A stretch of DNA of 64,000 nucleotides from Halococcus qingdaonensis (GTDB taxonomy: Archaea; Halobacteriota; Halobacteria; Halobacteriales; Halococcaceae). The position numbers and the translations under genes are program-made. Positions 1 through 64,000 of this stretch are shown here, one piece after another (position 1 is the first letter of the stretch; each line of letters begins with the position of its first letter). The notes under the pieces are model-generated. The model was not told the DNA's origin and did no database searches. It saw only the letters and a program-made list of their open reading frames with translations. The stretch is from assembly GCF_024508235.1 (NCBI RefSeq), contig NZ_CP101943.1, positions 1,771,112-1,835,111 of the forward strand. Direction: 5' to 3'.

Positions 1-1
1 G

Positions 2-106
2 ACGCTGGCCAGCTACTGGACGGAGCTCCCGCACGACTGGCAGGCGGTGGTGCTCGGCGCGCTCGTCCTGGTGATCGTCGCCAGCGGTGTGCAGATCCCG
101 TGGTGA
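2..106 (+). CDS. C-terminal end of an unidentified membrane protein (partial)
   Basis: An open frame enters from the left edge and ends at TGA 104-106. The 34 visible residues contain one hydrophobic stretch (VVLGALVLVIVASGV) followed by a short QIPW tail, so this looks like the last membrane segment of an integral membrane protein. Its stop overlaps the GTG start of the next gene in a GTGA arrangement, implying one transcript with the YeiH-type exporter. The family cannot be named from this fragment. Confidence 0.55.
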   Translation, partial: TLASYWTELPHDWQAVVLGALVLVIVASGVQIPW

Positions 107-1104
107 ACGTCCGCGAGTCGGTGCTGCCGGGCATCGGCGTGCTCGTCGTCATCGGGCTGGCCGCGCGGGCGCTCGCAACGGTCGTTCCGACGAGCCACCT
201 GATCCTCGCCATCGTCATCGGGCTGATCGTCGGCAACCTCTACGGCGTCCCCGACTGGGCGAGCGCCGGCATCGGGACGAACAAACTCTGGCTCGAAGGC
301 GGGATCGTCCTGATGGGCGCGAGCGTCGCTCTCGATCGCGTGGTCGACGCCGGCCCGACGATCCTAATTCTCGTGATCGCCACGGTGATGACGACGATCC
401 TCACCGTCGAGGCGCTCGCACGCGGCGCGTTCGGCATCCGCGGGAAGATCGGCTCGCTGCTCGCCGCTGGGTCGAGCATCTGTGGCGTCTCGGCGGTCGT
501 CGCGACGGCCGGCAGCATCGAGGCCGACGAGGACCAGATCGCCTACGCGGCCGCCACAGTGTTGTTGTTCGATGCCGTGACGCTGCTCGCCTATCCGGCG
601 CTCGGCCATCTCTTCGGGCTCACGGACAAGGTCTTCGGCATCTGGGCAGGGCTGACGATGTTCAGCACCGGCCCCGTGACCGCCGCCGGCTTCGCCTTCT
701 CGCAGGCGGCCGGCCAGTGGGCACTGCTGGTCAAGCTCACGCGCAACGCGCTCATCGGCCTCGCGGCCATCGCCTACGCGCTCTACTACATCCGCCGCTC
801 CGGCGGGGAGCGCAACGACGCCGTTCCCGGTGGCATCGGCTACCTCTGGCACTCGTTTCCCAAGTTCGTGCTCGGTTTTCTGGGGCTGATGCTGGTCGCG
901 AACACCGGCGTGCTCGGCGGGGCCCAGCTCGCCTCGCTCGAACACGCCGCCGACTGGCTGTTCCTGTTCGCCTTCGCCGGCCTCGGGCTCGACATCCGCC
1001 TCGACGAACTCCGCTCGACGGGGATCAAGCCCGTTCTCGTCGTGCTCGTGAGCCTCATCTGCGTGAGCACGGTCTGTCTGTTCGTCCTCACGACGCTGTT
1101 CTGA
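103..1104 (+). CDS. YeiH/UPF0324 family putative sulfate exporter
   Basis: A polytopic membrane protein of 333 residues with about ten hydrophobic segments, the usual length of the UPF0324 (YeiH) family. The family-typical stretch GSSICGVSAVVATAG lies near residue 125, and FSTGPVTAAGFAFS near residue 188. Members are predicted inner-membrane transporters, often called sulfate exporters, but the substrate is not established. I chose GTG at 103 because it overlaps the stop of the upstream membrane protein by 4 nt; GTG at 100 is also possible. Function is inferred from family resemblance only. Confidence 0.85.
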   Translation: MNVRESVLPGIGVLVVIGLAARALATVVPTSHLILAIVIGLIVGNLYGVPDWASAGIGTNKLWLEGGIVLMGASVALDRVVDAGPTILILVIATVMTTILTVEALARGAFGIRGKIGSLLAAGSSICGVSAVVATAGSIEADEDQIAYAAATVLLFDAVTLLAYPALGHLFGLTDKVFGIWAGLTMFSTGPVTAAGFAFSQAAGQWALLVKLTRNALIGLAAIAYALYYIRRSGGERNDAVPGGIGYLWHSFPKFVLGFLGLMLVANTGVLGGAQLASLEHAADWLFLFAFAGLGLDIRLDELRSTGIKPVLVVLVSLICVSTVCLFVLTTLF

Positions 1105-1154
1105 CGGCTCCGGAAACGGCATGTTCTTTTCGCGCGCGCCGAACGGACGGATGG

Positions 1155-1892
1155 ATGCGGGAGTTCACGTTCACCATCGAGTACGAGCGCGGGACCGACC
1201 CCATCATGGACGCCTTCATCGACGATCCCGACGCGGTGGCGCGCTCGCTCGACGGCTTCGTGACCGAGGAGCGGTTCTGGCGCATCGAGCGTATCGCCGG
1301 CTCGCCGGCGACGCTCGACCGCATCGAGGAGATCCGCTTCGACGACGACACCTGCGGCGAGTCGCTCACCGAACGCGACTGCGAGGCGACGCGCTATCAC
1401 GACGTGCTCGAACGCGGCGAGAACCGGCTCGTCGTCTACACCTATCTCGACGGGATCAGCGCCTGCGAGTCCGTCCACACTCTCTCGGGAAAACACCTCC
1501 CGCCCGGGCTCGTCTTCGAAACCCTCCGAAGCGAGAACCGCCACTCCTGGCGCGTGCTGATGCGCTCGGACGCGAAGGTGGGCGTGCTCTACGACGAACT
1601 CGCCGCCCGGCTGCGCGACGGGCTCTCCTTCCGGATGGGCCATCTCCGCGACGCCGACGGCTGGCAGCGCGACTCGCTGGCGTCGGTCTCGGTAGCGGCC
1701 GAACAGCGCGCGGCGCTTCAGGCGGCCGTCGAGGACGGCTACTACGAAACCCCACGAGAGACGACGCTCGACGAGCTCGCCGACGAGCTCGATGTCCCTC
1801 GCTCGACGCTTTCCTATCGTCTCCGACAGGCCGAGAGCCAGCTCGCCCGGCGCTACGTCGCCGACGACGAGCGCGATCGGTGGCTTCGATAG
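1155..1892 (+). CDS. Bacterio-opsin activator (Bat)-like helix-turn-helix regulator
   Basis: 245 residues. The C-terminal 55 residues read like the HTH_10 DNA-binding domain of haloarchaeal Bat-type regulators: alternating acidic helices around TLDELADELDVPRSTLSYRL, ending in a basic-acidic tail. The N-terminal 180 residues have no recognised sensor motif such as PAS or GAF and may bind a ligand or partner. Start ATG 1155 gives MREFTF, a common opening for this group; the same frame stays open upstream but without conserved sequence. Haloarchaea carry many paralogues, so the regulon cannot be guessed. It is monocistronic by spacing. Confidence 0.8.
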   Translation: MREFTFTIEYERGTDPIMDAFIDDPDAVARSLDGFVTEERFWRIERIAGSPATLDRIEEIRFDDDTCGESLTERDCEATRYHDVLERGENRLVVYTYLDGISACESVHTLSGKHLPPGLVFETLRSENRHSWRVLMRSDAKVGVLYDELAARLRDGLSFRMGHLRDADGWQRDSLASVSVAAEQRAALQAAVEDGYYETPRETTLDELADELDVPRSTLSYRLRQAESQLARRYVADDERDRWLR

Positions 1893-1946
1893 CTCGTGTT
1901 TGTCAGAGCGCCGCAGCGGCACGTCATCGATGGCCGACAGCACGGG

Positions 1947-1953
1947 TTTAATA
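1947..1953 (+). promoter_or_regulatory. TATA box of the rhodanese gene
   Basis: TTTAATA sits 29-35 nt before the ATG at 1982, the usual haloarchaeal spacing for a leaderless transcript starting at or next to the start codon. No ribosome-binding site precedes the ATG, which agrees with this. Confidence 0.55.
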
Positions 1954-1981
1954 CCCACTGCGACCTAGCGGACGGTAAGCG

Positions 1982-2851
1982 ATGACCGACCACGCGACGG
2001 ACGTGCTCGTCCCGCCGGAGTGGGTCGCGGCGCGCCTCGACGAGTTCGTGGCCAACGACCCCGCCGCCCGCCTGCTCGAAGTCGACCTCGATCCGAGCAG
2101 CTACGAGACGGGCCACATCCCGGGGGCGACGAAGCTCGACTGGAAAGAGGATCTCCAGGATTCGACGGCGTTCGACATCCCGTCGGTCGCCGACTTCGAG
2201 GCGCTGCTCGGCGATATCGCCGTTACTCCCGAGTCGACCGTCGTCGTCTACGGCGACATGATGAACTGGTTCGCCGGCTACGGCTACTGGCTGCTCAGCT
2301 ACTACGGCCACGCCGACGTCCGCCTGCTCGACGGCGGCCGCGACGGCTGGCTCGCCGACGACTACGACCTCACCGACGAAGTTCCGGAGTTCAGTCCACG
2401 GTCGTACACCGGCGCGAGCCCGAACGAATCGATCCGAGTCGATCGCGCGGAGGTCGAGACGGCGATGGAACGCGGCACGTCGCTGGTCGACGTCAGAACT
2501 CCCGAGGAGTACCGCGGCGAGGTGCTCGCGCCGCCGGGCTGGAACGAGGGCGTCCAGCGCGGCGGCCACATCCCCGGCGCGGTGAACGTTCCCTGGAGCC
2601 AGGTCGTCGACGCCGACGGCCGGTTCAAGTCCGAGGAAACCATCCGGGAGATCTACCGCGAGGCGGGCATCGACGAGGAGGTGGTCGTCTACTGTCGCAT
2701 CGGCGAGCGCTCGGCGCTGACCTGGTTCGTCCTCCACGAACTGCTCGGCTACGAGAGCGTGCGCAACTACTACGGCTCGTGGGTCGAGTGGGGCAACACC
2801 GTCGGCGCGCCGATCGAGCGCGGCCGGCGGGCGGGCATCCGCGGCGAGTAG
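1982..2851 (+). CDS. Thiosulfate/3-mercaptopyruvate sulfurtransferase (tandem rhodanese)
   Basis: 289 residues with two rhodanese domains. The C-terminal domain has the active loop CRIGERSA (Cys near 238), the expected persulfide-carrying cysteine. The N-terminal domain has YGDMMN at the matching place and no cysteine, so it is the usual non-catalytic half. Both domains show the interdomain motifs GHIPGA (residues 44-49 and 195-200). The protein would transfer sulfane sulfur from thiosulfate or mercaptopyruvate to thiol acceptors in the cytoplasm. It stands alone behind its own TATA box, so the physiological acceptor is not indicated. Single-copy context gives no operon partner. Confidence 0.92.
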   Translation: MTDHATDVLVPPEWVAARLDEFVANDPAARLLEVDLDPSSYETGHIPGATKLDWKEDLQDSTAFDIPSVADFEALLGDIAVTPESTVVVYGDMMNWFAGYGYWLLSYYGHADVRLLDGGRDGWLADDYDLTDEVPEFSPRSYTGASPNESIRVDRAEVETAMERGTSLVDVRTPEEYRGEVLAPPGWNEGVQRGGHIPGAVNVPWSQVVDADGRFKSEETIREIYREAGIDEEVVVYCRIGERSALTWFVLHELLGYESVRNYYGSWVEWGNTVGAPIERGRRAGIRGE

Positions 2852-2981
2852 TTCTCCCTCTCTCGACACGACGACGCCACGCATGGAATCGTACTGCAGG
2901 ATCGTGCTCATCGGTAGCGCAGACCGCCGAACACGACGATATCCAACGGCTTTTGTCCGTCCTCGCCGAAGCTTTCGGCGA

Positions 2982-3551
2982 ATGCAACGAACGAATCGGC
3001 GGCGGTTCCTCGCCGGCATCGCCACGACCGGTACCGTGCTCGCGGCGGGCTGTAGCAGCGGTTCCGCCGGTGACGGCGGCGATGGCAGCAACGGGACGAG
3101 CGGCGGGAGCGGTGGTGGCAACGACTCCGGTGGGAACGCCACGAGCGAGAGCGGCGGTTCGACGAGTGGCGACGCGACGGCCGGCGGAAACGGAACGGGC
3201 GGTGCGAGCGGCAACAGTAGCGCGGGCGGCGGCGAGACGACCACGGTCGCAGCCGGCCCGGACGGACGGCTCGTCTTCGAACCGGAGGCGGTCGAAGTGT
3301 CGGCCGGCGATACGGTATCGTGGGAGTTCGAGAGCGCCGGTCACAACGTCGGTGCCGTACCGAAGGACAGCGAGGAGGTGAGTCTTCCCGATGGCGCGGA
3401 GCCGTTCTCGTCGTACGACGGCGACCCCTACGCCGTGGTCGAGGAGGGCAAAACTTACGAACACACCTTCGAGACGGCCGGCGAGTACACCTACGTCTGC
3501 ATCCCACACGTGAGTTCGGGGATGGTCGGCACGGTCACGGTCTCGGAGTGA
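2982..3551 (+). CDS. Halocyanin-type blue copper lipoprotein
   Basis: 189 residues. The N-terminus is a Tat signal (TNRRRFLAG) followed by a lipobox AAGC, so the mature protein should be exported folded and lipid-anchored at Cys24. Residues 25-85 are an extreme Gly/Ser/Asn/Thr linker. The C-terminal plastocyanin-like domain supplies the type 1 copper ligands His121 (AGHNVG), Cys163, His166 and Met171 (CIPHVSSGM). Halocyanins are membrane-bound electron carriers of the respiratory chain. I start at ATG 2982 because it places the twin arginines correctly; an upstream in-frame ATG at 2883 would add 33 unrelated residues. Confidence 0.9.
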   Translation: MQRTNRRRFLAGIATTGTVLAAGCSSGSAGDGGDGSNGTSGGSGGGNDSGGNATSESGGSTSGDATAGGNGTGGASGNSSAGGGETTTVAAGPDGRLVFEPEAVEVSAGDTVSWEFESAGHNVGAVPKDSEEVSLPDGAEPFSSYDGDPYAVVEEGKTYEHTFETAGEYTYVCIPHVSSGMVGTVTVSE

Positions 3552-3630
3552 GGCTCGGTGAACCGACGCTGAAAGGGAAATCCACTTACTCGCCGCTACG
3601 AACTGTCGGTATGGTCAGAGGGCGATCCCC

Positions 3631-4965
3631 GTGCGCGTGATCATCGTCGGGGCCGGACAGGTCGGCTCCTCGATCGCCGAGAGCCTCGACGACGACCACG
3701 AGGTCGTCGTGATCGACACCGACGATAGCCGCGTCGAATCGCTCACCTACTCGCTCGACGTGCTCGCTATCGAGGGCGACGGCACGTCGCTCGCGACGCT
3801 GCGGGAGGCTGACGTCGGCGCGGCCGATCTGTTCATCGCGAGCACCGACGACGACGAGACGAACATCGTCACCTGCGCGACGGCCAAAACCGCCAGCGAC
3901 GCGTTCACCATCGCCCGCGTCAGATCGACGAACTACCTCCAGACGTGGGAGGAGTCCGGCGGCGCGTTCGGCGTCGATTTCATGGTCTCGACGAACCTGC
4001 TGGCCGCCGAGACCGTCACCCGCGTCATCGGGCTGCCGGCCGCCCAGAACGTCGACGTCTTCGCCGAGGGGAGCGTCCTGTTGGCGGAGTTCTGTATCCC
4101 CCCGAACAGCCCGATCGCGGGCCAGACGGTCGCCGAGGCCGACGACCAGTTCAACGAGCTCACCGTCGCGGCCGTGCTCCACGAGGACGGACTGATCGTC
4201 CCCGACGGCGAGACGAAACTGGCGACCGGCGACGAAATCGTCGTCATCGGCAGCGCCGAAAGCACGCGCGCGTTCGCCGCCGATCTCGCGACCGACCGCG
4301 ACGAGAACCGTGACGTCGTCATCATCGGCGGCAGCGAGATCGCCGTCCAGACGGCCGAACTGCTCGGGGAACGGGGACTGCAGCCGCGCCTCATCGAACG
4401 CGACCCCGAGCGTGCTCGCGAGCTCGCCGAACGCCTCCCGGAGACGACGGTGATGTCGAGCGACGCGACCGACCGGGAGTTCCTCACGCGCGAACACGTC
4501 GGCGACGCGGACGTGGCGATCGCCGCGCTCGGTTCCGACGAGAAGAACTTACTGGCCTCGCTGCTCGCCGACCGCGTCGGCGTCGATCGGACGATCGCCG
4601 TCGTCGAGAGCGCCGAATACACCGATCTCTTCGAGGCGGTCGGCGTCGACGCGGCGATCAACCCGCGCGATGCGACCGCCGAGGAGATCATCCGGTTCAC
4701 GCTCGACGGCCGCATGGAGAACGTCGCCATCATCGACCACGACCGCGCCGAAGTACTCGAGATCCAGATCGACGACGACAGCACGCTCGCCGGGCGACCG
4801 ATCACCGACGCCACCGACGATCTCCCCGCCCGCGTGACGATCGGCGCGATCACGCGTGACGGCGAGTTCATTACACCCCGGGGCGATACGGTCGTCGAAG
4901 TCGGCGACCACGTCGTCGTCTTCGTCGAAACCGAGGCCGTCGACGCGGTCGCGAGCCGGCTTTGA
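3631..4965 (+). CDS. trkA: TrkA-type potassium uptake regulatory protein
   Basis: 444 residues, built as two repeats of an NAD-binding RCK-N (TrkA-N) plus RCK-C (TrkA-C) domain. The first Rossmann motif is GAGQVGSS at residues 7-14 and the second is IIGGSEIAVQ near 230. TrkA binds nucleotide at the cytoplasmic face and gates the TrkH pore. It overlaps trkH by one base (TGATG), so the two are coupled. GTG 3631 is chosen because it gives MRVIIVGAG. An ATG at 3611, out of frame, opens a 9-codon reading frame that ends at 3640, over this start. High-affinity potassium uptake fits a salt-in halophile. Confidence 0.93.
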   Translation: MRVIIVGAGQVGSSIAESLDDDHEVVVIDTDDSRVESLTYSLDVLAIEGDGTSLATLREADVGAADLFIASTDDDETNIVTCATAKTASDAFTIARVRSTNYLQTWEESGGAFGVDFMVSTNLLAAETVTRVIGLPAAQNVDVFAEGSVLLAEFCIPPNSPIAGQTVAEADDQFNELTVAAVLHEDGLIVPDGETKLATGDEIVVIGSAESTRAFAADLATDRDENRDVVIIGGSEIAVQTAELLGERGLQPRLIERDPERARELAERLPETTVMSSDATDREFLTREHVGDADVAIAALGSDEKNLLASLLADRVGVDRTIAVVESAEYTDLFEAVGVDAAINPRDATAEEIIRFTLDGRMENVAIIDHDRAEVLEIQIDDDSTLAGRPITDATDDLPARVTIGAITRDGEFITPRGDTVVEVGDHVVVFVETEAVDAVASRL

Positions 4966-6455
4966 TGGCGGTTCGGGTCGACGTCCGCACGAGCGCGAGC
5001 CTTCTCGGCACCGTGCTCCAGGCGCTTGCCGTCCCGCTTGCCGTGCTCGTCGGCGTGGCCGCCCTCTACGGCGACTCGCTGCTCCCGTTTCTCGTGCCAA
5101 CAGCACTCACCCTTACGGTCGGCACCGGTCTGCAACGCTTCGAGCGCACGGCTCCCGGCCCGCGCGAGGCGTTCCTCCTGGTCGCGCTCGCGTGGCTCGC
5201 GGTCGCACTCGTCGGCACCGTTCCCTTCGTTCTCACCGGTGCGGGCGTGTTCGCCAGCCCGGTGAACGCCCTCTTCGAGTCGATGAGCGGCATCACGACC
5301 ACTGGTGCAACCGTCATCACCGATTTCGGTCTGCACTCGCGATCGATCCTGCTCTGGCGCAGCGTCCTCCAGTGGCTCGGCGGTCTCGGCATTCTGGTGC
5401 TCGCCGTCGGGCTGCTCTCGGAGCTGTCGGTCAGCGGCGCACAGCTGATGGAGACCGAAACCCAGACACAGGACGTCACCAAGCTCGCACCGAAGATCGC
5501 CGAGACCGCACGCCTGCTCGGCGGCATCTACACCGGACTCACCGGGCTGATGGTCGTCGTCCTGCTCGTGCTGGCGTTCGGTGGTCTCGCACCGGCGCTG
5601 TCGCTGTACGACGCGGTCGCACACGCACTCACCGCCGTCTCGACGGCCGGCTTCTCGCCGGAGGCCGCGAGCATCGGCGCGTTCTCGCCGGCCGTCCAGT
5701 GGGCGACGATCCCCTTCATGTTCGTCGGCGCGACCAACTTCGTCCTGCTCTACTATCTCCTGCAGGGCGATCCGAGTCGCCTGCGAGCGAGCGAGGAGTT
5801 CCGGTTCTATCTCGCGATCGTCCTCGGCGCGACCGCGCTGGTGGCGATCTCGCTGTTCGTCAACGATCGCTTCGGGACCGTCGAGATGACGCTGCGCCAC
5901 GCGCTCTTTCAGGTGGTCTCGATCGTCACGACGACGGGCTACGCGACGGTCGATTTCGACCTGTGGTCGCCGCTGTCGCGCCACGTCCTCTTCGTCGGGA
6001 TGTTCGTCGGCGGGATGGCCGGCTCGACGACCTGCTCGATCAAGACCGTGCGCTGGCTGGTCGTCCTGAAGGCGTTCCGACGCGACCTCTTCACCGCCAT
6101 CCATCCGGAGGCGATCCGGCCGGTACGCCTGACCGGATCGCCGGTCGAGGAGAGCACCATCCGCGATATCTACACCTACACGCTCGTGAGCGTCGTGATC
6201 TTCGCGCTGCTGACGGTGTTCGTCGTCGTCGACACCACGTGGTCGGCTGCCGCTCTCAGCGAGTTCGAGGCGATGGGTGCGGCAGCCTCGACGTTTCTCA
6301 ATATCGGCCCGGCCTTCGGCTTCGCCGGCCCCTACGGTAGCTACGCGGGCTTTCCCGTCGCGACGAAGCTCGTCATGACGATACTGATGTGGATCGGGCG
6401 CATCGAGATCGTCCCCGTGCTCGTGCTCTTTACGCGCGCGTTCTGGCGATCGTAG
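4965..6455 (+). CDS. trkH: TrkH potassium transporter membrane subunit (first copy)
   Basis: About 496 residues and ten or more hydrophobic segments, matching the TrkH/KtrB family. The first selectivity-filter loop reads SMSGITTTGAT near residue 107, and similar Gly-containing turns follow (VSTAGFSPE, VTTTGYAT and LNIGPAFG). This is the potassium-conducting pore that TrkA gates. The ATG at 4965 shares its A with the trkA stop, so translation is coupled. A second TrkH follows 39 nt downstream in the same orientation, so a single transcript would make one TrkA for two pore proteins. Confidence 0.93.
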   Translation: MAVRVDVRTSASLLGTVLQALAVPLAVLVGVAALYGDSLLPFLVPTALTLTVGTGLQRFERTAPGPREAFLLVALAWLAVALVGTVPFVLTGAGVFASPVNALFESMSGITTTGATVITDFGLHSRSILLWRSVLQWLGGLGILVLAVGLLSELSVSGAQLMETETQTQDVTKLAPKIAETARLLGGIYTGLTGLMVVVLLVLAFGGLAPALSLYDAVAHALTAVSTAGFSPEAASIGAFSPAVQWATIPFMFVGATNFVLLYYLLQGDPSRLRASEEFRFYLAIVLGATALVAISLFVNDRFGTVEMTLRHALFQVVSIVTTTGYATVDFDLWSPLSRHVLFVGMFVGGMAGSTTCSIKTVRWLVVLKAFRRDLFTAIHPEAIRPVRLTGSPVEESTIRDIYTYTLVSVVIFALLTVFVVVDTTWSAAALSEFEAMGAAASTFLNIGPAFGFAGPYGSYAGFPVATKLVMTILMWIGRIEIVPVLVLFTRAFWRS

Positions 6456-6494
6456 AGCGATAGATTGATCCCGGCGACAGCCGCCAACGCGAAC

Positions 6495-8057
6495 GTGGCT
6501 TCGAAGTGGTCGTCGAGTCGGCTGCGCGTCGATTGGCGAACGAGCATCGGTCTCGTCGGCACGGTCGTGAAGTATCTCTCGGCGACCCTGCTCATTCCGC
6601 TCGCGGTGGCGCTTTTCTACGGCCGTGACGTGCTGACGTTCGCCGTCGCGTTCGTCATCACCGTGATCGTCGGACTGGCGCTCGAACGCGTCGAACCCGA
6701 GCCCGATCTCGGCACGCGCGAGGGGTTCCTGATGGTCGCGCTCACGTGGCTCGTCGTCGCGCTCGTCGGTACCGTCCCCTATCTCCTCGCGGGGATGGGC
6801 ACCGGATCGACGCTCGCCCACCCGATCAACGCCCTCTTCGAGTCGATGAGCGGGTTCACGACGACCGGCGCGACGATGATGGGCGAGATATCGTTTACTC
6901 AGCACTCACACGCCCTCCTGCTCTGGCGACAGCTCACCCAGTGGCTCGGCGGCATGGGGATCGTCGTGCTCGCGGTCGCGATCCTCCCCGAACTCTCGGT
7001 CGGTGGCGCACAGCTGATGGACGCCGAAGCGCCCGGCCCCGGCATCGAGAAACTCACCCCGCGCATCGCCGAGACCGCACGCGTGCTCTGGCTGGTCTAT
7101 CTCGGCTTCACCGTCCTCGAAATGGTGCTGCTCTACGGGCTCCATCTCGGCGGTCTCGCGCCGAACATGGAGCTGTTCAACGCCGTCTCGCACGCGCTGA
7201 CGACGCTTCCCACGGGCGGGTTCTCGCCGGAAGCCCGCTCGATCGAAGCGTTCTCGGCGGCCGTCCAGTGGCTCATCATCCCGTTCATGATCGCCGCCGG
7301 TGCCAACTTCGCGCTGTTCTGGCACGCGCTCACCGGCAACCCGGAGAAACTGACAGAGGACACCGAGTTCCGGTCGTACGTCGGCGTCATCGGAGTGCTG
7401 ACGGCCGTCATCGCGGGCCTCCTCTTCACCGGTGCCGGCATCGAAACCGTCACCGACGCCGTCCCACCCATCATCGGACAGATCGAGGACGCGCTGCGTC
7501 ATGCCCTGTTCAACATCGTCTCCATCATCACGACCACCGGCTACGCCAACATGGACTTCACCACGTGGAGCGCACCAGCGAAGACGATCCTCCTCTTCGC
7601 GATGTTCATCGGCGGCTCGGCCGGCTCGACCGGCAGTGCGATCAAGATCATCCGCTGGGTGGTCATCGTCAAATCCCTCCGGCGCGAACTGTTTACGACC
7701 GTGCACCCCGAAGCGGTGTCGCCCGTCCGACTCGCCGGCCGCGTCATCGACGAGCGCGCCATCCGTGGCATCTACGCCTTCACGCTGCTCTACATCGGCC
7801 TCTTCGCCCTCGCCAGTCTCTTGATCGTCATCGACTCCTGGCGCGTCGGCTACACCATCTCCACACTCGAAGCCACGAGCGCCATCGCCTCGACCCTCGG
7901 CAACGTCGGCCCCGGCTTCGGCGCTGTCGGCCCGATGAACAACTACCTCGCCTTCCCGGCCAGCTCGAAACTGCTCATGACGTTCCTGATGTGGATCGGT
8001 CGGCTCGAAATCCTGCCCGTGCTCGTGCTGCTCACACCGTCCTACTGGCGTACCTAA
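6495..8057 (+). CDS. trkH: TrkH potassium transporter membrane subunit (second copy)
   Basis: About 520 residues with the same four-loop TrkH architecture as its upstream neighbour: SMSGFTTTGAT, LPTGGFSPE, ITTTGYANM and GNVGPGFG. The two copies align across their length but differ most after the third loop, where this one carries an extra segment around residue 320. I place the start at GTG 6495 because the N-terminus RVDWRTSIGLVGTV then aligns with RVDVRTSASLLGTV of the first copy. A TTG at 6465 would add ten residues. Sharing one TrkA suggests the two pores differ in affinity or coupling; this is inference. Confidence 0.9.
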   Translation: MASKWSSSRLRVDWRTSIGLVGTVVKYLSATLLIPLAVALFYGRDVLTFAVAFVITVIVGLALERVEPEPDLGTREGFLMVALTWLVVALVGTVPYLLAGMGTGSTLAHPINALFESMSGFTTTGATMMGEISFTQHSHALLLWRQLTQWLGGMGIVVLAVAILPELSVGGAQLMDAEAPGPGIEKLTPRIAETARVLWLVYLGFTVLEMVLLYGLHLGGLAPNMELFNAVSHALTTLPTGGFSPEARSIEAFSAAVQWLIIPFMIAAGANFALFWHALTGNPEKLTEDTEFRSYVGVIGVLTAVIAGLLFTGAGIETVTDAVPPIIGQIEDALRHALFNIVSIITTTGYANMDFTTWSAPAKTILLFAMFIGGSAGSTGSAIKIIRWVVIVKSLRRELFTTVHPEAVSPVRLAGRVIDERAIRGIYAFTLLYIGLFALASLLIVIDSWRVGYTISTLEATSAIASTLGNVGPGFGAVGPMNNYLAFPASSKLLMTFLMWIGRLEILPVLVLLTPSYWRT

Positions 8058-8061
8058 CACC

Positions 8062-8300
8062 CACTTTTTTACTCCTCGGGTGCGATCGCTCGTTTCACTC
8101 GCTCACGCACCACTCGTCGCAAAAACCTGGACTAAAAACGTCCGCTCGCTCGGCCTCCGGCCTCGCTCGCGGCGAACCGCGCTCGTTCCACTCTCGCGGA
8201 TACTGACGCTCCGCAATCGCACAGCACCGCACCGCCGAAGCCCTCGCGCTTCCTCCGGTCGCGCTCGCCCTTCATCCACCAGGGACCGCCAGCCGCACCG
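8062..8300 (+). repeat. Modular intergenic repeat, copy A
   Basis: The 291-base gap between trkH and the PIN-PilT-KH ATPase is filled by this element. Order: T-run CACTTTTTTAC (8062-8072), a GC hairpin region, the 20-mer core GCAAAAACCTGGACTAAAAA (8119-8138), a CTCGCT-rich hairpin region, a GAACCGCGCTCG segment, and the tail CGCCCTTCATCCACCAGG (8266-8283). Bases 8109-8150 are identical over 42 bp to 44374-44415. No convincing reading frame runs through it. The T-run directly after the trkH stop could also serve as its transcription terminator. The remaining bases to 8348 are GC-rich with nothing recognised. Confidence 0.8.
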
Positions 8301-8348
8301 CGGCTGCTGCACAACGCGAATCGCAGAAAATCAGCCGATCGTGGTCGT

Positions 8349-10223
8349 CTACGACGGCGCGACCGTGACCTGCCGCCCGCGATCGATCGCCTGCTCCAGC
8401 TCCTCAGCGATGGCGCTCCCGCGAGAAACCTGCACCTCACCGCCGCGCGAGACCGTCGCCGTGAACAGATACTCGCCATCGGCCTGGACTTCGACCGTCT
8501 CGCCCGCGTGACCCTCCATCGGAATGACGACGTGCCGGGCGGTGATCTCGGGCGTGACGATATCGCCCGCACCGCTGCCGCCATTGCTGCCACCAGCACC
8601 GCTCGCGCCGCCGCTCGATCCACCGCCGCCGGATCGGCCGCCCGGACGCTCGTCGAACGTTCGCACGTCGATGTCGATGCCGAGCCTGTTCTCGATGTCG
8701 GTGATGCGCCCGCCGCCCTTGCCGATCACCGTCGAGATGTCGGCTTCCTCGACGTAGACGACGGCGGTGTTCTGGTTCTTGAGATCGACCTCGCAGCTCC
8801 CGCGCGCGACCGATCGGATCTCCCGCTCGATCTCCTGCTTTGCGATCTTGTCCACGCCGCTGTCCTCGCTCTCGGCGTCGCCCACAGGGACAGTAACGAC
8901 CTGCCGGTTGAAGCTGTAGATCTCGTACTCCGGACGACCCGTCTCGAAGTCACGGACCTGGATGACGGGTCGCGCGAGGTCCTCCTCCATCAGCCCCTCG
9001 GGGACTTTGACCTCAGTCTGGACGTCGTAGACGGTGGCAACGTTGCCGGCCTCGACGAACACTACAGTGTCGACGACTTGGGGAATCATGCCCAGCTCGA
9101 CACGACCGACCAGTCGTCCGAGCGCGTCGATCGCCCGTGTCGCGTGGACGACGCCGACCATCCCGACGCCCGCGAGGCGCATGTCCGAAAACACCGAGAA
9201 GTCCTCGGTCTTCCTCACTTCGTCGTAGATGGTGTAATCGGGTCGGACCATCAACAGCGAATCGGCCGTGTTCTCCATCTGCCCGTCGAGTTCGGTGTAC
9301 TGGGTCACGTCGGGACTTACCTGCAGGTCGCGCGGCTTCTCCATCGTCTTCACCGAGAAGCCCGAATCGGCGAGGAACTCGGCGACCGCAGCCGCAAGCG
9401 TCGATTTCCCCGCACCGGGCGCGCCGGCGACGAGCACGCCGCGCTGGTGGTCGAGCAGGCGCTCGCGGAGGTCCTCGGCGTAGTCGTAGTCCGACAGTTC
9501 GGTTTCGGCGATCGGGCGGACTGCCGTGATCTCCAGTCCGTCGGCGAACGGTGGGCGCGCGAGCGCGATCCGGTACTCGCCGAACTGAACGATCGTCATC
9601 CCCTCGCCCTGGAGCTCGACGAACCCCTCGCTGGAGGCGTGTGTCGCGCTCTCGATCTCGTCGATCCATTCGCGGAGTTCGCCCTCGGTGAGTTCGTCGT
9701 CACCGATTGCCTCGAAACGCATCTCGCCGACCGTGCCGCGCTTGGCCATCGGCGGAACGCCCGTCTTGAGATGGACGCTCATCGTCTCGTCGTCGAAGAA
9801 CTCCTCGATCGACAGCGTCTCGACCTCGCGGATCTCGGGTTCGACGTACTCGACGGCGAGCCCGGTGGCGCGGGCGACCTCGCCCTGGACCTCGTCGCTC
9901 GTGAGCAGCGTCGCCTCGTGCTCGGCCGCGAGGTCGCGGATGAGCGCGTCGACGCTCCCCTCGTTGGCGCTGTGGCGCTCGCTCGCTTCGGGTCGTCGGC
10001 CGATGTATTCGATCTCGATCTCGCCGTCGTCGGCGAGGTCGGCGAGTCGCTGGAGCTCGTCGAGCCCCTCCCAGCCTGTCTCTTGGCCGTCGTTGGCCTG
10101 GGCTTCGAGTTCGGCGACGACCGCCTCGGGGATCGCGACCGTCTCGCCGGAGAGCCCACCGCTCGCCGCTCGTTCGGACACGCGACCGTCGATGACCGCG
10201 CTCGTGTCCGGGACGATAGTCAT
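8349..10223 (-). CDS. PIN-PilT-KH domain ATPase
   Basis: 624 residues in three parts. An N-terminal PIN nuclease-like domain has conserved acids (VPDTS at 4-8, SVDALIRDLA near 90, TSDE near 108). The centre is a PilT/VirB11-type ATPase with Walker A GAPGAGKST at 267-275. The C-terminus holds a KH RNA-binding domain with the signature VIGKGGGRITDIE near 500, a Gly/Ser linker, and a TRAM-like beta segment. This architecture is widespread and conserved in archaea; a role in RNA processing or a translation-linked RNA function is likely but unproven. It is transcribed towards the intergenic repeat, apart from its neighbours. Confidence 0.85.
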   Translation of the reverse strand: MTIVPDTSAVIDGRVSERAASGGLSGETVAIPEAVVAELEAQANDGQETGWEGLDELQRLADLADDGEIEIEYIGRRPEASERHSANEGSVDALIRDLAAEHEATLLTSDEVQGEVARATGLAVEYVEPEIREVETLSIEEFFDDETMSVHLKTGVPPMAKRGTVGEMRFEAIGDDELTEGELREWIDEIESATHASSEGFVELQGEGMTIVQFGEYRIALARPPFADGLEITAVRPIAETELSDYDYAEDLRERLLDHQRGVLVAGAPGAGKSTLAAAVAEFLADSGFSVKTMEKPRDLQVSPDVTQYTELDGQMENTADSLLMVRPDYTIYDEVRKTEDFSVFSDMRLAGVGMVGVVHATRAIDALGRLVGRVELGMIPQVVDTVVFVEAGNVATVYDVQTEVKVPEGLMEEDLARPVIQVRDFETGRPEYEIYSFNRQVVTVPVGDAESEDSGVDKIAKQEIEREIRSVARGSCEVDLKNQNTAVVYVEEADISTVIGKGGGRITDIENRLGIDIDVRTFDERPGGRSGGGGSSGGASGAGGSNGGSGAGDIVTPEITARHVVIPMEGHAGETVEVQADGEYLFTATVSRGGEVQVSRGSAIAEELEQAIDRGRQVTVAPS

Positions 10224-10304
10224 ACCATCACTGGGCCGGCGAGCGGCATAAGGATGTTCAAGCGCGGGCGAAAGCGCTTATGCGCCGCTGCTCGATCGCC
10301 CGCT

Positions 10305-11423
10305 ATGTCCGCCGTCACGGAGCTCACTCGCGAACTCGTTGCGATCCCGAGTCACGACGACGAGACCGAAGCGGGCGGTTTCATCGAGCGCTGGCTCCAC
10401 AGCGAGACCGACGCCGCCGTCACCCGCGACGAGATCGGCAACGTCATCGCCAGACGTGGGAGTGATGGGGAGTCGCTCGCGTTCGTCGGCCATCACGACG
10501 TGGTGCCGCCCGACGACGAACAGATCGACGAAGACGAGTACGTCGTCGAGGAGCGCGACGGACGACTCCACGGCCGCGGGACGGCGGATATGAAAGGTGC
10601 TGTCGCAGCTGCGATGTGCGCCTTTCGTGATAGCGAGGTGCCACGCACCTCGAAGAGTCGGGCACAGCCCGACGGCGCGAATCCCGCTATCGAACTCGTC
10701 TTCGCCAGTTTCGTCGGCGAGGAGATCGGCGGCGAAGGCGCACGCCACGCGATCGATCAAGGATTTGCACCCGACTGCGCCATCGTCGGCGAAGGCTCGA
10801 CGGGGTATTCGGCAGCCGGCGTGACGGACGTCGCGATCGCGCACAAGGGCCGTCGCGCCAGCACCATCACCGCCCGTGGGACCGCCGCACACGCGAGCGA
10901 ACCCGAGGCCGGCGAGAACGCCATCTACCGGGCGGGCGAGGCGGTCGATACGATCCGAGGGTTGGATGGGCCAAGCGCCGAGGTGTTCGGCGAGGACGTG
11001 GAGGGAAGTGTCGTCGTCACCGAAATCGAGGGCGGGTCGGCGTGGAACGTACTTCCCGAATCCTGCTCGGTGACGGTCGACGAGCGCACGGTGCCGGGCG
11101 AGCGCGCACCGCTCTCGCGAGTCGAGAGCGAAGGCGTCGGGTGGGTCGTCGATCAGGACCTCCCGCCGATGGCCTGCGACGACCAGACGTTCGCCCGGCA
11201 GGTTCTCTCGGCCGCTGACGGCGCACAGAGCGGTGACCCCGAACTGGTGACGAAGCCACACGCGACCGATGCAGGCTGGCTCGCCGAGGCGGGAGTCACC
11301 TGTGTAGTCTGTGGCCCCGCGGAACCGGGCGAGGCGCACACGAGCGCGGAGAGCGTCTCGCTCGACGTGCTGGATCGGTGTTACGACATCTACCGGGGCG
11401 TGGCGTCGGGAGGCGAGAATTGA
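10305..11423 (+). CDS. M20 family metallopeptidase (succinyl-diaminopimelate desuccinylase-like)
   Basis: 372 residues. Metal-ligand motifs of the M20/M28 family are in order: GHHDVVPP (His ligand), GRGTADMKG (bridging Asp), FVGEEIGGEG (catalytic Glu and Glu ligand), and a C-terminal GEAHTSAESVSL carrying the last His. The family removes acyl or amino acid groups, as in DapE, ArgE or LysK. Haloarchaeal members are often annotated as DapE, but substrate cannot be read from sequence. Start ATG 10305 lies 26 nt before the matching protein core. The next gene starts 25 nt after its stop, so they may be cotranscribed. Confidence 0.85.
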   Translation: MSAVTELTRELVAIPSHDDETEAGGFIERWLHSETDAAVTRDEIGNVIARRGSDGESLAFVGHHDVVPPDDEQIDEDEYVVEERDGRLHGRGTADMKGAVAAAMCAFRDSEVPRTSKSRAQPDGANPAIELVFASFVGEEIGGEGARHAIDQGFAPDCAIVGEGSTGYSAAGVTDVAIAHKGRRASTITARGTAAHASEPEAGENAIYRAGEAVDTIRGLDGPSAEVFGEDVEGSVVVTEIEGGSAWNVLPESCSVTVDERTVPGERAPLSRVESEGVGWVVDQDLPPMACDDQTFARQVLSAADGAQSGDPELVTKPHATDAGWLAEAGVTCVVCGPAEPGEAHTSAESVSLDVLDRCYDIYRGVASGGEN

Positions 11424-11448
11424 TAGGCCACCGCCCCGGGATTCGGGT

Positions 11449-12954
11449 ATGGCAACCGACGCCACGCAGACCGCTGCCCACGAGGAACTCCTCGATCGCT
11501 ACGAACGCATCTCGAACATCGAGGGCGCTGCGGGGATCCTCAACTGGGATCAGGAGGTGATGATGCCCGAGGGCGGCACGCCCGCGCGCTCAGCGCAGCT
11601 CTCGGCGCTGTCGGCGACGAGCCACGAACTCCTCACCGAGGAGGCGATGGGCGAGGCGCTCGATGCGGCCGAGAGCGCGGAGCTCACGGACGAGGAGGAC
11701 GCCGCCGTCCGCGAGATCCGCCGCCAGTACGAGCGCGCGACGCGCGTTCCCACCGAGCTCGTCGAGGAGATCTCGCGAACCACGAGCGAGGCGCTGCCGG
11801 TCTGGAAGGAGGCCAAAGCCGAGGACGATTTCTCGAAGTTCGCGCCCGTCCTGGAGGAACTAATCGATCTCAAGCGCGACTACGCCGAGCAGATCGACCC
11901 CGACCGGCCGGCCTACGAGGTGCTGTTCGAGGACTACGAACCCTACCTCGGGCTCGACACCGCCGAGCGGATCCTGGAGCGCCTGCGCGAGGAGCTCGTT
12001 CCGCTCATCGACGCTGTAGGTGAGAGCGATGTCGAACTCGCTAGTCCGTTCGCGGGTCAGTTCGATCCCGACACGCAGGAAGCACTCACGCGCGACGCGC
12101 TCGATACGTTGGGCTACGACTGGGACCGGGGTCGCCTCGACACCGCTCCGCATCCGTTCTCGATGGGCACCACCTTCGACGCGCGCGTGACGACGCGCTA
12201 CGAGGACGACGACATGCTCGGCGCGCTCACGAGCACGATCCACGAGTTCGGCCACGCGACCTACACACAGGGGCTGCCCGACGAGGAGTACGGGAGTCCG
12301 CTCGGCGAGAACCGGAACCTCTCGGTCCACGAATCCCAGTCGCGATTCTGGGAGAACCACGTCGGTCGCTCGGAGTCGTTCTGGTCGCTGTTTCTGCCCC
12401 ACGTCCGCGAGCAGTTCCCGGAACTCGACGGCGTGACGCCCCGCGACGCCTACGAGGCCGCCAATCGCGTCTACGATGACAACCCCATCCGGATCGAGGC
12501 CGACGAACTGACCTACCACATGCATATCGTCCTCCGATTCGAGATCGAGCGCGAGCTCATCGAGGGTGATCTCGACGTGAGCGAGGTCCCCAAAGTCTGG
12601 AACGACAGGATGGAGGAGTATCTCGGGGTCCGGCCCGACACCGACGCCGAGGGCTGTCTCCAGGACATCCACTGGTCGCACGGCTCGTTCGGCTATTTCC
12701 CGACGTACTCGCTCGGCAGCGTGCTCGCGGCCCAGTTGTACGCGAGCGCCGACGAGGAAATCGACGATCTCGACGGACAGATCGAGGCGGGCGAGTTCGG
12801 CCCGCTCCACGAGTGGCTCACCGAGAACGTCCATCAGCACGGTAAACGCTATACGACGCCCGATCTCATCGAAGAAGCCACCGGCGAAGCGTTCACTGCC
12901 GACTACTTTCTCGACTACGCGAGCGAAAAATACGGCGCGCTGTACGATCTCTGA
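11449..12954 (+). CDS. Carboxypeptidase Taq-type metallocarboxypeptidase (M32)
   Basis: 501 residues, the normal size of peptidase family M32. The zinc site is HEFGH at residues 265-269, preceded by STI and followed by ATYTQGLP; downstream sequences such as HESQSRFWENHVGRS are typical of the family. The opening LLDRYERISNIEGAAGILNWDQEVMMP (split here only as a description) is the family N-terminus. The enzyme cleaves C-terminal residues from peptides, probably in the cytoplasm since no signal peptide is seen. It follows the M20 peptidase by 25 nt, suggesting a joint role in peptide turnover. Confidence 0.93.
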   Translation: MATDATQTAAHEELLDRYERISNIEGAAGILNWDQEVMMPEGGTPARSAQLSALSATSHELLTEEAMGEALDAAESAELTDEEDAAVREIRRQYERATRVPTELVEEISRTTSEALPVWKEAKAEDDFSKFAPVLEELIDLKRDYAEQIDPDRPAYEVLFEDYEPYLGLDTAERILERLREELVPLIDAVGESDVELASPFAGQFDPDTQEALTRDALDTLGYDWDRGRLDTAPHPFSMGTTFDARVTTRYEDDDMLGALTSTIHEFGHATYTQGLPDEEYGSPLGENRNLSVHESQSRFWENHVGRSESFWSLFLPHVREQFPELDGVTPRDAYEAANRVYDDNPIRIEADELTYHMHIVLRFEIERELIEGDLDVSEVPKVWNDRMEEYLGVRPDTDAEGCLQDIHWSHGSFGYFPTYSLGSVLAAQLYASADEEIDDLDGQIEAGEFGPLHEWLTENVHQHGKRYTTPDLIEEATGEAFTADYFLDYASEKYGALYDL

Positions 12955-13046
12955 GACGAGTCAATCAAATCGTCTCGGTTCGGTCCCGGCAGAGGTGTGG
13001 GTCAACCACCAGAGCTATATGAGTGGTGTGCCATGACGTAACACGC

Positions 13047-13226
13047 ATGGCAACCGCATCGAACGAGAACGACATCGACGATTTTCTCTCGGGACGTGGT
13101 CACGAGACCGACTCGCCGGGGTGGGAGGAGAGCTACAACAAAAAGCAGTGTCCCGACTGCGGCGGCCTTCACGAGACGGACGCGAGCACGTGTTCGGTCT
13201 GTGGCTGGTCGCCGCGGGCCGACTAA
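13047..13226 (+). CDS. Small zinc finger protein (HVO_0416-like)
   Basis: 59 residues with one zinc knuckle pair: CPDCGG near 35 and CSVCGW near 50, a CxxC-CxxC site able to hold one zinc. The N-terminus is acidic and unstructured (NENDIDDFLSGRGHETD). Haloarchaea encode many such one-domain zinc finger proteins; this one resembles the group named after HVO_0416, from memory rather than a search. I chose ATG 13047, with the AT-rich GCTATATGA about 30 nt upstream, over GTG 13023. Function is unknown. Confidence 0.75.
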   Translation: MATASNENDIDDFLSGRGHETDSPGWEESYNKKQCPDCGGLHETDASTCSVCGWSPRAD

Positions 13227-13251
13227 AGCTCGACCGGGGCGAAGCCGGTAA

Positions 13252-13506
13252 GTGTCGTCCCTGCCGAGCGCGCACGTGGGCATCCTCAACACGGTCGGCC
13301 TCGTCCTGACGCTCGCCTTCGCGCTCCCGGTCGCACTGCTCGGCGTGAACCTCGTCGTCTCGGGACGAACAGTAACCGGCATCGCGCTCTGTGTCGTCGC
13401 CGTCCTGATGGTCGCGCTGAAACAGTACGTCACGACGCCCGACGACGTGCCGACAGCCGCGGCCGAAAAGACCGTGAGCGCGGTCGTGAAGGACGAGGAG
13501 AACTAG
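13252..13506 (+). CDS. Small haloarchaeal membrane protein, function unknown
   Basis: 84 residues with two hydrophobic helices (around 12-35 and 42-62) and an acidic C-terminal tail. Start is GTG 13252; no ATG is available in frame. It resembles a small conserved haloarchaeal membrane family that I recall as DUF7533. Its TAG stop overlaps the stop of the convergent helicase in a shared CTAG (13503-13506), so there is no room for a separate terminator between the two. Function cannot be assigned. Confidence 0.65.
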   Translation: MSSLPSAHVGILNTVGLVLTLAFALPVALLGVNLVVSGRTVTGIALCVVAVLMVALKQYVTTPDDVPTAAAEKTVSAVVKDEEN

Positions 13507-15329
13507 TCGGCGGCGGGCGCTTCGGTCTCGGCGAGCACGTCCTCGATCGTGACGCCGCTCGGTTCGTTGTCGAGCAGCACGTCGACCGGGAGCGTCGGCG
13601 CGCCGCTCACGAGGTCTTCGAGGAGGACGAGTCGCTCGCGCGCGCGGCTCATCCCGACGTAGAACACGCGGCGCTCGTTGTCGGTGAGCATCGGCACCGG
13701 GTCGGTGCCCTTGTTGAACTCCCCGCCCGGCACGCCCGCCGTGTCGTCGACCGAGGCGGCCATCTGCTCGACGACCTTCTCGGTGAGATCCGTCGCGACG
13801 AAGACGTGGTCGGCCTCGCGGCCCTTCGCCGAGTGGATGGTTCCGACGCGAACGCGATCGCGCTCGACGTCCTGATAATCGCCCGCGAAGTAGGCCTTTA
13901 CCGACTTCTTCTGGAACTGCGAGGTCTTTCTGAGCATGTCCTCGGCCGACGCCGGGCCGGGCATGAACGGCGCGTGCTCTTTGACGAGATCGGGATCGAT
14001 GACGAGATCGGTGAGGTCCTCGACACCCGCTTCCTCCTGTCGCTCGTCGATCGCGTCGTAGAGCGCGTCGCGGTTGTTCGTCCCGAAGGCCGTGTCGGCG
14101 AGCATGTCGGCGAGTCGGCGGGCTTCGAGGCCCGTGATCGACTCGCCAGCGGCGGATTTCTCGACGGCGTTGACGTAGTCGGCCAGTCGATCGGTCCACA
14201 TCCGCTGGTCGGTGAGCGCGCGGAAGGGGATTCCCTCGCCGATGAATTCGTCCATGAACTGGAAAAGCTGGTAGCGCGCACGGAAGAGTATCATCGCCGT
14301 CTCGTCGGTGTTCTCGACCGTCGAACGGACATTGCGGACGAGATCGAGCATCGACGGTGTCTCGACGGCCTCGACGCTCCCGCCCTCGATCCGCGGTCTG
14401 AGGTTTTTCTCTTGACGGTTCTCGATGTGGCGGATCTCCCGATTGACCACGTTGAGCACGCGCGACGGGAGACGATAAGAGGTGTCGAGGATAACGTCCT
14501 CGCCACCCTCTTCGAGCAGGAGCTGTGGGTCAGCGCCCTGCCAGGCGTAGACGACCTGATCGTCGTCGCCGGCGATGAGCGCGCGCTCGACGTGTGGTTT
14601 CCACTCCTCGTAGACCGAATACTGGAGCGTGGTGATGTCCTGAAACTCGTCGATGACGAGGTAGTCGACGCTCGGCAGCAGCGAGCGCTGCTCGACCCGT
14701 TCGAGCATGTCCGCGAAGCCGACCTTGCCCGCCTCGCCCTTGTGCGTTCGCCACGCACGGACCGCCTCGGGGACGTCGATGCGGTCGTCGTCGCTCGGCC
14801 AGGTCGGCGTGTACTTGTTGCCCTGCTGTGCGTTCTCGTCGATGTCGGGCGGGAGACGCACTTCCTCGTCGTTCCACTGGAAGGGGACGTCGTACCAGTC
14901 GGCGACGTCCCTCGTGGTGCGCTGGAGCCACTGGCTCGTGGCGATGACCTTGTTACCGATGGTGGTCGAGCGCGCGCTCCGGCGGCGCGAGCCCTCGTAC
15001 TCGTCCTCGAACTCCAGCCCGTAGGACTCGCAGAACTCCTTTTTGTCGTTCTCGCCGACGACATCACCGCTCGAAAGGTTGAGAAGACTGTACGCCTTCG
15101 CGTGCATCGTCGAGACGTTGCCCTTGAGCGAGCGCGGGCTCACGTCGAGGCGCTCGGCGAGGCGCTCGCGGATCTCGGTGGCGGCCGCCCGGGTGTACGA
15201 TACCACGAGGATGTCGTCGACGGTCACGCCGGGTTGATCGAGGATCTCCTCGACGCGATCGAGCAGCGCCGTCGTCTTCCCGCTGCCCGGCCCGCCGAAC
15301 AGTCGGGTGACATGCGAATCGGTGGACAT
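13503..15329 (-). CDS. UvrD/PcrA-type ATP-dependent DNA helicase
   Basis: 608 residues, superfamily 1A. Motif I is FGGPGSGKTTALLD near residue 10, motif II is VIDEFQDI near 216, motif III is GDDDQVVYAWQGA near 240, and motifs V/VI are VGTIHSAKGREADHVFVA and FYVGMSRARERLVLL near the C-terminus. It unwinds DNA 3' to 5' and should act in repair or replication restart. Start ATG 15329 is chosen because MSTDSHVTRLFGGPGSGKT begins directly before motif I; an upstream extension lacks conservation. It is divergent from ribE with 82 bp between them, which holds both promoters. Confidence 0.9.
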   Translation of the reverse strand: MSTDSHVTRLFGGPGSGKTTALLDRVEEILDQPGVTVDDILVVSYTRAAATEIRERLAERLDVSPRSLKGNVSTMHAKAYSLLNLSSGDVVGENDKKEFCESYGLEFEDEYEGSRRRSARSTTIGNKVIATSQWLQRTTRDVADWYDVPFQWNDEEVRLPPDIDENAQQGNKYTPTWPSDDDRIDVPEAVRAWRTHKGEAGKVGFADMLERVEQRSLLPSVDYLVIDEFQDITTLQYSVYEEWKPHVERALIAGDDDQVVYAWQGADPQLLLEEGGEDVILDTSYRLPSRVLNVVNREIRHIENRQEKNLRPRIEGGSVEAVETPSMLDLVRNVRSTVENTDETAMILFRARYQLFQFMDEFIGEGIPFRALTDQRMWTDRLADYVNAVEKSAAGESITGLEARRLADMLADTAFGTNNRDALYDAIDERQEEAGVEDLTDLVIDPDLVKEHAPFMPGPASAEDMLRKTSQFQKKSVKAYFAGDYQDVERDRVRVGTIHSAKGREADHVFVATDLTEKVVEQMAASVDDTAGVPGGEFNKGTDPVPMLTDNERRVFYVGMSRARERLVLLEDLVSGAPTLPVDVLLDNEPSGVTIEDVLAETEAPAAD

Positions 15330-15411
15330 TGGCCACAACAGGAACTCGCCCACTATAAGCGGCGTGGCTCCCGAACGCCACACTCATGCCACGACGGGCA
15401 GTAGGAGCGTC

Positions 15412-15996
15412 ATGTTCACCGGCATCGTCGAGACGACGGGCGAGGTGCAGGACGTGCGCGAGGAGGAGAGCGGGCGGCGCATCCGGGTCGCGACCGATCT
15501 CTCGGGGCTCGAACACGGCGACTCGATCGCCGTCGACGGCACCTGTCTGACCGTCGAGGAGACGGGCGAAACCATCGAGCTGTTCTGCTCGGCCGAGACG
15601 CTCGCGCGGACGACGCTCTCGGCGGTCGAGCCGGGCGACGCGCTCAATCTCGAACGCCCGCTCGCCGCCGACGGCCGGCTCGACGGTCACTTCGTCCAGG
15701 GCCACGTCGATGCGACCACCGAACTCGTCGACATCGAGCAGGTCGGCGAGGACTGGGAGTTCACGTTCTCGCTGCCCGACGACATCGCACACTACGTCGT
15801 CGAAAAGGGGTCGATCACCGTCGACGGGATCAGCCTCACCGTGGCGGAACTCGACGAGGACCGCTTCTCGGTGGCCGTGATCCCGACGACTTACGAACTG
15901 ACGACGATGAACGAGCTGGCACCCGGCGACGGCGTGAACATCGAAGTCGACGTGATCGCGAAATACGTCGACCGATTGCTCGACGGCCACCGCTGA
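15412..15996 (+). CDS. ribE: Riboflavin synthase alpha subunit
   Basis: 194 residues made of two homologous lumazine-binding barrels, the normal form of the alpha-type enzyme. The first opens MFTGIVETTGEV with GTCLTV near 44; the second has VEKGSITVDGISLTVAEL near 135. The enzyme converts two 6,7-dimethyl-8-ribityllumazine molecules to riboflavin. Most archaea use an unrelated riboflavin synthase, but haloarchaea have this bacterial-type trimeric enzyme. I saw no RFN riboswitch signature in the short upstream region; a CTATAAGC near 15353 may be a promoter. The next 400 bases are an intergenic repeat. Confidence 0.95.
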   Translation: MFTGIVETTGEVQDVREEESGRRIRVATDLSGLEHGDSIAVDGTCLTVEETGETIELFCSAETLARTTLSAVEPGDALNLERPLAADGRLDGHFVQGHVDATTELVDIEQVGEDWEFTFSLPDDIAHYVVEKGSITVDGISLTVAELDEDRFSVAVIPTTYELTTMNELAPGDGVNIEVDVIAKYVDRLLDGHR

Positions 15997-16007
15997 GAAT
16001 GGCGGAC

Positions 16008-16393
16008 GGCGCGCGCTCGCGCTCGTGTGCGAGCAATAGCGAGCACCGAGCGCGGATCGGCGTGCGAGGGATGAGCGAGTGAGTGAAACGAACGAGCGAA
16101 TCGGTTGGGGAGGCGTGTGGGCTGTTGTTGTGCTGTGCGGTGGTTGTGGTAAGCGTCAGGCATCCGCGCGAGTGGAACGAGCGCGGTTCGCCGCGAGCGA
16201 ACGCAGTGAGCGAGCGGTCCTTTTTAGTCCAGGTTTTTGCGAGTAGCGAGGGACCGTCGGTCCCTCGTACCATGCGAGCGGGCCATGCGCGGCGCTACGC
16301 GCCGCGAGTTCGAGGCGGCGAAGCCGCCTCGCACGCCCGCGAGCAGAGAGTGGTAGCCGACCGCAGGGAGGCTACCCGACGAGTAAAAAAGTG
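16008..16393 (-). repeat. Modular intergenic repeat, copy D (mosaic)
   Basis: Fills the 417-base gap between ribE and ncsA. Read on the minus strand: T-run (GTAAAAAAGTG on plus, 16383-16393), hairpin modules including GGCGGCGAAGCCGCC near 16315 and GGGACCGTCGGTCCC near 16250, then the 20-mer core (16221-16240 on plus as TTTTTAGTCCAGGTTTTTGC), then GAACCGCGCTCG-like sequence. Instead of the usual CGCCCTTCATCC tail it continues into sequence shared with copy F: 16099-16126 matches 29476-29503 at 25 of 28 positions, and 16008-16032 matches 29639-29663 exactly (both as reverse complement). No gene is seen within it. Confidence 0.78.
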
Positions 16394-16413
16394 GGCCGTG
16401 AGTAGATCTCCCC

Positions 16414-17376
16414 ATGAACTGCACCAAGTGCGACCGCGACGCGGTGGTTCACGCGGCGTACTCCGGGGCGCATCTCTGTGAGCAGCATCTCCGAGCATCG
16501 GTCGAAAAGCGCGTTCGTCGGCGGATCAGACAGGACGGACTCATCGGCGACGATGCGACCCCCGAGAACCCCGAAACGTGGCTCATCGGGCTCTCGGGTG
16601 GGAAGGATAGCGTCGTGCTCACCTCGATTCTCGAAGAGACGTTCGCCGATGACCCACGCATCGAGCTGGTCGCGCTCACCATCCACGAGGGGATCGAGGG
16701 CTATCGTGACGAGAGCCTCGACGCCGCGAGCGGGCTCGCCGACGGGCTGGACATCCACCACGAGGTCGTGAGCTACACTGACGAGTTCGATCTGGAGATG
16801 GACGACGTCGTCGAGAAGGATCCCGAGGGGATGGCCGCGTGTGCGTACTGCGGGGTCTTCCGGCGCAATCTGCTCGCCGATTATGCCCACGAGTTCGGCG
16901 CGGACAAACTCCTGACGGGCCACAACCTCGACGACGAGGCCCAGACCGCGCTGATGAACTTCTTTGAGGGTGACGTCGCCCAGATGGCCAAACACTTCGA
17001 CGCGAGCCTCGGGCCGTTCGACGAGCGCACGGAGACCGACGAGTTCGTCCCGCGTGCGAAGCCGCTGCGAGATGTCCCCGAAAAGGAGGTCGCACTCTAC
17101 GCCCATCTCGCCGATCTCCCCGTTCACATGGCCGAATGTCCGCACTCGACGGAGGCCTATCGTGGTGAAATCCAAGAGCTCCTGCTCGACATGGAGGAGC
17201 GCCACCCCGGTACGCGCCACTCGATCATGGCCGGCTACGAGGAGCTGGCAAAACTGGCCGCCAGTGCCTACGGCGAGGACGGTGCCGATCTCGGGGAATG
17301 CGAGCGCTGTGGCAACGCCACCACGCGCGACGTCTGCCGGACGTGCCAGCTCACCGAGGCGGTTCACGCGGTCTGA
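16414..17376 (+). CDS. ncsA: NcsA/TtuA-type tRNA 2-thiolation enzyme
   Basis: 320 residues. An N-terminal zinc site (CTKC near 3-6, CEQH near 22) precedes the PP-loop LSGGKDSVVL (61-66 SGGKDS), which adenylates the tRNA base. ACAYCGVFRR near 142 supplies a catalytic cysteine pair, and GHNLDDEAQT near 170 is typical. The C-terminus ends in a second zinc ribbon (CERCGN and CRTCQL). The protein is expected to install 2-thiouridine at the wobble base of Lys, Glu and Gln tRNAs, in archaea with SAMP-type ubiquitin-like sulfur carriers. It lies alone behind the repeat element. Confidence 0.88.
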   Translation: MNCTKCDRDAVVHAAYSGAHLCEQHLRASVEKRVRRRIRQDGLIGDDATPENPETWLIGLSGGKDSVVLTSILEETFADDPRIELVALTIHEGIEGYRDESLDAASGLADGLDIHHEVVSYTDEFDLEMDDVVEKDPEGMAACAYCGVFRRNLLADYAHEFGADKLLTGHNLDDEAQTALMNFFEGDVAQMAKHFDASLGPFDERTETDEFVPRAKPLRDVPEKEVALYAHLADLPVHMAECPHSTEAYRGEIQELLLDMEERHPGTRHSIMAGYEELAKLAASAYGEDGADLGECERCGNATTRDVCRTCQLTEAVHAV

Positions 17377-17506
17377 CAACGGGAAACCCGGCGGGATCCA
17401 TGGCCTGCGCTGTCGGATCGGAGATATGACGATTGCTGCGGTCGTCAGGCGAATGGGAGAGGGATAGGATCGTTCGAGAAGCGATGTGGAGGGCCGAAAG
17501 CGGGAC

Positions 17507-18646
17507 CTATCGGATGACGTCGAGATCGTTCTGTCGGTCGGGTTCGTCGTGACCGCCGTCGCTCTGGGTCGGGACTTCGAACTCCTCGTCGAGTGCCGCG
17601 CGCGAGCGGTCGGCCTGCTGTTGGGCGTCGGGACCGAGCACCTGCGCGCTCTGGACACCGGTCATGATCGCCATCACGCGGACCTTCCCCTTGTACTCCT
17701 CGCGGATGCGCGAGCCCCAGATGACGTTCGCGCTCGGGTCGAGCCGGTCGGTGATCCGCTCGGCGATCTCCTCGGCCTCCTTCAGCGTGAGATCCGGACC
17801 GCCGGTGATGTGGACCAGTCCGCCCGAGGCACCCCGGTAATCGACGTCGAGCAGGGGGTGGGTCATCGCGTCCTTGACGACCTCCTCGGTCTTGTTCTTG
17901 TCCTGGGTTTCGCCGACGAGCATCACCGCGACGCCGCCCTGGTTCATGATGGAGGTCATGTCGGCGTAGTCGAGGTTGATGAGCGACGGCTGGGTGATCG
18001 TCTCCGAGATCCCCTTGACCGTCTCGGCGATGAGTTGATCCATCACCGAGAACGCCTTGCCGACGGGGAGGTTGGGGACGTAGTCGAGCAGGCGGTTGTT
18101 GTCGAGGACGATGATCGAGTCGGCCGCGTTGCGAAGCTCTTCGAGCCCCTCCTCGGCCTTGACAGTTCTGGCGCGCTCGACGTTGAACGGTGTGGAGACC
18201 ATCCCGACGACGATCGCGCCCTCGTCGCTGGCGATCTCCGAGACGACCGGTGCTGCCCCCGTGCCCGTTCCGCCACCCATCCCCGCGGTGACGAACACGA
18301 GATCGGCCCCGGTGAGCACCTCCTTGATGGTGCTCTGGGCCATCTCGGTCGCACGCTGACCCATCTCCGGATCGCCGCCCGCGCCGAGCCCCTGCGTGAG
18401 GGACTTGCCGACGAGCACGCGCGTGTCGGCCTCGATCATCTGGAGATGCTGTTTGTCGGTGTTGATGGCGATGGTCTCGGCACCCTCGACGCCGATGTTG
18501 TAGAGCCTGTTGACGGTGTTGTTGCCGGCACCGCCACAGCCGACGACGACGATGCGCGGATCGCCGAACTCCTCCAGTTCGGCCTCGTCGCGCCGCTGTT
18601 TCTCGAGTTCGGCGTTTTCGAGCGCCGACTCGACGATGTCCTGCAT
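17507..18646 (-). CDS. ftsZ2: Cell division protein FtsZ2
   Basis: 379 residues. The tubulin/FtsZ GTP-binding signature GGGTGTG is at 124-130, and [13 protein letters not shown] precedes it. The synergy (T7) loop region reads [12 protein letters not shown], and the opening [10 protein letters not shown] is the form found in haloarchaeal FtsZ2 rather than FtsZ1. FtsZ2 polymerises at mid-cell and is the one needed for constriction in Haloferax. The C-terminal 35 residues are acidic and polar, as expected for a partner-binding tail. It sits one base after the CdrS stop and is clearly cotranscribed with it. Confidence 0.95.
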
Positions 18647-18647
18647 C

Positions 18648-18821
18648 TCAGGCCCTCGCGAACGGTCGTTCCGTCGGACGATCGTCCGACCGTTCCTCGG
18701 CGACCATCTCCCTGACCGCCGCCCGGATCGCCTCGCTCCGGTTCGGATAGTCGCCGAGTTCGACCATCCGTTCGACCTCCTCGATCTGCTGTTTCGGAAT
18801 TCGCAGTGTCACACGCTCCAT
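18648..18821 (-). CDS. cdrS: Ribbon-helix-helix cell division regulator CdrS
   Basis: 57 residues, a single ribbon-helix-helix domain opening [19 protein letters not shown], with [17 protein letters not shown] as helices. In Haloferax and Halobacterium a short RHH gene, CdrS, lies just upstream of ftsZ2 and controls division genes; sequence, size and position here match that. ATG 18821 is chosen as it begins the beta-strand; in-frame extension upstream is non-conserved. Stop and ftsZ2 start are one base apart. It may bind the GTAAGAC sites in its own upstream region (see 18845-18970), which is inference. Confidence 0.92.
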
Positions 18822-18844
18822 GTTGTTGCTCCCTTTTGCGACGC

Positions 18845-18970
18845 GTCTTACACACCAAAATCGCACGACGGGAGCCATATCGCTCCCGCCCACGACGTCT
18901 GTAAGACGGTCGTCTTACGCAAAGTATGCAATTACTGCATTTGTAATAAAACTACCGGCTCGCGTAAGAC
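18845..18970 (-). promoter_or_regulatory. GTAAGAC half-site array upstream of cdrS-ftsZ2
   Basis: The 198-base region between cdrL and cdrS contains four copies of GTAAGAC or its complement: GTCTTAC at 18845-18851, a perfect palindrome GTAAGACG-gt-CGTCTTAC at 18901-18918, and GTAAGAC at 18964-18970. A second inverted repeat, GGGAGC-catatc-GCTCCC, lies at 18870-18887. An AT-rich stretch near 18928-18952 could hold a promoter. Spaced half-sites of this kind are what a dimeric RHH repressor such as CdrL or CdrS would bind. Binding is inferred; the sites themselves are read directly. Confidence 0.7.
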
Positions 18971-19019
18971 ACACGACGTGAGACGCCGGATGCCCGCGTA
19001 TGCAACGGGGAGCGTTCTT

Positions 19020-19523
19020 CTACGGTCGATCCAGGACGTCGGCTGCGGGCGTGCGCCGACCACAGCTCGGACAGAACCCCCAGTCCGAACGGAGTTCGTC
19101 GCCGCAGTCGCAGAACACGCGATGGGATGCCTTTTCGCCGCAGTTCGGGCAGTAGACGTTCTCGTCGTCGATTTCTTCGCCACACTGCGCACACGTTTTA
19201 CGCGCGTCCGACGGCGTTTGCGCCGTCGCGTCGTTCGTCTTACGCTGGGTCGCGTCGTCCGCGGTCGTCCGCTCGGAAACGCCGTCGAGCGTGATGTTTA
19301 CGTTCACGTCCTGTGGCTCTGACGGCGTAAACGCGTCCAGTCGCTCGTCGATGAGCGCATCGACGCGGTCGGCGACGACGGCATCGAGGCTGTCGGTCGT
19401 CGCCGACTCGTTCCGTGCGAGATACGATCGGAGCGCTTCCCGCATCGCCTCGCTCTTGGAGAGCTCCAGGGTTTCGAGCTCCTCGATGAGCTCGTCGTCG
19501 GCACGGAACGTGATCTTGCTCAT
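19020..19523 (-). CDS. cdrL: CdrL-like ribbon-helix-helix protein with C-terminal zinc ribbons
   Basis: 167 residues. Residues 1-45 form a ribbon-helix-helix domain (MSKITFRADDELIEELETL, then SKSEAMREALRSYL). The middle is polar and Thr-rich. The C-terminal 55 residues hold two zinc ribbons: CAQCGEEI with CPNCGE, and CDCGDE with CPSCGR. A long RHH protein next to cdrS, called CdrL in Haloferax and Halobacterium, is known to act on the cdrS-ftsZ2 promoter; the gene order here is the same. ATG 19523 starts the beta-strand, with AGTATGAAG about 30 nt upstream as a possible TATA box. Confidence 0.82.
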   Translation of the reverse strand: MSKITFRADDELIEELETLELSKSEAMREALRSYLARNESATTDSLDAVVADRVDALIDERLDAFTPSEPQDVNVNITLDGVSERTTADDATQRKTNDATAQTPSDARKTCAQCGEEIDDENVYCPNCGEKASHRVFCDCGDELRSDWGFCPSCGRRTPAADVLDRP

Positions 19524-19718
19524 CCTCGCTCGGGGCGACGTGATCACAACACTTCATACTGTCGGGTCGTCGCTCACGGGCCGAGAACGCCGTCCAATCG
19601 GCGATCCAGGATCGATCGACTGTTCGACAGGGTACATTATCGGACAGCCATCACACCAGTCGAGGGTCGGCGATCGAATGGCAACCGTTAAGTTCGATAG
19701 TCCGATTGTTCGTACTGT

Positions 19719-19792
19719 CCGCCCTTAGCTCAGCCTGGTAGAGCAGCCGACTGTAGATCGGCTTGTCCCCCGTTCAATTCGGGGAGGGCGGA
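19719..19792 (+). tRNA. tRNA-Tyr (GTA)
   Basis: 74 bases folding into a full cloverleaf: acceptor CCGCCCT pairing with AGGGCGG plus discriminator A, D-arm around AGCTCAGCCTGGTAGAGC, anticodon stem GCCGA/TCGGC with loop CTGTAGA, and T-arm CCCCCGTTCAATTCGGGG (approximate). Anticodon GTA reads Tyr UAC and UAU. No intron is present and CCA is not encoded, as is normal for archaea. It is on its own, upstream of a DUF5789-like gene. Confidence 0.95.
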
Positions 19793-19891
19793 TTTCCTCG
19801 CCGAACGAATCGGAGCCGAGTCGGACGACCGACGTGTGTGGGTTGCAGTTGCCGGTGACATACTTTTTCCGCTGGGCGTCGTACGCCGCGT

Positions 19892-20242
19892 ATGCCCGAC
19901 GAGGGACGGAACACCGACCGTGCACGGGAGCGCCAGCGCGACCGCGCCGATCACGTCGAGAACATCCTCGACGACGTCGAAGCCGACGTCAGCGATCGAC
20001 AGTACCCCGTCAGAAGCGAGGAGCTCGCCACCGAATACGCCGATCAGCCGATCGACATGCCGAACGAAACCGAGTCGATGGGCAGCGTCTTCGATCGGCT
20101 CGACGACGAGTACGACACGCCCGAAGAGGTTCGCGAAGCATTCTACGGCGAACTCACTGGCGAAGCGGGCGAGCCGAACGAGTACAACGAGGAGCGCGAT
20201 CTGGAGGCGCTCGACGAGGCTGCGGAGTCGGATCGAGCATAG
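19892..20242 (+). CDS. Haloarchaeal conserved protein (DUF5789-like)
   Basis: 116 residues, very acidic and hydrophilic, without membrane segments or cysteines. The N-terminal 25 residues are charged and probably disordered (RARERQRDRADHVENILDD); the conserved part is YPVRSEELATEYADQPIDMPN followed by a helical acidic stretch (VFDRLDDEYDTPEEV). It resembles a haloarchaeal family I recall as DUF5789. A T-rich box TACTTTTT at 19861-19868 lies 24-31 nt before the ATG, suggesting a leaderless transcript. No function is known. Confidence 0.75.
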   Translation: MPDEGRNTDRARERQRDRADHVENILDDVEADVSDRQYPVRSEELATEYADQPIDMPNETESMGSVFDRLDDEYDTPEEVREAFYGELTGEAGEPNEYNEERDLEALDEAAESDRA

Positions 20243-20338
20243 TTGATCGATACCGAAACTCGATTCGAAACAGCCAGTAGCCATCGGTTCGCCGCCCGTG
20301 GGGCAACACTCATGACGGCTCCGGCCCGCAGGTAGGTC

Positions 20339-21271
20339 GTGAATCGCGACGCGCTCGGCGTCGTGGTGCTCGCCGCACTGGCGATCCTCGCCATCGCCGT
20401 CGGGGCCGCCGCCATCGACGCGCCGACGCAGACGGCCGGGAGCGCCACTGGGAGCGGTGGCGGGAGCGGCGGCTTCTTCGGCGAGGGGCAGATTTTCGAT
20501 CTCGGTCAGCAGGCTCAGATCGATTCGTCAGGCGGCTCGGGAGTGATCGAGGCTCTTCTCCAGCTGCTCGTCATCGTGCTCGTCGGTGGATTTCTCCTCG
20601 GCCTGTACGTCCTGCGCGACGAACTCGGTCTCCGCGATCTCGGCGTCGTCGCGCTCGGATCGGTCGTTCTGGCTGGCCTGCTGTTCGGGCTATACCGCCT
20701 CCTCGGTCTCCTCGGTAACAACGACGCGGCGAACGGGAGTGGTGTCGCCAGCAGGCGAACACCCGTGTTTCCGGGCGGTGGCAGCGACGGGGCGGCCGAC
20801 AGCGTGGCCCAGACCGTTTCGACCGATCCGCTGCTCGTGCTCGCCGTCGCCACCGTGTTCCTCGTCGGGATCGGGCTCTTGGTTCGTTCCGGGTGGACGA
20901 CCGACGAGGACAAAAATAATGGAGAACCAACACCTGCGGCGTCGAACTCGTCGTCCCCCAGTGTGGCCGAACTCGGACGTGCGGCCGGAAACGCGGCCGA
21001 TCGCATCGCCGACGACACGAGCACTGACAACGAGATCTACCGCGCGTGGCGGGAGATGATCGAGCAGTTGAACATGGGAAACCCGCGCTCGCGGACGCCG
21101 GAGGAGTTCGCCCGCGCCGCGACCGACGCCGGCATGGCTCGCGAAAACGTCACCGAACTCACCGACGTCTTCAGAGCCGTGCGCTACGGCGGGACCGACG
21201 CCACTGACGAACGCGAAGCGCGGGCGGTGGCCGCATTGCGGCGCATCGAGGACGACGCGGAGGAGCGATGA
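20339..21271 (+). CDS. DUF4129 domain membrane protein
   Basis: 310 residues. An N-terminal signal anchor, a Gly/Ser-rich external segment, two adjacent membrane helices (about 62-115) and a further one (165-180) precede a cytoplasmic C-terminal domain. That domain (YRAWREMIEQLNM, then RTPEEFARAATDAG and VFRAVRYGG) is the DUF4129 signature, named for proteins found next to DUF58 and transglutaminase genes. Start GTG 20339. It overlaps the next gene by 4 nt (ATGA), so this begins a four-gene operon. Role probably in cell-surface assembly with DUF58/MoxR partners. Confidence 0.85.
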   Translation: MNRDALGVVVLAALAILAIAVGAAAIDAPTQTAGSATGSGGGSGGFFGEGQIFDLGQQAQIDSSGGSGVIEALLQLLVIVLVGGFLLGLYVLRDELGLRDLGVVALGSVVLAGLLFGLYRLLGLLGNNDAANGSGVASRRTPVFPGGGSDGAADSVAQTVSTDPLLVLAVATVFLVGIGLLVRSGWTTDEDKNNGEPTPAASNSSSPSVAELGRAAGNAADRIADDTSTDNEIYRAWREMIEQLNMGNPRSRTPEEFARAATDAGMARENVTELTDVFRAVRYGGTDATDEREARAVAALRRIEDDAEER

Positions 21272-21843
21272 GTCGCGGACGATCGCTGGCCGTCGCGGTC
21301 GGCGTCGCGCTCGTCCTCTGGGGGCTGGCCGTCGCGAGCGTGCCGGAGTTCGCCGGCGGCGTCACACTGACGACCGAACTGCTCGGCGCGGTCGCGGTCG
21401 TCGCGCTCGCCGGCGGTGCTGTGGCCGTCCGCTCACGGCTCCAGTCAGATAGGGCGGAGCGCAACCTGGCGACGCCCGAGTCCGCAGACGAGTTCTCGAC
21501 GCCGGGCGAGGAGTTCGATGAGGAACTCGCTGCACTCGCACCGAACGGACGGATGCGAGGAGCCAGCGAGCGCCGCGCGATACGCGATCGGTTGGACGAA
21601 CTCGCTCTGAGGGTATTGATTCGGCAGGGGATCAGCGAGCAGGCTGCCCGCGAACAGCTCGCGGAAGGGACGTGGACCGACGACCCCTACGCAGCGGCGT
21701 TTTTCGCCGAGGCACGTGCATCGGACGTGCCCCTCGAAGAGCGTCTTCGAGCGGCGTTCAGCGGCGAGCCGAGCGAGCGCCGGCGGGCGCGCCACGCGGC
21801 TGACGCACTCGCCGCCATCGCGAGCCGGGAGCGCGAGCAGTGA
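21268..21843 (+). CDS. Membrane protein of the DUF58 cluster (DUF7269-like)
   Basis: 191 residues. Two N-terminal hydrophobic helices (8-25, 35-55) anchor a soluble alpha-helical domain rich in Arg and Glu (RDRLDELALRVLIRQGISEQAAREQL, then an Ala-rich C-terminus). It starts with ATG inside the DUF4129 stop (ATGA) and ends inside the DUF58 start (GTGA), so it is translationally coupled on both sides. Haloarchaeal DUF4129-DUF58 operons carry such a gene; I recall it as DUF7269. No catalytic motif is visible; a scaffold role is a guess. Confidence 0.72.
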   Translation: MSRGRSLAVAVGVALVLWGLAVASVPEFAGGVTLTTELLGAVAVVALAGGAVAVRSRLQSDRAERNLATPESADEFSTPGEEFDEELAALAPNGRMRGASERRAIRDRLDELALRVLIRQGISEQAAREQLAEGTWTDDPYAAAFFAEARASDVPLEERLRAAFSGEPSERRRARHAADALAAIASREREQ

Positions 21844-23135
21844 GCCGTTCCGGTGCAGGTCGAGCGGCGAGCGCGGACGATGGCCGGGTGCGTCGAACGG
21901 GCCGCTGGCGAGGGGTGAGCGCGCTCGCGCTGGTCGCCGGCGCGGTCGGCATCCCCGCCGACAGCGCCGGCCTCGTGCTCGTCGGCGTCGTCGGCGTCGT
22001 TTTCGCGGGCTTCGCACGGGCCGCGCGCCCGCCAACCGTCGATCTTTCCATCGAGCGATCGGTGAGCGACGCCGAACCGGCTTCCGACGAAGACGTGACG
22101 GTGACGGTGACGATCGAGAACACCGGTGACTCCATCCTGCCCGCTCTCCGGATCATCGACGGCGTTCCGCCCGCACTCGCCGTCGAATCGGGGTCGCCAC
22201 GGCTGGCGACCGCGCTCAGATCGGGCGAAACGACGACACTCTCCTACGACGTGAGCGCTGCTCGCGGCCGACACGCCTTCGGGCCAGCGCTCGCCATCGC
22301 CCGCGACACGAGCGGGGCGGTTGAGCGACGGCACGAGGTGATGGCGACCGACGAGACGCCGATCACCTGCGTGCCGGCGCTCGATGCACAGATGGCGATC
22401 GGGCTTCGCCAGCAGACGATCGGCCAGCCCGGGCGCGTGCTCACCGACATCGGCGGGTCGGGCGTCGCCTTCCACACCACCCGCGAGTACCGCCCGGGCG
22501 ATCCGCTCTCGCGCATCGACTGGAACCGGAAGGCGAAGACCGGCGATCTCTCCACTGTGGACTTCCGCGAGGAGCGTGCCGCCGCGGTCGTGCTGCTCGT
22601 CGACGCGCGCGAGGGAGCCTATCGCGCGCCGAGCGACGATCGCGACAGCGCGGTCGAGCGAAGCGTCGCGGCCAGCGGGGCGCTGTACGTCGCGCTGACC
22701 GACGCGGAGAACCCGGTCGGGATCGCCGCACTCGCGCCCGAATCCTGTTGGCTCGCGCCGGGATTCGGCGCGAGCCATCGCGCCCGTGCCAGCGAACTGC
22801 TCGCCACCCACCCAGCACTCGCGCCGACGTCGCCCGACGACCCCTTCTTCCCGTCGATACGGCTGCGACGACTGCGCCGCCGACTGCCGTCCGAGGCACA
22901 GTTGGTGGTTTGCTCGCCGCTGTGCGACGATTACATCGTGGGGCTCCTCCAGCGACTCGACGCCAGCGGCCACCGCGTGACCGTTCTCAGTCCCGATCCC
23001 ACGAACGACGAAACGCCCGGCCAGCGGGTGGCCCGCACCGAGCGCACCCTCCGCCTGTCGACGCTGCGCGCGGCCGGCATCCCGGTCGTCGACTGGGGAA
23101 CGGAGTCGCTCGCTCGGGCGGGAGGTACACGGTGA
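21840..23135 (+). CDS. DUF58 domain-containing protein
   Basis: 431 residues. Two N-terminal membrane helices, an Ig-like external or cytoplasmic beta domain (DLSIERSVSDAEPASDEDVTV opening), then the DUF58 signature EYRPGDPLSRIDWN with RKAKTGDLSTVDF near 218-245. A von Willebrand-like fold follows (VVLLVDAREG, then SPLCDDYIV). DUF58 proteins work with MoxR AAA ATPases, here encoded convergently about 0.8 kb away. GTG 21840 is used because of the GTGA overlap with the upstream gene. The role in surface or metal-complex assembly is known only by association. Confidence 0.9.
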   Translation: MSRSGAGRAASADDGRVRRTGRWRGVSALALVAGAVGIPADSAGLVLVGVVGVVFAGFARAARPPTVDLSIERSVSDAEPASDEDVTVTVTIENTGDSILPALRIIDGVPPALAVESGSPRLATALRSGETTTLSYDVSAARGRHAFGPALAIARDTSGAVERRHEVMATDETPITCVPALDAQMAIGLRQQTIGQPGRVLTDIGGSGVAFHTTREYRPGDPLSRIDWNRKAKTGDLSTVDFREERAAAVVLLVDAREGAYRAPSDDRDSAVERSVAASGALYVALTDAENPVGIAALAPESCWLAPGFGASHRARASELLATHPALAPTSPDDPFFPSIRLRRLRRRLPSEAQLVVCSPLCDDYIVGLLQRLDASGHRVTVLSPDPTNDETPGQRVARTERTLRLSTLRAAGIPVVDWGTESLARAGGTR

Positions 23136-23629
23136 GTTGCTCGTCGATCGACGACGCACCGCCACGGGCGAGCGTCGCCATCGCGATCGGCGTCGCAGTC
23201 GTCGGCACGCTGTCGCTGGCACTCTCGGGACCGGCGGCCATCGTCGGCGCGGTCGGCGTCGTCGGTCTCGCCGTCGGATTGCGCTCGTCGTCGCGGGCGG
23301 CCGTCACGCTCGGGGCCGCGGGACTGTTCTGCGGAACGCTGCTCGCGGGGCTCGCCGGCGCGCCATCCCCACTCCTACTGGCGGCGACCGCCGCCACGGT
23401 CGTCGCGTGGGACATCGCCGAGTTCGGCATCGATCTCGGCGAGACGGTCGGGAGGACGGCCACGACGCGCCGGGCGGAGTTCGTCCATGCGGGCACGAGC
23501 GGTGCGCTGGCACTGGTCGGAGCCGGCGGCGGGTCGATCGTCTATCGGCTGGCCGGCGGCGGGCCGGCACTCGTTCCGATCGCGCTACTGTTCGGCGCGG
23601 TGGTGCTCGTCCTCGCGCTCCGGCCTTGA
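23132..23629 (+). CDS. Membrane protein of the DUF58 cluster (DUF7519-like)
   Basis: 165 residues consisting almost entirely of five to six hydrophobic helices with Gly/Ala-rich turns, and one short charged segment (GIDLGETVGRTATTRRAEFVHA shortened in function to a cytoplasmic loop near 100). GTG 23132 overlaps the DUF58 stop in a GTGA, completing the four-gene operon. Similar small membrane genes end this operon in other haloarchaea; I recall the name DUF7519. No motif gives a function. The low sequence complexity means the family call rests mostly on context. Confidence 0.7.
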   Translation: MSCSSIDDAPPRASVAIAIGVAVVGTLSLALSGPAAIVGAVGVVGLAVGLRSSSRAAVTLGAAGLFCGTLLAGLAGAPSPLLLAATAATVVAWDIAEFGIDLGETVGRTATTRRAEFVHAGTSGALALVGAGGGSIVYRLAGGGPALVPIALLFGAVVLVLALRP

Positions 23630-23771
23630 GCGCAGCACGTGGGTGCGAAACGGTTCTCGGTACCGACACGACCCGAACCATGTCATCACGGATCAGTATG
23701 AAGGTATGCGAGCCGGAACGAACCGTTCCTTCCCTGACGTTTATTCCCACGGCGCTGCGAGAATGGACGCA

Positions 23772-23963
23772 ATGTCGGAATCAGACACCATACCGGACGA
23801 GTCGGGTGCACCGTATCTCGCCTTCGGCGCGCTCGGCTCCGTGGCGCTCGCACTGTACGAATACTACGCTCGTGGCAACAAACAGCGCGGAATGTTCATC
23901 GGCCTCTGGCCGCCGACGATGATCGGGTTCGCGATCTACCAGAAACTCCAGAACGAGGAGTAG
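23772..23963 (+). CDS. Small haloarchaeal membrane protein, function unknown
   Basis: 63 residues: a short polar N-terminus, a hydrophobic helix (PYLAFGALGSVALALYEYY), a basic loop (RGNKQRG), and a second hydrophobic segment (MFIGLWPPTMIGFAIY). A TATA-like GTTTATT at 23739-23745 predicts transcription starting near 23769, which favours ATG 23772 over ATG 23763. Its stop is one base from the convergent moxR stop. It separates the DUF58 operon from moxR. No family name can be given with confidence. Confidence 0.65.
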   Translation: MSESDTIPDESGAPYLAFGALGSVALALYEYYARGNKQRGMFIGLWPPTMIGFAIYQKLQNEE

Positions 23964-23964
23964 C

Positions 23965-24912
23965 TCAGACCGTCGGCACCGGCACCTCGTCGAGCACGCT
24001 CTCGACGATCGACTGCTTTTCGACGTCCTCGACGGCGGCATCGGGCGTGAGCACCAGCCGATGGGCGAGCACCGCCGACGCGATGCCGTTCACGTCTTCG
24101 GGTGTGACGAACGCACGGCCCGACAGCACCGCACGGGCGCGGGCGGCCTCGAACAGTCGCTGCGTACCACGGGGCGAGACGCCGACCGAACACGCCGACC
24201 GCTGGCGGGTGGCCCGCGCGATGGCGACCGCGTAGGTCAGCAGGTCCTCGTCGACGCGCACCGATTCCGGAACCTCCTGCAGCGCGCGCACCCGATCGGT
24301 CGAGAGCACCCGCTCCGTTCGCGGACTCCGCTCGTCGCGCTCGGCACGCCGCCGGAGGAGTTCGATCTCGCCCTCCTCGTCGGGGTAGCCGATCTCGGTC
24401 TCGACGAGGAAGCGATCGACCTGTGCCTCGGGGAGCTCGAAGGTGCCCGCCATCTCGACGGGGTTCTGGGTCGCGATGACGACGAAGGGATCGGGGAGGT
24501 TGTGGGTCTCGCCGTCGACGGTGACCTGACGCTCCTCCATCGCCTCCAAGAGGGCGGCCTGGGTCTTCGGCGGTGCACGATTGATCTCGTCGGCGAGCAC
24601 GACGTTCGCGAAGACCGGCCCCTGTGAGAACGAGAACTCACCGGTGCTCTCGTCGTAGACGTGCGTTCCGGTCACGTCCGACGGCAAGAGGTCAGGTGTG
24701 AACTGCACGCGCGAAAAGGAGAGGCCGAGCGCGCGGGCGACGTTGCGGGCGATGAGCGTCTTGCCCGTCCCCGGAACGTCCTCGACGAGCACGTGACCAC
24801 GCGCGAGCGCACCCATGAGGATCGTTTCGAGCAGCGAGCGGTCGGCGATCACGGTCGCGTCGAGCGCGTCGAGAACCCGCTCGATCTCGCTGTGGGCCGC
24901 GTCGATCTCCAT
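23965..24912 (-). CDS. MoxR family AAA+ ATPase
   Basis: 315 residues. Walker A is DVPGTGKTL near 44-52, Walker B is VVLADEINRAPPKTQ near 106, sensor 1 is IATQNPVEMAGTFELPEAQ near 156, and the C-terminal lid domain follows (VSPRGTQRLFEAARARA). MoxR ATPases act as chaperones for metal insertion or complex maturation together with DUF58 proteins. In most genomes moxR and the DUF58 operon run in the same direction; here moxR is convergent, with a small membrane gene between. ATG 24912 is the only sensible start. Confidence 0.93.
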   Translation of the reverse strand: MEIDAAHSEIERVLDALDATVIADRSLLETILMGALARGHVLVEDVPGTGKTLIARNVARALGLSFSRVQFTPDLLPSDVTGTHVYDESTGEFSFSQGPVFANVVLADEINRAPPKTQAALLEAMEERQVTVDGETHNLPDPFVVIATQNPVEMAGTFELPEAQVDRFLVETEIGYPDEEGEIELLRRRAERDERSPRTERVLSTDRVRALQEVPESVRVDEDLLTYAVAIARATRQRSACSVGVSPRGTQRLFEAARARAVLSGRAFVTPEDVNGIASAVLAHRLVLTPDAAVEDVEKQSIVESVLDEVPVPTV

Positions 24913-24996
24913 GATCGTTCGGGTGTGTCGAGGCGCTTAGGTGTGGCGATGGCGATCGAAATTCATAAAGTGGTCTCGGGCGAACGGACTGATGGA

Positions 24997-25081
24997 GCCG
25001 GGGTAGCCTAGCCTGGCCAAGGCGGTTGCCTCGAAAGCAACTGTCCTCACGGACTCGTGAGTTCAAATCTCACCCCCGGCG
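24997..25081 (+). tRNA. tRNA-Ser (CGA)
   Basis: 85 bases with the long variable arm expected for serine tRNAs (TGTCCTCACGGACTCG region). Acceptor GCCGGGG pairs with CCCCGGC and is followed by discriminator G, the serine identity base. Anticodon stem GTTGC/GCAAC encloses loop CTCGAAA, so the anticodon is CGA, reading UCG. T-arm GTGAGTTCAAATCTCAC is canonical. There is no intron and no encoded CCA. Confidence 0.95.
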
Positions 25082-25173
25082 CTTTTCCGAGAACGATGAC
25101 GGTGAGAGGGTCTTCCATTTTGCGTTCGTTCGACTCGGAACGAATTTTGGTTCGGTGGCTCCCGAGCGGCGGC

Positions 25174-25407
25174 TCAGGCCACGTCGTCCCGATCGTCGAT
25201 ACGACTGTTGATAAATCCGCCGCGGAAGGCGACCCAGGCGAGCGCGCTCACGAACAGGATCGGCGGGAGAACGGCGAGCCCCATGATCGGTTTGAGTCCC
25301 CAGAGTACGACGAACGCGACGTCGGCCAGTCCGAGCGCGAGAAACGGCAGCACGGCGAGCGCCGCGCGCTTGCGGTTCGGCTTCCCGTCGTCCTCGGAGT
25401 CACCCAT
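25174..25407 (-). CDS. Small two-helix membrane protein, function unknown
   Basis: 77 residues. A charged N-terminus (MGDSEDDGKPNRKRA) precedes two hydrophobic helices (about 17-36 and 42-62), and the C-terminus is short and charged (SRIDDRDDVA). The pattern, with positive residues before the first helix, predicts both termini inside. Start ATG 25407. It lies after tRNA-Ser on the opposite strand. Proteins of this shape are common in haloarchaea, but I cannot name the family. Confidence 0.65.
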   Translation of the reverse strand: MGDSEDDGKPNRKRAALAVLPFLALGLADVAFVVLWGLKPIMGLAVLPPILFVSALAWVAFRGGFINSRIDDRDDVA

Positions 25408-25449
25408 ATGTCGCCATCGAGTCCGATGGGCAAAAGCAGTCCGCTCGTC

Positions 25450-25707
25450 TCATAGTGAACTCTGCCGGCCCGTATGTCGGGCGGTGCTGGCGCGCTGGCC
25501 GCCGACGAGATAGCCGTCGACCCCGCTCGCGTCGTGCGGGGCGGCGTCCTGTACCCACACTCCGACGCGGCGCTGGCTCGCCCACTCGCGTGCGAGCGCC
25601 TTCGATTCGAACAGTCGTCGCGCCCCCTCCTCGTGGACCCACTCGCCGGCCCGCGAGCTCTGTCGCCGCGCCGAGGGTTTGATCTCCAGGACGTATCCCT
25701 CGCTCAC
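25450..25707 (-). CDS. Haloarchaeal hypothetical protein
   Basis: 85 residues, soluble, starting at GTG 25707 (MSEGYVLEIKPSARR). The central part, GARRLFESKALAREWASQRR with GVWVQDAAP, alternates hydrophobic and charged residues like a small folded domain; the C-terminus is polar. Amino acid composition is normal for a haloarchaeal protein, unlike the Arg-rich antisense frames, which supports it being real. No cysteine cluster or known motif is seen. A possible weak promoter, CGCTCTTTTGATTG, lies about 25-35 nt upstream. Function unknown. Confidence 0.55.
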   Translation of the reverse strand: MSEGYVLEIKPSARRQSSRAGEWVHEEGARRLFESKALAREWASQRRVGVWVQDAAPHDASGVDGYLVGGQRASTARHTGRQSSL

Positions 25708-25826
25708 GACCCCACGAACGCGCTCGGCGCTCTTTTGATTGTGGGTCGCGGTCGCCGGTGACGGCGTTGTAGCTGCGTACGCGACGACGAGGCTGCGGTG
25801 GCGGACGCGTCGTCACCCCGCGATCG

Positions 25827-25982
25827 CTACCAGCGGTTCGTGACGTCCGTGCTCCCGCAGTCCGGACACTGCGTGAGAACGCCGAGCGGCGGCGATTCGA
25901 CCGTCTCCCACTGGTCGTCGCCGGGCATGGCCTCGAACCCACAGTTCAGACACAGCGACGGCCGCTCGGTCGATTCACTCAT
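25827..25982 (-). CDS. Small zinc ribbon protein
   Basis: 51 residues read directly on the minus strand from ATG 25982 to TAG 25827-25829. The sequence contains LCLNCGFEAMPGDDQW and QCPDCGSTDVTNRW, so two CxxC pairs about 28 residues apart can bind one zinc as a rubredoxin-like ribbon. The Trp-rich ends are typical of haloarchaeal one-domain zinc ribbons. It is short enough to be missed by length filters. It stands between the hypothetical gene at 25450 and the DUF2070 gene, all on the minus strand. Function unknown. Confidence 0.75.
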   Translation of the reverse strand: MSESTERPSLCLNCGFEAMPGDDQWETVESPPLGVLTQCPDCGSTDVTNRW

Positions 25983-26129
25983 CGACACGCGAAGCGGCCG
26001 TCCGCAGACGTTCCCGCGATGCCGTACTCGCCAGTCCCGAGCCGCCGTTGCCGTGGACTGCTCGTGGCATACTACCAGCTACCACGGGCGGCACCGTAAC
26101 TGTTTCCACGAACTGTAGTCGGACGGCCA

Positions 26130-27986
26130 TCAGGTGAGCAGGAAGACGAGCACGCTGATCGTGAAGAGCGCGAGCGTGACCGCACCGGCGAGCGCGCCGC
26201 CCATCGTCACCATCGCGTTGGCGTGGCTGGCGAGCGTCTCGGTGCGGTCGTTGCCGAAGACGTTCACACGGGCGCGCTCGGTCGCCATCCCCGCCTCGAC
26301 CGGTTCGCAGTCGGCGAGCGCTTCCTGAACCAGCGTTTCGATGCGCTCGATCAGTTCGTCGTGCGCGATCGCACCGCCGACCTGATTCGTCGATTCGAGC
26401 GTGTTCACGACGTGTGTGTCGCTCGTCATCACCTCGGCGGTATCGACGGCGTCGAGCCGGCCGACGATTGCCTCGCGCAGACCGGGCTCCATGTTGTTGC
26501 CGTCGATGAGCACGTAGGCGGTCGTCTCGTCGCCAGCGGCGAACACCGCGACGCGGATGCCGAGCGGGCCGATTCCCTCCGCCGGCGTCCACGGCGTCTC
26601 GTCCCACGCGACGCCGAGCGAGAGCGGTTCGCGCTGCGCGCCCGTGAGATCGCCGGCCACCTCGCCGACGGCCTCGATGAGATCGAACGAGCGCTGACTG
26701 CCCGGCACGACGTGGCCCAGATCGGGACCGTCGAGCCCGTTGTTCGAGTTGTGTGCATCGACGAGCATCGCGTCGGAGAGTCCGTGCGCGCGCGCCTCGG
26801 CGGCCGCCGACAGCCCGACCGAGTAGTCGATGTCGTCGGCGAAGTTCGGGGCGTAGGTCGCCACGAACAGCGCGCCGTCGCCGACGGCATGACCCGTGAC
26901 CGTCGCCTCGCCGACAGTTGCGCGCCGACTCGCCGATCCCGTCTCGGTGTACTCGATGCGCTCGCTCGCCCGCGCGACCGTATCGAGAACGGTGTCGACC
27001 TCGCGCTCGGTGACGAGATTGAAGTCGTGACCGGCGGTCGCGTGCGGCGGGAATCCGAGCCCGTCGGTGCTCTCGGCGACGCGCTTGGGGAGGTCGCCGC
27101 CGCCGATCTCACCCATCGGGCCGGGATGGATCATCGGAAGGACGAACCGTGCCTTTTCGGTGCCGTCGGGGCGGCGCGCTGCGAGCACGGTGACGGGGAC
27201 GAGCGCCTCCTCGCCGAGCGACGCGAAGAACTCCTCGATCTCGCGCGTCCCGTCGGCGATATGGCCGATGAATCCCCGGAGGAAGTCGAGCACGCTCACG
27301 CCGAGGCTCCGCCGCCACGGCTGATCGATGACGGTCACGAACGCCCAGACGCCGCCGGCGTAGAGTAGACAGAGGAGTACGAGCAGGGCGAAATCGAGCG
27401 GTTCGACGGCGGCGAACTCCGCCGGCCCGCGGTTCGGCCGCGAGAGAAAGGAACGCACGAGCGGCCCGCCGACCTCGAAGAAGCGCATCATCCCGCTGTA
27501 GACGAAGACGAGCAGCGCGACCGACGCGGTCTGGATCCCCGCCGGTATCGCCGCGACGAACAGTGACTTTCGAGAGACGGCGAGCACGACGAGCAGCCGC
27601 AGCGCGAACACCGACGCCAGCCCCACGGTGAGCACGTCGAAGACGAACCGCTGGGCGAGCGGGGTGAACACGGCAACGATACCCGCGCCGACGAGGAAGG
27701 CGACGAGGATCAGTTCGCTGACGAGCGCGAGCAGCGAGGCGCGGTTCGGCGTGAGCTGGCCGTCGAGGGCCCGATCGACCGGCGGGGTGACGACGCTCGC
27801 GACGATCGTGGGAACCCCGATGAAGAAGACCCCCTCCCAGGCGTCTTCGAGGATGAACCGCGAGTCGAAGGCGGCGACGCCGGCGACGGCAGCGACCAGC
27901 AGCGCGAAGCCGAGGCTCGCGTACCACTGGGGCGCGCGGAAGATGAACCGCGAGAGGGCGGCGAGATCACCCTGCGTGGTGCTCAT
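26130..27986 (-). CDS. DUF2070 family membrane protein
   Basis: 618 residues. The N-terminal 220 residues hold about seven membrane helices, and the last 20 residues are one more (LAGAVTLALFTISVLVFLLT). Between them is a large soluble domain with distinctive stretches such as VLPMIHPGPMGEIGGGDLP, PHATAGHDFNLVTERE and LVDAHNSNNG. These His/Asp-rich motifs are characteristic of the archaeal DUF2070 family and look like a metal site, possibly hydrolytic, but no activity is established. Start ATG 27986, preceding the GMP synthase glutaminase by 36 nt on the same strand. Confidence 0.88.
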   Translation of the reverse strand: MSTTQGDLAALSRFIFRAPQWYASLGFALLVAAVAGVAAFDSRFILEDAWEGVFFIGVPTIVASVVTPPVDRALDGQLTPNRASLLALVSELILVAFLVGAGIVAVFTPLAQRFVFDVLTVGLASVFALRLLVVLAVSRKSLFVAAIPAGIQTASVALLVFVYSGMMRFFEVGGPLVRSFLSRPNRGPAEFAAVEPLDFALLVLLCLLYAGGVWAFVTVIDQPWRRSLGVSVLDFLRGFIGHIADGTREIEEFFASLGEEALVPVTVLAARRPDGTEKARFVLPMIHPGPMGEIGGGDLPKRVAESTDGLGFPPHATAGHDFNLVTEREVDTVLDTVARASERIEYTETGSASRRATVGEATVTGHAVGDGALFVATYAPNFADDIDYSVGLSAAAEARAHGLSDAMLVDAHNSNNGLDGPDLGHVVPGSQRSFDLIEAVGEVAGDLTGAQREPLSLGVAWDETPWTPAEGIGPLGIRVAVFAAGDETTAYVLIDGNNMEPGLREAIVGRLDAVDTAEVMTSDTHVVNTLESTNQVGGAIAHDELIERIETLVQEALADCEPVEAGMATERARVNVFGNDRTETLASHANAMVTMGGALAGAVTLALFTISVLVFLLT

Positions 27987-28022
27987 TGTTGCTCCGACAA
28001 CCCGAGCGTGGTTAAATCCACC

Positions 28023-28580
28023 TCAATCGTCGCTCTCGCAGATCGCGTGGAAGTTCGCGAACAGTTCCTCGCCGCGTTCGGTGTGAGCGACCTCCGGATG
28101 CCACTGGACGCCATACAAGTCGCGCTCGGCGTCGCTCATCGCCTCGATCTCGCAGACGTCGCTCGTGGCGGTGCGATCGAACCCGTCGGGCAGCGCCGTC
28201 ACCTGGTCAGCGTGGCTCGCCCAGACGCGCGTCTCCGGCGCGAGCGAGCCGACCAGCGGGTCCGTCTCGTCGTCGATCGTGACCGTGACGTCGGCGTAGC
28301 CGCCGTACTCGCCCGCACCGACCGCGCCGCCGTACTCGTCGGCGATGATCTGCATGCCGAGACAGATGCCCAGGACGGGAACGCCCATGTCGAGATACTC
28401 GCCGGAGCGCCCGCGCTCATTGATGTCCGGTCCGCCCGAAAGCACGATCCCGTCGGCATCGACCTCGTCTGCCGGCGTCGAGTTCTCGACGATGCCGGTC
28501 TCGACGCCGATGTCGTCCAGCGCGCGACCCTCCAGATGGGTGAACTGGCCGCCGTTGTCGACGACGACGATAGTGGTCAT
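28023..28580 (-). CDS. guaAA: GMP synthase, glutamine amidotransferase subunit A
   Basis: 185 residues, a class I glutamine amidotransferase domain on its own. The nucleophile is Cys73 in GICLGMQII, and the triad His and Glu are in QWHPEVAH near 165. The opening IVVVDNGGQFTHL is typical of archaeal GuaA subunits. It supplies ammonia to the separate GMP synthase ATP-pyrophosphatase subunit (guaAB), which is not in this window. Archaea commonly split this enzyme in two genes. It is followed after 36 nt by the DUF2070 gene on the same strand. Confidence 0.95.
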   Translation of the reverse strand: MTTIVVVDNGGQFTHLEGRALDDIGVETGIVENSTPADEVDADGIVLSGGPDINERGRSGEYLDMGVPVLGICLGMQIIADEYGGAVGAGEYGGYADVTVTIDDETDPLVGSLAPETRVWASHADQVTALPDGFDRTATSDVCEIEAMSDAERDLYGVQWHPEVAHTERGEELFANFHAICESDD

Positions 28581-28633
28581 GCCTGATGATGGCGACGAAC
28601 CGGCTAAAGACTCCCGAAAACGCGATTGGTGCC

Positions 28634-29158
28634 TCAGTTCTCCTCGCGGCGCTCGGCGGCGGAGGAGAAGTCGAGTTCGGCGCGTTCGCGGCTTCGTCGG
28701 CCCTCTCTGGCGGCGAGCGCCTCGGTGTCCGGGCTCGCGTCGTCGTCGATGCGCGCCCACGACTCGTGGATCTTCGCGTGACACCACCGACAGAGGAAGA
28801 CGGTGATCTCGTGGCTCGTGTGCTCGTCGGCGGCGTAGGAGAGATGATGCTCTTCGAGCAGCGGTCGGTCGTCCGAGTGGGCCTGTCGGCGCTCGTCGAG
28901 CCCGCAGCGGACGCACTCGCGCGAGCGGTTCCGTGCGCGGAAGTGCGGACAGTCGGCCCAGTCCCACTCGGGGCCAGCGTCAGCAACGACCGGACAGGCG
29001 AACTCGTCGGTGCGGCGCTCGTAGGCGAATTCGGGGTCGTGGTGGTCGTGTTCGAGCGCGTATCGACAGCGCCCGTCATCGGTGCAATGATCGCACCGCT
29101 CGACGAACGCGTAGGGGTCCTCGACGCCGACCGAACTGCCGGCGGGCGTCTTCTCCAT
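28634..29158 (-). CDS. HNH-like zinc-binding protein, function unknown
   Basis: 174 residues rich in Cys, His and acidic residues. N-terminal CDHCTDDGRC and CPVVADAGPEWDWADCPHF suggest a first metal site; the central part reads RECVRCGLDE, then LEEHHLSY, then FLCRWCHAKIHE, matching the Cys-Cys, His-His, Cys-Cys-His order of an HNH nuclease fold. The C-terminus is charged and helical. Haloarchaea carry a conserved family of this kind that I recall as DUF7097. ATG 29158 is preferred over TTG 29164. Nuclease activity is possible but not shown by the sequence alone. Confidence 0.7.
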   Translation of the reverse strand: MEKTPAGSSVGVEDPYAFVERCDHCTDDGRCRYALEHDHHDPEFAYERRTDEFACPVVADAGPEWDWADCPHFRARNRSRECVRCGLDERRQAHSDDRPLLEEHHLSYAADEHTSHEITVFLCRWCHAKIHESWARIDDDASPDTEALAAREGRRSRERAELDFSSAAERREEN

Positions 29159-29183
29159 ACTCAATCCTCGTCCCGAAGCGACG

Positions 29184-29348
29184 TCAATGCCAGCCTTTCA
29201 GCAGCACTGCGCCCACGAACCCCGCCAACCCGGCGATCGCGGCGGTGCCGAGTTTGGACACGAACTCCGCCGATGGTGCCGCGGTGAGCCATGCACCGAT
29301 CGCGAGTCCTACTGCGATGGCGATCGTGCCCCGGTTATACGGGTCCAT
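29184..29348 (-). CDS. Small haloarchaeal membrane protein, function unknown
   Basis: 54 residues: MDPYNRGTIAIAVGLAIGAW, then an Ala/Gly-rich second helix ending LLKGWH. Two membrane passes are predicted. Start ATG 29348 is chosen because the preceding in-frame codons are not conserved in character. It follows the same direction as the HNH-like gene, 25 nt upstream of it. No family can be named with certainty. Confidence 0.6.
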   Translation of the reverse strand: MDPYNRGTIAIAVGLAIGAWLTAAPSAEFVSKLGTAAIAGLAGFVGAVLLKGWH

Positions 29349-29475
29349 AGCTGTGTCAACTCGGCTGAACCACAAATAATCACGGCTCAAGCGATTGATC
29401 GTATTCGATTGCTCATCTCAATCTGAGAAAGCAGCCAATTCAGTCGTGGCGATTACTGACACAAATGAGAACCGC

Positions 29476-29663
29476 AACAGCCCACAGACCTCCCCAGCCG
29501 ATTACGCTCCTCGCTCGCGTTGCTCGCTGTGGTGCTCATCCCTCGCGCAATGTTCGCGCTCAGTGCTCGCTATTGTCTGCTCACGGGCGGCTTCGCCGCC
29601 CGTTCGCACGGCCAGCGGGACCTTCGGTCCCGCTCGGCTCGCACACGAGCGCGAGCGCGCGCC
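29476..29663 (+). repeat. Modular intergenic repeat, copy F (mosaic, lacks the 20-mer)
   Basis: Occupies the middle of the 431-base gap 29349-29779. It starts with AACAGCCCACAGACCTCCCC-like sequence (29476-29503) shared with copy D, continues through CTCATCCCTCGC and GTGCTCGCTATT, then carries a 65-bp double-hairpin module (29575-29639) shared with copy E, then TCGCACACGAGCGCGAGCGC (29639-29663 region) shared exactly with copy D. Copy D lacks the 65-bp module at that point, so one looks like the other plus an insertion. The rest of the gap holds only the citramalate synthase promoter. Confidence 0.75.
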
Positions 29664-29734
29664 ACCGCTGACCGCGACTAGAATAGCGGGTTGCAACTGA
29701 AATCGTGGACCGCAACATCTGTCGGTACGCACCA

Positions 29735-29743
29735 TTTTAAATA
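29735..29743 (+). promoter_or_regulatory. TATA box and structured leader of the citramalate/isopropylmalate synthase gene
   Basis: TTTTAAATA at 29735-29743 predicts transcription from about 29765. Just downstream, ATG 29773 opens an 17-codon frame ending at TGA 29824-29826 that overlaps the GTG 29780 start of the main gene in another frame. A tight inverted repeat TTCGGGGG-ct-CCCCCGAA lies at 29792-29809. A second T-rich box, TTTTATT (29787-29793), sits 25 nt before a CTG at 29819. Confidence 0.6.
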
Positions 29744-29779
29744 CCGTCCGCGCTGCGCTGCGAGTGGCTATCATGACCG

Positions 29780-31288
29780 GTGAACGTTTTATTCGGGGGC
29801 TCCCCCGAAACTACCCCGCTGTCTGACACTGACGTACAGTTTCTCGATACCACGCTCCGCGACGGCGAGCAAGCCCCCGGCGTGTCGCTCACGCCAAGCG
29901 AGAAGGTCGACATCGCCCGCAAACTCGACACGGCCGGCGTCTCGACGATCGAGGCCGGCAGCGCCTGCACCGGCGCGGGCGAGCGCGAGACCATCTCGCG
30001 GGTGACGAGCGAGGGGCTCGACGCGCGAGTGACGAGCTTCTGTCGCGGCATCAGAGGCGACGTCGACCTCGCGCTCGACTGCGACGTCGACGGGATCAAC
30101 CTCGTCGTGCCCGCCAGCGAGCGCCACATCGAACGCAAGGTCGGCACGAGCCGCGGCGGCGTCGTCGAAACCACCGTCGAGTTGGTCGAATACGCCCGCG
30201 AGCACGGGCTCTGGGTCGAGGTGCTCGGCGAGGACGGCAGCCGGGCTGATCCCGAGTTCCTCACAGAACTGATGGGCGCGGCCGTCGACGCGGGCGCGGA
30301 CCGGATCTGTTACTGCGATACCGTCGGCTACGCCACGCCCGAACATACGGGTGCGGTGGTCTCGCGACTCGCCGATCTCGGCCCGACGAGCACCCACACC
30401 CACGACGATCTCGGACTGGCGGTGGCGAACGCGCTCGCGTCGATCCGAGCGGGCGTGGATCTCGTCCACGCCACGATCAACGGGATCGGCGAACGGGCGG
30501 GCAACGTCGCGCTCGAAGAGGTCGCCATCGCGCTCGCCGAAGGCTACGGCAACGAGACCGTCGACACCAGTGGTTTGTACGATCTCGGGCGGACCGTCGC
30601 CGACGCGACGGGCATCGCGCTCGCGCCGAACAAGGCAGTCGTAGGCGAGAACGCCTTCACTCACGAGTCGGGCATCCACACCGACGGCCAGCTGAAGGAC
30701 GACGCGATGTACGAACCCTACCCGCCCGAACGAGTGGGTCGCGAGCGCCGGCTCGCCCTCGGCAAGCACACCGGTCGTGCGGGCGTCGCGGCGACGCTTG
30801 CCGAGCACGACGTCGACGCGAGCGACGCCGACGTCGCCGAGATCACCGACCGCGTGACCGATCTCGGTGATCAGGGCAAGCGCGTGACCGACGCGGACGT
30901 GCTCGCGCTCGCCGAGACGGTGCAGGGTCGCGAGCGCGAGCGGCGGGTCGAACTCGAAGACCTCACGGCGGCCAGCGGCAACGCTACCCCGACGGCGAGC
31001 GTCAGGCTTCGGGTCGACGGCGACGAACGCACCGCCAGCGGCACCGGCAGCGGGCCCGTCGACGCCGCCGTGGCGGCCGTTCGGGAGGCGCTCGGTCCCG
31101 GTCGCGACGCGACGCTGGATTCCTATCACGTCGATGCGATCACCGGCGGAACCGACGCGCTCGTCACCGTCGAGGTCGAGATGAGTCGCGACGCACAGTC
31201 GGTCTCGGTCGCCGCGAGCCACGCCGACATCACCCGGGCGAGCGTCGAGGCGATGGTCGACGCACTCGATCGGCTACTCGCGAACTGA
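29780..31288 (+). CDS. (R)-citramalate synthase / 2-isopropylmalate synthase family enzyme
   Basis: 502 residues. A DRE-TIM metallolyase barrel opens with FLDTTLRDGEQAPGVSL, continues with GIRGDVDLAL, THTHDDLGLAVANAL (metal-binding His pair) and GIGERAGNVALEE, and ENAFTHESGIHTDG. A C-terminal LeuA dimer or allosteric domain follows from about 395. The enzyme condenses acetyl-CoA with pyruvate or 2-oxoisovalerate, leading to isoleucine or leucine. Which substrate is used is not certain; similar haloarchaeal proteins are annotated both ways. Residues 1-14 before SDTDVQF look non-conserved, and GTG 29780 may not be the true start. Confidence 0.82.
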   Translation: MNVLFGGSPETTPLSDTDVQFLDTTLRDGEQAPGVSLTPSEKVDIARKLDTAGVSTIEAGSACTGAGERETISRVTSEGLDARVTSFCRGIRGDVDLALDCDVDGINLVVPASERHIERKVGTSRGGVVETTVELVEYAREHGLWVEVLGEDGSRADPEFLTELMGAAVDAGADRICYCDTVGYATPEHTGAVVSRLADLGPTSTHTHDDLGLAVANALASIRAGVDLVHATINGIGERAGNVALEEVAIALAEGYGNETVDTSGLYDLGRTVADATGIALAPNKAVVGENAFTHESGIHTDGQLKDDAMYEPYPPERVGRERRLALGKHTGRAGVAATLAEHDVDASDADVAEITDRVTDLGDQGKRVTDADVLALAETVQGRERERRVELEDLTAASGNATPTASVRLRVDGDERTASGTGSGPVDAAVAAVREALGPGRDATLDSYHVDAITGGTDALVTVEVEMSRDAQSVSVAASHADITRASVEAMVDALDRLLAN

Positions 31289-31364
31289 GGCAGCCCTCAT
31301 CCATCATCACCATCGCTACCGTAACACCCAGTAGGCTTACCAGCGCGCCACAGCGAGTCGGAGC

Positions 31365-32225
31365 ATGCGCGAACTCGATGCGGTCGAACGGGTAGGCATC
31401 GTCGGCGCTGGCACGATGGGCAACGGCATCGCACAGGTCGTCGCGACCGCGGGCTACGACGTCGTCATGCGCGACATCGAGACGTCGTTCGTCAAGAACG
31501 GGCTCGACGCGATCGACGACAGCCTGGATCGACTCGTCGATAGCGAGAAACTCACTGATGACGAGGCTGGGGCGGCACGCGACCGGATCACGGGCACGAC
31601 GGCTCTCGACGACCTCACCGACTGCGATCTCGTCGTCGAGGCGGCCGTCGAGGAGATGGAGATCAAACAGGAGATCTTCGCCGATCTCGACGAAACAATG
31701 CCGGAGGACGTCGTACTCGCGACGAATACCAGCACGCTCTCGGTCACGTCGATCGCGAGCGCGACCGAGCGCCCGGAGCTCGTCGTCGGACTGCATTTCA
31801 TGAACCCCGTCCCCGTCATGAAAGGCGTCGAGCTGGTCGTCGGCGAGCACACCGCCGACGAAACCACGGGGCTCGCCCACGACTTCGCCGCGGAGCTGGG
31901 CAAGGAGACCTGGGAGTCGGACGACAAGCCGGGCTTCGTCTCGAACCGCATCCTGATGCCGTGGATCAACGAGGGCATCAGGACCTTCGACGAGGGCGTC
32001 GCCACGAAGGAGGACATCGATCGCGGGATGAAACTCGGCACCAACGTGCCGATGGGGCCGCTCGAACTCGCCGACCACATTGGACTGGACATCTGTCTCG
32101 ACGCCACCCGAACCCTCCACGAGGAGCTCGGCGACCGCTACACGCCGGCGTATCTCCTGAAGCGAAAGGTCGAAGCGGGTGATCTCGGCAAGAAGACGGG
32201 TGCCGGCTTCTACGACTACGACTGA
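31365..32225 (+). CDS. hbd: 3-hydroxyacyl-CoA dehydrogenase (3-hydroxybutyryl-CoA dehydrogenase)
   Basis: 286 residues. NAD-binding GAGTMGNG at 14-21, and the family landmarks LVVEAAVEEMEIKQEIF, NTSTLSVTSIA, HFMNPVPVMKGVELV (catalytic His) and DKPGFVSNRILMPWINEG. The C-terminal dimer domain ends GLDICLDATRTLHEELGD and KKTGAGFYDYD. It oxidises 3-hydroxyacyl-CoA to 3-oxoacyl-CoA, in beta-oxidation or butyryl-type pathways. The protein has only this domain, with no enoyl-CoA hydratase fusion. It is followed 45 nt later by a membrane protein gene with no obvious link. Confidence 0.93.
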   Translation: MRELDAVERVGIVGAGTMGNGIAQVVATAGYDVVMRDIETSFVKNGLDAIDDSLDRLVDSEKLTDDEAGAARDRITGTTALDDLTDCDLVVEAAVEEMEIKQEIFADLDETMPEDVVLATNTSTLSVTSIASATERPELVVGLHFMNPVPVMKGVELVVGEHTADETTGLAHDFAAELGKETWESDDKPGFVSNRILMPWINEGIRTFDEGVATKEDIDRGMKLGTNVPMGPLELADHIGLDICLDATRTLHEELGDRYTPAYLLKRKVEAGDLGKKTGAGFYDYD

Positions 32226-32270
32226 GCCCGAACCGCAAGACACAGTATTCGCGCTCGAATCCGGTCTGAC

Positions 32271-33014
32271 ATGGCATTCAGCGTTCTCACGGTGCTCCGC
32301 CAGTCGCTTCGGCGGCTGGCGACGGGGCCTGCGTTGCTCGTGTTGGTGGCACTCGCCGTCGTCCAGGCGATCGCGGCGTTCGTCCCCGGCGAGTTCGTCC
32401 GCACCACGCCCGGCGTCATCGGTGCCGGCGGCGGTGCGATGCCGGTCGTGATCACCGGAAATCCGCTGCCGCTGCTCGCGAGCTTCGTCGTCGCCATCGT
32501 CGGCGTCTACCTCGCGCTCGTCACCATCCGTGTCTTCGCCGGCCAGTGGGGGATCGTCGAGCGCGACCACCTCACCCATCGGGTGGGCTTCGGCGTGGCG
32601 AACCTGCTCGGCGTCTCCGTCGTGCTCGCGATCGGACTCGGTGCCGGCGCGTTCCTCGCCATCGTCCTCGGGCTCGTCGGCATCGCGCTCTGGGTCGTCC
32701 TCTTTCTCGTACTGCTGGCGGCGTCGTTCTTCGCCCCGGCGTTCGTCGCCGTCGAGGACGACGACATCCTCACCGCGTTCCGCAAGAGCTTCCGCGTGCT
32801 GCGGCGCTCGCCGGGACGGGTCGCCGCACTCTTGCTCGCGCTCGTCATCGTGAACGCACTGCTCCAGGCGCTCGGCGGCGTCGTCACCGACGCGGTCGCC
32901 TCGATCGGCGTCGTCGGCCCGCTCGTCGTCACGATCGTCAGCGGGCTCGGCAGCGTCTTCCTCTGGATCGCGATCGCGCGGGCCTACGACCATCTCGAAC
33001 CGACGGCCGTCTGA
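32271..33014 (+). CDS. Polytopic membrane protein, function unknown (DUF7847-like)
   Basis: 247 residues with about five to six membrane helices. A short extracytoplasmic segment around residues 40-60 is Gly/Pro-rich. A charged loop, VAVEDDDILTAFRKSFRVLRRSPGRV, separates the last helices and resembles the GDPD-type membrane-anchor domains seen in archaea and bacteria (the FRKSF...P pattern). I recall a haloarchaeal family, DUF7847, of this form. It follows hbd on the same strand by 45 nt. No enzymatic residues are visible. Confidence 0.68.
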   Translation: MAFSVLTVLRQSLRRLATGPALLVLVALAVVQAIAAFVPGEFVRTTPGVIGAGGGAMPVVITGNPLPLLASFVVAIVGVYLALVTIRVFAGQWGIVERDHLTHRVGFGVANLLGVSVVLAIGLGAGAFLAIVLGLVGIALWVVLFLVLLAASFFAPAFVAVEDDDILTAFRKSFRVLRRSPGRVAALLLALVIVNALLQALGGVVTDAVASIGVVGPLVVTIVSGLGSVFLWIAIARAYDHLEPTAV

Positions 33015-33034
33015 GCGCGGCCCATTCGTCGTGA

Positions 33035-34126
33035 TTACAGAACGGTATCGTAGACGTCGGCAAGCGAATCGACCGAGTGCTCGACGCTCATCGACTCGCG
33101 CCGCGAACGACAGGTCGCCGAGAGCCCGTCGTCGGCGAGCGCGCGCCCGAGCGCGTCCCGAAACGCATCGATATCGCCTCGTTCGTAGTGATAGCCCGTC
33201 TCGCCGTCCTCGATCGTCTCGGTGAGCGCACCACTGTCGACGCCGACGACGGGCGTTCCACAGGCCATCGCTTCGAGCGCGACCAACCCCTCCGTTTCGA
33301 CCGGGCTCGGAAAGCCGAAGACGTCGAGCGCCGAGTAGAGGGCAGGAAGCTCCTCGCGATCGAGAAAGCCGAGGAAACGGATATCCGCGTCGCTCTCGTC
33401 GGCCTCCTCCTGAAGCGTCTTGTTCGCGGGACCGTCGCCAGCCAGCACGAACGTGGCGTCCATCCCTTCGGCGGCCGCCACGAGATCGGCGAGCTCCTTC
33501 TCGAAACCGTGTCGGCCGGTGTAGCCGACGAGCGGCCCGTCCGGAAGATCGTGGCGGGCGCGAAAATCAGCAGTGTCGGTCGGCGCGAACCGGTCTGTGT
33601 CGACGCCGTTCGAGACGACCGACACCGGCCCGATGCCACGGCGTGTGAGCGCCGTGCGGACCGTCTCGCTCGGCACGACGATGTGATCGGCACGGCCGAG
33701 AAACCAGCGTTCGTAGGCGTTTCCCACGCGAGCGACCGCGTCGAGCAGCCAGCCCTCGGCGAGATAGCCGGCGTACTCCGCCGTCGGCGTGTGGTAAGAG
33801 GCGACGAGCGGCTGGTCGATATCGTGCGCGAGGCGCAGACCGCCGAGGCCGAGCCCGAACGGCGTGTGGGCGTGGACGATATCGGCGTTCGCGACCGCAT
33901 CGGGCACCGATGGCACACCGACGCGGAAGTCCTCGTAGAACGGAAACGGGAGGCTCCGAACGGGATGCTCGTCCGGTGTGGGGTCGTGTCCGTCGGCACC
34001 CGGATAGACGACGTCCATCCGTCCGTCGCGGCGCTGCCAGCGCTCGCGCCACGTCCGGATGGTGTAGGTGACGCCGTTCACCGTCGGCAGATAGGTGTCG
34101 GTGAAGGCGGCGACGTGTGGCGGCAT
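33035..34126 (-). CDS. GT4 family glycosyltransferase
   Basis: 363 residues with the GT-B fold. The N-terminal domain opens VAAFTDTYLPTVNGVTYTI, typical of lipid or phosphatidylinositol-like glycosyltransferases, with HAHTPFGLGLGG near 95. The C-terminal nucleotide-sugar site includes VGYTGRHGFEKELADL near 210 and the E-x7-E motif ETEGLVALEAMACGTPV near 290. It probably glycosylates a lipid acceptor at the cytoplasmic membrane face, so a glycolipid role is likely but the sugar is unknown. It ends 20 nt from the convergent membrane gene. A second GT4 lies about 1 kb further on the same strand. Confidence 0.87.
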   Translation of the reverse strand: MPPHVAAFTDTYLPTVNGVTYTIRTWRERWQRRDGRMDVVYPGADGHDPTPDEHPVRSLPFPFYEDFRVGVPSVPDAVANADIVHAHTPFGLGLGGLRLAHDIDQPLVASYHTPTAEYAGYLAEGWLLDAVARVGNAYERWFLGRADHIVVPSETVRTALTRRGIGPVSVVSNGVDTDRFAPTDTADFRARHDLPDGPLVGYTGRHGFEKELADLVAAAEGMDATFVLAGDGPANKTLQEEADESDADIRFLGFLDREELPALYSALDVFGFPSPVETEGLVALEAMACGTPVVGVDSGALTETIEDGETGYHYERGDIDAFRDALGRALADDGLSATCRSRRESMSVEHSVDSLADVYDTVL

Positions 34127-34260
34127 CGTCCGTGATTTCAGCAGCGAGGATTAATCGGTTGTGACTTCGCGATGGTTCGTCGATGATCGCTGATCGACCC
34201 GCCTTGGCCGTCGTTCTCGCCGTTGTGCAGCGAGGTGAAGAACAACGAAAAGGCGGAAGT

Positions 34261-34689
34261 TCAGGCTTCGACGACACCGTTCGAGTTCGTCTCGTCGTTC
34301 GTCGTCAGTTCCAACTCGACGGCGATCTCGTCGTACCAGACGCTCGGCTGCTTCGAGCGCCCGTTGTCGTCGAACTCGACGAGGCCGAGCTCTTCGAGCT
34401 CCGTCAGATTGCGATGCACCTGTCGAACGTCACGGTCGACGAGCCGGGCCGTCTCACGGATGCTCTCGGGTTGCTCGTTGGCGAGCGTTCGGAGCAGTTC
34501 GAGGTTTCGCGGGCGTGTCACGCGATGCAAGTTCTCCTCGTCGCGGTAGACGCGCTCGAAGTAGGGATCGGGCGTCTCGCCACGATCCAGAACCTTCAGC
34601 GTCTCCTCAACGCGGTCGGCGTTCCCACGCCCGAAGCGAATGTGCATCGTGCGCGTCGGTTCGTCGTCGTTAGGGCCAGTGTTCGCCAT
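34261..34689 (-). CDS. TumA-like HTH antitoxin (HVO_A0114 family)
   Basis: 142 residues. A winged helix domain lies between about 60 and 115 (LLRTLANEQPESIRETARLV, then VHRNLTELEELGLVEF), preceded by a strand-rich N-terminus (TRTMHIRFGRGNADRVEETL). It resembles the HVO_A0114 group of DNA-binding proteins. Its ATG overlaps the last 20 bases of the TumE-like gene just upstream, so the two are translated together. In such pairs the HTH partner neutralises the toxin and represses the operon. The family call comes from sequence and arrangement; I recall no experimental test for this archaeal version. Confidence 0.82.
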   Translation of the reverse strand: MANTGPNDDEPTRTMHIRFGRGNADRVEETLKVLDRGETPDPYFERVYRDEENLHRVTRPRNLELLRTLANEQPESIRETARLVDRDVRQVHRNLTELEELGLVEFDDNGRSKQPSVWYDEIAVELELTTNDETNSNGVVEA

Positions 34690-34990
34690 GAGTGCGTACC
34701 TCCTGTTTGAATCGCCGGAAGAGCGAGGACAGCCCACGAAACTCGACGTCTTCGACCTCTTCCTCGCCGACGTGTTTGTGGTGCTTCGCCGCACCAGGGT
34801 GATCCGGGAAATTGTCGTACCGGATGATCGTTTTTCCCTCGATCCGACCGTACTGCATGGAGTAGCGCACCCCGTTGGGATAGCGATCGGAGTCGGGCAC
34901 GCGCCACGCAGTGACGGCAGCGAGCGTCCCGTTTTCCGGAAATCGCTCTTTCACGTCGAGGACCTGCGTCGCTCCGTCCTCCCCGTCCAT
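34670..34990 (-). CDS. TumE-like toxin (DUF6516 family)
   Basis: 106 residues. Central sequence YGRIEGKTIIRYDNFPDHPG and AKHHKHVGEEEVEDVEF is characteristic of the TumE/DUF6516 family, in which a small protein with conserved His/Asp residues near the middle is the toxin. The N-terminus (VKERFPENGTLAAVTAWRVPDS) and the FRRFKQEV end fit a compact nuclease-like fold. It is first in the operon, directly downstream of a palindromic promoter, and overlaps the antitoxin gene by 20 nt. The pair is an accessory module between two glycosyltransferase genes. Toxicity is inferred from the family. Confidence 0.82.
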   Translation of the reverse strand: MDGEDGATQVLDVKERFPENGTLAAVTAWRVPDSDRYPNGVRYSMQYGRIEGKTIIRYDNFPDHPGAAKHHKHVGEEEVEDVEFRGLSSLFRRFKQEVRTHGEHWP

Positions 34991-34994
34991 CGTC

Positions 34995-35020
34995 CGTTGT
35001 TATAGGCTACAACGAAATAA
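34995..35020 (-). promoter_or_regulatory. Palindromic operator and promoter of the TumE/TumA pair
   Basis: CGTTGT-tataggct-ACAACG forms a perfect 6-bp inverted repeat at 34995-35014 immediately before the toxin ATG (34990). On the minus strand an AT-rich TTATTTCG at about 35013-35020 sits about 25-30 nt upstream of the start, as a TATA box should. The repeat therefore overlaps the promoter and transcription start, the arrangement expected for autorepression by the HTH antitoxin. Confidence 0.65.
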
Positions 35021-35152
35021 GCGTGTTGCTGTTCCCTCCAACAGATGCTGATCGCACCGCCGAACAGCGAGTTGGACTGTTCGTTCGATGACGATTGGAG
35101 ATTGGCGAGACAAGGCATACATGAACAGTTCTCGCCGCTTCGACGGGTGAAG

Positions 35153-36199
35153 TTAGACGGTGACGTCGCGATAGATGCGCGAAAGCTCCGCCCCCACCCG
35201 ATCGAGGCTGTGTTCGGCCGCGGTTTCGCGCGCATTCTGCCCCAACCGCTCACGGAGGGCGGGATTTTCCGACAGTCGGTCAAGCGCCGCGCGGAACTCG
35301 GCGCGACTGGAACATTTCAGACAGTCCTCGCCGTGGGTGAAGAACTCCTCGAACACTGGGATATCGCTGATGACGACGGCCTTCCCGCAGGCCATCGCCT
35401 CCAGCACGACGATGCCCTGATTTTCGACCTTCGTCGGGAAACAGAACACGTCGCCCGCGCCGAACGCACCGCGCTTGTCCTCGACCCACCCGGAGAAAGT
35501 GAGGTTGTCCGGCGGGTTTTCGGTCCAACGCTTCACCACTGGCGAGGCATGTGGGCCGGTGTCGTACGTGCCGAACCACGCGAAATCGTAGTCGGTCTCT
35601 TCGGCGAGTCGACAGAACGTCGTCAGGCCTTTGCGCTCGAAGACGCTTCCCAGCGCGAACACAACCATCCCGTCGAGATCGTAGCGCTCACGGTACTCCC
35701 CGCGGAGTCTTTCGTGGCCCGCGAGCGAGTCGCGGTCGATACCGTTGGTGATCGTTTCGATCGGTGCATCGACGGGATACGATTCGAGCACGTTCTTCGT
35801 ATACGTGCTCGGGCAGAGCACGAGATCGGCCTGCGAGTAGAACCACCGGAGATAGCGCTTGAGCAGCGGGGCGATCTCCGAGGAAAAGCGAAACGACTCG
35901 CCGAAGTCCTCGGCGGTCATGTGGGCGTGGAGCACGAGCGGAACGTCGTTCAGATGGGCATGGCGCGCGACCGCCAGACTGCCGGGACCCGGAGCGTTGC
36001 AGTGGGCGAGATCGATATCCCGAAACGCGCCGTCGCCCGCCGCGATCGAGCGAGCAGTCGAGAGGAGGTCGTCGCGCCACGGCGAGGTCACGACGTCGAT
36101 GTCGGTATCGGCGAGCGCCGCGCGCTGCTGGGCAGCGGCGGTGCCCCAGCCGCTGCGCTGGAGGGGGCCTTCGAGTTCGAGGTAGTTGAGCGCGCGCAC
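35153..36199 (-). CDS. GT4 family glycosyltransferase
   Basis: 348 residues from GTG 36199 (opening MRALNYLELEGPLQRSGWGT). The donor-binding half has FALGSVFERKGLTTFCRLAEE and the E-x7-E motif VENQGIVVLEAMACGKAVV; the acceptor half includes LVLHAHMTAEDFG. The ATG at 36289, in frame, is rejected: it would overlap the divergent rnp4 start codon in a CATG, and its extra 30 residues are Arg/Phe-rich and poorly matched to the family. The protein likely acts in glycolipid or surface glycan synthesis, but substrate is unknown. Confidence 0.82.
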   Translation of the reverse strand: MRALNYLELEGPLQRSGWGTAAAQQRAALADTDIDVVTSPWRDDLLSTARSIAAGDGAFRDIDLAHCNAPGPGSLAVARHAHLNDVPLVLHAHMTAEDFGESFRFSSEIAPLLKRYLRWFYSQADLVLCPSTYTKNVLESYPVDAPIETITNGIDRDSLAGHERLRGEYRERYDLDGMVVFALGSVFERKGLTTFCRLAEETDYDFAWFGTYDTGPHASPVVKRWTENPPDNLTFSGWVEDKRGAFGAGDVFCFPTKVENQGIVVLEAMACGKAVVISDIPVFEEFFTHGEDCLKCSSRAEFRAALDRLSENPALRERLGQNARETAAEHSLDRVGAELSRIYRDVTV

Positions 36200-36287
36200 A
36201 CCGAGAGCGCGTCGGCCGAGAGAAAAAGCCCACCGAAACGGAAGACAAAACGCATACCGCTCGCCGGCGAACTTCTCATACTCCGCC

Positions 36288-36563
36288 ATGACGCTCGCCG
36301 ACGAACGTATCGATCGCCTGCACGCTCTCGCCCGAAAGGCGGCGCGTGCGGGCCACGACGACCGCGCCCGCGAATGCGTCAGGCTCGCCCGCCGGATCGC
36401 CGAGCGCAATCGTCGGTCGCTGCCCCGGCGGTTCGAACGGTTCACCTGCGATGCCTGCGATAGCTATCTCCGGCCGGGCCGAAACTGCCGAGTCCGCACG
36501 CAGGACGGCCACGTCGTGATCACCTGTGAGTGTGGCACGCAGGCGCGCTATCCGTATGAATAG
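36288..36563 (+). CDS. rnp4: Ribonuclease P protein component 4
   Basis: 91 residues. Basic N-terminal helices (RIDRLHALARKAARAG, ARECVRLARRIAERN) are followed by a zinc ribbon: CDACDSYL and CECGTQARYPYE, the four-cysteine site of the Rpp21/Rpr2 family. In archaea this is one of the RNase P protein subunits that assist tRNA 5' maturation by the RNA subunit. ATG 36288 is the start. It shares a short 88-bp divergent region with the glycosyltransferase, and yhbY follows 31 nt later, an RNA-metabolism pairing. Confidence 0.93.
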   Translation: MTLADERIDRLHALARKAARAGHDDRARECVRLARRIAERNRRSLPRRFERFTCDACDSYLRPGRNCRVRTQDGHVVITCECGTQARYPYE

Positions 36564-36594
36564 TCTTACCTGCACCGCGCGAGGACGACTGGCC

Positions 36595-36843
36595 ATGACC
36601 GACGACCGATCGCACAGGGAGCGCGCCCACGGCGTCGACGCCACGCTGCGCGTTGGAAAGGGCGGTATCGAAAGCGTCGCCGACGAACTCGACAGTCAGC
36701 TCGACGACCGCGAGCTGGTGAAGGTGAAGTTCCTCCGGGCAGCCCGCGGCGGAACGACGACCGACGAACTCGCCAGCTCGCTCGGCGAGCGGGTCGGCGC
36801 GGAACTCGTCGAAACGCGCGGGAACACGGCGACCTATCACTGA
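36595..36843 (+). CDS. YhbY/CRM domain RNA-binding protein
   Basis: 82 residues, one CRM (YhbY) domain: HGVDATLRVGKGGIESVADEL carries the conserved GKGG loop, followed by RELVKVKFLRAARGGTTT and LVETRGNTATYH at the C-terminus. In bacteria the protein associates with the large ribosomal subunit; a ribosome or RNA maturation role is expected in archaea. ATG 36595. It sits between rnp4 and mscS; its stop shares bases with the mscS start (TGATGG), indicating transcription as one unit. Confidence 0.9.
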   Translation: MTDDRSHRERAHGVDATLRVGKGGIESVADELDSQLDDRELVKVKFLRAARGGTTTDELASSLGERVGAELVETRGNTATYH

Positions 36844-37835
36844 TGGCCGTCGGCTACTCCGGCTGGGTCGCCCAGCAGGTGCCGGTGGAGACGCCGAACG
36901 GCTCGAACGTCTCCGAGGTCATCTCGAACCCGGAGCTCGGGCCCGTCGGGGAACTACTCCACGAGTTCGGCATCCCCTACTACGACGTCCTCGGCGCGAT
37001 CATCACGTTCGTCATTGCGCTGTTCGTGCTCTACACGCTCGGGCGAGCGACGGTCGTCCCGTTCGTGAGCCGACTGTTGAACCGCCGCGAGCTCGACCAG
37101 CACGAGAAGAAGCCGCTGCTCCGGCTGACGAAACTGATCGTGGGCTTTCTCGCGATCGCGACGGCGCTGAACATCGCAGGCTACGGCCAGCTGCTCACCT
37201 CGCTCGCGGCCATCGGTGCCGCGGCGACGCTCGCGATCGGCTTCGCGCTGAAGGACAGCATCTCGAACTTCGTCGCCGGCATGTTCATCTACATCGATCG
37301 ACCGTTCCGCATCGGCGACTGGATCGAGTGGGACACCGGCACCTACGCTGGCATCGTCGAGGACATTACCTTCCGTGTGACGCGAGTGCGCACCTTCGAC
37401 AACGAGCTGCTCACGGTGCCGAACTCGGTGCTCACCGGCGACGTTATCAAGAACCCCGTCGCGAAGGACGAGCTCCGCCTGCAGTTCAACTTCGGCATCG
37501 GCTACGACGACGACATCGAGGAGGCGACCGACATCATCCTCGAAGAGGCCGAAAAACACGACGACATCCTCGACGACCCCGCACCGACGGTACGGATGAC
37601 CGAATCGTCGGAGTCCGACCGTGGTGCGCTCGCCGACTCGTACGTCGGGCTGACCTCGCGCTTCTGGATCGCCGACCCGAACCGGGGCGATTACCTGAAA
37701 ACGCGCGGCGAGTACGTGACGGCCGTCAAGAATCGCTTCGACGCCGCGGGGATCGACATGCCCGACCCGCAGATCGATCTCTCGGGGCAGTACGGCCAGA
37801 ACCCGGCGGTCAGGATCGAGTCGGTCGATCGATAG
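36843..37835 (+). CDS. mscS: MscS-type mechanosensitive channel
   Basis: 330 residues. Three hydrophobic helices precede the pore region GAAATLAIGFALKDSISNFVAG near 120-142, with the Ala/Gly packing typical of MscS TM3. The cytoplasmic beta domain (GDWIEWDTGTYAGIVEDITFRVTRVRT, then VPNSVL and NPVAKDEL) and the alpha/beta C-terminal domain follow. It opens under membrane tension to release solutes, useful during osmotic downshift in a halophile. Start ATG overlaps the yhbY stop by one base. Translational coupling to an RNA-binding gene is likely just operon economy. Confidence 0.92.
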   Translation: MAVGYSGWVAQQVPVETPNGSNVSEVISNPELGPVGELLHEFGIPYYDVLGAIITFVIALFVLYTLGRATVVPFVSRLLNRRELDQHEKKPLLRLTKLIVGFLAIATALNIAGYGQLLTSLAAIGAAATLAIGFALKDSISNFVAGMFIYIDRPFRIGDWIEWDTGTYAGIVEDITFRVTRVRTFDNELLTVPNSVLTGDVIKNPVAKDELRLQFNFGIGYDDDIEEATDIILEEAEKHDDILDDPAPTVRMTESSESDRGALADSYVGLTSRFWIADPNRGDYLKTRGEYVTAVKNRFDAAGIDMPDPQIDLSGQYGQNPAVRIESVDR

Positions 37836-37876
37836 CCGACGAGACGGGCGGTAACGAACGGATCGTACTGTGGCGC

Positions 37877-38149
37877 TCAGTCGTCGGCGAGCGCGTCGGT
37901 CTCGCCCTCGACGGTCGGTGCGGCCGTGATCTCGTAGAGGTTTTGACGGGCGTCGGCGAAGTAGACGTCCTCGTCGATGACCTCGATCTCCTCCAACCGT
38001 TCGAGCGCGTAGCGGACCGTCCGTGCCGACAGCATCGACTCCTCGACGATCCCCTTCTGGGTGAGCGTGCCGTTGTATTCGAGCACCTTGAACACGAGTT
38101 TCGCGCTCGGCGGCAGGTCCACGAGGCGCTCTTCGTCGGAGTCACTCAT
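37877..38149 (-). CDS. Winged-helix (TrmB/MarR-like) transcriptional regulator
   Basis: 90 residues. A single winged helix domain: LPPSAKLVFKVLEYNGTLT, then KGIVEESMLSARTVRYALERLEEIEVIDE, and a wing DVYFADARQNLYEI, followed by an acidic tail. Many haloarchaea carry this stand-alone protein. Start ATG 38149 (MSDSDEERLVDLPPSAK). It stands between convergent mscS and divergent EMC6-like genes, so no operon partner points to its targets. No ligand-binding domain is attached. Confidence 0.8.
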   Translation of the reverse strand: MSDSDEERLVDLPPSAKLVFKVLEYNGTLTQKGIVEESMLSARTVRYALERLEEIEVIDEDVYFADARQNLYEITAAPTVEGETDALADD

Positions 38150-38314
38150 CGTCCGAGTAGATGTGCGCGAGGGGCATAAAACCGTGGTCTGCCCCTGCAC
38201 GCTCGGCCGTCTGTGGGCGTGTCGGGATGGCGGCAGGGGGCATCCGAGCGGTCAGCGAGGCGGGGCCAGCGCCGAGAGCGAACGGCTTTTGAGCGCGTGG
38301 TCGGTAGCGTTCGT

Positions 38315-38617
38315 ATGGCGACCGAGACAGCCGACGCGCGGGCCGACCATCTCCGGAGTCTGACGGTCTCCTCGGTCACGTCGCTTTCGGGCATTGCGGC
38401 CGGACTCATCTCCGCAGTGGTCGCGAGCGGGGCGACCGACACCGCCGGCCTCTACCCGCTCGCCGGCGCAATCCTCGTCCAGCTGCCGCTTCTCGGGCTG
38501 CTGGGGGTCGAGGTCGACGACTTCTCGATCAAGGACAACGTCTACATCGCGTTCATGACGTTCGCACTCTGGTTCGTGACCTGGACGATCCTCCTCACCA
38601 CCGGCACCAGCTTCTGA
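38315..38617 (+). CDS. EMC6-like membrane protein
   Basis: 100 residues with three membrane helices: a helix after SSVTSLSGIAAGLISAVVA, a second in TAGLYPLAGAILVQLPLLGLLG, and a third near DNVYIAFMTFALWFVTWTILLTT. The DFSIKDNVYIAFMTF motif is the archaeal EMC6-like signature as I recall it; in eukaryotes EMC6 is part of the ER membrane insertase complex, and the archaeal protein is suspected to act similarly with the Sec/YidC pathway. Its stop and the ABCE1 start overlap (TGATGG), which is conserved in haloarchaea as far as I recall. Function not proven. Confidence 0.7.
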   Translation: MATETADARADHLRSLTVSSVTSLSGIAAGLISAVVASGATDTAGLYPLAGAILVQLPLLGLLGVEVDDFSIKDNVYIAFMTFALWFVTWTILLTTGTSF

Positions 38618-40440
38618 TGGCCGACGATTCCATCGCGGTCGTCGATCTCGACCGCTGCCAACCCGATCGCTGTAACTACGAGTGCGCGAACTTCTGCCCG
38701 CCCAATCGGACGGGCGAGGAGTGTATCGTCACCCGCGAGGAGCGCTACGACGACGACCGCTACGACGGCGATCCGGACCAGATCTCCATCTCCGAGGAGC
38801 TCTGTCTAGGCGAGACCTGCGGCATCTGCGTCGAGAAATGCCCGTTCGACGCCATCGAGATCATCAATCTTCCCCAGGAGCTCGACGAGGAGCCCGTCCA
38901 CCGCTACGGCGAGAACGCCTTCTCGCTCTACGGCCTGCCGGCACCGGAAGCCGGGAAAGTGACGGGCATCCTCGGCCCGAACGGCATCGGCAAGACGACC
39001 GCCGTCAAGATCCTGGCCAACGAGATCACGCCGAACCTCGGCGACTGGGACGGCGCGGCCGGCTGGGAGCCCGTGCTCGACGAGTTCCGCGGTACGGAGC
39101 TCCAGAGCTTCCTCGAAGGGCTCCAGGAGGAGGCGATAACGGTCGCACGAAAGCCCCAGTACGTCGACCAGATCCCGAAACGGTTCGACGGCAATACCCG
39201 AGAACTGCTCGCCCAGACCGACGAGCGCGGCGTGCTCGACGAACTGATCGAGCGGCTCTCGATCGGCCCGGTGATGGACCAGCCGATCGACTCGATCTCC
39301 GGCGGCGAGCTCCAGCGCGTGGCGCTGGCGGCGACGCTCGCCCGCGACGCCGACTTCTACTTCCTCGACGAGATCACGCCGTATCTCGACATCGGCCAGC
39401 GCATGACCGCCGCACGACTCATCGGCGAGCTCACCGGCGACGACCGCTCGATGCTCGTCGTCGAACACGACCTGGCGATCCTCGATCTGCTTGCCGACAG
39501 CCTCCACGTGGCCTACGGCGAGCCCGGCGCGTACGGCGTCATCACGCCACCGAAATCGGTCAAAAACGGCATCAACGAGTATCTCTCAGGCTATCTCGAA
39601 AACGAGAACATGCGCATCCGCCCGAGCGCCATCGAGTTCGAGGAGCACGCCCCGCGGAGCGTCTCTGCGGGCGACGCGCTCGTCGAGTATCCCGCCATCG
39701 AGAAGTCCTACGGCGACGGCGAGTTCTCCCTGACTGTGGAGGGCGGCACCATCCACGAGAACGAGGTGCTCGGCGTCGTCGGCCCGAACGGCATCGGGAA
39801 GTCGACGTTCGCCGAACTGCTGGCGGGCAACCTCGATCCCGACTCGGGCAGTCTGGACGCGAACCTCGACGTCTCGTACAAACCCCAGTACATCGAGATC
39901 GACCAACCGATGCGCGTCGACGCCTTCCTCTCGTCGATCACGAACGATGTCGGCTCGTCGTACTGGGACACCGAGATCGCCCAGCCGCTCCAGCTCGATT
40001 CGGTGATGGAACAGAACCTGACCGATCTCTCGGGCGGCGAACGCCAGCGCGTCGCCATCGCGGCCTGTCTCTCCGAGGACGCCGACCTCTACGTGCTCGA
40101 CGAGCCATCGGCCCACATCGACGTCGAACAGCGCGTCCGGGCCACCACGGCGATCCGCCGGTACGCCGAGAACCACGACGCGACGGCGCTGGTCATCGAC
40201 CACGACACGTATATGATCGACCTGCTCGCCGATCGCCTGCTGGTGTTCGACGGCGAACCAGCCCGCTCGGGTCACGCGAGCCCTCCTGTGGGAATGCGCG
40301 AGGGGATGAACCGCTTCCTCGCGGATCTCGACGTGACCTTCCGGCGCGACGAGCGCGTCGGCCGGCCGCGCATCAACAAACCCGGCAGCCAGCTCGATCG
40401 CGAGCAGAAACGCGCCGGCGAATACTACTACACGGCCTGA
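38617..40440 (+). CDS. ABCE1/Rli1 ribosome recycling ATPase
   Basis: 607 residues. Two N-terminal 4Fe-4S clusters are bound by CQPDRCNYECANFCP near 10-24 and CLGETCGICVEKCP near 60-73. Two ABC domains follow, with Walker A GPNGIGKTTAV near 126 and GPNGIGKSTFA near 390, signatures SGGELQRVA and SGGERQRVA, and the hinge between them. It splits ribosomes after termination and links to initiation. The gene is coupled to the EMC6-like gene before it and followed two bases later by an arylsulfotransferase-like gene. Confidence 0.95.
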   Translation: MADDSIAVVDLDRCQPDRCNYECANFCPPNRTGEECIVTREERYDDDRYDGDPDQISISEELCLGETCGICVEKCPFDAIEIINLPQELDEEPVHRYGENAFSLYGLPAPEAGKVTGILGPNGIGKTTAVKILANEITPNLGDWDGAAGWEPVLDEFRGTELQSFLEGLQEEAITVARKPQYVDQIPKRFDGNTRELLAQTDERGVLDELIERLSIGPVMDQPIDSISGGELQRVALAATLARDADFYFLDEITPYLDIGQRMTAARLIGELTGDDRSMLVVEHDLAILDLLADSLHVAYGEPGAYGVITPPKSVKNGINEYLSGYLENENMRIRPSAIEFEEHAPRSVSAGDALVEYPAIEKSYGDGEFSLTVEGGTIHENEVLGVVGPNGIGKSTFAELLAGNLDPDSGSLDANLDVSYKPQYIEIDQPMRVDAFLSSITNDVGSSYWDTEIAQPLQLDSVMEQNLTDLSGGERQRVAIAACLSEDADLYVLDEPSAHIDVEQRVRATTAIRRYAENHDATALVIDHDTYMIDLLADRLLVFDGEPARSGHASPPVGMREGMNRFLADLDVTFRRDERVGRPRINKPGSQLDREQKRAGEYYYTA

Positions 40441-40441
40441 C

Positions 40442-41731
40442 GTGCGACTCTTCTCACGGCTCCGCGGGCGACTCGAAACTCCGTCGAAGCGACGCGCCGC
40501 AGTTCTCGCTGCGCTCAGTCTGGTGCTGGTCACGGTCGCGCTCGTCGGATTCGTGAGCGCGAACGAATCGACGGTGACGATCGACGAGCACCCGCCGGAA
40601 CGGAACACGCTCGTCGGACTGCAGGGTTATCACGACGAGGGACGGGCACTGGAACTCGCACCCAACGGGACCGTGGTTTGGGAATACACCGCCGTCGAGA
40701 ACGTCTTCGACGTCGAGGCGCTCGGACCGGATCGCGTGCAGATCGCCGGCGCGGACGCCGTCCCGGACGAGCAGTGTCCCGCACGCTATCGGGACGACGG
40801 CACCCGGGGCTGCGTCCACAACACCGTCCGCATCGTGAACCAGGCAACCAACGAGACGCAGTGGCAATACGGCTGGTACGACGTCGAGCGCCACGAACAC
40901 GAACTCCACGACGTCGATCGGTACACGGCCGGCGGCGAGGCGCGCTGGGTGCTCGCCGATATGGGCAACGACCGCGTGTTCGCCATCGATCGCGACGGGA
41001 CGATCCAGTGGCAGTGGAACGCGAACGCGACCTACGACCCACCTGCCGACGTGGGTCCGGAGGACGACTGGACGCATCTGAACGACGTCGATAAAGTCGG
41101 AGAGGGACGATTTCAGGTGAGCCTGCGGAACTTCGATACGGTCGTCGAGCTGCGTGTCGCGAACGACAGTATAGCGGTCGAGCCGCTCGTCGGCCCGAAC
41201 CGCTTCACGCCGAACGGCAGTGCGGGACCGCTGTTCGCCCAGCACAACCCCGACCGCCTCGCCGACGGCCATCTCCTCGTTGCGGATTCGGAGAGCGATC
41301 GCATCGTGGAGTTCGAGAACCGTACCCCGGTATGGACGGCCGGCGGGAGCGCCCGCCTCGACTGGCCACGGGACGCCGACCGCCTCGCGACCGGCAACAC
41401 GCTCGTCGTCGATTCGTACAACGACCGCATCGTCGAACTCGACGGCTCGGGCGAAGCGGTCTGGGCGGTCGAGACCGGACGACTGCCCTACGACGCCGAT
41501 CGGATTCCCCGAAATGGGTCGAGCGAGGGGAGTCGCGACGAACCGACCGCCGACGCGCCGGGGTTCGATCCCGGCACCGACGAGACGAGTTCCCTGCGCG
41601 ACACGGTCGCCTACGGGCTGACACTGTTTCGCTACTCGATTCCGAACTGGGTGGGGACGTGGGGGCTGCTCGTCGGCGGACTGCTCTGTGGCGTCGCTGC
41701 GGTCGTCGAGGGTCGGCGACTGGGTCGGTAG
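40442..41731 (+). CDS. Arylsulfotransferase (ASST)-like membrane protein
   Basis: 429 residues. An N-terminal signal anchor (about 20-41) precedes a long beta-propeller-like domain with repeats of the form WQWNANATY, LVADSESDRIVEFENRTPVW and LVVDSYNDRIVELDGSGEAVW; HNTVRIVN and HEHELHDVD are ASST-type His segments. The C-terminus has another membrane helix (WVGTWGLLVGGLLCGVAAVV). Arylsulfotransferases use a catalytic His; whether this archaeal member does is uncertain. GTG 40442 lies two bases after the ABCE1 stop, so they are cotranscribed, without an obvious functional link. Confidence 0.78.
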   Translation: MRLFSRLRGRLETPSKRRAAVLAALSLVLVTVALVGFVSANESTVTIDEHPPERNTLVGLQGYHDEGRALELAPNGTVVWEYTAVENVFDVEALGPDRVQIAGADAVPDEQCPARYRDDGTRGCVHNTVRIVNQATNETQWQYGWYDVERHEHELHDVDRYTAGGEARWVLADMGNDRVFAIDRDGTIQWQWNANATYDPPADVGPEDDWTHLNDVDKVGEGRFQVSLRNFDTVVELRVANDSIAVEPLVGPNRFTPNGSAGPLFAQHNPDRLADGHLLVADSESDRIVEFENRTPVWTAGGSARLDWPRDADRLATGNTLVVDSYNDRIVELDGSGEAVWAVETGRLPYDADRIPRNGSSEGSRDEPTADAPGFDPGTDETSSLRDTVAYGLTLFRYSIPNWVGTWGLLVGGLLCGVAAVVEGRRLGR

Positions 41732-41760
41732 AGCTGCGCGAGACGAGTCGTGATGGCCGG

Positions 41761-42279
41761 TCAGACGAGCGTCGAGCAGTCGGCGCAGAGCTGCTGGTTC
41801 TTGACATCGACCTCGCGCACGGTCGGCGAGAAGTTCATCACGCAGCGCTCGTCGTCACAGTGTTCGAGGCCGAGGGTGTGGCCGATCTCGTGGACGACCT
41901 CCTTGCGGACGCGCTCGGAGAACACGTCGTCGTCCGAGCGGTCGAGGCTGCCGCCGTCGGCGGCGGTCTGGAGGCGATAGGTCGAGACGACGCTGCCGTT
42001 GCCGGAGAGGTAGGCCAGCCCGAAGACGTAGTTGCGGCGGCGGTAGAAGAGGTCCTCGGTCGTGAGGGCGATGTTCTTCTCCGCGGAGCCGACGTGACCG
42101 GCGAACTCGATGAACGCCTCGGCGCGGTACTGGCCGCGACCTTCGTCGTAGGCGTCGTCCGGGAGCGCACTGGCATCGTGGAGCATGACGTCGCAGTCGT
42201 AGACCGATCGCAGTCCGGCCGAGGCCGCCCGCTTGATCGGAGCGGGGACGTCGCCGACCGGCACGATGTCGACATGCAT
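41761..42279 (-). CDS. amzA: Archaemetzincin (zinc metalloprotease)
   Basis: 172 residues. The zinc-binding sequence is HEIGHTLGLEH (His130, His134, His140) and it continues CDDERCVMNF (Cys141 and Cys146, Met147); a further CADC pair lies at 165-168. This is the archaemetzincin signature HExxHxxGxxHCxxxxCxM with an added zinc-finger-like CxxC. The N-terminus (VDIVPVGDVP) and SGNGSVVSTYRL match the family. It should be a cytosolic peptidase of undefined physiological substrate. It is convergent with the arylsulfotransferase-like gene and divergent from UPF0146. Confidence 0.94.
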   Translation of the reverse strand: MHVDIVPVGDVPAPIKRAASAGLRSVYDCDVMLHDASALPDDAYDEGRGQYRAEAFIEFAGHVGSAEKNIALTTEDLFYRRRNYVFGLAYLSGNGSVVSTYRLQTAADGGSLDRSDDDVFSERVRKEVVHEIGHTLGLEHCDDERCVMNFSPTVREVDVKNQQLCADCSTLV

Positions 42280-42318
42280 GCGAAGGGGTTAGGACGCCGC
42301 AATCATAAACGTCCCGAC

Positions 42319-42747
42319 GTGAACCCCCGAAATCGGCCCCCGAGCGTGGCCCGTGCGGACGCGCTCGCCGCCCACCTCGCCGACTTCGCCTCGCCCGTCG
42401 AGGTCGGCATCGGCGCACGGACCGACGTCGCCGCACGTCTCGCCGACGAGACACCTGTGACGGCGACCGACGTTCGCCCCTGCACCGTGCCCGACGACGT
42501 CACGTTCGTCCAGGACGATATCACCGATCCCACGATGGACGTCTACGCCGACGCCGACGCGCTCTACGCGCTGAACCTCCCACGGGAGCTCCACCATCCA
42601 TGCCGGTCGGTCGCGCGCACGATCGGGGCTACGTTTCGATTCACGACCCTCGGCGGCGAGTTCCCGGCCGTGGCGGCCGAATCGGAAACGCTACCGGCCG
42701 GCGAGACGCTCTTTCGCGCCACGAATCGGGGAGGCGAACCCGCGTGA
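42319..42747 (+). CDS. UPF0146 family protein
   Basis: 142 residues, a reduced Rossmann-like domain: [17 protein letters not shown] is the glycine-rich first loop, [21 protein letters not shown] follows, and [12 protein letters not shown] with [11 protein letters not shown] end it. UPF0146 is an archaeal family related to SAM-dependent methyltransferases; no activity is known. Start GTG 42319 is chosen; GTG 42346 is possible. Its stop overlaps the HAD hydrolase start (GTGA), so they form an operon. A TATA-like CATAAAC lies near 42303. Confidence 0.82.
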
Positions 42748-43622
42748 CCCCCGAGGCGGTCGTGCTCGACATCGACGGCGTGCTCGTCGACGTCGCCGAC
42801 TCCTACCGACGAGCGATCGTCGAAACCCTCGAAACGGTCCACGAGGGAGCGCTGGATCGGAGTGACATACAATTGTTCAAGGAAGCCGGCGGGTTCAACG
42901 ACGACTGGGAGCTCACGAGCGCGGCGGCGCTGTATCTGCTCGCCCGAGGTGAAGGGCTCGATCACACTGTCGAGCGGTTCACCGACGAGATCACGGCGAC
43001 CGGCGGCGGACTCGCCGGGGCCGAGACGGTCGTCAGGAACGCGCTCGCGCCCGACGAGTTCGAACGCGCGTTCGCGGCCTGGGACCGCGAGCGACTGCGC
43101 GACGTCTTTCAGCAGCGCTATCTCGGTGCCGACCTGTACGCGGATCTCGAAGACGGCGAGCCCGACCCCGCCATCGCTGGCGACGGCTTCATCCACGACG
43201 AGCAAGTGCTCGCCGACCGATCGACGCTCGATTTCCTCGTCGAGAATCACTCCATCGGCGTCGTGACCGGCCGGCCGGCCGCCGAGGCCGACATCGCCCT
43301 CTCGCGAGTGGGACTCGACGTCCCCGACGAGCACCGCTTCACGATGGACAGCCCCGTTCCCGGCAAGCCAGATCCGGCAGCGCTCGTGACGCTCGCCGAC
43401 CGCCTCGACGCGACGAGCGTCGTCTTCGCCGGCGACACGCTCGACGACGTTCGCACGGCACGCAACGCCGCCGACGCCGATCCCGACCGCGAGTATCACG
43501 GGATCGGCGTTCTCACCGGCGGTCTCGACGGCGAGGAGGGTCGCGAGAAGTTCGCCCGCGTCGGCGCGGACGCGGTGCTCGACGACGTCAACGCCCTGCC
43601 CGAGACGCTGGCCGGTGAGTGA
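42744..43622 (+). CDS. HAD superfamily hydrolase (TIGR01548-type)
   Basis: 292 residues. HAD motif I is [12 protein letters not shown] at 9-20 with both Asp, motif II is [15 protein letters not shown] near 173, and motif IV is [14 protein letters not shown] near 233, with GKPDPAALV as motif III Lys. A long helical cap lies between motifs I and II. This matches the haloarchaeal HAD group with a helical cap, called TIGR01548. Substrate is unknown; phosphoglycolate or a phosphosugar is plausible. GTG 42744 overlaps the UPF0146 stop. Confidence 0.86.
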
Positions 43623-43635
43623 CGAGACACGAACG

Positions 43636-43641
43636 TTTATT
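43636..43641 (+). promoter_or_regulatory. TATA box of the F420 reductase gene
   Basis: TTTATT at 43636-43641 lies 24-29 nt before ATG 43665, the leaderless spacing. No ribosome-binding site is seen. Confidence 0.55.
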
Positions 43642-43664
43642 CGGCGTTCGGGCGAGCATCGGGT

Positions 43665-44330
43665 ATGCGCATCGCACTCTGTGGCGGCACGGGCGATCTC
43701 GGGCGAGGGCTCGCCCTCCGGCTGACCCGCGACACCGATCACGAGGTCGTCGTCGGCTCGCGCGATCCCGAAAAAGCCCGCGAGCACGTCAGCGAGTACG
43801 AGGACGAACTCGGTAGTCACGACGTCGAGGGCGACATCAGCGGGTTCGACAACGCGATGGCCGCCGACCGCGCCGACGTCGTCGTTCTCTGCGTGCCGGC
43901 CTACCACCTCTCGGATACGATCGACGCGATCGAGGGGGGTCTCGACGACACAGTGCTCGTGAGCCCCGCCGTCGGCATGCGCCGCGAGGAGGGAACGATG
44001 AACTACAACCCACCCAGCGCGGGTAGCGTGACCGCACTCGCCGCCGCGGCCGCCCCGGACGACACCCCCGTGGTGGGAGCCTTCCACAACCTCGCGGCCG
44101 GCCGCCTCGCCGATCTCGACGCCACACTGGAGTGGGACGTGCTCGTCGTCGGCGACGATACCGACGCGAAGGCCACGGTCGAGCGCCTCGCCGACGGCAT
44201 CGACGGCATTCGCGCGCTCGATGCCGGCCCGCTCGCAGCCGCCAGCGAGGTCGAGAGTCTGACACCGCTGCTCATCAACGTCGCGACGAACAACGATTCC
44301 CTCGCCGATCTCGGCGTGTCCTTCAAGTGA
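43665..44330 (+). CDS. npdG: NADPH:F420 oxidoreductase
   Basis: 221 residues with a single Rossmann domain (LCGGTGDLGRGLALRL, glycine motif at 7-13, then GSRDP, whose Arg suits the NADP phosphate). The C-terminal region VGAFHNLAAGRLADLD and AASEVESLTPLLINVATNN are typical of F420-dependent NADP reductases. It transfers hydride between F420H2 and NADP+, so this organism should make F420. It is alone behind its own TATA box, and the modular repeat starts eight bases after its stop. Confidence 0.92.
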   Translation: MRIALCGGTGDLGRGLALRLTRDTDHEVVVGSRDPEKAREHVSEYEDELGSHDVEGDISGFDNAMAADRADVVVLCVPAYHLSDTIDAIEGGLDDTVLVSPAVGMRREEGTMNYNPPSAGSVTALAAAAAPDDTPVVGAFHNLAAGRLADLDATLEWDVLVVGDDTDAKATVERLADGIDGIRALDAGPLAAASEVESLTPLLINVATNNDSLADLGVSFK

Positions 44331-44338
44331 AGGACCTC

Positions 44339-44545
44339 CACTTTTTTACGACTCGGGTTCGCGCTCCGCGCGAACCACTCGTCGCAAAAACCTGGACTAA
44401 AAACGTCCGCTCGCTCCCTCGCTACGCTCGGTCACTCACGGTGAACCGCGCTCACTACGTTCGCGCGGACATACCGCCTCCGCACAGCACCGCAGAAGCC
44501 CTCAGCCGCTCGCTTCATTCGCGGCTTCGCCCTTCATCCACCAGG
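44339..44545 (+). repeat. Modular intergenic repeat, copy B
   Basis: Occupies most of the 360-base gap 44331-44690. Order as in copy A: T-run CACTTTTTTAC (44339-44349), hairpin TTCGCGCTCCGCGCGAA region, core GCAAAAACCTGGACTAAAAA (44384-44403), CTCGCT-rich hairpins, GAACCGCGCTC, a CGCCTCCGCACAGCACCGCA stretch, and tail CGCCCTTCATCCACCAGG (44528-44545). Bases 44374-44415 are identical over 42 bp to copy A, but the hairpin arms differ. From 44546 to 44660 a GC-rich tail with CCGGCGGCCGGCGG repeats follows, with no gene seen. Confidence 0.8.
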
Positions 44546-44690
44546 CCAGCGTCCATTCCTGAGTCTGTGCTCGCCCCCGCGACCGCAGACCACAGCCGTA
44601 CCGCGAACCGCGCCGCACCGCGGCCGGCGGCCGGCGGCCGCCGGCCAACCGACCGGGCAACTTTTTGCACCCTGTGTCGACGTGCGCGAC

Positions 44691-44846
44691 ATGGACGCAC
44701 TGCTCCATCTGGGCTTCAGTCACGCACAGCCGATCGTGGTCGTCGTCGCCGCGATCGCCACCTTCGCCATCGGCCTCTGGATCGGAATGCGCCGCCGAAC
44801 CGACGACCGCACGAGCACGCGCTTCGACGAGGAGAGCGACCAGTAG
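44691..44846 (+). CDS. Small membrane protein, function unknown
   Basis: 51 residues read directly from ATG 44691 to TAG 44844-44846: MDALLHLGFSHAQPIVVVVA followed by AIATFAIGLWIGMRRRT and an acidic tail DDRTSTRFDEESDQ. One membrane helix is bounded by positive residues (MRRRT), which predicts the C-terminus inside. A T-rich box CTTTTTGC about 27-33 nt upstream suggests a leaderless transcript. It is convergent with the SDR gene, two bases apart, and is too short for usual length cut-offs. No family name is known to me. Confidence 0.6.
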   Translation: MDALLHLGFSHAQPIVVVVAAIATFAIGLWIGMRRRTDDRTSTRFDEESDQ

Positions 44847-44847
44847 C

Positions 44848-45600
44848 TCAGACCCGTTCGGGCCGCCAGCCGCCGTCGACCGCGACGTTCTGGCCGCTCA
44901 AGTAATCGCTGTCCTCGTCGAGGAAGAATCGGAGCGCCTGCGCCATGTCGTCGAAGTTCGCCGGCCGTCCGCGCGGGAGGTCGTCGGGAAACACCTCCGA
45001 ATTCTCGACGACGTACGGCGAGACCGCGTTCACCGTGATCCCGTCGTCCTGGGTGTCGGCCGCGAGCATCCGCGTGAACATTATCACTCCGGCTTTGGCG
45101 ACGAAGTAGGGGAAGTTCTTCGGGCTGACGAGCAGGCGATCGGCGCTCGCGTAGCCGACGTTGACGATGCGCCCCCACTCGCGGTCTCGCATGCCCGGCA
45201 GCGCGCGCTTCGCACAGAGGTAGGTCCCGTTGAGGTTCGTTTCGAGAACGCGGTTCCACGTCCCGAACGAGATTTCTTCCCAGTGGCTGGGCGCGAACGC
45301 GCCGACGTTGTTCACGAGGACGTCGACATCGCCCAGTTCGGCTTCCGCCGCATCGAACAGTTCGTCGACCGCGGCGGGATCGGTCACGTCGCCTTGGACG
45401 GTCGTGACTTCGACACCCAGCTCGGCGGCCTGCTCGGCGACCGACTGCGCTTCCTCGTCGCTCGTATAGTAGTGGACGGCGACCGACGCGCCACAGTCGG
45501 CCAGCGAGAGCAGGAGTTCGCGACCGACGCCCTTCGCGCTGCCCGTCACCAGCGCCGTCCGCCCCGAGAGATTCGGTGTTATCACGCGCTCGCTTCGCAT
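44848..45600 (-). CDS. Short-chain dehydrogenase/reductase (SDR)
   Basis: 250 residues, classical SDR. NAD(P)-binding VTGSAKGVGREL near 19-30, NNVG motif LVNNVGAFAP near 95, and the active site in IVNVGYASADRLLVSPKNFPYFVAKAG, with YxxxK (Tyr, Lys in YFVAK) present. The catalytic serine is in the VNVGYAS stretch. C-terminal SDYLSGQNVAVDGG is typical. The substrate cannot be predicted; the fold is used for many alcohols and acyl chains. Start ATG 45600. It is divergent from the ROK kinase and may share its upstream region. Confidence 0.9.
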   Translation of the reverse strand: MRSERVITPNLSGRTALVTGSAKGVGRELLLSLADCGASVAVHYYTSDEEAQSVAEQAAELGVEVTTVQGDVTDPAAVDELFDAAEAELGDVDVLVNNVGAFAPSHWEEISFGTWNRVLETNLNGTYLCAKRALPGMRDREWGRIVNVGYASADRLLVSPKNFPYFVAKAGVIMFTRMLAADTQDDGITVNAVSPYVVENSEVFPDDLPRGRPANFDDMAQALRFFLDEDSDYLSGQNVAVDGGWRPERV

Positions 45601-45675
45601 CCCGGGGATTTAGCATCGCCGCCCGCGGCGCGCGCGAATCAGGGCGACTAAGCCGACGGCCACAGTTGTGCGTGT

Positions 45676-46641
45676 ATGGCGACCTACGCCGGCGTCGACC
45701 TCGGCGGGACGAACGTCCGGGCGGTCGTCGCCGACGCCGACGGCAACGTACTGGGCAGTCACAGGCAGGCAGCCCCGCGCGGCCCGAACGGGCTGGCCGT
45801 CACCGAGGCGATCCTCGACTGCCTCCGCGAGGCGTCGGCGGCGGCGAGCGTCGAGCCCTCCGAGACGACTGCGGCCGCCATCGCCGCCGCCGGACGGCTC
45901 GACCTCACCGAAGGACTGGTCGAGCCGACGAACATTCCAGTCGGCGAGGTCCCGCTGCGCGGACCTGTCTCGAACCTCCTCGAAACCGACGAGATCCGCC
46001 TCCACAAGGACGTCGCCGCCGGCGTCATCGGCGAGCGCTATCACGCCGATCGTAATCCCGACGACATGGCCTATCTCACGATCTCGTCGGGCATCGGCGC
46101 GGGCATCGCCGTCGACGGCTCGATCCTCTCGGGTTGGGACGGCAACGCCGGCGAGGTCGGCCATCTGACGGTCGATCCGACCGGCGAGATGACCTGTGGC
46201 TGCGGCCACGACGGCCACTGGGAGGGGTACTGCTCGGGCGCGAACATCCCCGCCTACGCCCGTCGACTCTGGACGAAAGCCGATCGCCCCGCCACCGCCG
46301 TCCCGATCGAGAACGACGACGTCACCGCCGCCGACGTGTTCGCCCACGCCGAGGGCGACTCGTTCGCCGAGCACGTCGTCGAGCGCCTCGCCGACTGGAA
46401 CGCGCTCGGGGTGGCGAACATCGTCCACGCCTACGCGCCGCTGGTGATCTCGATCGGCGGCGCGGTCGCACTCAACAACGAAGCACTCGTCGTCGATCCG
46501 ATCCGCGAGCGACTCGGTGGACTAGTGATGACGAACGTCCCCGAGATCCGCCTCACCGACTTCGGCGACGACGTGGTCGTCCGAGGGGCACTCGCGAGCG
46601 CGCTCACCGGCGGCACCGGCGACATCGATCGTCACGAGTGA
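45676..46641 (+). CDS. ROK family sugar kinase (glucokinase-like)
   Basis: 321 residues. ATP-binding DLGGTNVRAVVADADG near 7-22 and the second phosphate loop TISSGIGAGIAVDG near 135 are present. The ROK zinc site is GHLTVDPTGEMTCGCGHDGHWEGYC, with His, three Cys and a further Cys. It likely phosphorylates glucose or a related hexose. Haloarchaea often use an ATP-dependent ROK glucokinase early in the semi-phosphorylative Entner-Doudoroff route. It is divergent from the SDR gene. No DNA-binding domain is present, so it is not a ROK repressor. Confidence 0.9.
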   Translation: MATYAGVDLGGTNVRAVVADADGNVLGSHRQAAPRGPNGLAVTEAILDCLREASAAASVEPSETTAAAIAAAGRLDLTEGLVEPTNIPVGEVPLRGPVSNLLETDEIRLHKDVAAGVIGERYHADRNPDDMAYLTISSGIGAGIAVDGSILSGWDGNAGEVGHLTVDPTGEMTCGCGHDGHWEGYCSGANIPAYARRLWTKADRPATAVPIENDDVTAADVFAHAEGDSFAEHVVERLADWNALGVANIVHAYAPLVISIGGAVALNNEALVVDPIRERLGGLVMTNVPEIRLTDFGDDVVVRGALASALTGGTGDIDRHE

Positions 46642-46671
46642 GTCTCCGCGGTTGGCCCCGTCGACCCCGAT

Positions 46672-47436
46672 TCAGTCCGGCGTGTAGCGCCGCCCGCCGA
46701 CGTAGAGCGCGTCGCCGTAGGTGATGACCGACCCCGAATCGGCGTCGAACGCCGTCGGCGCGTCGATCGTGCAGTTGGCGGCCAGGCGGTGCGTGCCCGG
46801 TCCGTTGGCCTTGATCGCGACCTCGCCCGCGGCGAGATCGCAGTCGACCAGTCCGTAGGACTCCATCAGCGTACTCCAGATCGCGTAGCGGTCGCTCTCG
46901 GTACCGATCCGACAGCGCTTGGCGAAGACGTGGCCGTTCTTCCCGCTGATCGCCGCGTCGCCGTTGCCGTGGAACACACAGTCCCGGAGATCGACCGGGC
47001 CGGCGAACTGCGAGAGCCCGTCGAAGGCGATCCCCCTGATGGTGTAGTGGAGCTGTTTGCCCTGATAGGTCGAGTTGATGCCCGAGCGCACGTCGACCCG
47101 TTCCGGCTCCTCCACGTCGCCCACGAGCCGGAGCGTGCACTGGGCCTTCTGAACGATCGGGCCGGTGTGGATCGCCGGCCCCTCGTCGGTGTAGCTGCCC
47201 GGCCGCACGCGGATCGTCGTGTCGTGCTGGACGAAGATCGGCAGCCGATTGAACGCCTCCTGGATCGTCCGCAACGGCTCGTCCTCGGCTCCAGGATTAT
47301 CGTCGTTTCCGTCCGAATCGACGACGATCTCGCGCGAGCGCCGGGTCGTCAGCGGGCGACTCACGAGCCCCCAGCGCGGGACCTCCTCGTCGATGGTGAC
47401 CCACTGACGGCTCGAATCAGTGGGTGAGTCGCTCAC
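46672..47436 (-). CDS. Right-handed beta-helix protein, probably surface or intracellular unknown
   Basis: 254 residues from GTG 47436. After a polar start (VSDSPTDSSRQWVTIDEEVPR), the sequence REIVVDSDGNDDNPGAEDEPLRTIQEAFNRLP is typical of pectate lyase-like parallel beta-helix proteins, and the remaining sequence has short beta-rich coils (LRLVGDVEEPE, IRGIAFDGLSQFAGP, DCVFHGNGDAAIS). No signal peptide is apparent. It overlaps the gene upstream by four bases in a GTGA. Function is unknown; carbohydrate-active or scaffold. Confidence 0.72.
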   Translation of the reverse strand: MSDSPTDSSRQWVTIDEEVPRWGLVSRPLTTRRSREIVVDSDGNDDNPGAEDEPLRTIQEAFNRLPIFVQHDTTIRVRPGSYTDEGPAIHTGPIVQKAQCTLRLVGDVEEPERVDVRSGINSTYQGKQLHYTIRGIAFDGLSQFAGPVDLRDCVFHGNGDAAISGKNGHVFAKRCRIGTESDRYAIWSTLMESYGLVDCDLAAGEVAIKANGPGTHRLAANCTIDAPTAFDADSGSVITYGDALYVGGRRYTPD

Positions 47437-47810
47437 CGCAGCGCCTCGCGGTCGGCGGCGAAGCGCACGCGGCCGTCGACCGTGGGACCGAGCGAGAGTT
47501 CGACGACCTCCGCGGAGAGCACGCGCCCACCCTCGACCGGAACGCCCCACGTATCGAAGCGGAGGTAGCCCCGGATGTCGTCGGCGTGAGTGAACAGATC
47601 GAGATAGTCGACGGCGTGCTCGGGGAACTCACTCGCGCTGTGGGCTCGATCCATGTCGGAGTACACGGTATCGAGCCCGGCGAAGAACGCTTCCAGGCGG
47701 TCGGCATCCCGGTCGGTCGCGTCGACCACGGCGTCCGAAACCGCCGCGATCTCGTCGGTCGAGAGCCCCGCTTCCGAAAGCGCGCGCTGCGTCCGTTGAT
47801 CGAAATGCAT
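47433..47810 (-). CDS. Haloarchaeal conserved protein (DUF7532-like)
   Basis: 125 residues, soluble. The N-terminal half is helical and acidic (LSTDEIAAVSDAVVDATDRD); the C-terminal half is beta-rich (IRGYLRFDTWGVPVEGG, then RVLSAEVVELSLGPTVDGRV). It resembles a small family I recall as DUF7532. It starts at ATG 47810 and overlaps the downstream beta-helix gene, so they form a two-gene operon. No metal or catalytic motif is seen. The pairing suggests a joint function, but nothing indicates which. Confidence 0.65.
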   Translation of the reverse strand: MHFDQRTQRALSEAGLSTDEIAAVSDAVVDATDRDADRLEAFFAGLDTVYSDMDRAHSASEFPEHAVDYLDLFTHADDIRGYLRFDTWGVPVEGGRVLSAEVVELSLGPTVDGRVRFAADREALR

Positions 47811-47860
47811 GCCCGCAGTTGACGGTTCCGGGCCGAAAACCCACCGATCGCGGGGTTCGA

Positions 47861-49165
47861 CTACAGTCGCTGCTCGACGCTGCTGACCTCGTGTTCGATC
47901 CGATCGCGCTCGAAGTAGAGCACCTCGACGGCGATCACGCCAACGGCGAGCGCGCACACGACGACGAACGTGTCGAACTCGCTGGTGAAGAGGTGATAGA
48001 GCAGCGCGGTGGCGGCTGCCCCCGCACCGATCGCGCCGACCGCGGGGACGACCGTCGTCAGCACCGATTCGCGCTGTGTCACCGCGAGCGTGCTGATCGA
48101 GCCGAAGATGACGATGAACGACAGCGACGCGAACGAGCTGATGGCGTTCAGGCTACCGAGAACCGCCAGTCCCGCCGTGAGAACGCCGACGACCAGCAGC
48201 GGGCGGATCGGTTCGCCGTCCGCATCGCCCCGGAGCTGGTTCGGAAGGAAGTCGTCGGCGACCATCTCCTTCGAGAGGCGCGCGGTGCTGAACAGCGTCG
48301 CGTTGAGCGCGCTCCCCGTCGAGAACAGTGCCGCAACCGAGATCAGCACGAAGCCGGCTGGCCCGAAGAAGGGTCTGGCGGCGATCGCCAGCGCCGTGTC
48401 CGGCTGCTGTTGGATCGTCGCGGCGGGCACGAGATTGGTGGTGACGATCGCGACCAGCACGTACAGCAGCGTCGCGCCGACGATCGAGACGTAGATCGCG
48501 TTGCGGACGGTCTTTTCGGGGTTCGCGATGCTTTCCTGATCGAACAGTAGGAGTTCCCAGCCCTCGAAGGCGACGAACGCGACGCCGGCGGCGATGACCG
48601 GTCCGGCACCGACGTTCGCGAAGCCGGCACTGAGCTCGCCGTTGACGAACCCGTAGTAGATGCCGCCGACACCGAACACCAGGAGGATCAGTACCTTGAG
48701 CCCGACGAGCAGCTCCTCGGAGCGCCCGGAGGCGTGCGCGCCGGCGGTGTTCAGCCCGACGAAGACCGCGATCGCCGCGAGCGTGATCAGCGGCCGTAGC
48801 GGCACGCCGAACAACGACTCGACGCCGACGAGATCGGCGAAATAGCCGCCGAAGGAGTAGGAGTAGAGCGCCATCGTGCCGACGTAGCCGATGACGAACG
48901 TCCAGCCGAGCATACCCGCGAGCGTCGTGTTGCCGGTGAACTGCTCGACGTAGGTCATCGGCCCCGCGTGGCCGTCGGTAAGACTGTTCAGCCGGACGAA
49001 CGAGTAGCCCGCACAGAGCGCAATGGTCCCCGCCACGACGAACGCGAGCCACGCGAGGGTGTCGGCTGTGATCGCGACGACGCCGAGCGCCGCGAAGATG
49101 CCGCCGCCGACCATGCCGCCGACCGCCATCGATAGCGACTCGACGAACCCGATCTCGTCTGCCAT
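47861..49165 (-). CDS. APC family amino acid permease
   Basis: 434 residues and about twelve membrane helices. The opening LSMAVGGMVGGGIFAALGVV is the APC TM1 unwound-helix motif (GGMVGGGIF). GAHASGRSEELLVGLKVLILLVFGVGG and FEGWELLLFDQESIANPEKTVRNAIY, with the charged cytoplasmic loop, are typical of TM5-6 in the family. It should move amino acids, probably with sodium in a halophile, but the substrate is not predictable. It is on its own, between the DUF7532-like operon and the GTPase. Confidence 0.88.
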   Translation of the reverse strand: MADEIGFVESLSMAVGGMVGGGIFAALGVVAITADTLAWLAFVVAGTIALCAGYSFVRLNSLTDGHAGPMTYVEQFTGNTTLAGMLGWTFVIGYVGTMALYSYSFGGYFADLVGVESLFGVPLRPLITLAAIAVFVGLNTAGAHASGRSEELLVGLKVLILLVFGVGGIYYGFVNGELSAGFANVGAGPVIAAGVAFVAFEGWELLLFDQESIANPEKTVRNAIYVSIVGATLLYVLVAIVTTNLVPAATIQQQPDTALAIAARPFFGPAGFVLISVAALFSTGSALNATLFSTARLSKEMVADDFLPNQLRGDADGEPIRPLLVVGVLTAGLAVLGSLNAISSFASLSFIVIFGSISTLAVTQRESVLTTVVPAVGAIGAGAAATALLYHLFTSEFDTFVVVCALAVGVIAVEVLYFERDRIEHEVSSVEQRL

Positions 49166-49255
49166 GCCGGACGGTGGCAGGCAGCGCGCTTGTCGGTTTG
49201 GATCGATGCGTCCGACGTCCTGCTCGATCGCCTACCGGTCAGCCGAATCGTCGAC

Positions 49256-50203
49256 TCAGGGCAGTTCGGGCTCGTAGCCAACCATCTCGACCGCCGCGTC
49301 GAGCAGCTCCTCGATCCCTTCGTCGTCTTCGACACTCAGGTAGTGGTCGGCATCGAGATCGCGCGAGCGATCGGCCTTCGTACAGACAGTCGCGACCGGC
49401 GTGTCGAAGCGATCGCGGACGGCGTCGCGGAGCGCGAGCTGGTCGTCGAGCGGGTAGCCACAGGCCCCGCTCGCGTCGACGAAGACGAGTACGGTGTCGG
49501 CGGCGTGGGCCAGCGCGCTCTCGGCCTGGAGCTCGATCTCGTTGCGCTCCTCGTGCTCGCGATCGAGCAATCCAGGAGTGTCGACCAGCTGATACCGGAT
49601 ATGCTCGCGCGTGAAGTGACCGACGCCGATCCGGGTCGTGGTGAACGGGTACGAGGCGGTCTCGTGGCGCGCGTTCGTGACGTGGTTGACGAACGTGGAT
49701 TTGCCGACGTTCGGAAAGCCCGCGACGACGATCGTCGGCTCGTCGGGTCTGATATCGGGCAGGACCTTGAGCTCGTCGCGGGCCGCGCCGAGCCGTTCGA
49801 GGTCGTCTTCTACTTCCTCGACGATGTCGGCGAGCCGGGCGAACGCCTGTTTCCTGAGCTTGCGCGCCGTCTCGACGTTGCCGCGCAGCCGGCCCTGGTA
49901 CTCGCGCTTGATCGCGTCGGTCTGTTTGCTCGCCCAGCCGACGTTCGAGAGGCTCTTTCGTACTGCATCGACGTCGACGATGGCGTCGGCGAGCTCGTAG
50001 TAGAACGGATCGAGCGTGTCGAAATCCGGCCAGCTCGTCACGACGTTTTCGAGGTTGTCCGAGAGGATGTTGCCCGCGGTCTGGAGCATCGATTCCTGGG
50101 CGTCGAGCCCGGACTGGGCCCGCCCGGCACGGGTCGCCCGCGAGAACGCCCGGTCGATCAACTCCTCGGCAGTGGGCGTCGTTGGGATGTCTTCGAAAAT
50201 CAT
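49256..50203 (-). CDS. Nog1-like GTPase (Obg superfamily)
   Basis: 315 residues. An N-terminal helical domain (residues 1-150) with DNLENVVTSWPDFDTLDPFYYELADAIVDVD, the Nog1 N-terminal helical region, is followed by a GTPase: G1 GFPNVGKSTF near 162, G3 DTPGLLDREHEERN, G4 TKADRS. In eukaryotes Nog1 acts in 60S subunit maturation; the archaeal homologue is a plausible large-subunit assembly factor. Length is close to the archaeal norm. Start ATG 50203 (MIFEDIPTTPTAEELID). It is divergent from a DUF5518 membrane protein. Confidence 0.92.
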   Translation of the reverse strand: MIFEDIPTTPTAEELIDRAFSRATRAGRAQSGLDAQESMLQTAGNILSDNLENVVTSWPDFDTLDPFYYELADAIVDVDAVRKSLSNVGWASKQTDAIKREYQGRLRGNVETARKLRKQAFARLADIVEEVEDDLERLGAARDELKVLPDIRPDEPTIVVAGFPNVGKSTFVNHVTNARHETASYPFTTTRIGVGHFTREHIRYQLVDTPGLLDREHEERNEIELQAESALAHAADTVLVFVDASGACGYPLDDQLALRDAVRDRFDTPVATVCTKADRSRDLDADHYLSVEDDEGIEELLDAAVEMVGYEPELP

Positions 50204-50266
50204 GACGTCTGTACTGTGTACGAACGTAAAAGCACGTCAGTCGGCCGCGGTCGCCGGCGACACGGA

Positions 50267-50274
50267 TTTATTAT
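50267..50274 (+). promoter_or_regulatory. TATA box of the DUF5518 membrane gene
   Basis: TTTATTAT at 50267-50274 lies 20-27 nt before ATG 50294, giving a leaderless or near-leaderless transcript. Confidence 0.5.
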
Positions 50275-50293
50275 CGCCCGGAGTACGGATGGT

Positions 50294-50644
50294 ATGACCA
50301 ACTGGCGCGCCGTGGGGATCGGCTTCCTCATCGAACTCGTGCTCAGCATCATCGGCGGGATCGTCCCGGTCATCGGCCAGCTGTTCGCCGCCGTCGTCGG
50401 CGGGTTCACTGCAGGCTACATTGCCGGCGGCGGGTTCGGGAGCGGGTTCTGGCACGGCCTGCTCGCGGGCGCGCTCGGCGGGATCATCGTCGCGGTGCTC
50501 GTGACGGCGCTCGTCGGCGTGTTCGACGCCACGCTCGGCTTCGCCGGCCTGCTCGGCGGCAGCGTGCTCGTCATCGGCATCACCCTCGCGCTCGTGCTCG
50601 CCCTCCCGAGCGCGATCGCGGGGGCGATCGGCGGCGCGCTCTGA
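50294..50644 (+). CDS. DUF5518 family membrane protein
   Basis: 116 residues with three to four hydrophobic helices and Gly-rich turns (GGFTAGYIAGGGFGSGFWHGLLAGALGG). The pattern, a Gly-zipper core with a helix on either side, is found in a haloarchaeal family I recall as DUF5518. ATG 50294. It is convergent with hisE, three bases apart. No function is known. Confidence 0.75.
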   Translation: MTNWRAVGIGFLIELVLSIIGGIVPVIGQLFAAVVGGFTAGYIAGGGFGSGFWHGLLAGALGGIIVAVLVTALVGVFDATLGFAGLLGGSVLVIGITLALVLALPSAIAGAIGGAL

Positions 50645-50647
50645 GTC

Positions 50648-50956
50648 TCAGCGCCGTTCGCGCAGTTCCGCGCGCAGTTCGTCGAGACTGACGTCCTGCA
50701 TCGCCAGCAGAACGAGCAGATGGTAGACGAGATCGGCGCTCTCGGCGACGAGCGCGTCGTCATCGTCCTTTGCCGCGAGCACGACCTCCGTGCTCTCCTC
50801 GCCGATCTTTTCGAGTACGGCGTTCTCGCCCTTTTCGTGGGTGAACAGCGACGCGGTGTAGGAGTCCTCCGGCAGTTCCTCCTGTCGGTCGGCGATGACC
50901 GCCGCGAGTTCGTCGAGGACGGTCTCCGATCGCTGTTCGGCACGCTCTTCGCTCAC
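50648..50956 (-). CDS. hisE: Phosphoribosyl-ATP pyrophosphohydrolase
   Basis: 102 residues, an all-alpha MazG-like domain. The metal-binding cluster is GEESTEVVLAAKDDDDALVAESADLVYHLLVLL, with ExxE and ExxD pairs; SYTASLFTHEKGENAVLEKI is typical HisE. It hydrolyses phosphoribosyl-ATP to PR-AMP, the second step of histidine synthesis. It is separate from HisI here, as in other archaea. GTG 50956 overlaps the stop of the upstream bifunctional nuclease-family gene by four bases, so they are cotranscribed. Confidence 0.93.
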   Translation of the reverse strand: MSEERAEQRSETVLDELAAVIADRQEELPEDSYTASLFTHEKGENAVLEKIGEESTEVVLAAKDDDDALVAESADLVYHLLVLLAMQDVSLDELRAELRERR

Positions 50957-51411
50957 AGGTCGGCCACCTCGCGGATGTCGTCGAGCTCGTCGAACGCCTC
51001 GCGTTCGCGACGGCCCTCCTCGAAGACGGCGGGGTCGACCTCGATCGGGGCGTTCGTGCGGGCCGCGAGCGCGAGCGAATCGCTCGGTCGTGCGTCGATG
51101 ACGCGCTCGCCGCGGGGCGTCTCGACGTGGAGGTCGGCAGTGTACGTTCCGCCGCCCTCGCTCTCCTCGATGGCGTCGACGACCACGCTGTCGACTCGGC
51201 CGCCGAGCTCCTCGACGATATCGAGCAGGAGATCGTGGGTGAGCGGCCGGCCGATGTCGACGGCATCCATCCCGCGGGCGATGGCCGACGCCTCGTCGAA
51301 ACCGATGAAGATCGGCAGGTAGTCGGCCTCGCCGTCCACAGCGAGGAGCACCACCGGCACGGGGCCGGAGGGCGTGCCCGCGATGCGGACGGCGTCGATG
51401 TGGGCGTTCAT
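50953..51411 (-). CDS. Bifunctional nuclease (BFN/DUF151) family protein
   Basis: 152 residues. Recognisable DUF151 features: YLPIFIGFDEASAIARGMDAVDIGRPLTHDLLLDIVEELG in the centre and VIDARPSDSLALAARTNAPIEV at the end. Plant and bacterial members have nuclease activity in vitro and are thought to act as small binding proteins; the archaeal role is unknown. ATG 51411. Its last bases overlap the hisE start, which is why I treat the two as one transcript, though no functional link is clear. Confidence 0.88.
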   Translation of the reverse strand: MNAHIDAVRIAGTPSGPVPVVLLAVDGEADYLPIFIGFDEASAIARGMDAVDIGRPLTHDLLLDIVEELGGRVDSVVVDAIEESEGGGTYTADLHVETPRGERVIDARPSDSLALAARTNAPIEVDPAVFEEGRREREAFDELDDIREVADL

Positions 51412-51448
51412 GCCCGTTCGAGGGCGCGAGCGATCAAAAGCCCTGTCA

Positions 51449-52039
51449 CTACCCGTTCGTCCGATCGAAGAAGGCCGTCCCGTGAACCCGAGCGTCGTCG
51501 GTGAGCTCCGGGTGAAAAGCGGTCCCGACGACGGGCCCGTCGCGCACCGCGACCGGCCGACCATCGAACGTCGCCAGCACCTCACAGTCGCCCGCCTCGT
51601 CGATGCGCGGCGCGCGGATGAACACCGCCGGGAACGGTTCGTCGAGATCTCCGATGTCGAGATCGGTCTCGAAACTGTCGCGCTGGCGGCCGAAGGCGTT
51701 GCGCTCGACGGTCGCGTCGATCAGTCCCAAATTCTCGACGCGCTCGTCGCCGGCGTCCGTACAGGCGACGATGAGACCGGCACAGGTCGCGAGCAGCGGC
51801 TTGCCCGCGTCGACGTGGGCGACGATCTCGTCGGCGAGCCCCTCGCGCTGGAGATGGGTCGAGATCGCCGTCGATTCGCCACCGGGCAACAGGAGGAGAT
51901 CGCAGTCGGGGATCGTTTCCGACGAGCGGATCTCGATCGGATCGGCACACTCGCCGTGGGCACGGGCCGCCCGCTCGATGGCCGCCGCGTGCTCCCTGAA
52001 ATCACCCTGGACAGCGACGACGCCGGCCGTGAGACTCAT
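51449..52039 (-). CDS. pdxT: Pyridoxal 5'-phosphate synthase glutaminase subunit
   Basis: 196 residues, class I-like glutaminase. GAVQGDF-type opening (VVAVQGDFREHAAAI), the oxyanion strand LLLLPGGESTAI near 53, nucleophile Cys in LLATCAGLIVA near 85, and the His-Glu in GTAFHPELTDD near 170. It feeds ammonia to PdxS, which builds PLP from ribose 5-phosphate and glyceraldehyde 3-phosphate. pdxS is not in the window. It is followed 37 nt later by the DUF151 gene and preceded by Sec61beta on the same strand. Confidence 0.95.
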   Translation of the reverse strand: MSLTAGVVAVQGDFREHAAAIERAARAHGECADPIEIRSSETIPDCDLLLLPGGESTAISTHLQREGLADEIVAHVDAGKPLLATCAGLIVACTDAGDERVENLGLIDATVERNAFGRQRDSFETDLDIGDLDEPFPAVFIRAPRIDEAGDCEVLATFDGRPVAVRDGPVVGTAFHPELTDDARVHGTAFFDRTNG

Positions 52040-52075
52040 GTCGTGGCTACGCCGCCCGGCGAAAAAAGCGCGGTG

Positions 52076-52237
52076 TTACAGCGCGATCCGGAGCACGATG
52101 ATCATGATGCCGAACGCGACGCCGAAGGCCACGATCGTCTTCGGGTCGAGTCGGATGGCGTTCTGATCCTCGGCGTCGAAATATCGCACCAGTCCGGCGC
52201 TCGACATCAGCCCGCCGGAGTTGTCGCCGCTGCTCAT
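52076..52237 (-). CDS. Preprotein translocase subunit Sec61beta
   Basis: 53 residues read directly from ATG 52237 to TAA 52076-52078. The sequence [20 protein letters not shown], then [20 protein letters not shown] and one C-terminal membrane helix [13 protein letters not shown]. The pattern [24 protein letters not shown] is the archaeal Sec61beta (SecG-equivalent) signature. It is a small single-pass subunit of the SecYEbeta channel. It lies 36 nt before pdxT on the same strand. At 53 residues it is easy to miss. Confidence 0.92.
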
Positions 52238-52332
52238 GACTCCTGTGTGGCTGCTGCAGGCCTAAACCTTTCGTCGTGGCTACGGGGGTGGGAAACCCTT
52301 ATCAGCGCCACGCGCCTACTTCTGGCCGGAAC

Positions 52333-52602
52333 ATGAGTGTTCGACTGAAAGACTTCTACGCGGATTGGTGCGGTCCCTGCAAGACCCAAGACCCCATTCT
52401 CGAGGAACTGGAAGAGGACATGGACGGCAGCGTCGAGTTCGAGAAGATCGACGTCGACGAGGAGCAGGAGATCGCCAACGAGTATCAGGTGCGATCGATC
52501 CCCACGCTCGTCGTCGAGAACGACGACGGCGTCGTCGAGCGGTTCATCGGTGTCACCCAGCGCGAGGAGATCGAGAGCGCGCTCGAACAGGCCGGCGCGT
52601 AA
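52333..52602 (+). CDS. Thioredoxin (short form)
   Basis: 89 residues. FYADWCGPCKTQDP carries the active CGPC at 13-16, IPTLVV near 58 gives the cis-Pro, and EKIDVDEEQEIANEYQVRSI is the usual middle. It lacks the first beta strand and helix of the classical 105-residue thioredoxin, a form known in archaea. It would reduce protein disulfides in the cytoplasm. ATG 52333; CTTATCA about 30 nt upstream may be the TATA box. It is divergent from sec61beta. Confidence 0.92.
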   Translation: MSVRLKDFYADWCGPCKTQDPILEELEEDMDGSVEFEKIDVDEEQEIANEYQVRSIPTLVVENDDGVVERFIGVTQREEIESALEQAGA

Positions 52603-52730
52603 CTCGGGACACGACCCGGTGCGGGATCGGCAGTCGTCGGCCCAGTGTTCATCACGCAGCAGCTATTTTACGACCACGACCGAGAGCCGTTGGTGACGCA
52701 AACATCGCACGGGAAACCGAACGAGACGGT

Positions 52731-52934
52731 CTAGCGAAGGCGCTGATAGACACGGATGAGCGCCTCGGCGACGATGCCGACGATGCTCCAGCGATAGGAG
52801 AGGGCGGCCGCGCCCAGGAGAAGCGCAGCGATCTTCTTCTCGCCACGATAGAGCGCGAGTCCGGCCTCGACGAGCATCGAGATGGCGCTGATCTGTCCCG
52901 CCTGTTTCGATTTGAAGGCGTTTGCGAGTCCCAT
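52731..52934 (-). CDS. Small haloarchaeal protein with a hydrophobic core, function unknown
   Basis: 67 residues: MGLANAFKSKQAGQISAISM, then LVEAGLALYRGEKKIAALLLGAAALSYRWSIVGIVAEALIRVYQRL. Hydrophobic and small residues repeat every third to fourth position, so it could be a single or two-pass membrane protein or a helical bundle. ATG 52934. It is downstream of otsB on the same strand, with 53 nt between. I cannot assign a function. Confidence 0.65.
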   Translation of the reverse strand: MGLANAFKSKQAGQISAISMLVEAGLALYRGEKKIAALLLGAAALSYRWSIVGIVAEALIRVYQRLR

Positions 52935-52987
52935 GCCCGCGCGAAGGGAGCGGGACGGATAAGCACGCGGGCGGCGACCGCCGGGAA

Positions 52988-53800
52988 CTACGCCGAGCCG
53001 CGAGAATCGAGCGCAGCGAGCCCCTCGTCGATGAGCCAGTCGAGAAATCGCGTGACTGAGTCGGGATCGTCGATGCGGTAGTCCGCCGCCGTCTCCGGGT
53101 TCGTGCCGACGTGGATACCGAGCCCGATCTCCGAGAGTTCGCGAAAGGCCGCCTCGTCGGTCGTGTCATCACCGACGTAGATCGGCAGCCAGCCGTCGTG
53201 ATCGGCCACGAGCAGCGAGACGGCGTCGCCCTTGTCCCAGGCGACCGTCGGCGTGAGCTCGACGATCTCCTTTCCCGTCGAGAGCTCGAACCCGCCCTCG
53301 GCAACTCGCTCGACCGCTGCCTCGACGGCGTCGTGGACCTCGTTCTCGCGCTCGGGAGCCGTCCGGTAGTGGACGGTCGCGCTCACGGATTTGTCCTCGA
53401 CGAAACAGTCCGTGTCGTCGAGGCGCTCCTCGATGTCGGCGACGATCGTGTCGAGATCGCGCCGTCGACGTCTGGCGATCGGGTGGGTCGTGCTCTCGCC
53501 ATCTCTGTGGAGTTCGAGCCCGTGATTGCCGGCGTAGTCGATCCCGTCGATACCGACACGCTCGCGGAGATCGGCGAGCTCGCGCCCGCTGATGACGGCC
53601 ACGTCCACCCAGTCGTGATCGCGGAGACGTTCGAGGGCGGTCAGATTGTCCTCCCCGAGCGCCGGTGCCTCCGGATCGATCTCGATACCGGCGAGCGTGC
53701 CGTCGAAATCCGTACAGAACAGGAGTCCGTTCGCGTCCGCCAGGCGATCACGGAGCGCCGGAAGCGAGTCCCACAGCACCGGCGGGATGTCAGTCGTCAT
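52988..53800 (-). CDS. otsB: Trehalose-6-phosphate phosphatase
   Basis: 270 residues, HAD superfamily with C2-type cap. Motif I is LLFCTDFDGTLAGIEID (first Asp near 31), motif II is DVAVISGRELADL near 68, the cap holds YAGNHGLELHRDGES near 88, and motif IV is PIYVGDDTTDEAAFREL near 210. It removes phosphate from trehalose 6-phosphate. Its start overlaps the otsA stop by about ten bases, so the two are translated together. Trehalose is a compatible solute here, in an organism that also has potassium uptake. Confidence 0.93.
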   Translation of the reverse strand: MTTDIPPVLWDSLPALRDRLADANGLLFCTDFDGTLAGIEIDPEAPALGEDNLTALERLRDHDWVDVAVISGRELADLRERVGIDGIDYAGNHGLELHRDGESTTHPIARRRRRDLDTIVADIEERLDDTDCFVEDKSVSATVHYRTAPERENEVHDAVEAAVERVAEGGFELSTGKEIVELTPTVAWDKGDAVSLLVADHDGWLPIYVGDDTTDEAAFRELSEIGLGIHVGTNPETAADYRIDDPDSVTRFLDWLIDEGLAALDSRGSA

Positions 53801-55298
53801 CGGTGTCTTTCGCCCGGAGTTCGTCGATCGTATCGAAGACGCTCTCCATCCACGCGTAGAGGTCGTGTGATTCTACCTGTTCACGCAGGGCGACCATTCG
53901 TTCGGCACGTTCATCCATGTCCATCGTCAGCGCGCGCTCGATCGTGTCGGCGAAGGCGTCGGTGTCGTATGGGTTGATCGTGAGCGCCTGATCGCCGAGC
54001 TCCTCGTGGGCACCGGCCTGATCCGAGAGCACGAGCACGCCGTCGTCGTCGACCTGCGCGGCGACATACTCCTTGGAAACGAGGTTCATCCCGTCGCGGA
54101 CGGCGCTCACGAGCATGACGTCGGCGTAGCGATAGAGCCCGCAGAGCTCGCGCTGGGGGATGAACTCGTTGATGTAGATGACCGGCTGCCAGTCGTCGGT
54201 ACCGAAGCGGTCGTTGATACGGTCGATCGACTCCTGAACCTCGGTCTGGAGGTCCTGATAATCCGGGATGAGCGAGCGGCTCTCGTTTGCCTTCTGGACG
54301 TAACAGACCTCGCCGCGGTACTCGGGGCGGGTCTCCAGGAGGCGTTCGAGCGCGTCGAGGCGCTCGACGATCCCCTTCGTGTAGTCGAGTCGGTCGACGC
54401 CGACGATGACGCTCGTCGACGGATCGATCCCGTGTGACGACTGGAACTCCCGCCAGAAGTCGTCGTCGGCGGCCTCGCTGTGCTCGCGGATCGAGTCGGC
54501 GTCGATCCCCATCGGAAAGGCCTTGACCACCGTCGTGTGGCCCTCGTAGTTGACCCGCCCGCCCTCGGGGTCGATGAAAGCGTCGTCGAGCGCTTCGTCG
54601 ACGCAATCGAGGAAGTTCCGACAGTACCGCTCGACGTGAAAGCCGAGGAGGTCGTTGCCGAGCAGCCCTTCGAGCAGCTGCTCGTGCTGAGGACACGCAC
54701 GGAAGGTGTCCCAGCCGGGCCAAGTGATGTGCCAGAAATGCGTGAGAAAGGCGCTGTCGGGCAGCGAATCGCGCACCCAGCGCGGCGCGAGCGTGAAGTG
54801 GTAGTCCTGGAACCAGATCAGCGAGTCCGCGCCGGCGGTCTCGACGACCGCATCGGCGAAGGTCTCGTTGACCTGCTGGTAGCGCTGCCAGTAGCGCTCG
54901 ACGTAATCGGTCTTCATTGTCCCACCGTGACAGAGCGGCCAGAGAACGCGATTGGAGTAGCCGTAGTAGTAGCCCTCGACCTCCTCGTCGGTGAGCCAGA
55001 GCCGCTTGAGCGTGTAGGCTTCGGACTCGGGCGGCATCCGCACAGTCCCATTGTCGTCGGTCACGTCGGCGTCGGCCTCGCCGTCGCCCCACGCGATCCA
55101 CGTCCCGTCGGTCTGCTGCATCACCGGATCGAGTCCCGCCGTCAGCCCGCCGGCCGGCCGGTTGACGGTGATCGAGCGCTCGCCGTCGCCGTGGTCGTAG
55201 CTGTGCGTATACGGCTGGCGATTCGAGACGACGATCAGTTCGCCGTCGTCGACTGCCGGCACGATTCCGTCGTCCGTTGCGCTGTTGTCAGCTCCCAT
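53790..55298 (-). CDS. otsA: Alpha,alpha-trehalose-phosphate synthase (UDP-forming type)
   Basis: 502 residues, GT20 family. Landmarks in order: VVSNRQPYTH opening, the GGLTAGLDPVM glycine loop, VLWPLCHGG, WFQDYHFTLAPRWVR, LLGFHVERYCRNFLDC, VGVDRLDYTKGIVERLDALERLL (donor-binding R and K), and VLVLSDQAGAHEELGDQALTINPYD. It forms trehalose 6-phosphate from a nucleotide-glucose and glucose 6-phosphate. Family members are usually 450-500 residues, so this is full length. Start ATG 55298; otsB follows with overlap. The upstream 437-base gap holds a modular repeat. Confidence 0.95.
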   Translation of the reverse strand: MGADNSATDDGIVPAVDDGELIVVSNRQPYTHSYDHGDGERSITVNRPAGGLTAGLDPVMQQTDGTWIAWGDGEADADVTDDNGTVRMPPESEAYTLKRLWLTDEEVEGYYYGYSNRVLWPLCHGGTMKTDYVERYWQRYQQVNETFADAVVETAGADSLIWFQDYHFTLAPRWVRDSLPDSAFLTHFWHITWPGWDTFRACPQHEQLLEGLLGNDLLGFHVERYCRNFLDCVDEALDDAFIDPEGGRVNYEGHTTVVKAFPMGIDADSIREHSEAADDDFWREFQSSHGIDPSTSVIVGVDRLDYTKGIVERLDALERLLETRPEYRGEVCYVQKANESRSLIPDYQDLQTEVQESIDRINDRFGTDDWQPVIYINEFIPQRELCGLYRYADVMLVSAVRDGMNLVSKEYVAAQVDDDGVLVLSDQAGAHEELGDQALTINPYDTDAFADTIERALTMDMDERAERMVALREQVESHDLYAWMESVFDTIDELRAKDTDDD

Positions 55299-55481
55299 AG
55301 AGAGTGCTCGCTGTGGCTATCAGCCGTGTCTCCCCATTCAGTCGCATCTCTTATAATTCATGGGCTTGAGTGGGGTGTGTCCCCGGCTTGCCGTCGCCGG
55401 CTTTTATCAATGCTGGTCGCCGCAATCGCGGTCGCGGCCGCGGTGGCGGCGCGGCCATCGTGGCCGTGCGGTCAGCGTGTT

Positions 55482-55691
55482 CCTGGTGGATGAAGGGCGA
55501 GCATCCCGAAGGGATGCGAGGGCTTCAGCGGAGGCGGTGCGGTTGCGGAAAGGTCGATGTCCGCGCGAGCGCAGTGAGCGCGGTTCACCGTGAGCGAGCG
55601 AAGCGAGTGAACGGCTCTTTTTAGTCCAGGTTTTTGCACGGGGTTCGAGCGAGCGCCGGAGGCGCGAGCGAGGACTCCGTGTAAAAAGTGG
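55482..55691 (-). repeat. Modular intergenic repeat, copy C
   Basis: Lies in the 437-base gap 55299-55735 between divergent otsA and uvrA. On the minus strand: T-run (GTAAAAAGTGG on plus at 55681-55691), a hairpin of CTCGCTCG type (55640-55670 region), the 20-mer core (plus TTTTTAGTCCAGGTTTTTGC, 55618-55637), a GTTCACTCGCTTCGCTCGCTC hairpin region, GAACCGCGCTC, and the tail (plus CCTGGTGGATGAAGGGCG, 55482-55499). The remainder of the gap, 55299-55481, has only otsA promoter sequence and GC-rich sequence (CCGCGGTGGCGGCGCGG) with no gene seen. Confidence 0.8.
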
Positions 55692-55735
55692 GGAATCGAC
55701 AGGGTTTCACGGCCCGCGCTCCCGACTAGGCATCA

Positions 55736-58675
<2,940 letters not shown>

Positions 58676-58745
58676 CGCGGCGCGTCGCCGCCGATCACAC
58701 CACAGTTGTTGGATGACAAAATACAGGGTGCGTGATCTCCGGCGG

Positions 58746-59738
58746 TCACTCCTCGAACTCGGTGCGTTCGACGGGGACGAGCGCCCCGTCCTGACGGGTG
58801 GCGCGGTACTGCCGCCGGTAGCGTGCGAGCTTTCGATAGAGGAAGTAGCCGAAGAAGCTGTCGTAGACGACAACAAACGCCAGGAGGGTGACGAAGTTCG
58901 GGATACCGAGCACGAAGGCCGCGGCGGCAGGGATGAACGTGAGCGTGTTGTAGGACGCGTGGATGAGCGCCGCGATCAGGAGCCCCTTGACGATGATCGG
59001 GCCGGCACGATCGCGGTTGAACTTCGCCAGGCCGAGATAGTAGCCCGAGAAGGCGGAGTAGATGACGTGGCCGGGGCCGGCGATCGCCCGTGCGGGCGTG
59101 ACGCCGCCACCAGCGCCCAAAACGTTGCCGATGACGGGGTTGGCCACCGCGTCGGTGATGTAGATCGCGTTCTCGATGGTGGCGAAGCCAAGTCCTGCGA
59201 CCGCGCCGTAGACGGCCCCGTCGATGACCGCGTCGAATCGCGGGCTGCGGTAGGCGTAGATCCGGACGGCGAGCCACTTCATCGTCTCCTCGATCGGACC
59301 GACGACGAGGTAGAAAAACCAGACCGGACCGACGATCGGGACGAGTTGGAGAACGCTGCCGAACCCGTTGATGATCGCGGCGAAGCTCGCGAAGAGCACG
59401 CCGAGGGCGAACGTCACCGCGAGCAAGGAGAGCGGTTCGGCGGTCGTGCTGTCGGTCCACCAGACGTAGGCGACGAGCGCGAGCGCCGGCACGAGCGACA
59501 GCACCGTGAACGCGCTCACGACGGGATCGAGGATGCGTGGCAGGTCGCTGGTCACGACGATCGCCACGAGGATCCCAAACGCGAGCAGCACCAGCACCCA
59601 GCGCGCGACCACGTCCAGCACCCAGTAGAGCCAGCTCGCCACCCTGTCGAGCGGCGTCCGCACCTCCCACGTCGTGACGTCGTAGCGGTCGCGGGACCCG
59701 TCGTCGCGGGACTGGATCGGGTCCTGACTGCGCGCCAT
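58746..59738 (-). CDS. PrsW family intramembrane metalloprotease
   Basis: 330 residues with eight or more hydrophobic helices. The PrsW signature VGPIEETMKWLAVRIYA (EExxxK) is near residue 140, with AGLGFATIENAIYI near 180, and HASYNTLTF further on supplying the His and Asn of the family. PrsW-type proteases cut within membrane domains of regulators; in archaea the substrates are unknown. The N-terminus (MARSQDPIQSRDDGSRDRYD) is polar. ATG 59738 is chosen over earlier in-frame starts that give Cys/Arg-rich, unlikely sequence. It is divergent from a small acidic gene. Confidence 0.85.
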   Translation of the reverse strand: MARSQDPIQSRDDGSRDRYDVTTWEVRTPLDRVASWLYWVLDVVARWVLVLLAFGILVAIVVTSDLPRILDPVVSAFTVLSLVPALALVAYVWWTDSTTAEPLSLLAVTFALGVLFASFAAIINGFGSVLQLVPIVGPVWFFYLVVGPIEETMKWLAVRIYAYRSPRFDAVIDGAVYGAVAGLGFATIENAIYITDAVANPVIGNVLGAGGGVTPARAIAGPGHVIYSAFSGYYLGLAKFNRDRAGPIIVKGLLIAALIHASYNTLTFIPAAAAFVLGIPNFVTLLAFVVVYDSFFGYFLYRKLARYRRQYRATRQDGALVPVERTEFEE

Positions 59739-59863
59739 ACCCGACTCTCGACCGCCGGGACCTAACCGTTGTCCCCTCCCGAAGACAGGTATTAATATGT
59801 AATTATACACCATTACCTGGGTTAGGCATAGCTTGATAGGTTCCCACGAACGACGGTCACGGC

Positions 59864-60013
59864 ATGGCACGCAGCACGACGCGCGGACTGCTGTACACAG
59901 CACCGCCGACCGACGACGAGGAACGAGCGGACGAGCGACCCAGTGAGAATGCATCGGCGATGACGGCGGATTCGGACGGAACGAATCACGCCAACGCCGT
60001 CGCGGACGACTAG
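59864..60013 (+). CDS. Possible small acidic protein
   Basis: 49 residues read directly from ATG 59864 to TAG 60011-60013. MARSTTRGLLYTAPPTDDEE, then RADERPSENASAMTADSDGT and NHANAVADD; basic and hydrophobic at the start, acidic after. Composition fits a haloarchaeal protein, and the AT-rich region 59790-59830 (TATTAATATGTAATTATAC) upstream could hold promoters in both directions. No motif or family is recognised, and it may be spurious. It ends 35 nt from the convergent DUF389 gene. Confidence 0.4.
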   Translation: MARSTTRGLLYTAPPTDDEERADERPSENASAMTADSDGTNHANAVADD

Positions 60014-60047
60014 TCGGGTAGTCACGCGATCGAACGGGGAGTCACGG

Positions 60048-61373
60048 TTACGCGGTCTCCATCTCGACGTAGCGAACGCGTACTTCGACATCGTTCGGCG
60101 AACCGAGCGGTTCGGGCAGCGCGAGATCGCCGAGCGCCTCGTCGATGCGGCGTTCGAGCGGCCGGGCGATGTTCGGATCGTTACCGCCCCCTGGTCGGCC
60201 GACAACGACGGTGACGCGTGTCGGCTGGCGCGGCGGGACGGGGTCGTCGTACCGAAAGCGCACGTCGAGCAGCGTGAGCCGATCGTACTCGGGCTGATCG
60301 AGCAGCGCGTCGACGTCGCCACGAACCTCCTGCTCGAACGACGCCGTCCGGTAGGAGTCGTAAGTGACGACGCCGAGAAACGCCGACAGCACGAGGATGG
60401 CGGCGGCGAGCGCGACGACGCGCTGTCGCGTCGCCAACCGAGCGTCGTCCTCGCGAAACCAGTGATCGGGCCGATAGCCCATATACCACAGAACAATGAG
60501 CGCCGTGAGGTTGATCGAGAGCGTGTTTACGAGCACGAGCACCGACGCACTGAACACCGGTGCCGGCCGGCCCCACGCGATCGCGATACCGATGACTCCG
60601 AGGGGTGGAACGAGCGCGGCGGCGATCATCACGCCGACCAGCGTCGCCGAGACGCCGGTCGCGAGGCTCACCCCGCCGGCGACGCCGGCTCCGAGCGCCA
60701 CCACCAAGGCCAGAAAGTCGGGCGCGAGTCGGATGTTGATCTGTCCGATCATGAATACGTCGGTGCCCGGTGGCACCGTGTTCGTCACGCGCATGAGGGC
60801 AGCGAACAGCGTCGCGGCGACGACCGCGACGGCGAGACCGAGCGCCTGGAGCTTCACCCCACGACGGAACATCCCCTGATCGTCGACGACCGTTCCCACG
60901 GAGGTCGCCATCGCTGGCCCGATCAACGGAGCGATGACCATCGAGCCGACGACGACCGCCGCGTCGTCAAGGAGGAGCCCGGCGGTGGCGACGACCGCGC
61001 TCACGACCGTCATGACGAGATACGGCCAGAAATCCGGCGCGAGCTCCTGGGCACGGCTGTGGATCTCCTCGCGAGCGATGCGTTTGTCGGTCTCCTCGTC
61101 TTCGTCGTACCGTTCTTCCAACTGTTCGAAGCGACGCGAAACGACGGTCTCGGCATCGACGACGATCGTGTAGGCGTCCTCGTCGATGCCGGTCTCGCGC
61201 AGGCGATCGAGCACCGGCTCGACGGCGCTCGTCGGCAGCGGGAACGAGACGACGCCCGTGAACTCCCGGCCGCTCGTCTCCTCGGTCAGCACGTAGTCGA
61301 TCCCCTCGTCATCGAGCTCCGAGAGCACCGTCTCGCGCTTGCCCGCCGGGATCGTCACCTGAACGAGTCGCAC
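60048..61373 (-). CDS. DUF389 family (TIGR00341-like) membrane protein
   Basis: 441 residues. Residues 1-130 are a soluble domain (MRLVQVTIPAGKRETVLSEL, with an acidic helix near 100). Six to seven membrane helices follow, with VVGSMVIAPLIGPAMATSVG as the first family motif and VGVMIAAALVPPLGVIGIAIAW as the second. A C-terminal beta-rich domain (EVRGDVDALLD ... VRYVEMETA) closes it. The family is widespread in halophilic archaea and has no established function; a transporter role is a guess. A second, related gene begins about 3 kb away at the right edge. Confidence 0.86.
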   Translation of the reverse strand: MRLVQVTIPAGKRETVLSELDDEGIDYVLTEETSGREFTGVVSFPLPTSAVEPVLDRLRETGIDEDAYTIVVDAETVVSRRFEQLEERYDEDEETDKRIAREEIHSRAQELAPDFWPYLVMTVVSAVVATAGLLLDDAAVVVGSMVIAPLIGPAMATSVGTVVDDQGMFRRGVKLQALGLAVAVVAATLFAALMRVTNTVPPGTDVFMIGQINIRLAPDFLALVVALGAGVAGGVSLATGVSATLVGVMIAAALVPPLGVIGIAIAWGRPAPVFSASVLVLVNTLSINLTALIVLWYMGYRPDHWFREDDARLATRQRVVALAAAILVLSAFLGVVTYDSYRTASFEQEVRGDVDALLDQPEYDRLTLLDVRFRYDDPVPPRQPTRVTVVVGRPGGGNDPNIARPLERRIDEALGDLALPEPLGSPNDVEVRVRYVEMETA

Positions 61374-61462
61374 ATCCGACGGTCTCGGTCAGCGGTCAAA
61401 TACCCCATGGTCGGCCATCGAATGGCACCGTCCACGATCGGGTCAAGGCTCCCGTCGGGCAG

Positions 61463-61469
61463 TATAAAT
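61463..61469 (+). promoter_or_regulatory. TATA box of engB
   Basis: TATAAAT at 61463-61469 ends 23 nt before ATG 61492, the standard haloarchaeal leaderless spacing. Confidence 0.6.
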
Positions 61470-61491
61470 CCGTTCGCCCGAGAGGGCATCC

Positions 61492-62109
61492 ATGTTCGAT
61501 GGACGTCCCGACCGGGACGCGGAAGTCGTCTTCTGTGGTCGCTCGAACGTAGGGAAATCGACCATCCTCCGGGAGCTCACCGGCCACGATTTCGAGACCG
61601 GCAAGAAACCGGGCGTGACCCGCTCTCCGGGCCACTACGACTGGGTGGCCGAGGACTTCGTTCTCACCGACCTGCCGGGATTCGGCTTCATGTCCGGCGT
61701 CGAGGAGGAGCGCCGCGAGGCGATCAAAACCGACATCGTCCGCTATCTCGAAACGAACAGCGAGAAGATCCTCGTCGGCGTTCTCGTCATCGACGCCAAC
61801 AGCGCCGTCGACATCATCGACCGCCACACCGACCGCGACGAAATCCCTCACGACGTCGAACTGTTCGGCTTCCTCGCCGACATCGACATCCCCACCGTGG
61901 TCGCGGTCAACAAGATGGACAAGGTCGACGACCGCGACGAGCGCCTCGACGCACTCTGCGACCGCCTCGGTCTCCCCTCACCGTGGCAGCAGTGGCAGGA
62001 CACCGTCGCCCCCATCAGTGCCAAACGTGGCTCGATCGGCCCGCTGACCGACGCCGTTCGCACCCACCTCCACGAGCAAAACCGCGACGACCTGTTCAAA
62101 TTCTTCTGA
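61492..62109 (+). CDS. engB: GTP-binding protein EngB
   Basis: 205 residues. GTPase motifs: G1 GRSNVGKST (16-24), G3 DLPGFGFM near 62, G4 [12 protein letters not shown] near 140, with SPGHYDW and G5 ISAKRGSIG. The family (YsxC/EngB) acts in large ribosomal subunit assembly in bacteria; archaeal members are conserved in haloarchaea. ATG 61492 follows a TATAAAT box with leaderless spacing. The modular repeat begins two bases after its stop, so the T-run there may also end transcription. Confidence 0.94.
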
Positions 62110-62111
62110 CG

Positions 62112-62382
62112 CACCTTTTTACTGCGGAGGGTGCGCTCCCTCGCGGTGCTCGGTCGCGCACCCCCGTCTGCTCACGGGCGGCGAAGCCGCCCGTTCGCAC
62201 GGCCAGCGGGACCTTCGGTCCCGCTCGGCTTGCAAAAATCTGCACCAAAAACTCCTGCTCGCAAACCGCGCGAGCAGTGAACCGCGCTCGTTTCACTCGC
62301 GCGGACATCGCCCGTCTCCACCGCACCGCCGAAGCCCTCGGCTACTCGCTTCGCTCGTAGCCTCGCCCTTCATCCGCCAAGG
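62112..62382 (+). repeat. Modular intergenic repeat, copy E (degenerate core plus double-hairpin module)
   Basis: Fills most of the 321-base gap 62110-62430. T-run CACCTTTTTAC (62112-62122), a hairpin GGGTGCGC...GCGCACCC, the 65-bp module (62166-62230) shared with copy F, a degenerate core GCAAAAATCTGCACCAAAAA (62232-62251), then GAACCGCGCTCG, and tail CGCCCTTCATCCGCCAAGG (62364-62382). Core-to-tail spacing is 132 nt against 138-147 in the other copies. No gene is seen in it or in the last 48 bases. Confidence 0.78.
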
Positions 62383-62430
62383 ACAGCAACCGCATACCGC
62401 ACCGCCGCACAGCGGCCGCCACCGCAGCCA

Positions 62431-62667
62431 CTATTCGTCGGCAAACAGATCATCGACGGCCGATTCGGCCGCCAGCACGGCCTCGTCGGCGACGATCTCC
62501 GGATCGGGGTCTGCCGGCGCGTTCAGATAAACGTCGAGATCGAGCACGCCGTCCTCGAAGCGCACGGTGACGTCGAGATCCTCGATCTCGGAACTCTTGT
62601 AGCGCGAGAAAACGAGGCCTTCGGCCGCCTCGCTCGCCGTTTCGACGACTTCCTCGTCGGTCGGCAT
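62431..62667 (-). CDS. DUF3194 family protein
   Basis: 78 residues, acidic: MPTDEEVVETASEAAEGLVF, then SEIEDLDVTVRFEDGVLDLDVYL and NAPADPDPEIVADEAVLAAES. A strand-turn-strand flanked by helices is the DUF3194 pattern. Its ATG follows the prefoldin beta stop directly (TAGATG), so the two are translated together. The family is found beside prefoldin in archaea, suggesting a role with it, but this is unproven. Confidence 0.85.
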   Translation of the reverse strand: MPTDEEVVETASEAAEGLVFSRYKSSEIEDLDVTVRFEDGVLDLDVYLNAPADPDPEIVADEAVLAAESAVDDLFADE

Positions 62668-63078
62668 CTACCCGCCGGCACTCGGGCCGCCCGGTCCCAT
62701 ACCGCCCGGGCCGCCGGCACCGCCGGGACCGCCACCGCCGCTCAGCATCTCCTGCAGCTCGCTCTGGAGTTCCTCGAACTGCTCCTGGACGCGGCTCTCC
62801 TGTTTTTCGAGCGTCTCGACACGCACTTCGAGGCTCGACACCTTGTCCTCGAGGTCGTCTTTGGCCTCGTCGTACTCGGTCTCGATCAGGAGCTCGCCGA
62901 CCTCACGGTACATCGTCGTCTCCGTGTCGATCTCGTCGAGCTCGTCGAGCGCGGTCTGCGAGTCGGTGAGCTGACTCTCGGCCTGCTGCTTCTGGGCAGC
63001 GACCTGCTGGGCGCTGTCCTGGAGGTCCTGAAGCTCCTCGATTTTCTCTTGGGCTTCCGGCGGAAGATTTCCCTGCAT
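62668..63078 (-). CDS. pfdB: Prefoldin subunit beta
   Basis: 136 residues. Two long coiled-coil helices ([20 protein letters not shown] at the start, then [28 protein letters not shown]) flank a beta hairpin around [23 protein letters not shown], the normal beta-type prefoldin fold. The C-terminal 25 residues are a Gly/Pro-rich tail, longer than in many homologues. With the alpha subunit (elsewhere) it forms the hexamer that hands unfolded proteins to the thermosome. Start ATG 63078, coupled to DUF3194. Confidence 0.93.
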
Positions 63079-63149
63079 ACCCGCGTTCTTGGTGTCCGCA
63101 GGGAAAAACCCCCGTTTCTCTCCCGAGTCCGCCGATCACCGAACCCACA

Positions 63150-64000
63150 TCAGACCGACGCGAGCGGGGTTCGTCCCATCGCGTTCGCCGGCGATCGGAT
63201 CGCATCGGTCCGGGCAGCATCGACAAAGCGCGCCTCGACAGTCACGTTACGCCCGGTGGTCCGGCTGAGACGACGATCGAGCGCTGTGGCGAACCGGGGC
63301 TGGGTGGTGCCCGCCGGTCGATCGAGCGTCACCGAGACGTTGATCGGCCCGCCGGCGGCGAGCCCGGCCTCGTCGAAAGCGATCGCCGTCTCGCTCGGTC
63401 CGGCCGACGTGTCGAGCAGTTCGAGATTCGCGTAGGGCTGTTCGTCGACCATGCCCTCAATCTCGGTCTCGACCTGCTGGTCGAACTGCGCCGACTGATA
63501 GGTGAGATAGGTGACGCCACCGAGAAAGACCGAGAGCACGACGAGTGCAAGCACGAGCACGCCGATACGTTTGCGGATCCGTTCGCGCACCAGATCGAGT
63601 TCGAGCGCGTCCTGCGGACGGTAGCCGACGACCCAGAGGACGATCAGCGCGGCGAGATTGATCGAGAGCACGTTCACGAGCACCAACACCCCGGCACCGA
63701 GGCTCAAGAACGGCTGCCCCCACGCGATGCCGAGCCCGACCGTCGCAGCCGGCGGGATGAGCGCGACCGCGATCATCACGCCGACCAGCGCCGCGCCGGC
63801 CCCCGTCGCGAGGCTGATTGCCCCGGCAATGCCCGCCCCGAGCGCCACCATCAGCGAGAGGAAATCCGGTGTGAGACGGCTCTGGACCTCCGGAATCGTG
63901 GCGATGTCGGTCCCCGGCGGCACCAGTCCGACGAACCGCATGGCCGCGGCGAAGACCGCCGCGCTCGCCACCGCGAGCGCGAGTCCGAGCACCTGCAGCG
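63150..64000 (-). CDS. DUF389 family membrane protein (partial, 5' end off the right edge)
   Basis: At least 280 residues; the open frame continues beyond 64000, so the soluble N-terminal domain is missing. Visible helices match the second half of the 60048 gene: LMVALGAGIAGAISLATGAGAALVGVMIAVALIPPAATVGLGIAWG and NVLSINLAALIVLWVVGYRPQDALE are both present, followed by a beta-rich C-terminal domain (QQVETEIEGMVDEQPYANLEL and ARFVDAARTD). The two are diverged paralogues flanking the engB-prefoldin genes. Function unknown. Confidence 0.85.
   Translation of the reverse strand, partial: LQVLGLALAVASAAVFAAAMRFVGLVPPGTDIATIPEVQSRLTPDFLSLMVALGAGIAGAISLATGAGAALVGVMIAVALIPPAATVGLGIAWGQPFLSLGAGVLVLVNVLSINLAALIVLWVVGYRPQDALELDLVRERIRKRIGVLVLALVVLSVFLGGVTYLTYQSAQFDQQVETEIEGMVDEQPYANLELLDTSAGPSETAIAFDEAGLAAGGPINVSVTLDRPAGTTQPRFATALDRRLSRTTGRNVTVEARFVDAARTDAIRSPANAMGRTPLASV

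Follow-up and report, generated by a model that had tools for sequence, protein, structure and literature searches.

How transcription ends in dense archaeal genomes, particularly where genes converge, is a matter of ongoing research; to our knowledge, hairpins are not an established part of archaeal terminators. Dispersed imperfect palindromes that lie after genes and carry mismatches on one strand are familiar from the bacterial REP/BIME and terminator-like repeats, and SINE-type retroposons combine target duplications of variable length with one constant and one variable end. For Haloferax volcanii, the accessible part of the study concerned reports that T-stretches terminate transcription, with 95% for T5C in a reporter, and that hairpins stand upstream of some ends, which do not correspond to the element presented here (PMC7237163). 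The PATE and SMR repeats of Haloquadratum walsbyi are, according to the accessible part of the report, haloarchaeal, short, non-coding, palindromic and present in many copies; the SMRs measure ~110 bp and insert into palindromes, the PATE palindromes resemble IS605-type ends, and both families are described there without target duplications (PMC3119063).

The element analysed here shares with archaeal U-tract terminators, as portrayed in the accessible text, a run of T5-6 soon after the stop codon (PMC7237163). In contrast to these terminators its tract forms the foot of a long covarying hairpin common to a terminator-like signal for the opposite strand, and the whole unit is repeated and mobile. 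Compared with REP/BIME repeats, it is order-wide in archaea, possesses T/A-tract feet with a covarying triplet and is associated with long target duplications of variable length. The traits listed above for PATEs and SMRs are common to the element, and the SMR insertion into palindromes resembles hairpins that are nested within it; however, in contrast to what is reported in that part of the source, duplications of 32-227 bp abut 13 of 60 distant copies, and the single Y1 transposase locus of the own genome that was examined revealed no link of the IS605 type (PMC3119063). An order-wide, countable and structurally constrained element at gene ends provides concrete sequences for testing.

The window, i.e. 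the whole stretch of 64,000 nucleotides that was analysed, contains two places for which the original prediction had claimed an identity over 42 bp (8109-8150 and 44374-44415) next to differing hairpins. Both statements were borne out by the sequences: the exact match even extends by one base to 43 bp (8109-8151 and 44374-44416, + strand) and the adjoining hairpins differ. Beyond this block no exact repeat of 24 bp or more is common to both places. A 34-bp probe taken from the block found two matches in the window at up to three mismatches, as compared with none in 100 dinucleotide shuffles. As a two-copy match the block is real, but it belongs to a dispersed family with five copies in the window (starting at 8060, 16164, 44337, 55618 and 62110) and at least 46 matches in the 2.70-Mb one-contig genome, obtained by blastn with a 161-bp query (40 of 131 candidates scored). 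A covariance model yielded at least 49 matches in the same genome (150 of 4403 candidates scored), and a loose core pattern was found at 38 places versus 7 for the reversed control. The block is the 3' foot of a hairpin (hairpin 1) of a non-coding element of ~70-230 bp from Halobacteriales.

Read on the strand of the upstream gene, the stop codon is followed by a triplet (mostly CCA), T5-6, the left arm, loop and right arm of hairpin 1, AAAAA, CCTGGACT or a variant, a second AAAAA, hairpin 2 and hairpin 3. The element is often closed by a right-end module AGCCCTC-hairpin-TTCATCC[AG]CC; among 40 own copies, i.e. those of the genome that harbours the window, AGCCCTC is present in 31 and TTCATCCACC in 22. 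The form AGCCCTC-hairpin-TTCATCC[AG]CCAGG lies behind most own copies (e.g. 8239-8283, 44497-44545), and in several others an unrelated module, CCACATxCCTCCCCAACCGATTCGCTC, takes the place of the right-end module.

In the following, the strand given for a whole copy is the one bearing its G·A mismatches. Copy 1 (8060-8283, − strand) was delimited by a match of the covariance model R1 (8060-8138), the blastn query region and the right-end module. Its CCA (8061-8063, + strand) represents the 5' side of the outer helix and pairs with TGG at 8128-8130, and its T6 run (8065-8070, + strand), a putative terminator for + transcripts, begins 8 nt past the end of the gene at 6465-8057. According to the fold and the R1 alignment, this run pairs with A5 at 8121-8125 within hairpin 1 (8065-8125, − strand). 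The 43-bp block comprises the right arm of this hairpin, A5, CCTGGACT, A5 and the start of hairpin 2. On the − strand, the core AAAAA-CCTGGACT-AAAAA (8121-8138) reads as two U5 tracts (UUUUUAGUCCAGGUUUUU) right after hairpin 2 (8142-8172, − strand), whose tandem G·A mismatches on the − strand were derived from the fold and the mismatch analysis. Hairpin 3 (8177-8199, − strand), assigned by sequence and hairpin 3 class, and the module AGCCCTC-hairpin-TTCATCCACCAGG (8239-8283, − strand) follow.

Copy 2 (44337-44545, − strand; R1 match 44337-44403 and right-end module) is built in the same order. Its CCA (44338-44340, + strand) pairs with TGG at 44393-44395, the T6 run (44342-44347, + strand) begins 12 nt past the end of the gene at 43665-44330, and hairpin 1 (44342-44390, − strand; fold and R1 alignment) leads to the core A5-CCTGGACT-A5 (44386-44403, − strand; from the sequence). 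The hairpin 2 region (44407-44441, − strand) was placed by sequence, a single-sequence fold pairing only part of it, and hairpin 3 (44446-44468) reads GCGC-GA-AC-loop-GT-GA-GCGC on the − strand according to the fold and a stem-loop scan. Between hairpins 2 and 3 a linker GTGAACC or GCGAACC (e.g. 8166-8184, 44437-44452) joins two half-stems, which may form an alternative hairpin CGCGG-UUC[AG]-CCG[CU]G (− strand) competing with both. Copy 3 (55618-55692, + strand) consists of hairpin 1 and core (R1 E 3.5e-12; blastn). Copy 4 (62110-62251, − strand; R1 E 1.4e-4 and sequence) begins at the base that follows the stop codon TGA at 62107-62109, has an outer helix of GCA (62111-62113) and TGC (62241-62243) and carries extra hairpins inserted into hairpin 1. 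Copy 5 (16164-16395, + strand), recognised by blastn, sequence and a weak R1 match (16221-16282, E 0.094), presents hairpin 3, hairpin 2, the core and a hairpin 1 that nested hairpins interrupt.

Conservation was determined position by position over 37 of the 40 own copies, the other three (1915860, 920069 and 865781) having no core that matches the regular expression at the anchor. Both A5 runs reach 2.0 bits, CCTGGACT 0.8-2.0 bits and the start of the next hairpin 1.3-2.0 bits, as compared with mostly less than 1 bit in the arms. Conservation is concentrated in the block, as predicted, but extends beyond its 42 bp. The sharp border between core and arms is partly a result of sampling: the hairpins do diverge, but the two copies share a right-arm hairpin type, ACCACTCGTCGC, which is absent from most other own copies displayed. 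A conserved core with changing arms is an apt description, except that the core itself varies within the same genome, where GCTACGC, TCTGGACC, C[CT]TCGACT, CGTTCATG and TGTTCATC are each accompanied upstream by the triplet that fits.

The core is a helix foot, and a change in the core goes along with a change in the triplet ahead of the T-run. In the own genome the triplet/core pairs are CCA/TGG, GTA/TAC, CGA/TCG and GAA/TTC; other families add GGA/TCC, GCA/TGC and CAA/TTG, and GCA/TGC is also found in the window copy at 62110. The outer triplet pairs without exception in 67 distinct copies from the own genome and the pattern-selected loci; in the 43 loci of the latter kind the variety of the core is uninformative, because they were chosen by the exact core pattern. 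For the 60 distant copies (L089-L148, the best-scoring ones listed and not a random sample) the triplet was readable in 57 and unreadable in 3. It is paired in 51 of the 57, with seven triplet types, against a permutation mean of 16.3 and a maximum of 27 in 10,000, and unpaired in six, some of them owing to the register of a six-base T-run. Since R1 rewards pairing, the pairing of these 60 R1-found copies was partly selected for, a bias of which the blastn-found own copies are free.

In an alignment of 70 copies, 78.9% of the cells were paired compared to 68.7% after shuffling, with 0 of 500 shuffles reaching the observed value, and 146 double-change cells were counted versus 63.8 in the shuffles, all 500 of which were exceeded; the tested structure was written by hand, which leans both counts towards it. 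Sliding the register by 1-3 columns lowered the pairing from 78.9% to 43-52%. RNAalifold on the raw MAFFT alignment of the 70 copies returned 0 pairs and no consensus structure, an outcome that probably reflects arms too diverse to be aligned by sequence only. The suggestion that the core is bound or base-paired by something is thus correct in that TGG and the first A5 pair, covarying, with the preceding triplet and T-run of the same element, but nothing in these data points to a trans-acting RNA or protein partner.

The covariance model R1 was applied to other genomes. Of 243 Halobacteriales genomes, 208 had a match at E<=1e-3 and at least 161 at E<1e-6, the latter counted by hand from a list with up to 20 places scored per genome. 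Outside the order, 23 of 163 genomes (G243-G405; the placement of all 163 was deduced from sorting, 129 unmatched ones being unlisted) matched at E<=1e-3, with a best E of 5.5e-6 and listed places only 35-38 nt long. This threshold was therefore considered too loose and E<1e-6 was adopted, at which 0 of the 163 matched. As judged by this model, the element family spans the order Halobacteriales. Named carriers are Halococcus morrhuae, H. thailandensis, Halorientalis salina, Halomarina halobia and two MAGs. Seven further blastn matches lie on plasmids of Halorientalis marina, Natronococcus, Natrinema (two), Natronobeatus, Haloterrigena turkmenica and Halomicrobium urmianum; in the incomplete gene table there is no annotated feature beneath any of them and no annotated or called same-strand gene end within 100 nt before the element. 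Several of the plasmid copies L229, L231-L233 and L235 have a common short upstream sequence type, (C)ACTACAC-TGC, away from called gene ends and are possibly part of another mobile element. Viral contigs gave 0 matches to the exact pattern, and phage records no match to the element. In a scan of the window against Rfam 15 only two tRNAs reached the gathering threshold and no family did so at the element, and a literature search, judged by titles and abstract starts, brought up no description of the element that we recognised. Annotation would gain at the plasmid matches, which have no listed feature, as well as at the window element, which has no Rfam family at threshold.

In order to place the copies relative to genes, gene calls were made with a home-made codon model instead of an annotation, and tRNAs were added by hand. 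A same-strand gene lies to the left in 28 of the 39 own copies with a called left neighbour and in 53 of the 60 distant copies. In 38 of these 53 the T-run starts 3-11 nt past the stop codon, in analogy to the T5 or longer tract that archaeal U-tract terminators show soon after the stop. At L034, L128 and L148 (one of them own) no more than 2 nt separate the start of the element from the 3' end of a tRNA. At L092 and L096 it borders on a tRNA-3'-like sequence, and the intact tRNA (Lys, Ser) lies over 100 nt upstream of that, which may be a further kind of duplication of a target end. The seven plasmid copies depart from this placement at gene ends. Convergent gene pairs are enriched: they surround 15 of the 39 own copies (Fisher 0.02) and 32 of the 59 distant ones (Fisher 1.5e-5), as compared with 12 of 69 adjacent gene pairs of the window. 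In 13 of 39 own and 21 of 59 distant copies both neighbours run in + direction, leaving the G·A strand unread by any called neighbour, so that a second terminator would act on antisense RNA only. The element keeps its place behind the same stop codon, in at least one case even between genera (1110197 versus L084, with 83.5% identity of the left flank). For own 2197584 and L077, the H. morrhuae ortholog of the gene end is without the element; another gene is located there, apparently followed by the element.

Taken together, we regard the element as probably a mobile, structured, bidirectional transcription-terminator-like element. The computation itself shows the family with its structure and strand asymmetry, the location behind stop codons, the exchange of hairpins, and copies with target repeats whose sites are element-free in relatives. 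The terminator function, as the weakest link, is what we infer here, along with termination as the reason for retention and the copying route. If it is both terminator and mobile, regulatory 3' ends in Halobacteriales would be distributed by insertion.

Mobility is indicated by direct repeats of 32-227 bp, 84-100% identical, which abut the element in 13 of the 60 distant copies, the left repeat ending 2-7 nt before it. Abutting repeats were found at 3 of 396 shifted positions (Fisher 4e-10 against 13/60) and at 1 of 47 other gene ends; when repeats anywhere are counted, the numbers are 13 of 60 distant copies versus 23 of 396 and 3 of 47, respectively. Flanking repeats are missing from all 40 own copies. 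In all 13 cases the repeat includes sequence from the 3' end of the right gene, a gene read on the G·A strand, and one junction is nearly constant, the other one varying from 0 to 57 nt beyond the core. L102 turned out to be a tandem duplication containing a second, truncated element, so not all 13 cases are simple insertions.

At the three sites examined (L122, L144 and L126) the copies are flanked by target repeats, and relatives exist without the element. For L122, three of five genomes searched (G100, G224 and G148) possess a single gene end and no element, and in the subject the two BLAST matches have 55-64 bp in common; the site is filled in G206. For L144, 13 genomes were searched and five congeners read: G145 exhibits a 31-bp overlap, and G042, G102, G089 and G135 are likewise without the element. 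For L126, with 26 genomes searched and five subjects compared, the element is absent in G088 and G158 and present with the repeat in G213. The site in G408 retains a hairpin-2-like piece and a second repeat without hairpin 1, which looks like a remnant after later loss of hairpin 1 and not like an empty site. At L126 and in most L144 congeners the element-free state is read from absence and spacing, not from an exact single-copy overlap. R1 matched the filled loci L149, L150, L169, L199 and L201 and had no match at the eleven loci interpreted as empty or remnant.

Repeats of variable length and one constant end suggest target-primed reverse transcription, in which respect the element resembles SINE-type retroposons. 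The reverse transcriptase RVT_1 (PF00078), however, was found in 0 of 16 host genomes, the same search being positive in 3 of 14 control genomes; consequently, retroposition was dropped as the leading idea. The own genome holds a single match to a Y1 transposase, at a locus of 3.3 kb that has no core or R1 match and is IS200/605-like by its sequence. Mobilisation by IS200/605 or by the Y1 enzymes of RAYT type associated with REP repeats was therefore abandoned as the leading idea, there being this one Y1 gene with the element not near it, and was kept as a rival.

Insertion with target duplication, element-free relatives and insertions nested within the hairpin would also suit a selfish non-autonomous mobile element (MITE, PATE or REP-like) that has no host function, does little harm after stop codons and whose hairpins are read as single-stranded DNA by a transposase; a structure on one strand is what a single-strand-specific transposase would presumably select. 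We consider such an element rather unlikely, since the T-run start is confined to a narrower range behind the stop codon (3-11 nt in 38 of 53) than insertion tolerance would need, at least one orthologous gene end has the element in two genera and the sole Y1 match in the window's genome is devoid of core and R1 matches. Furthermore, duplications varying between 32 and 227 bp differ from the fixed short duplication of MITEs, and PATEs are, in the accessible part of the report, without target duplication (PMC3119063).

The hairpins are imperfect in a strand-specific manner. Mismatches were counted with a stem aligner that treats both strands alike, and the strand bearing G·A is antisense to the upstream gene. 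G·A versus C·T mismatches amounted to 327 versus 14 in hairpin 1 (74 copies), 197 versus 0 in hairpin 2 (70 copies) and 109 versus 2 in hairpin 3 (59 copies), and to 200 versus 10 in the 60 distant copies; shared descent of the copies inflates these counts, the flanking pairs nonetheless differing among types. Isolated tandem mismatches were of the kind GA/GA in 230 and 75 cases in two sets (305 in total), mostly in the context CGAG, and of the kind TC/TC in 0 and 0. An excess of G·T over A·C points the same way (102 versus 14 in hairpin 1). Tandem G·A pairs are stable in single-stranded RNA or DNA. According to RNAfold, the G·A strand forms the more stable hairpin 1 in 74 of 74 near and 60 of 60 distant copies, and for the part behind the core it folds more stably in 70 of 74 near copies; copies without a standard core or T-run were omitted from the fold, mismatch and triplet tables (74 of 83 kept in the fold, 70 distinct copies in the core table). 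Among the stem-loops of the window, 20 contain GA/GA, nine of them intergenic, compared to 0-1 intergenic for each of eight other mismatch kinds.

The much better folding of the G·A strand and the compensatory changes would fit a structured RNA element of the 3' untranslated region with a role in protecting or processing transcript ends, or else a small RNA transcribed from the G·A strand. Such an RNA appears improbable, as the G·A strand is not read by any called neighbour in the ++ neighbourhoods, the T-run a few nt past the stop would end the + transcript ahead of the hairpin and no Rfam family save the two tRNAs reached the threshold in the window. A double-stranded DNA palindrome bound by a protein, e.g. 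a chromosome-organising or replication factor, would explain the conserved A/T tracts at fixed spacing and the near-perfect palindromes of some copies (e.g. 2173409), but is very improbable, because a double-stranded site is not expected to sense the strand bias of the mismatches and because the sequence is free to vary provided that pairing holds.

For the mobile two-way terminator, we propose the following course. On the + strand, T5-6 a few nt past the stop codon would serve as an archaeal-type terminator tract for the upstream gene. On the other strand a predicted hairpin 2 containing G·A is followed after a few nt by UUUUU-AGUCCAGG-UUUUU, i.e. by the arrangement of a G+C-rich stem-loop and U-tract known from bacterial-type intrinsic terminators, so that opposite transcripts may also meet a terminator. 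Hairpin 1 would be the palindromic overlap of both signals, pairing T-run with A-run and outer triplet with core. A two-way terminator would be most useful between convergent genes and could block antisense RNA in tandem settings as well. Each insertion at a gene end would give rise to a new copy and duplicate a long, variable part of the target gene's 3' end, so that the gene itself stays intact; resident copies trade hairpins with other copies. Candidate copying routes are template switching at stalled forks or a single-strand transposase reading the G·A hairpins; if the element is both terminator and mobile, the long target duplications point to an unfamiliar route. Tentatively, and as a possibility that we would not yet call probable, the family could represent a self-spreading class of terminators in Halobacteriales: a structured unit is copied to gene 3' ends, often convergent ones, by a DNA-level process without reverse transcriptase, duplicates the gene end, then acts as two-way terminator and has its hairpins swapped between loci.

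The trade of hairpins was followed at 24 ortholog pairs of gene ends from the own genome, H. morrhuae and H. thailandensis. The flanks are 94% identical, hairpin 1 on average 72% and random pairs 65%, and in 21 of the 24 pairs hairpin 1 is nearer to a non-orthologous copy. Whole hairpins are replaced by other discrete types at the same gene end, which agrees with the original view that the pattern is unlike simple duplication drift. The exchange covers both arms, joined in some cases by the core along with its triplet, e.g. at 11957, where CGA/TCG here corresponds to CCA/TGG in both relatives.

Extra hairpins nested inside hairpin 1 or the core were noticed in the window at 16240-16345 and 62163-62230, at L081 (the ortholog of 1915860) and in the own copy 920069. 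They reuse units such as CTGCTCACGGGCG..CGCCCGTTCGCACGG and may, by analogy with the SMRs of Haloquadratum, constitute a second small mobile family targeting the palindrome of the element. At ~1433-1503 of L014, finally, a hairpin of ~14 G followed by ~15 C lies beside a tRNA 3'-half-like sequence (GGGATTTGAACCC), where ARAGORN finds no intact tRNA.
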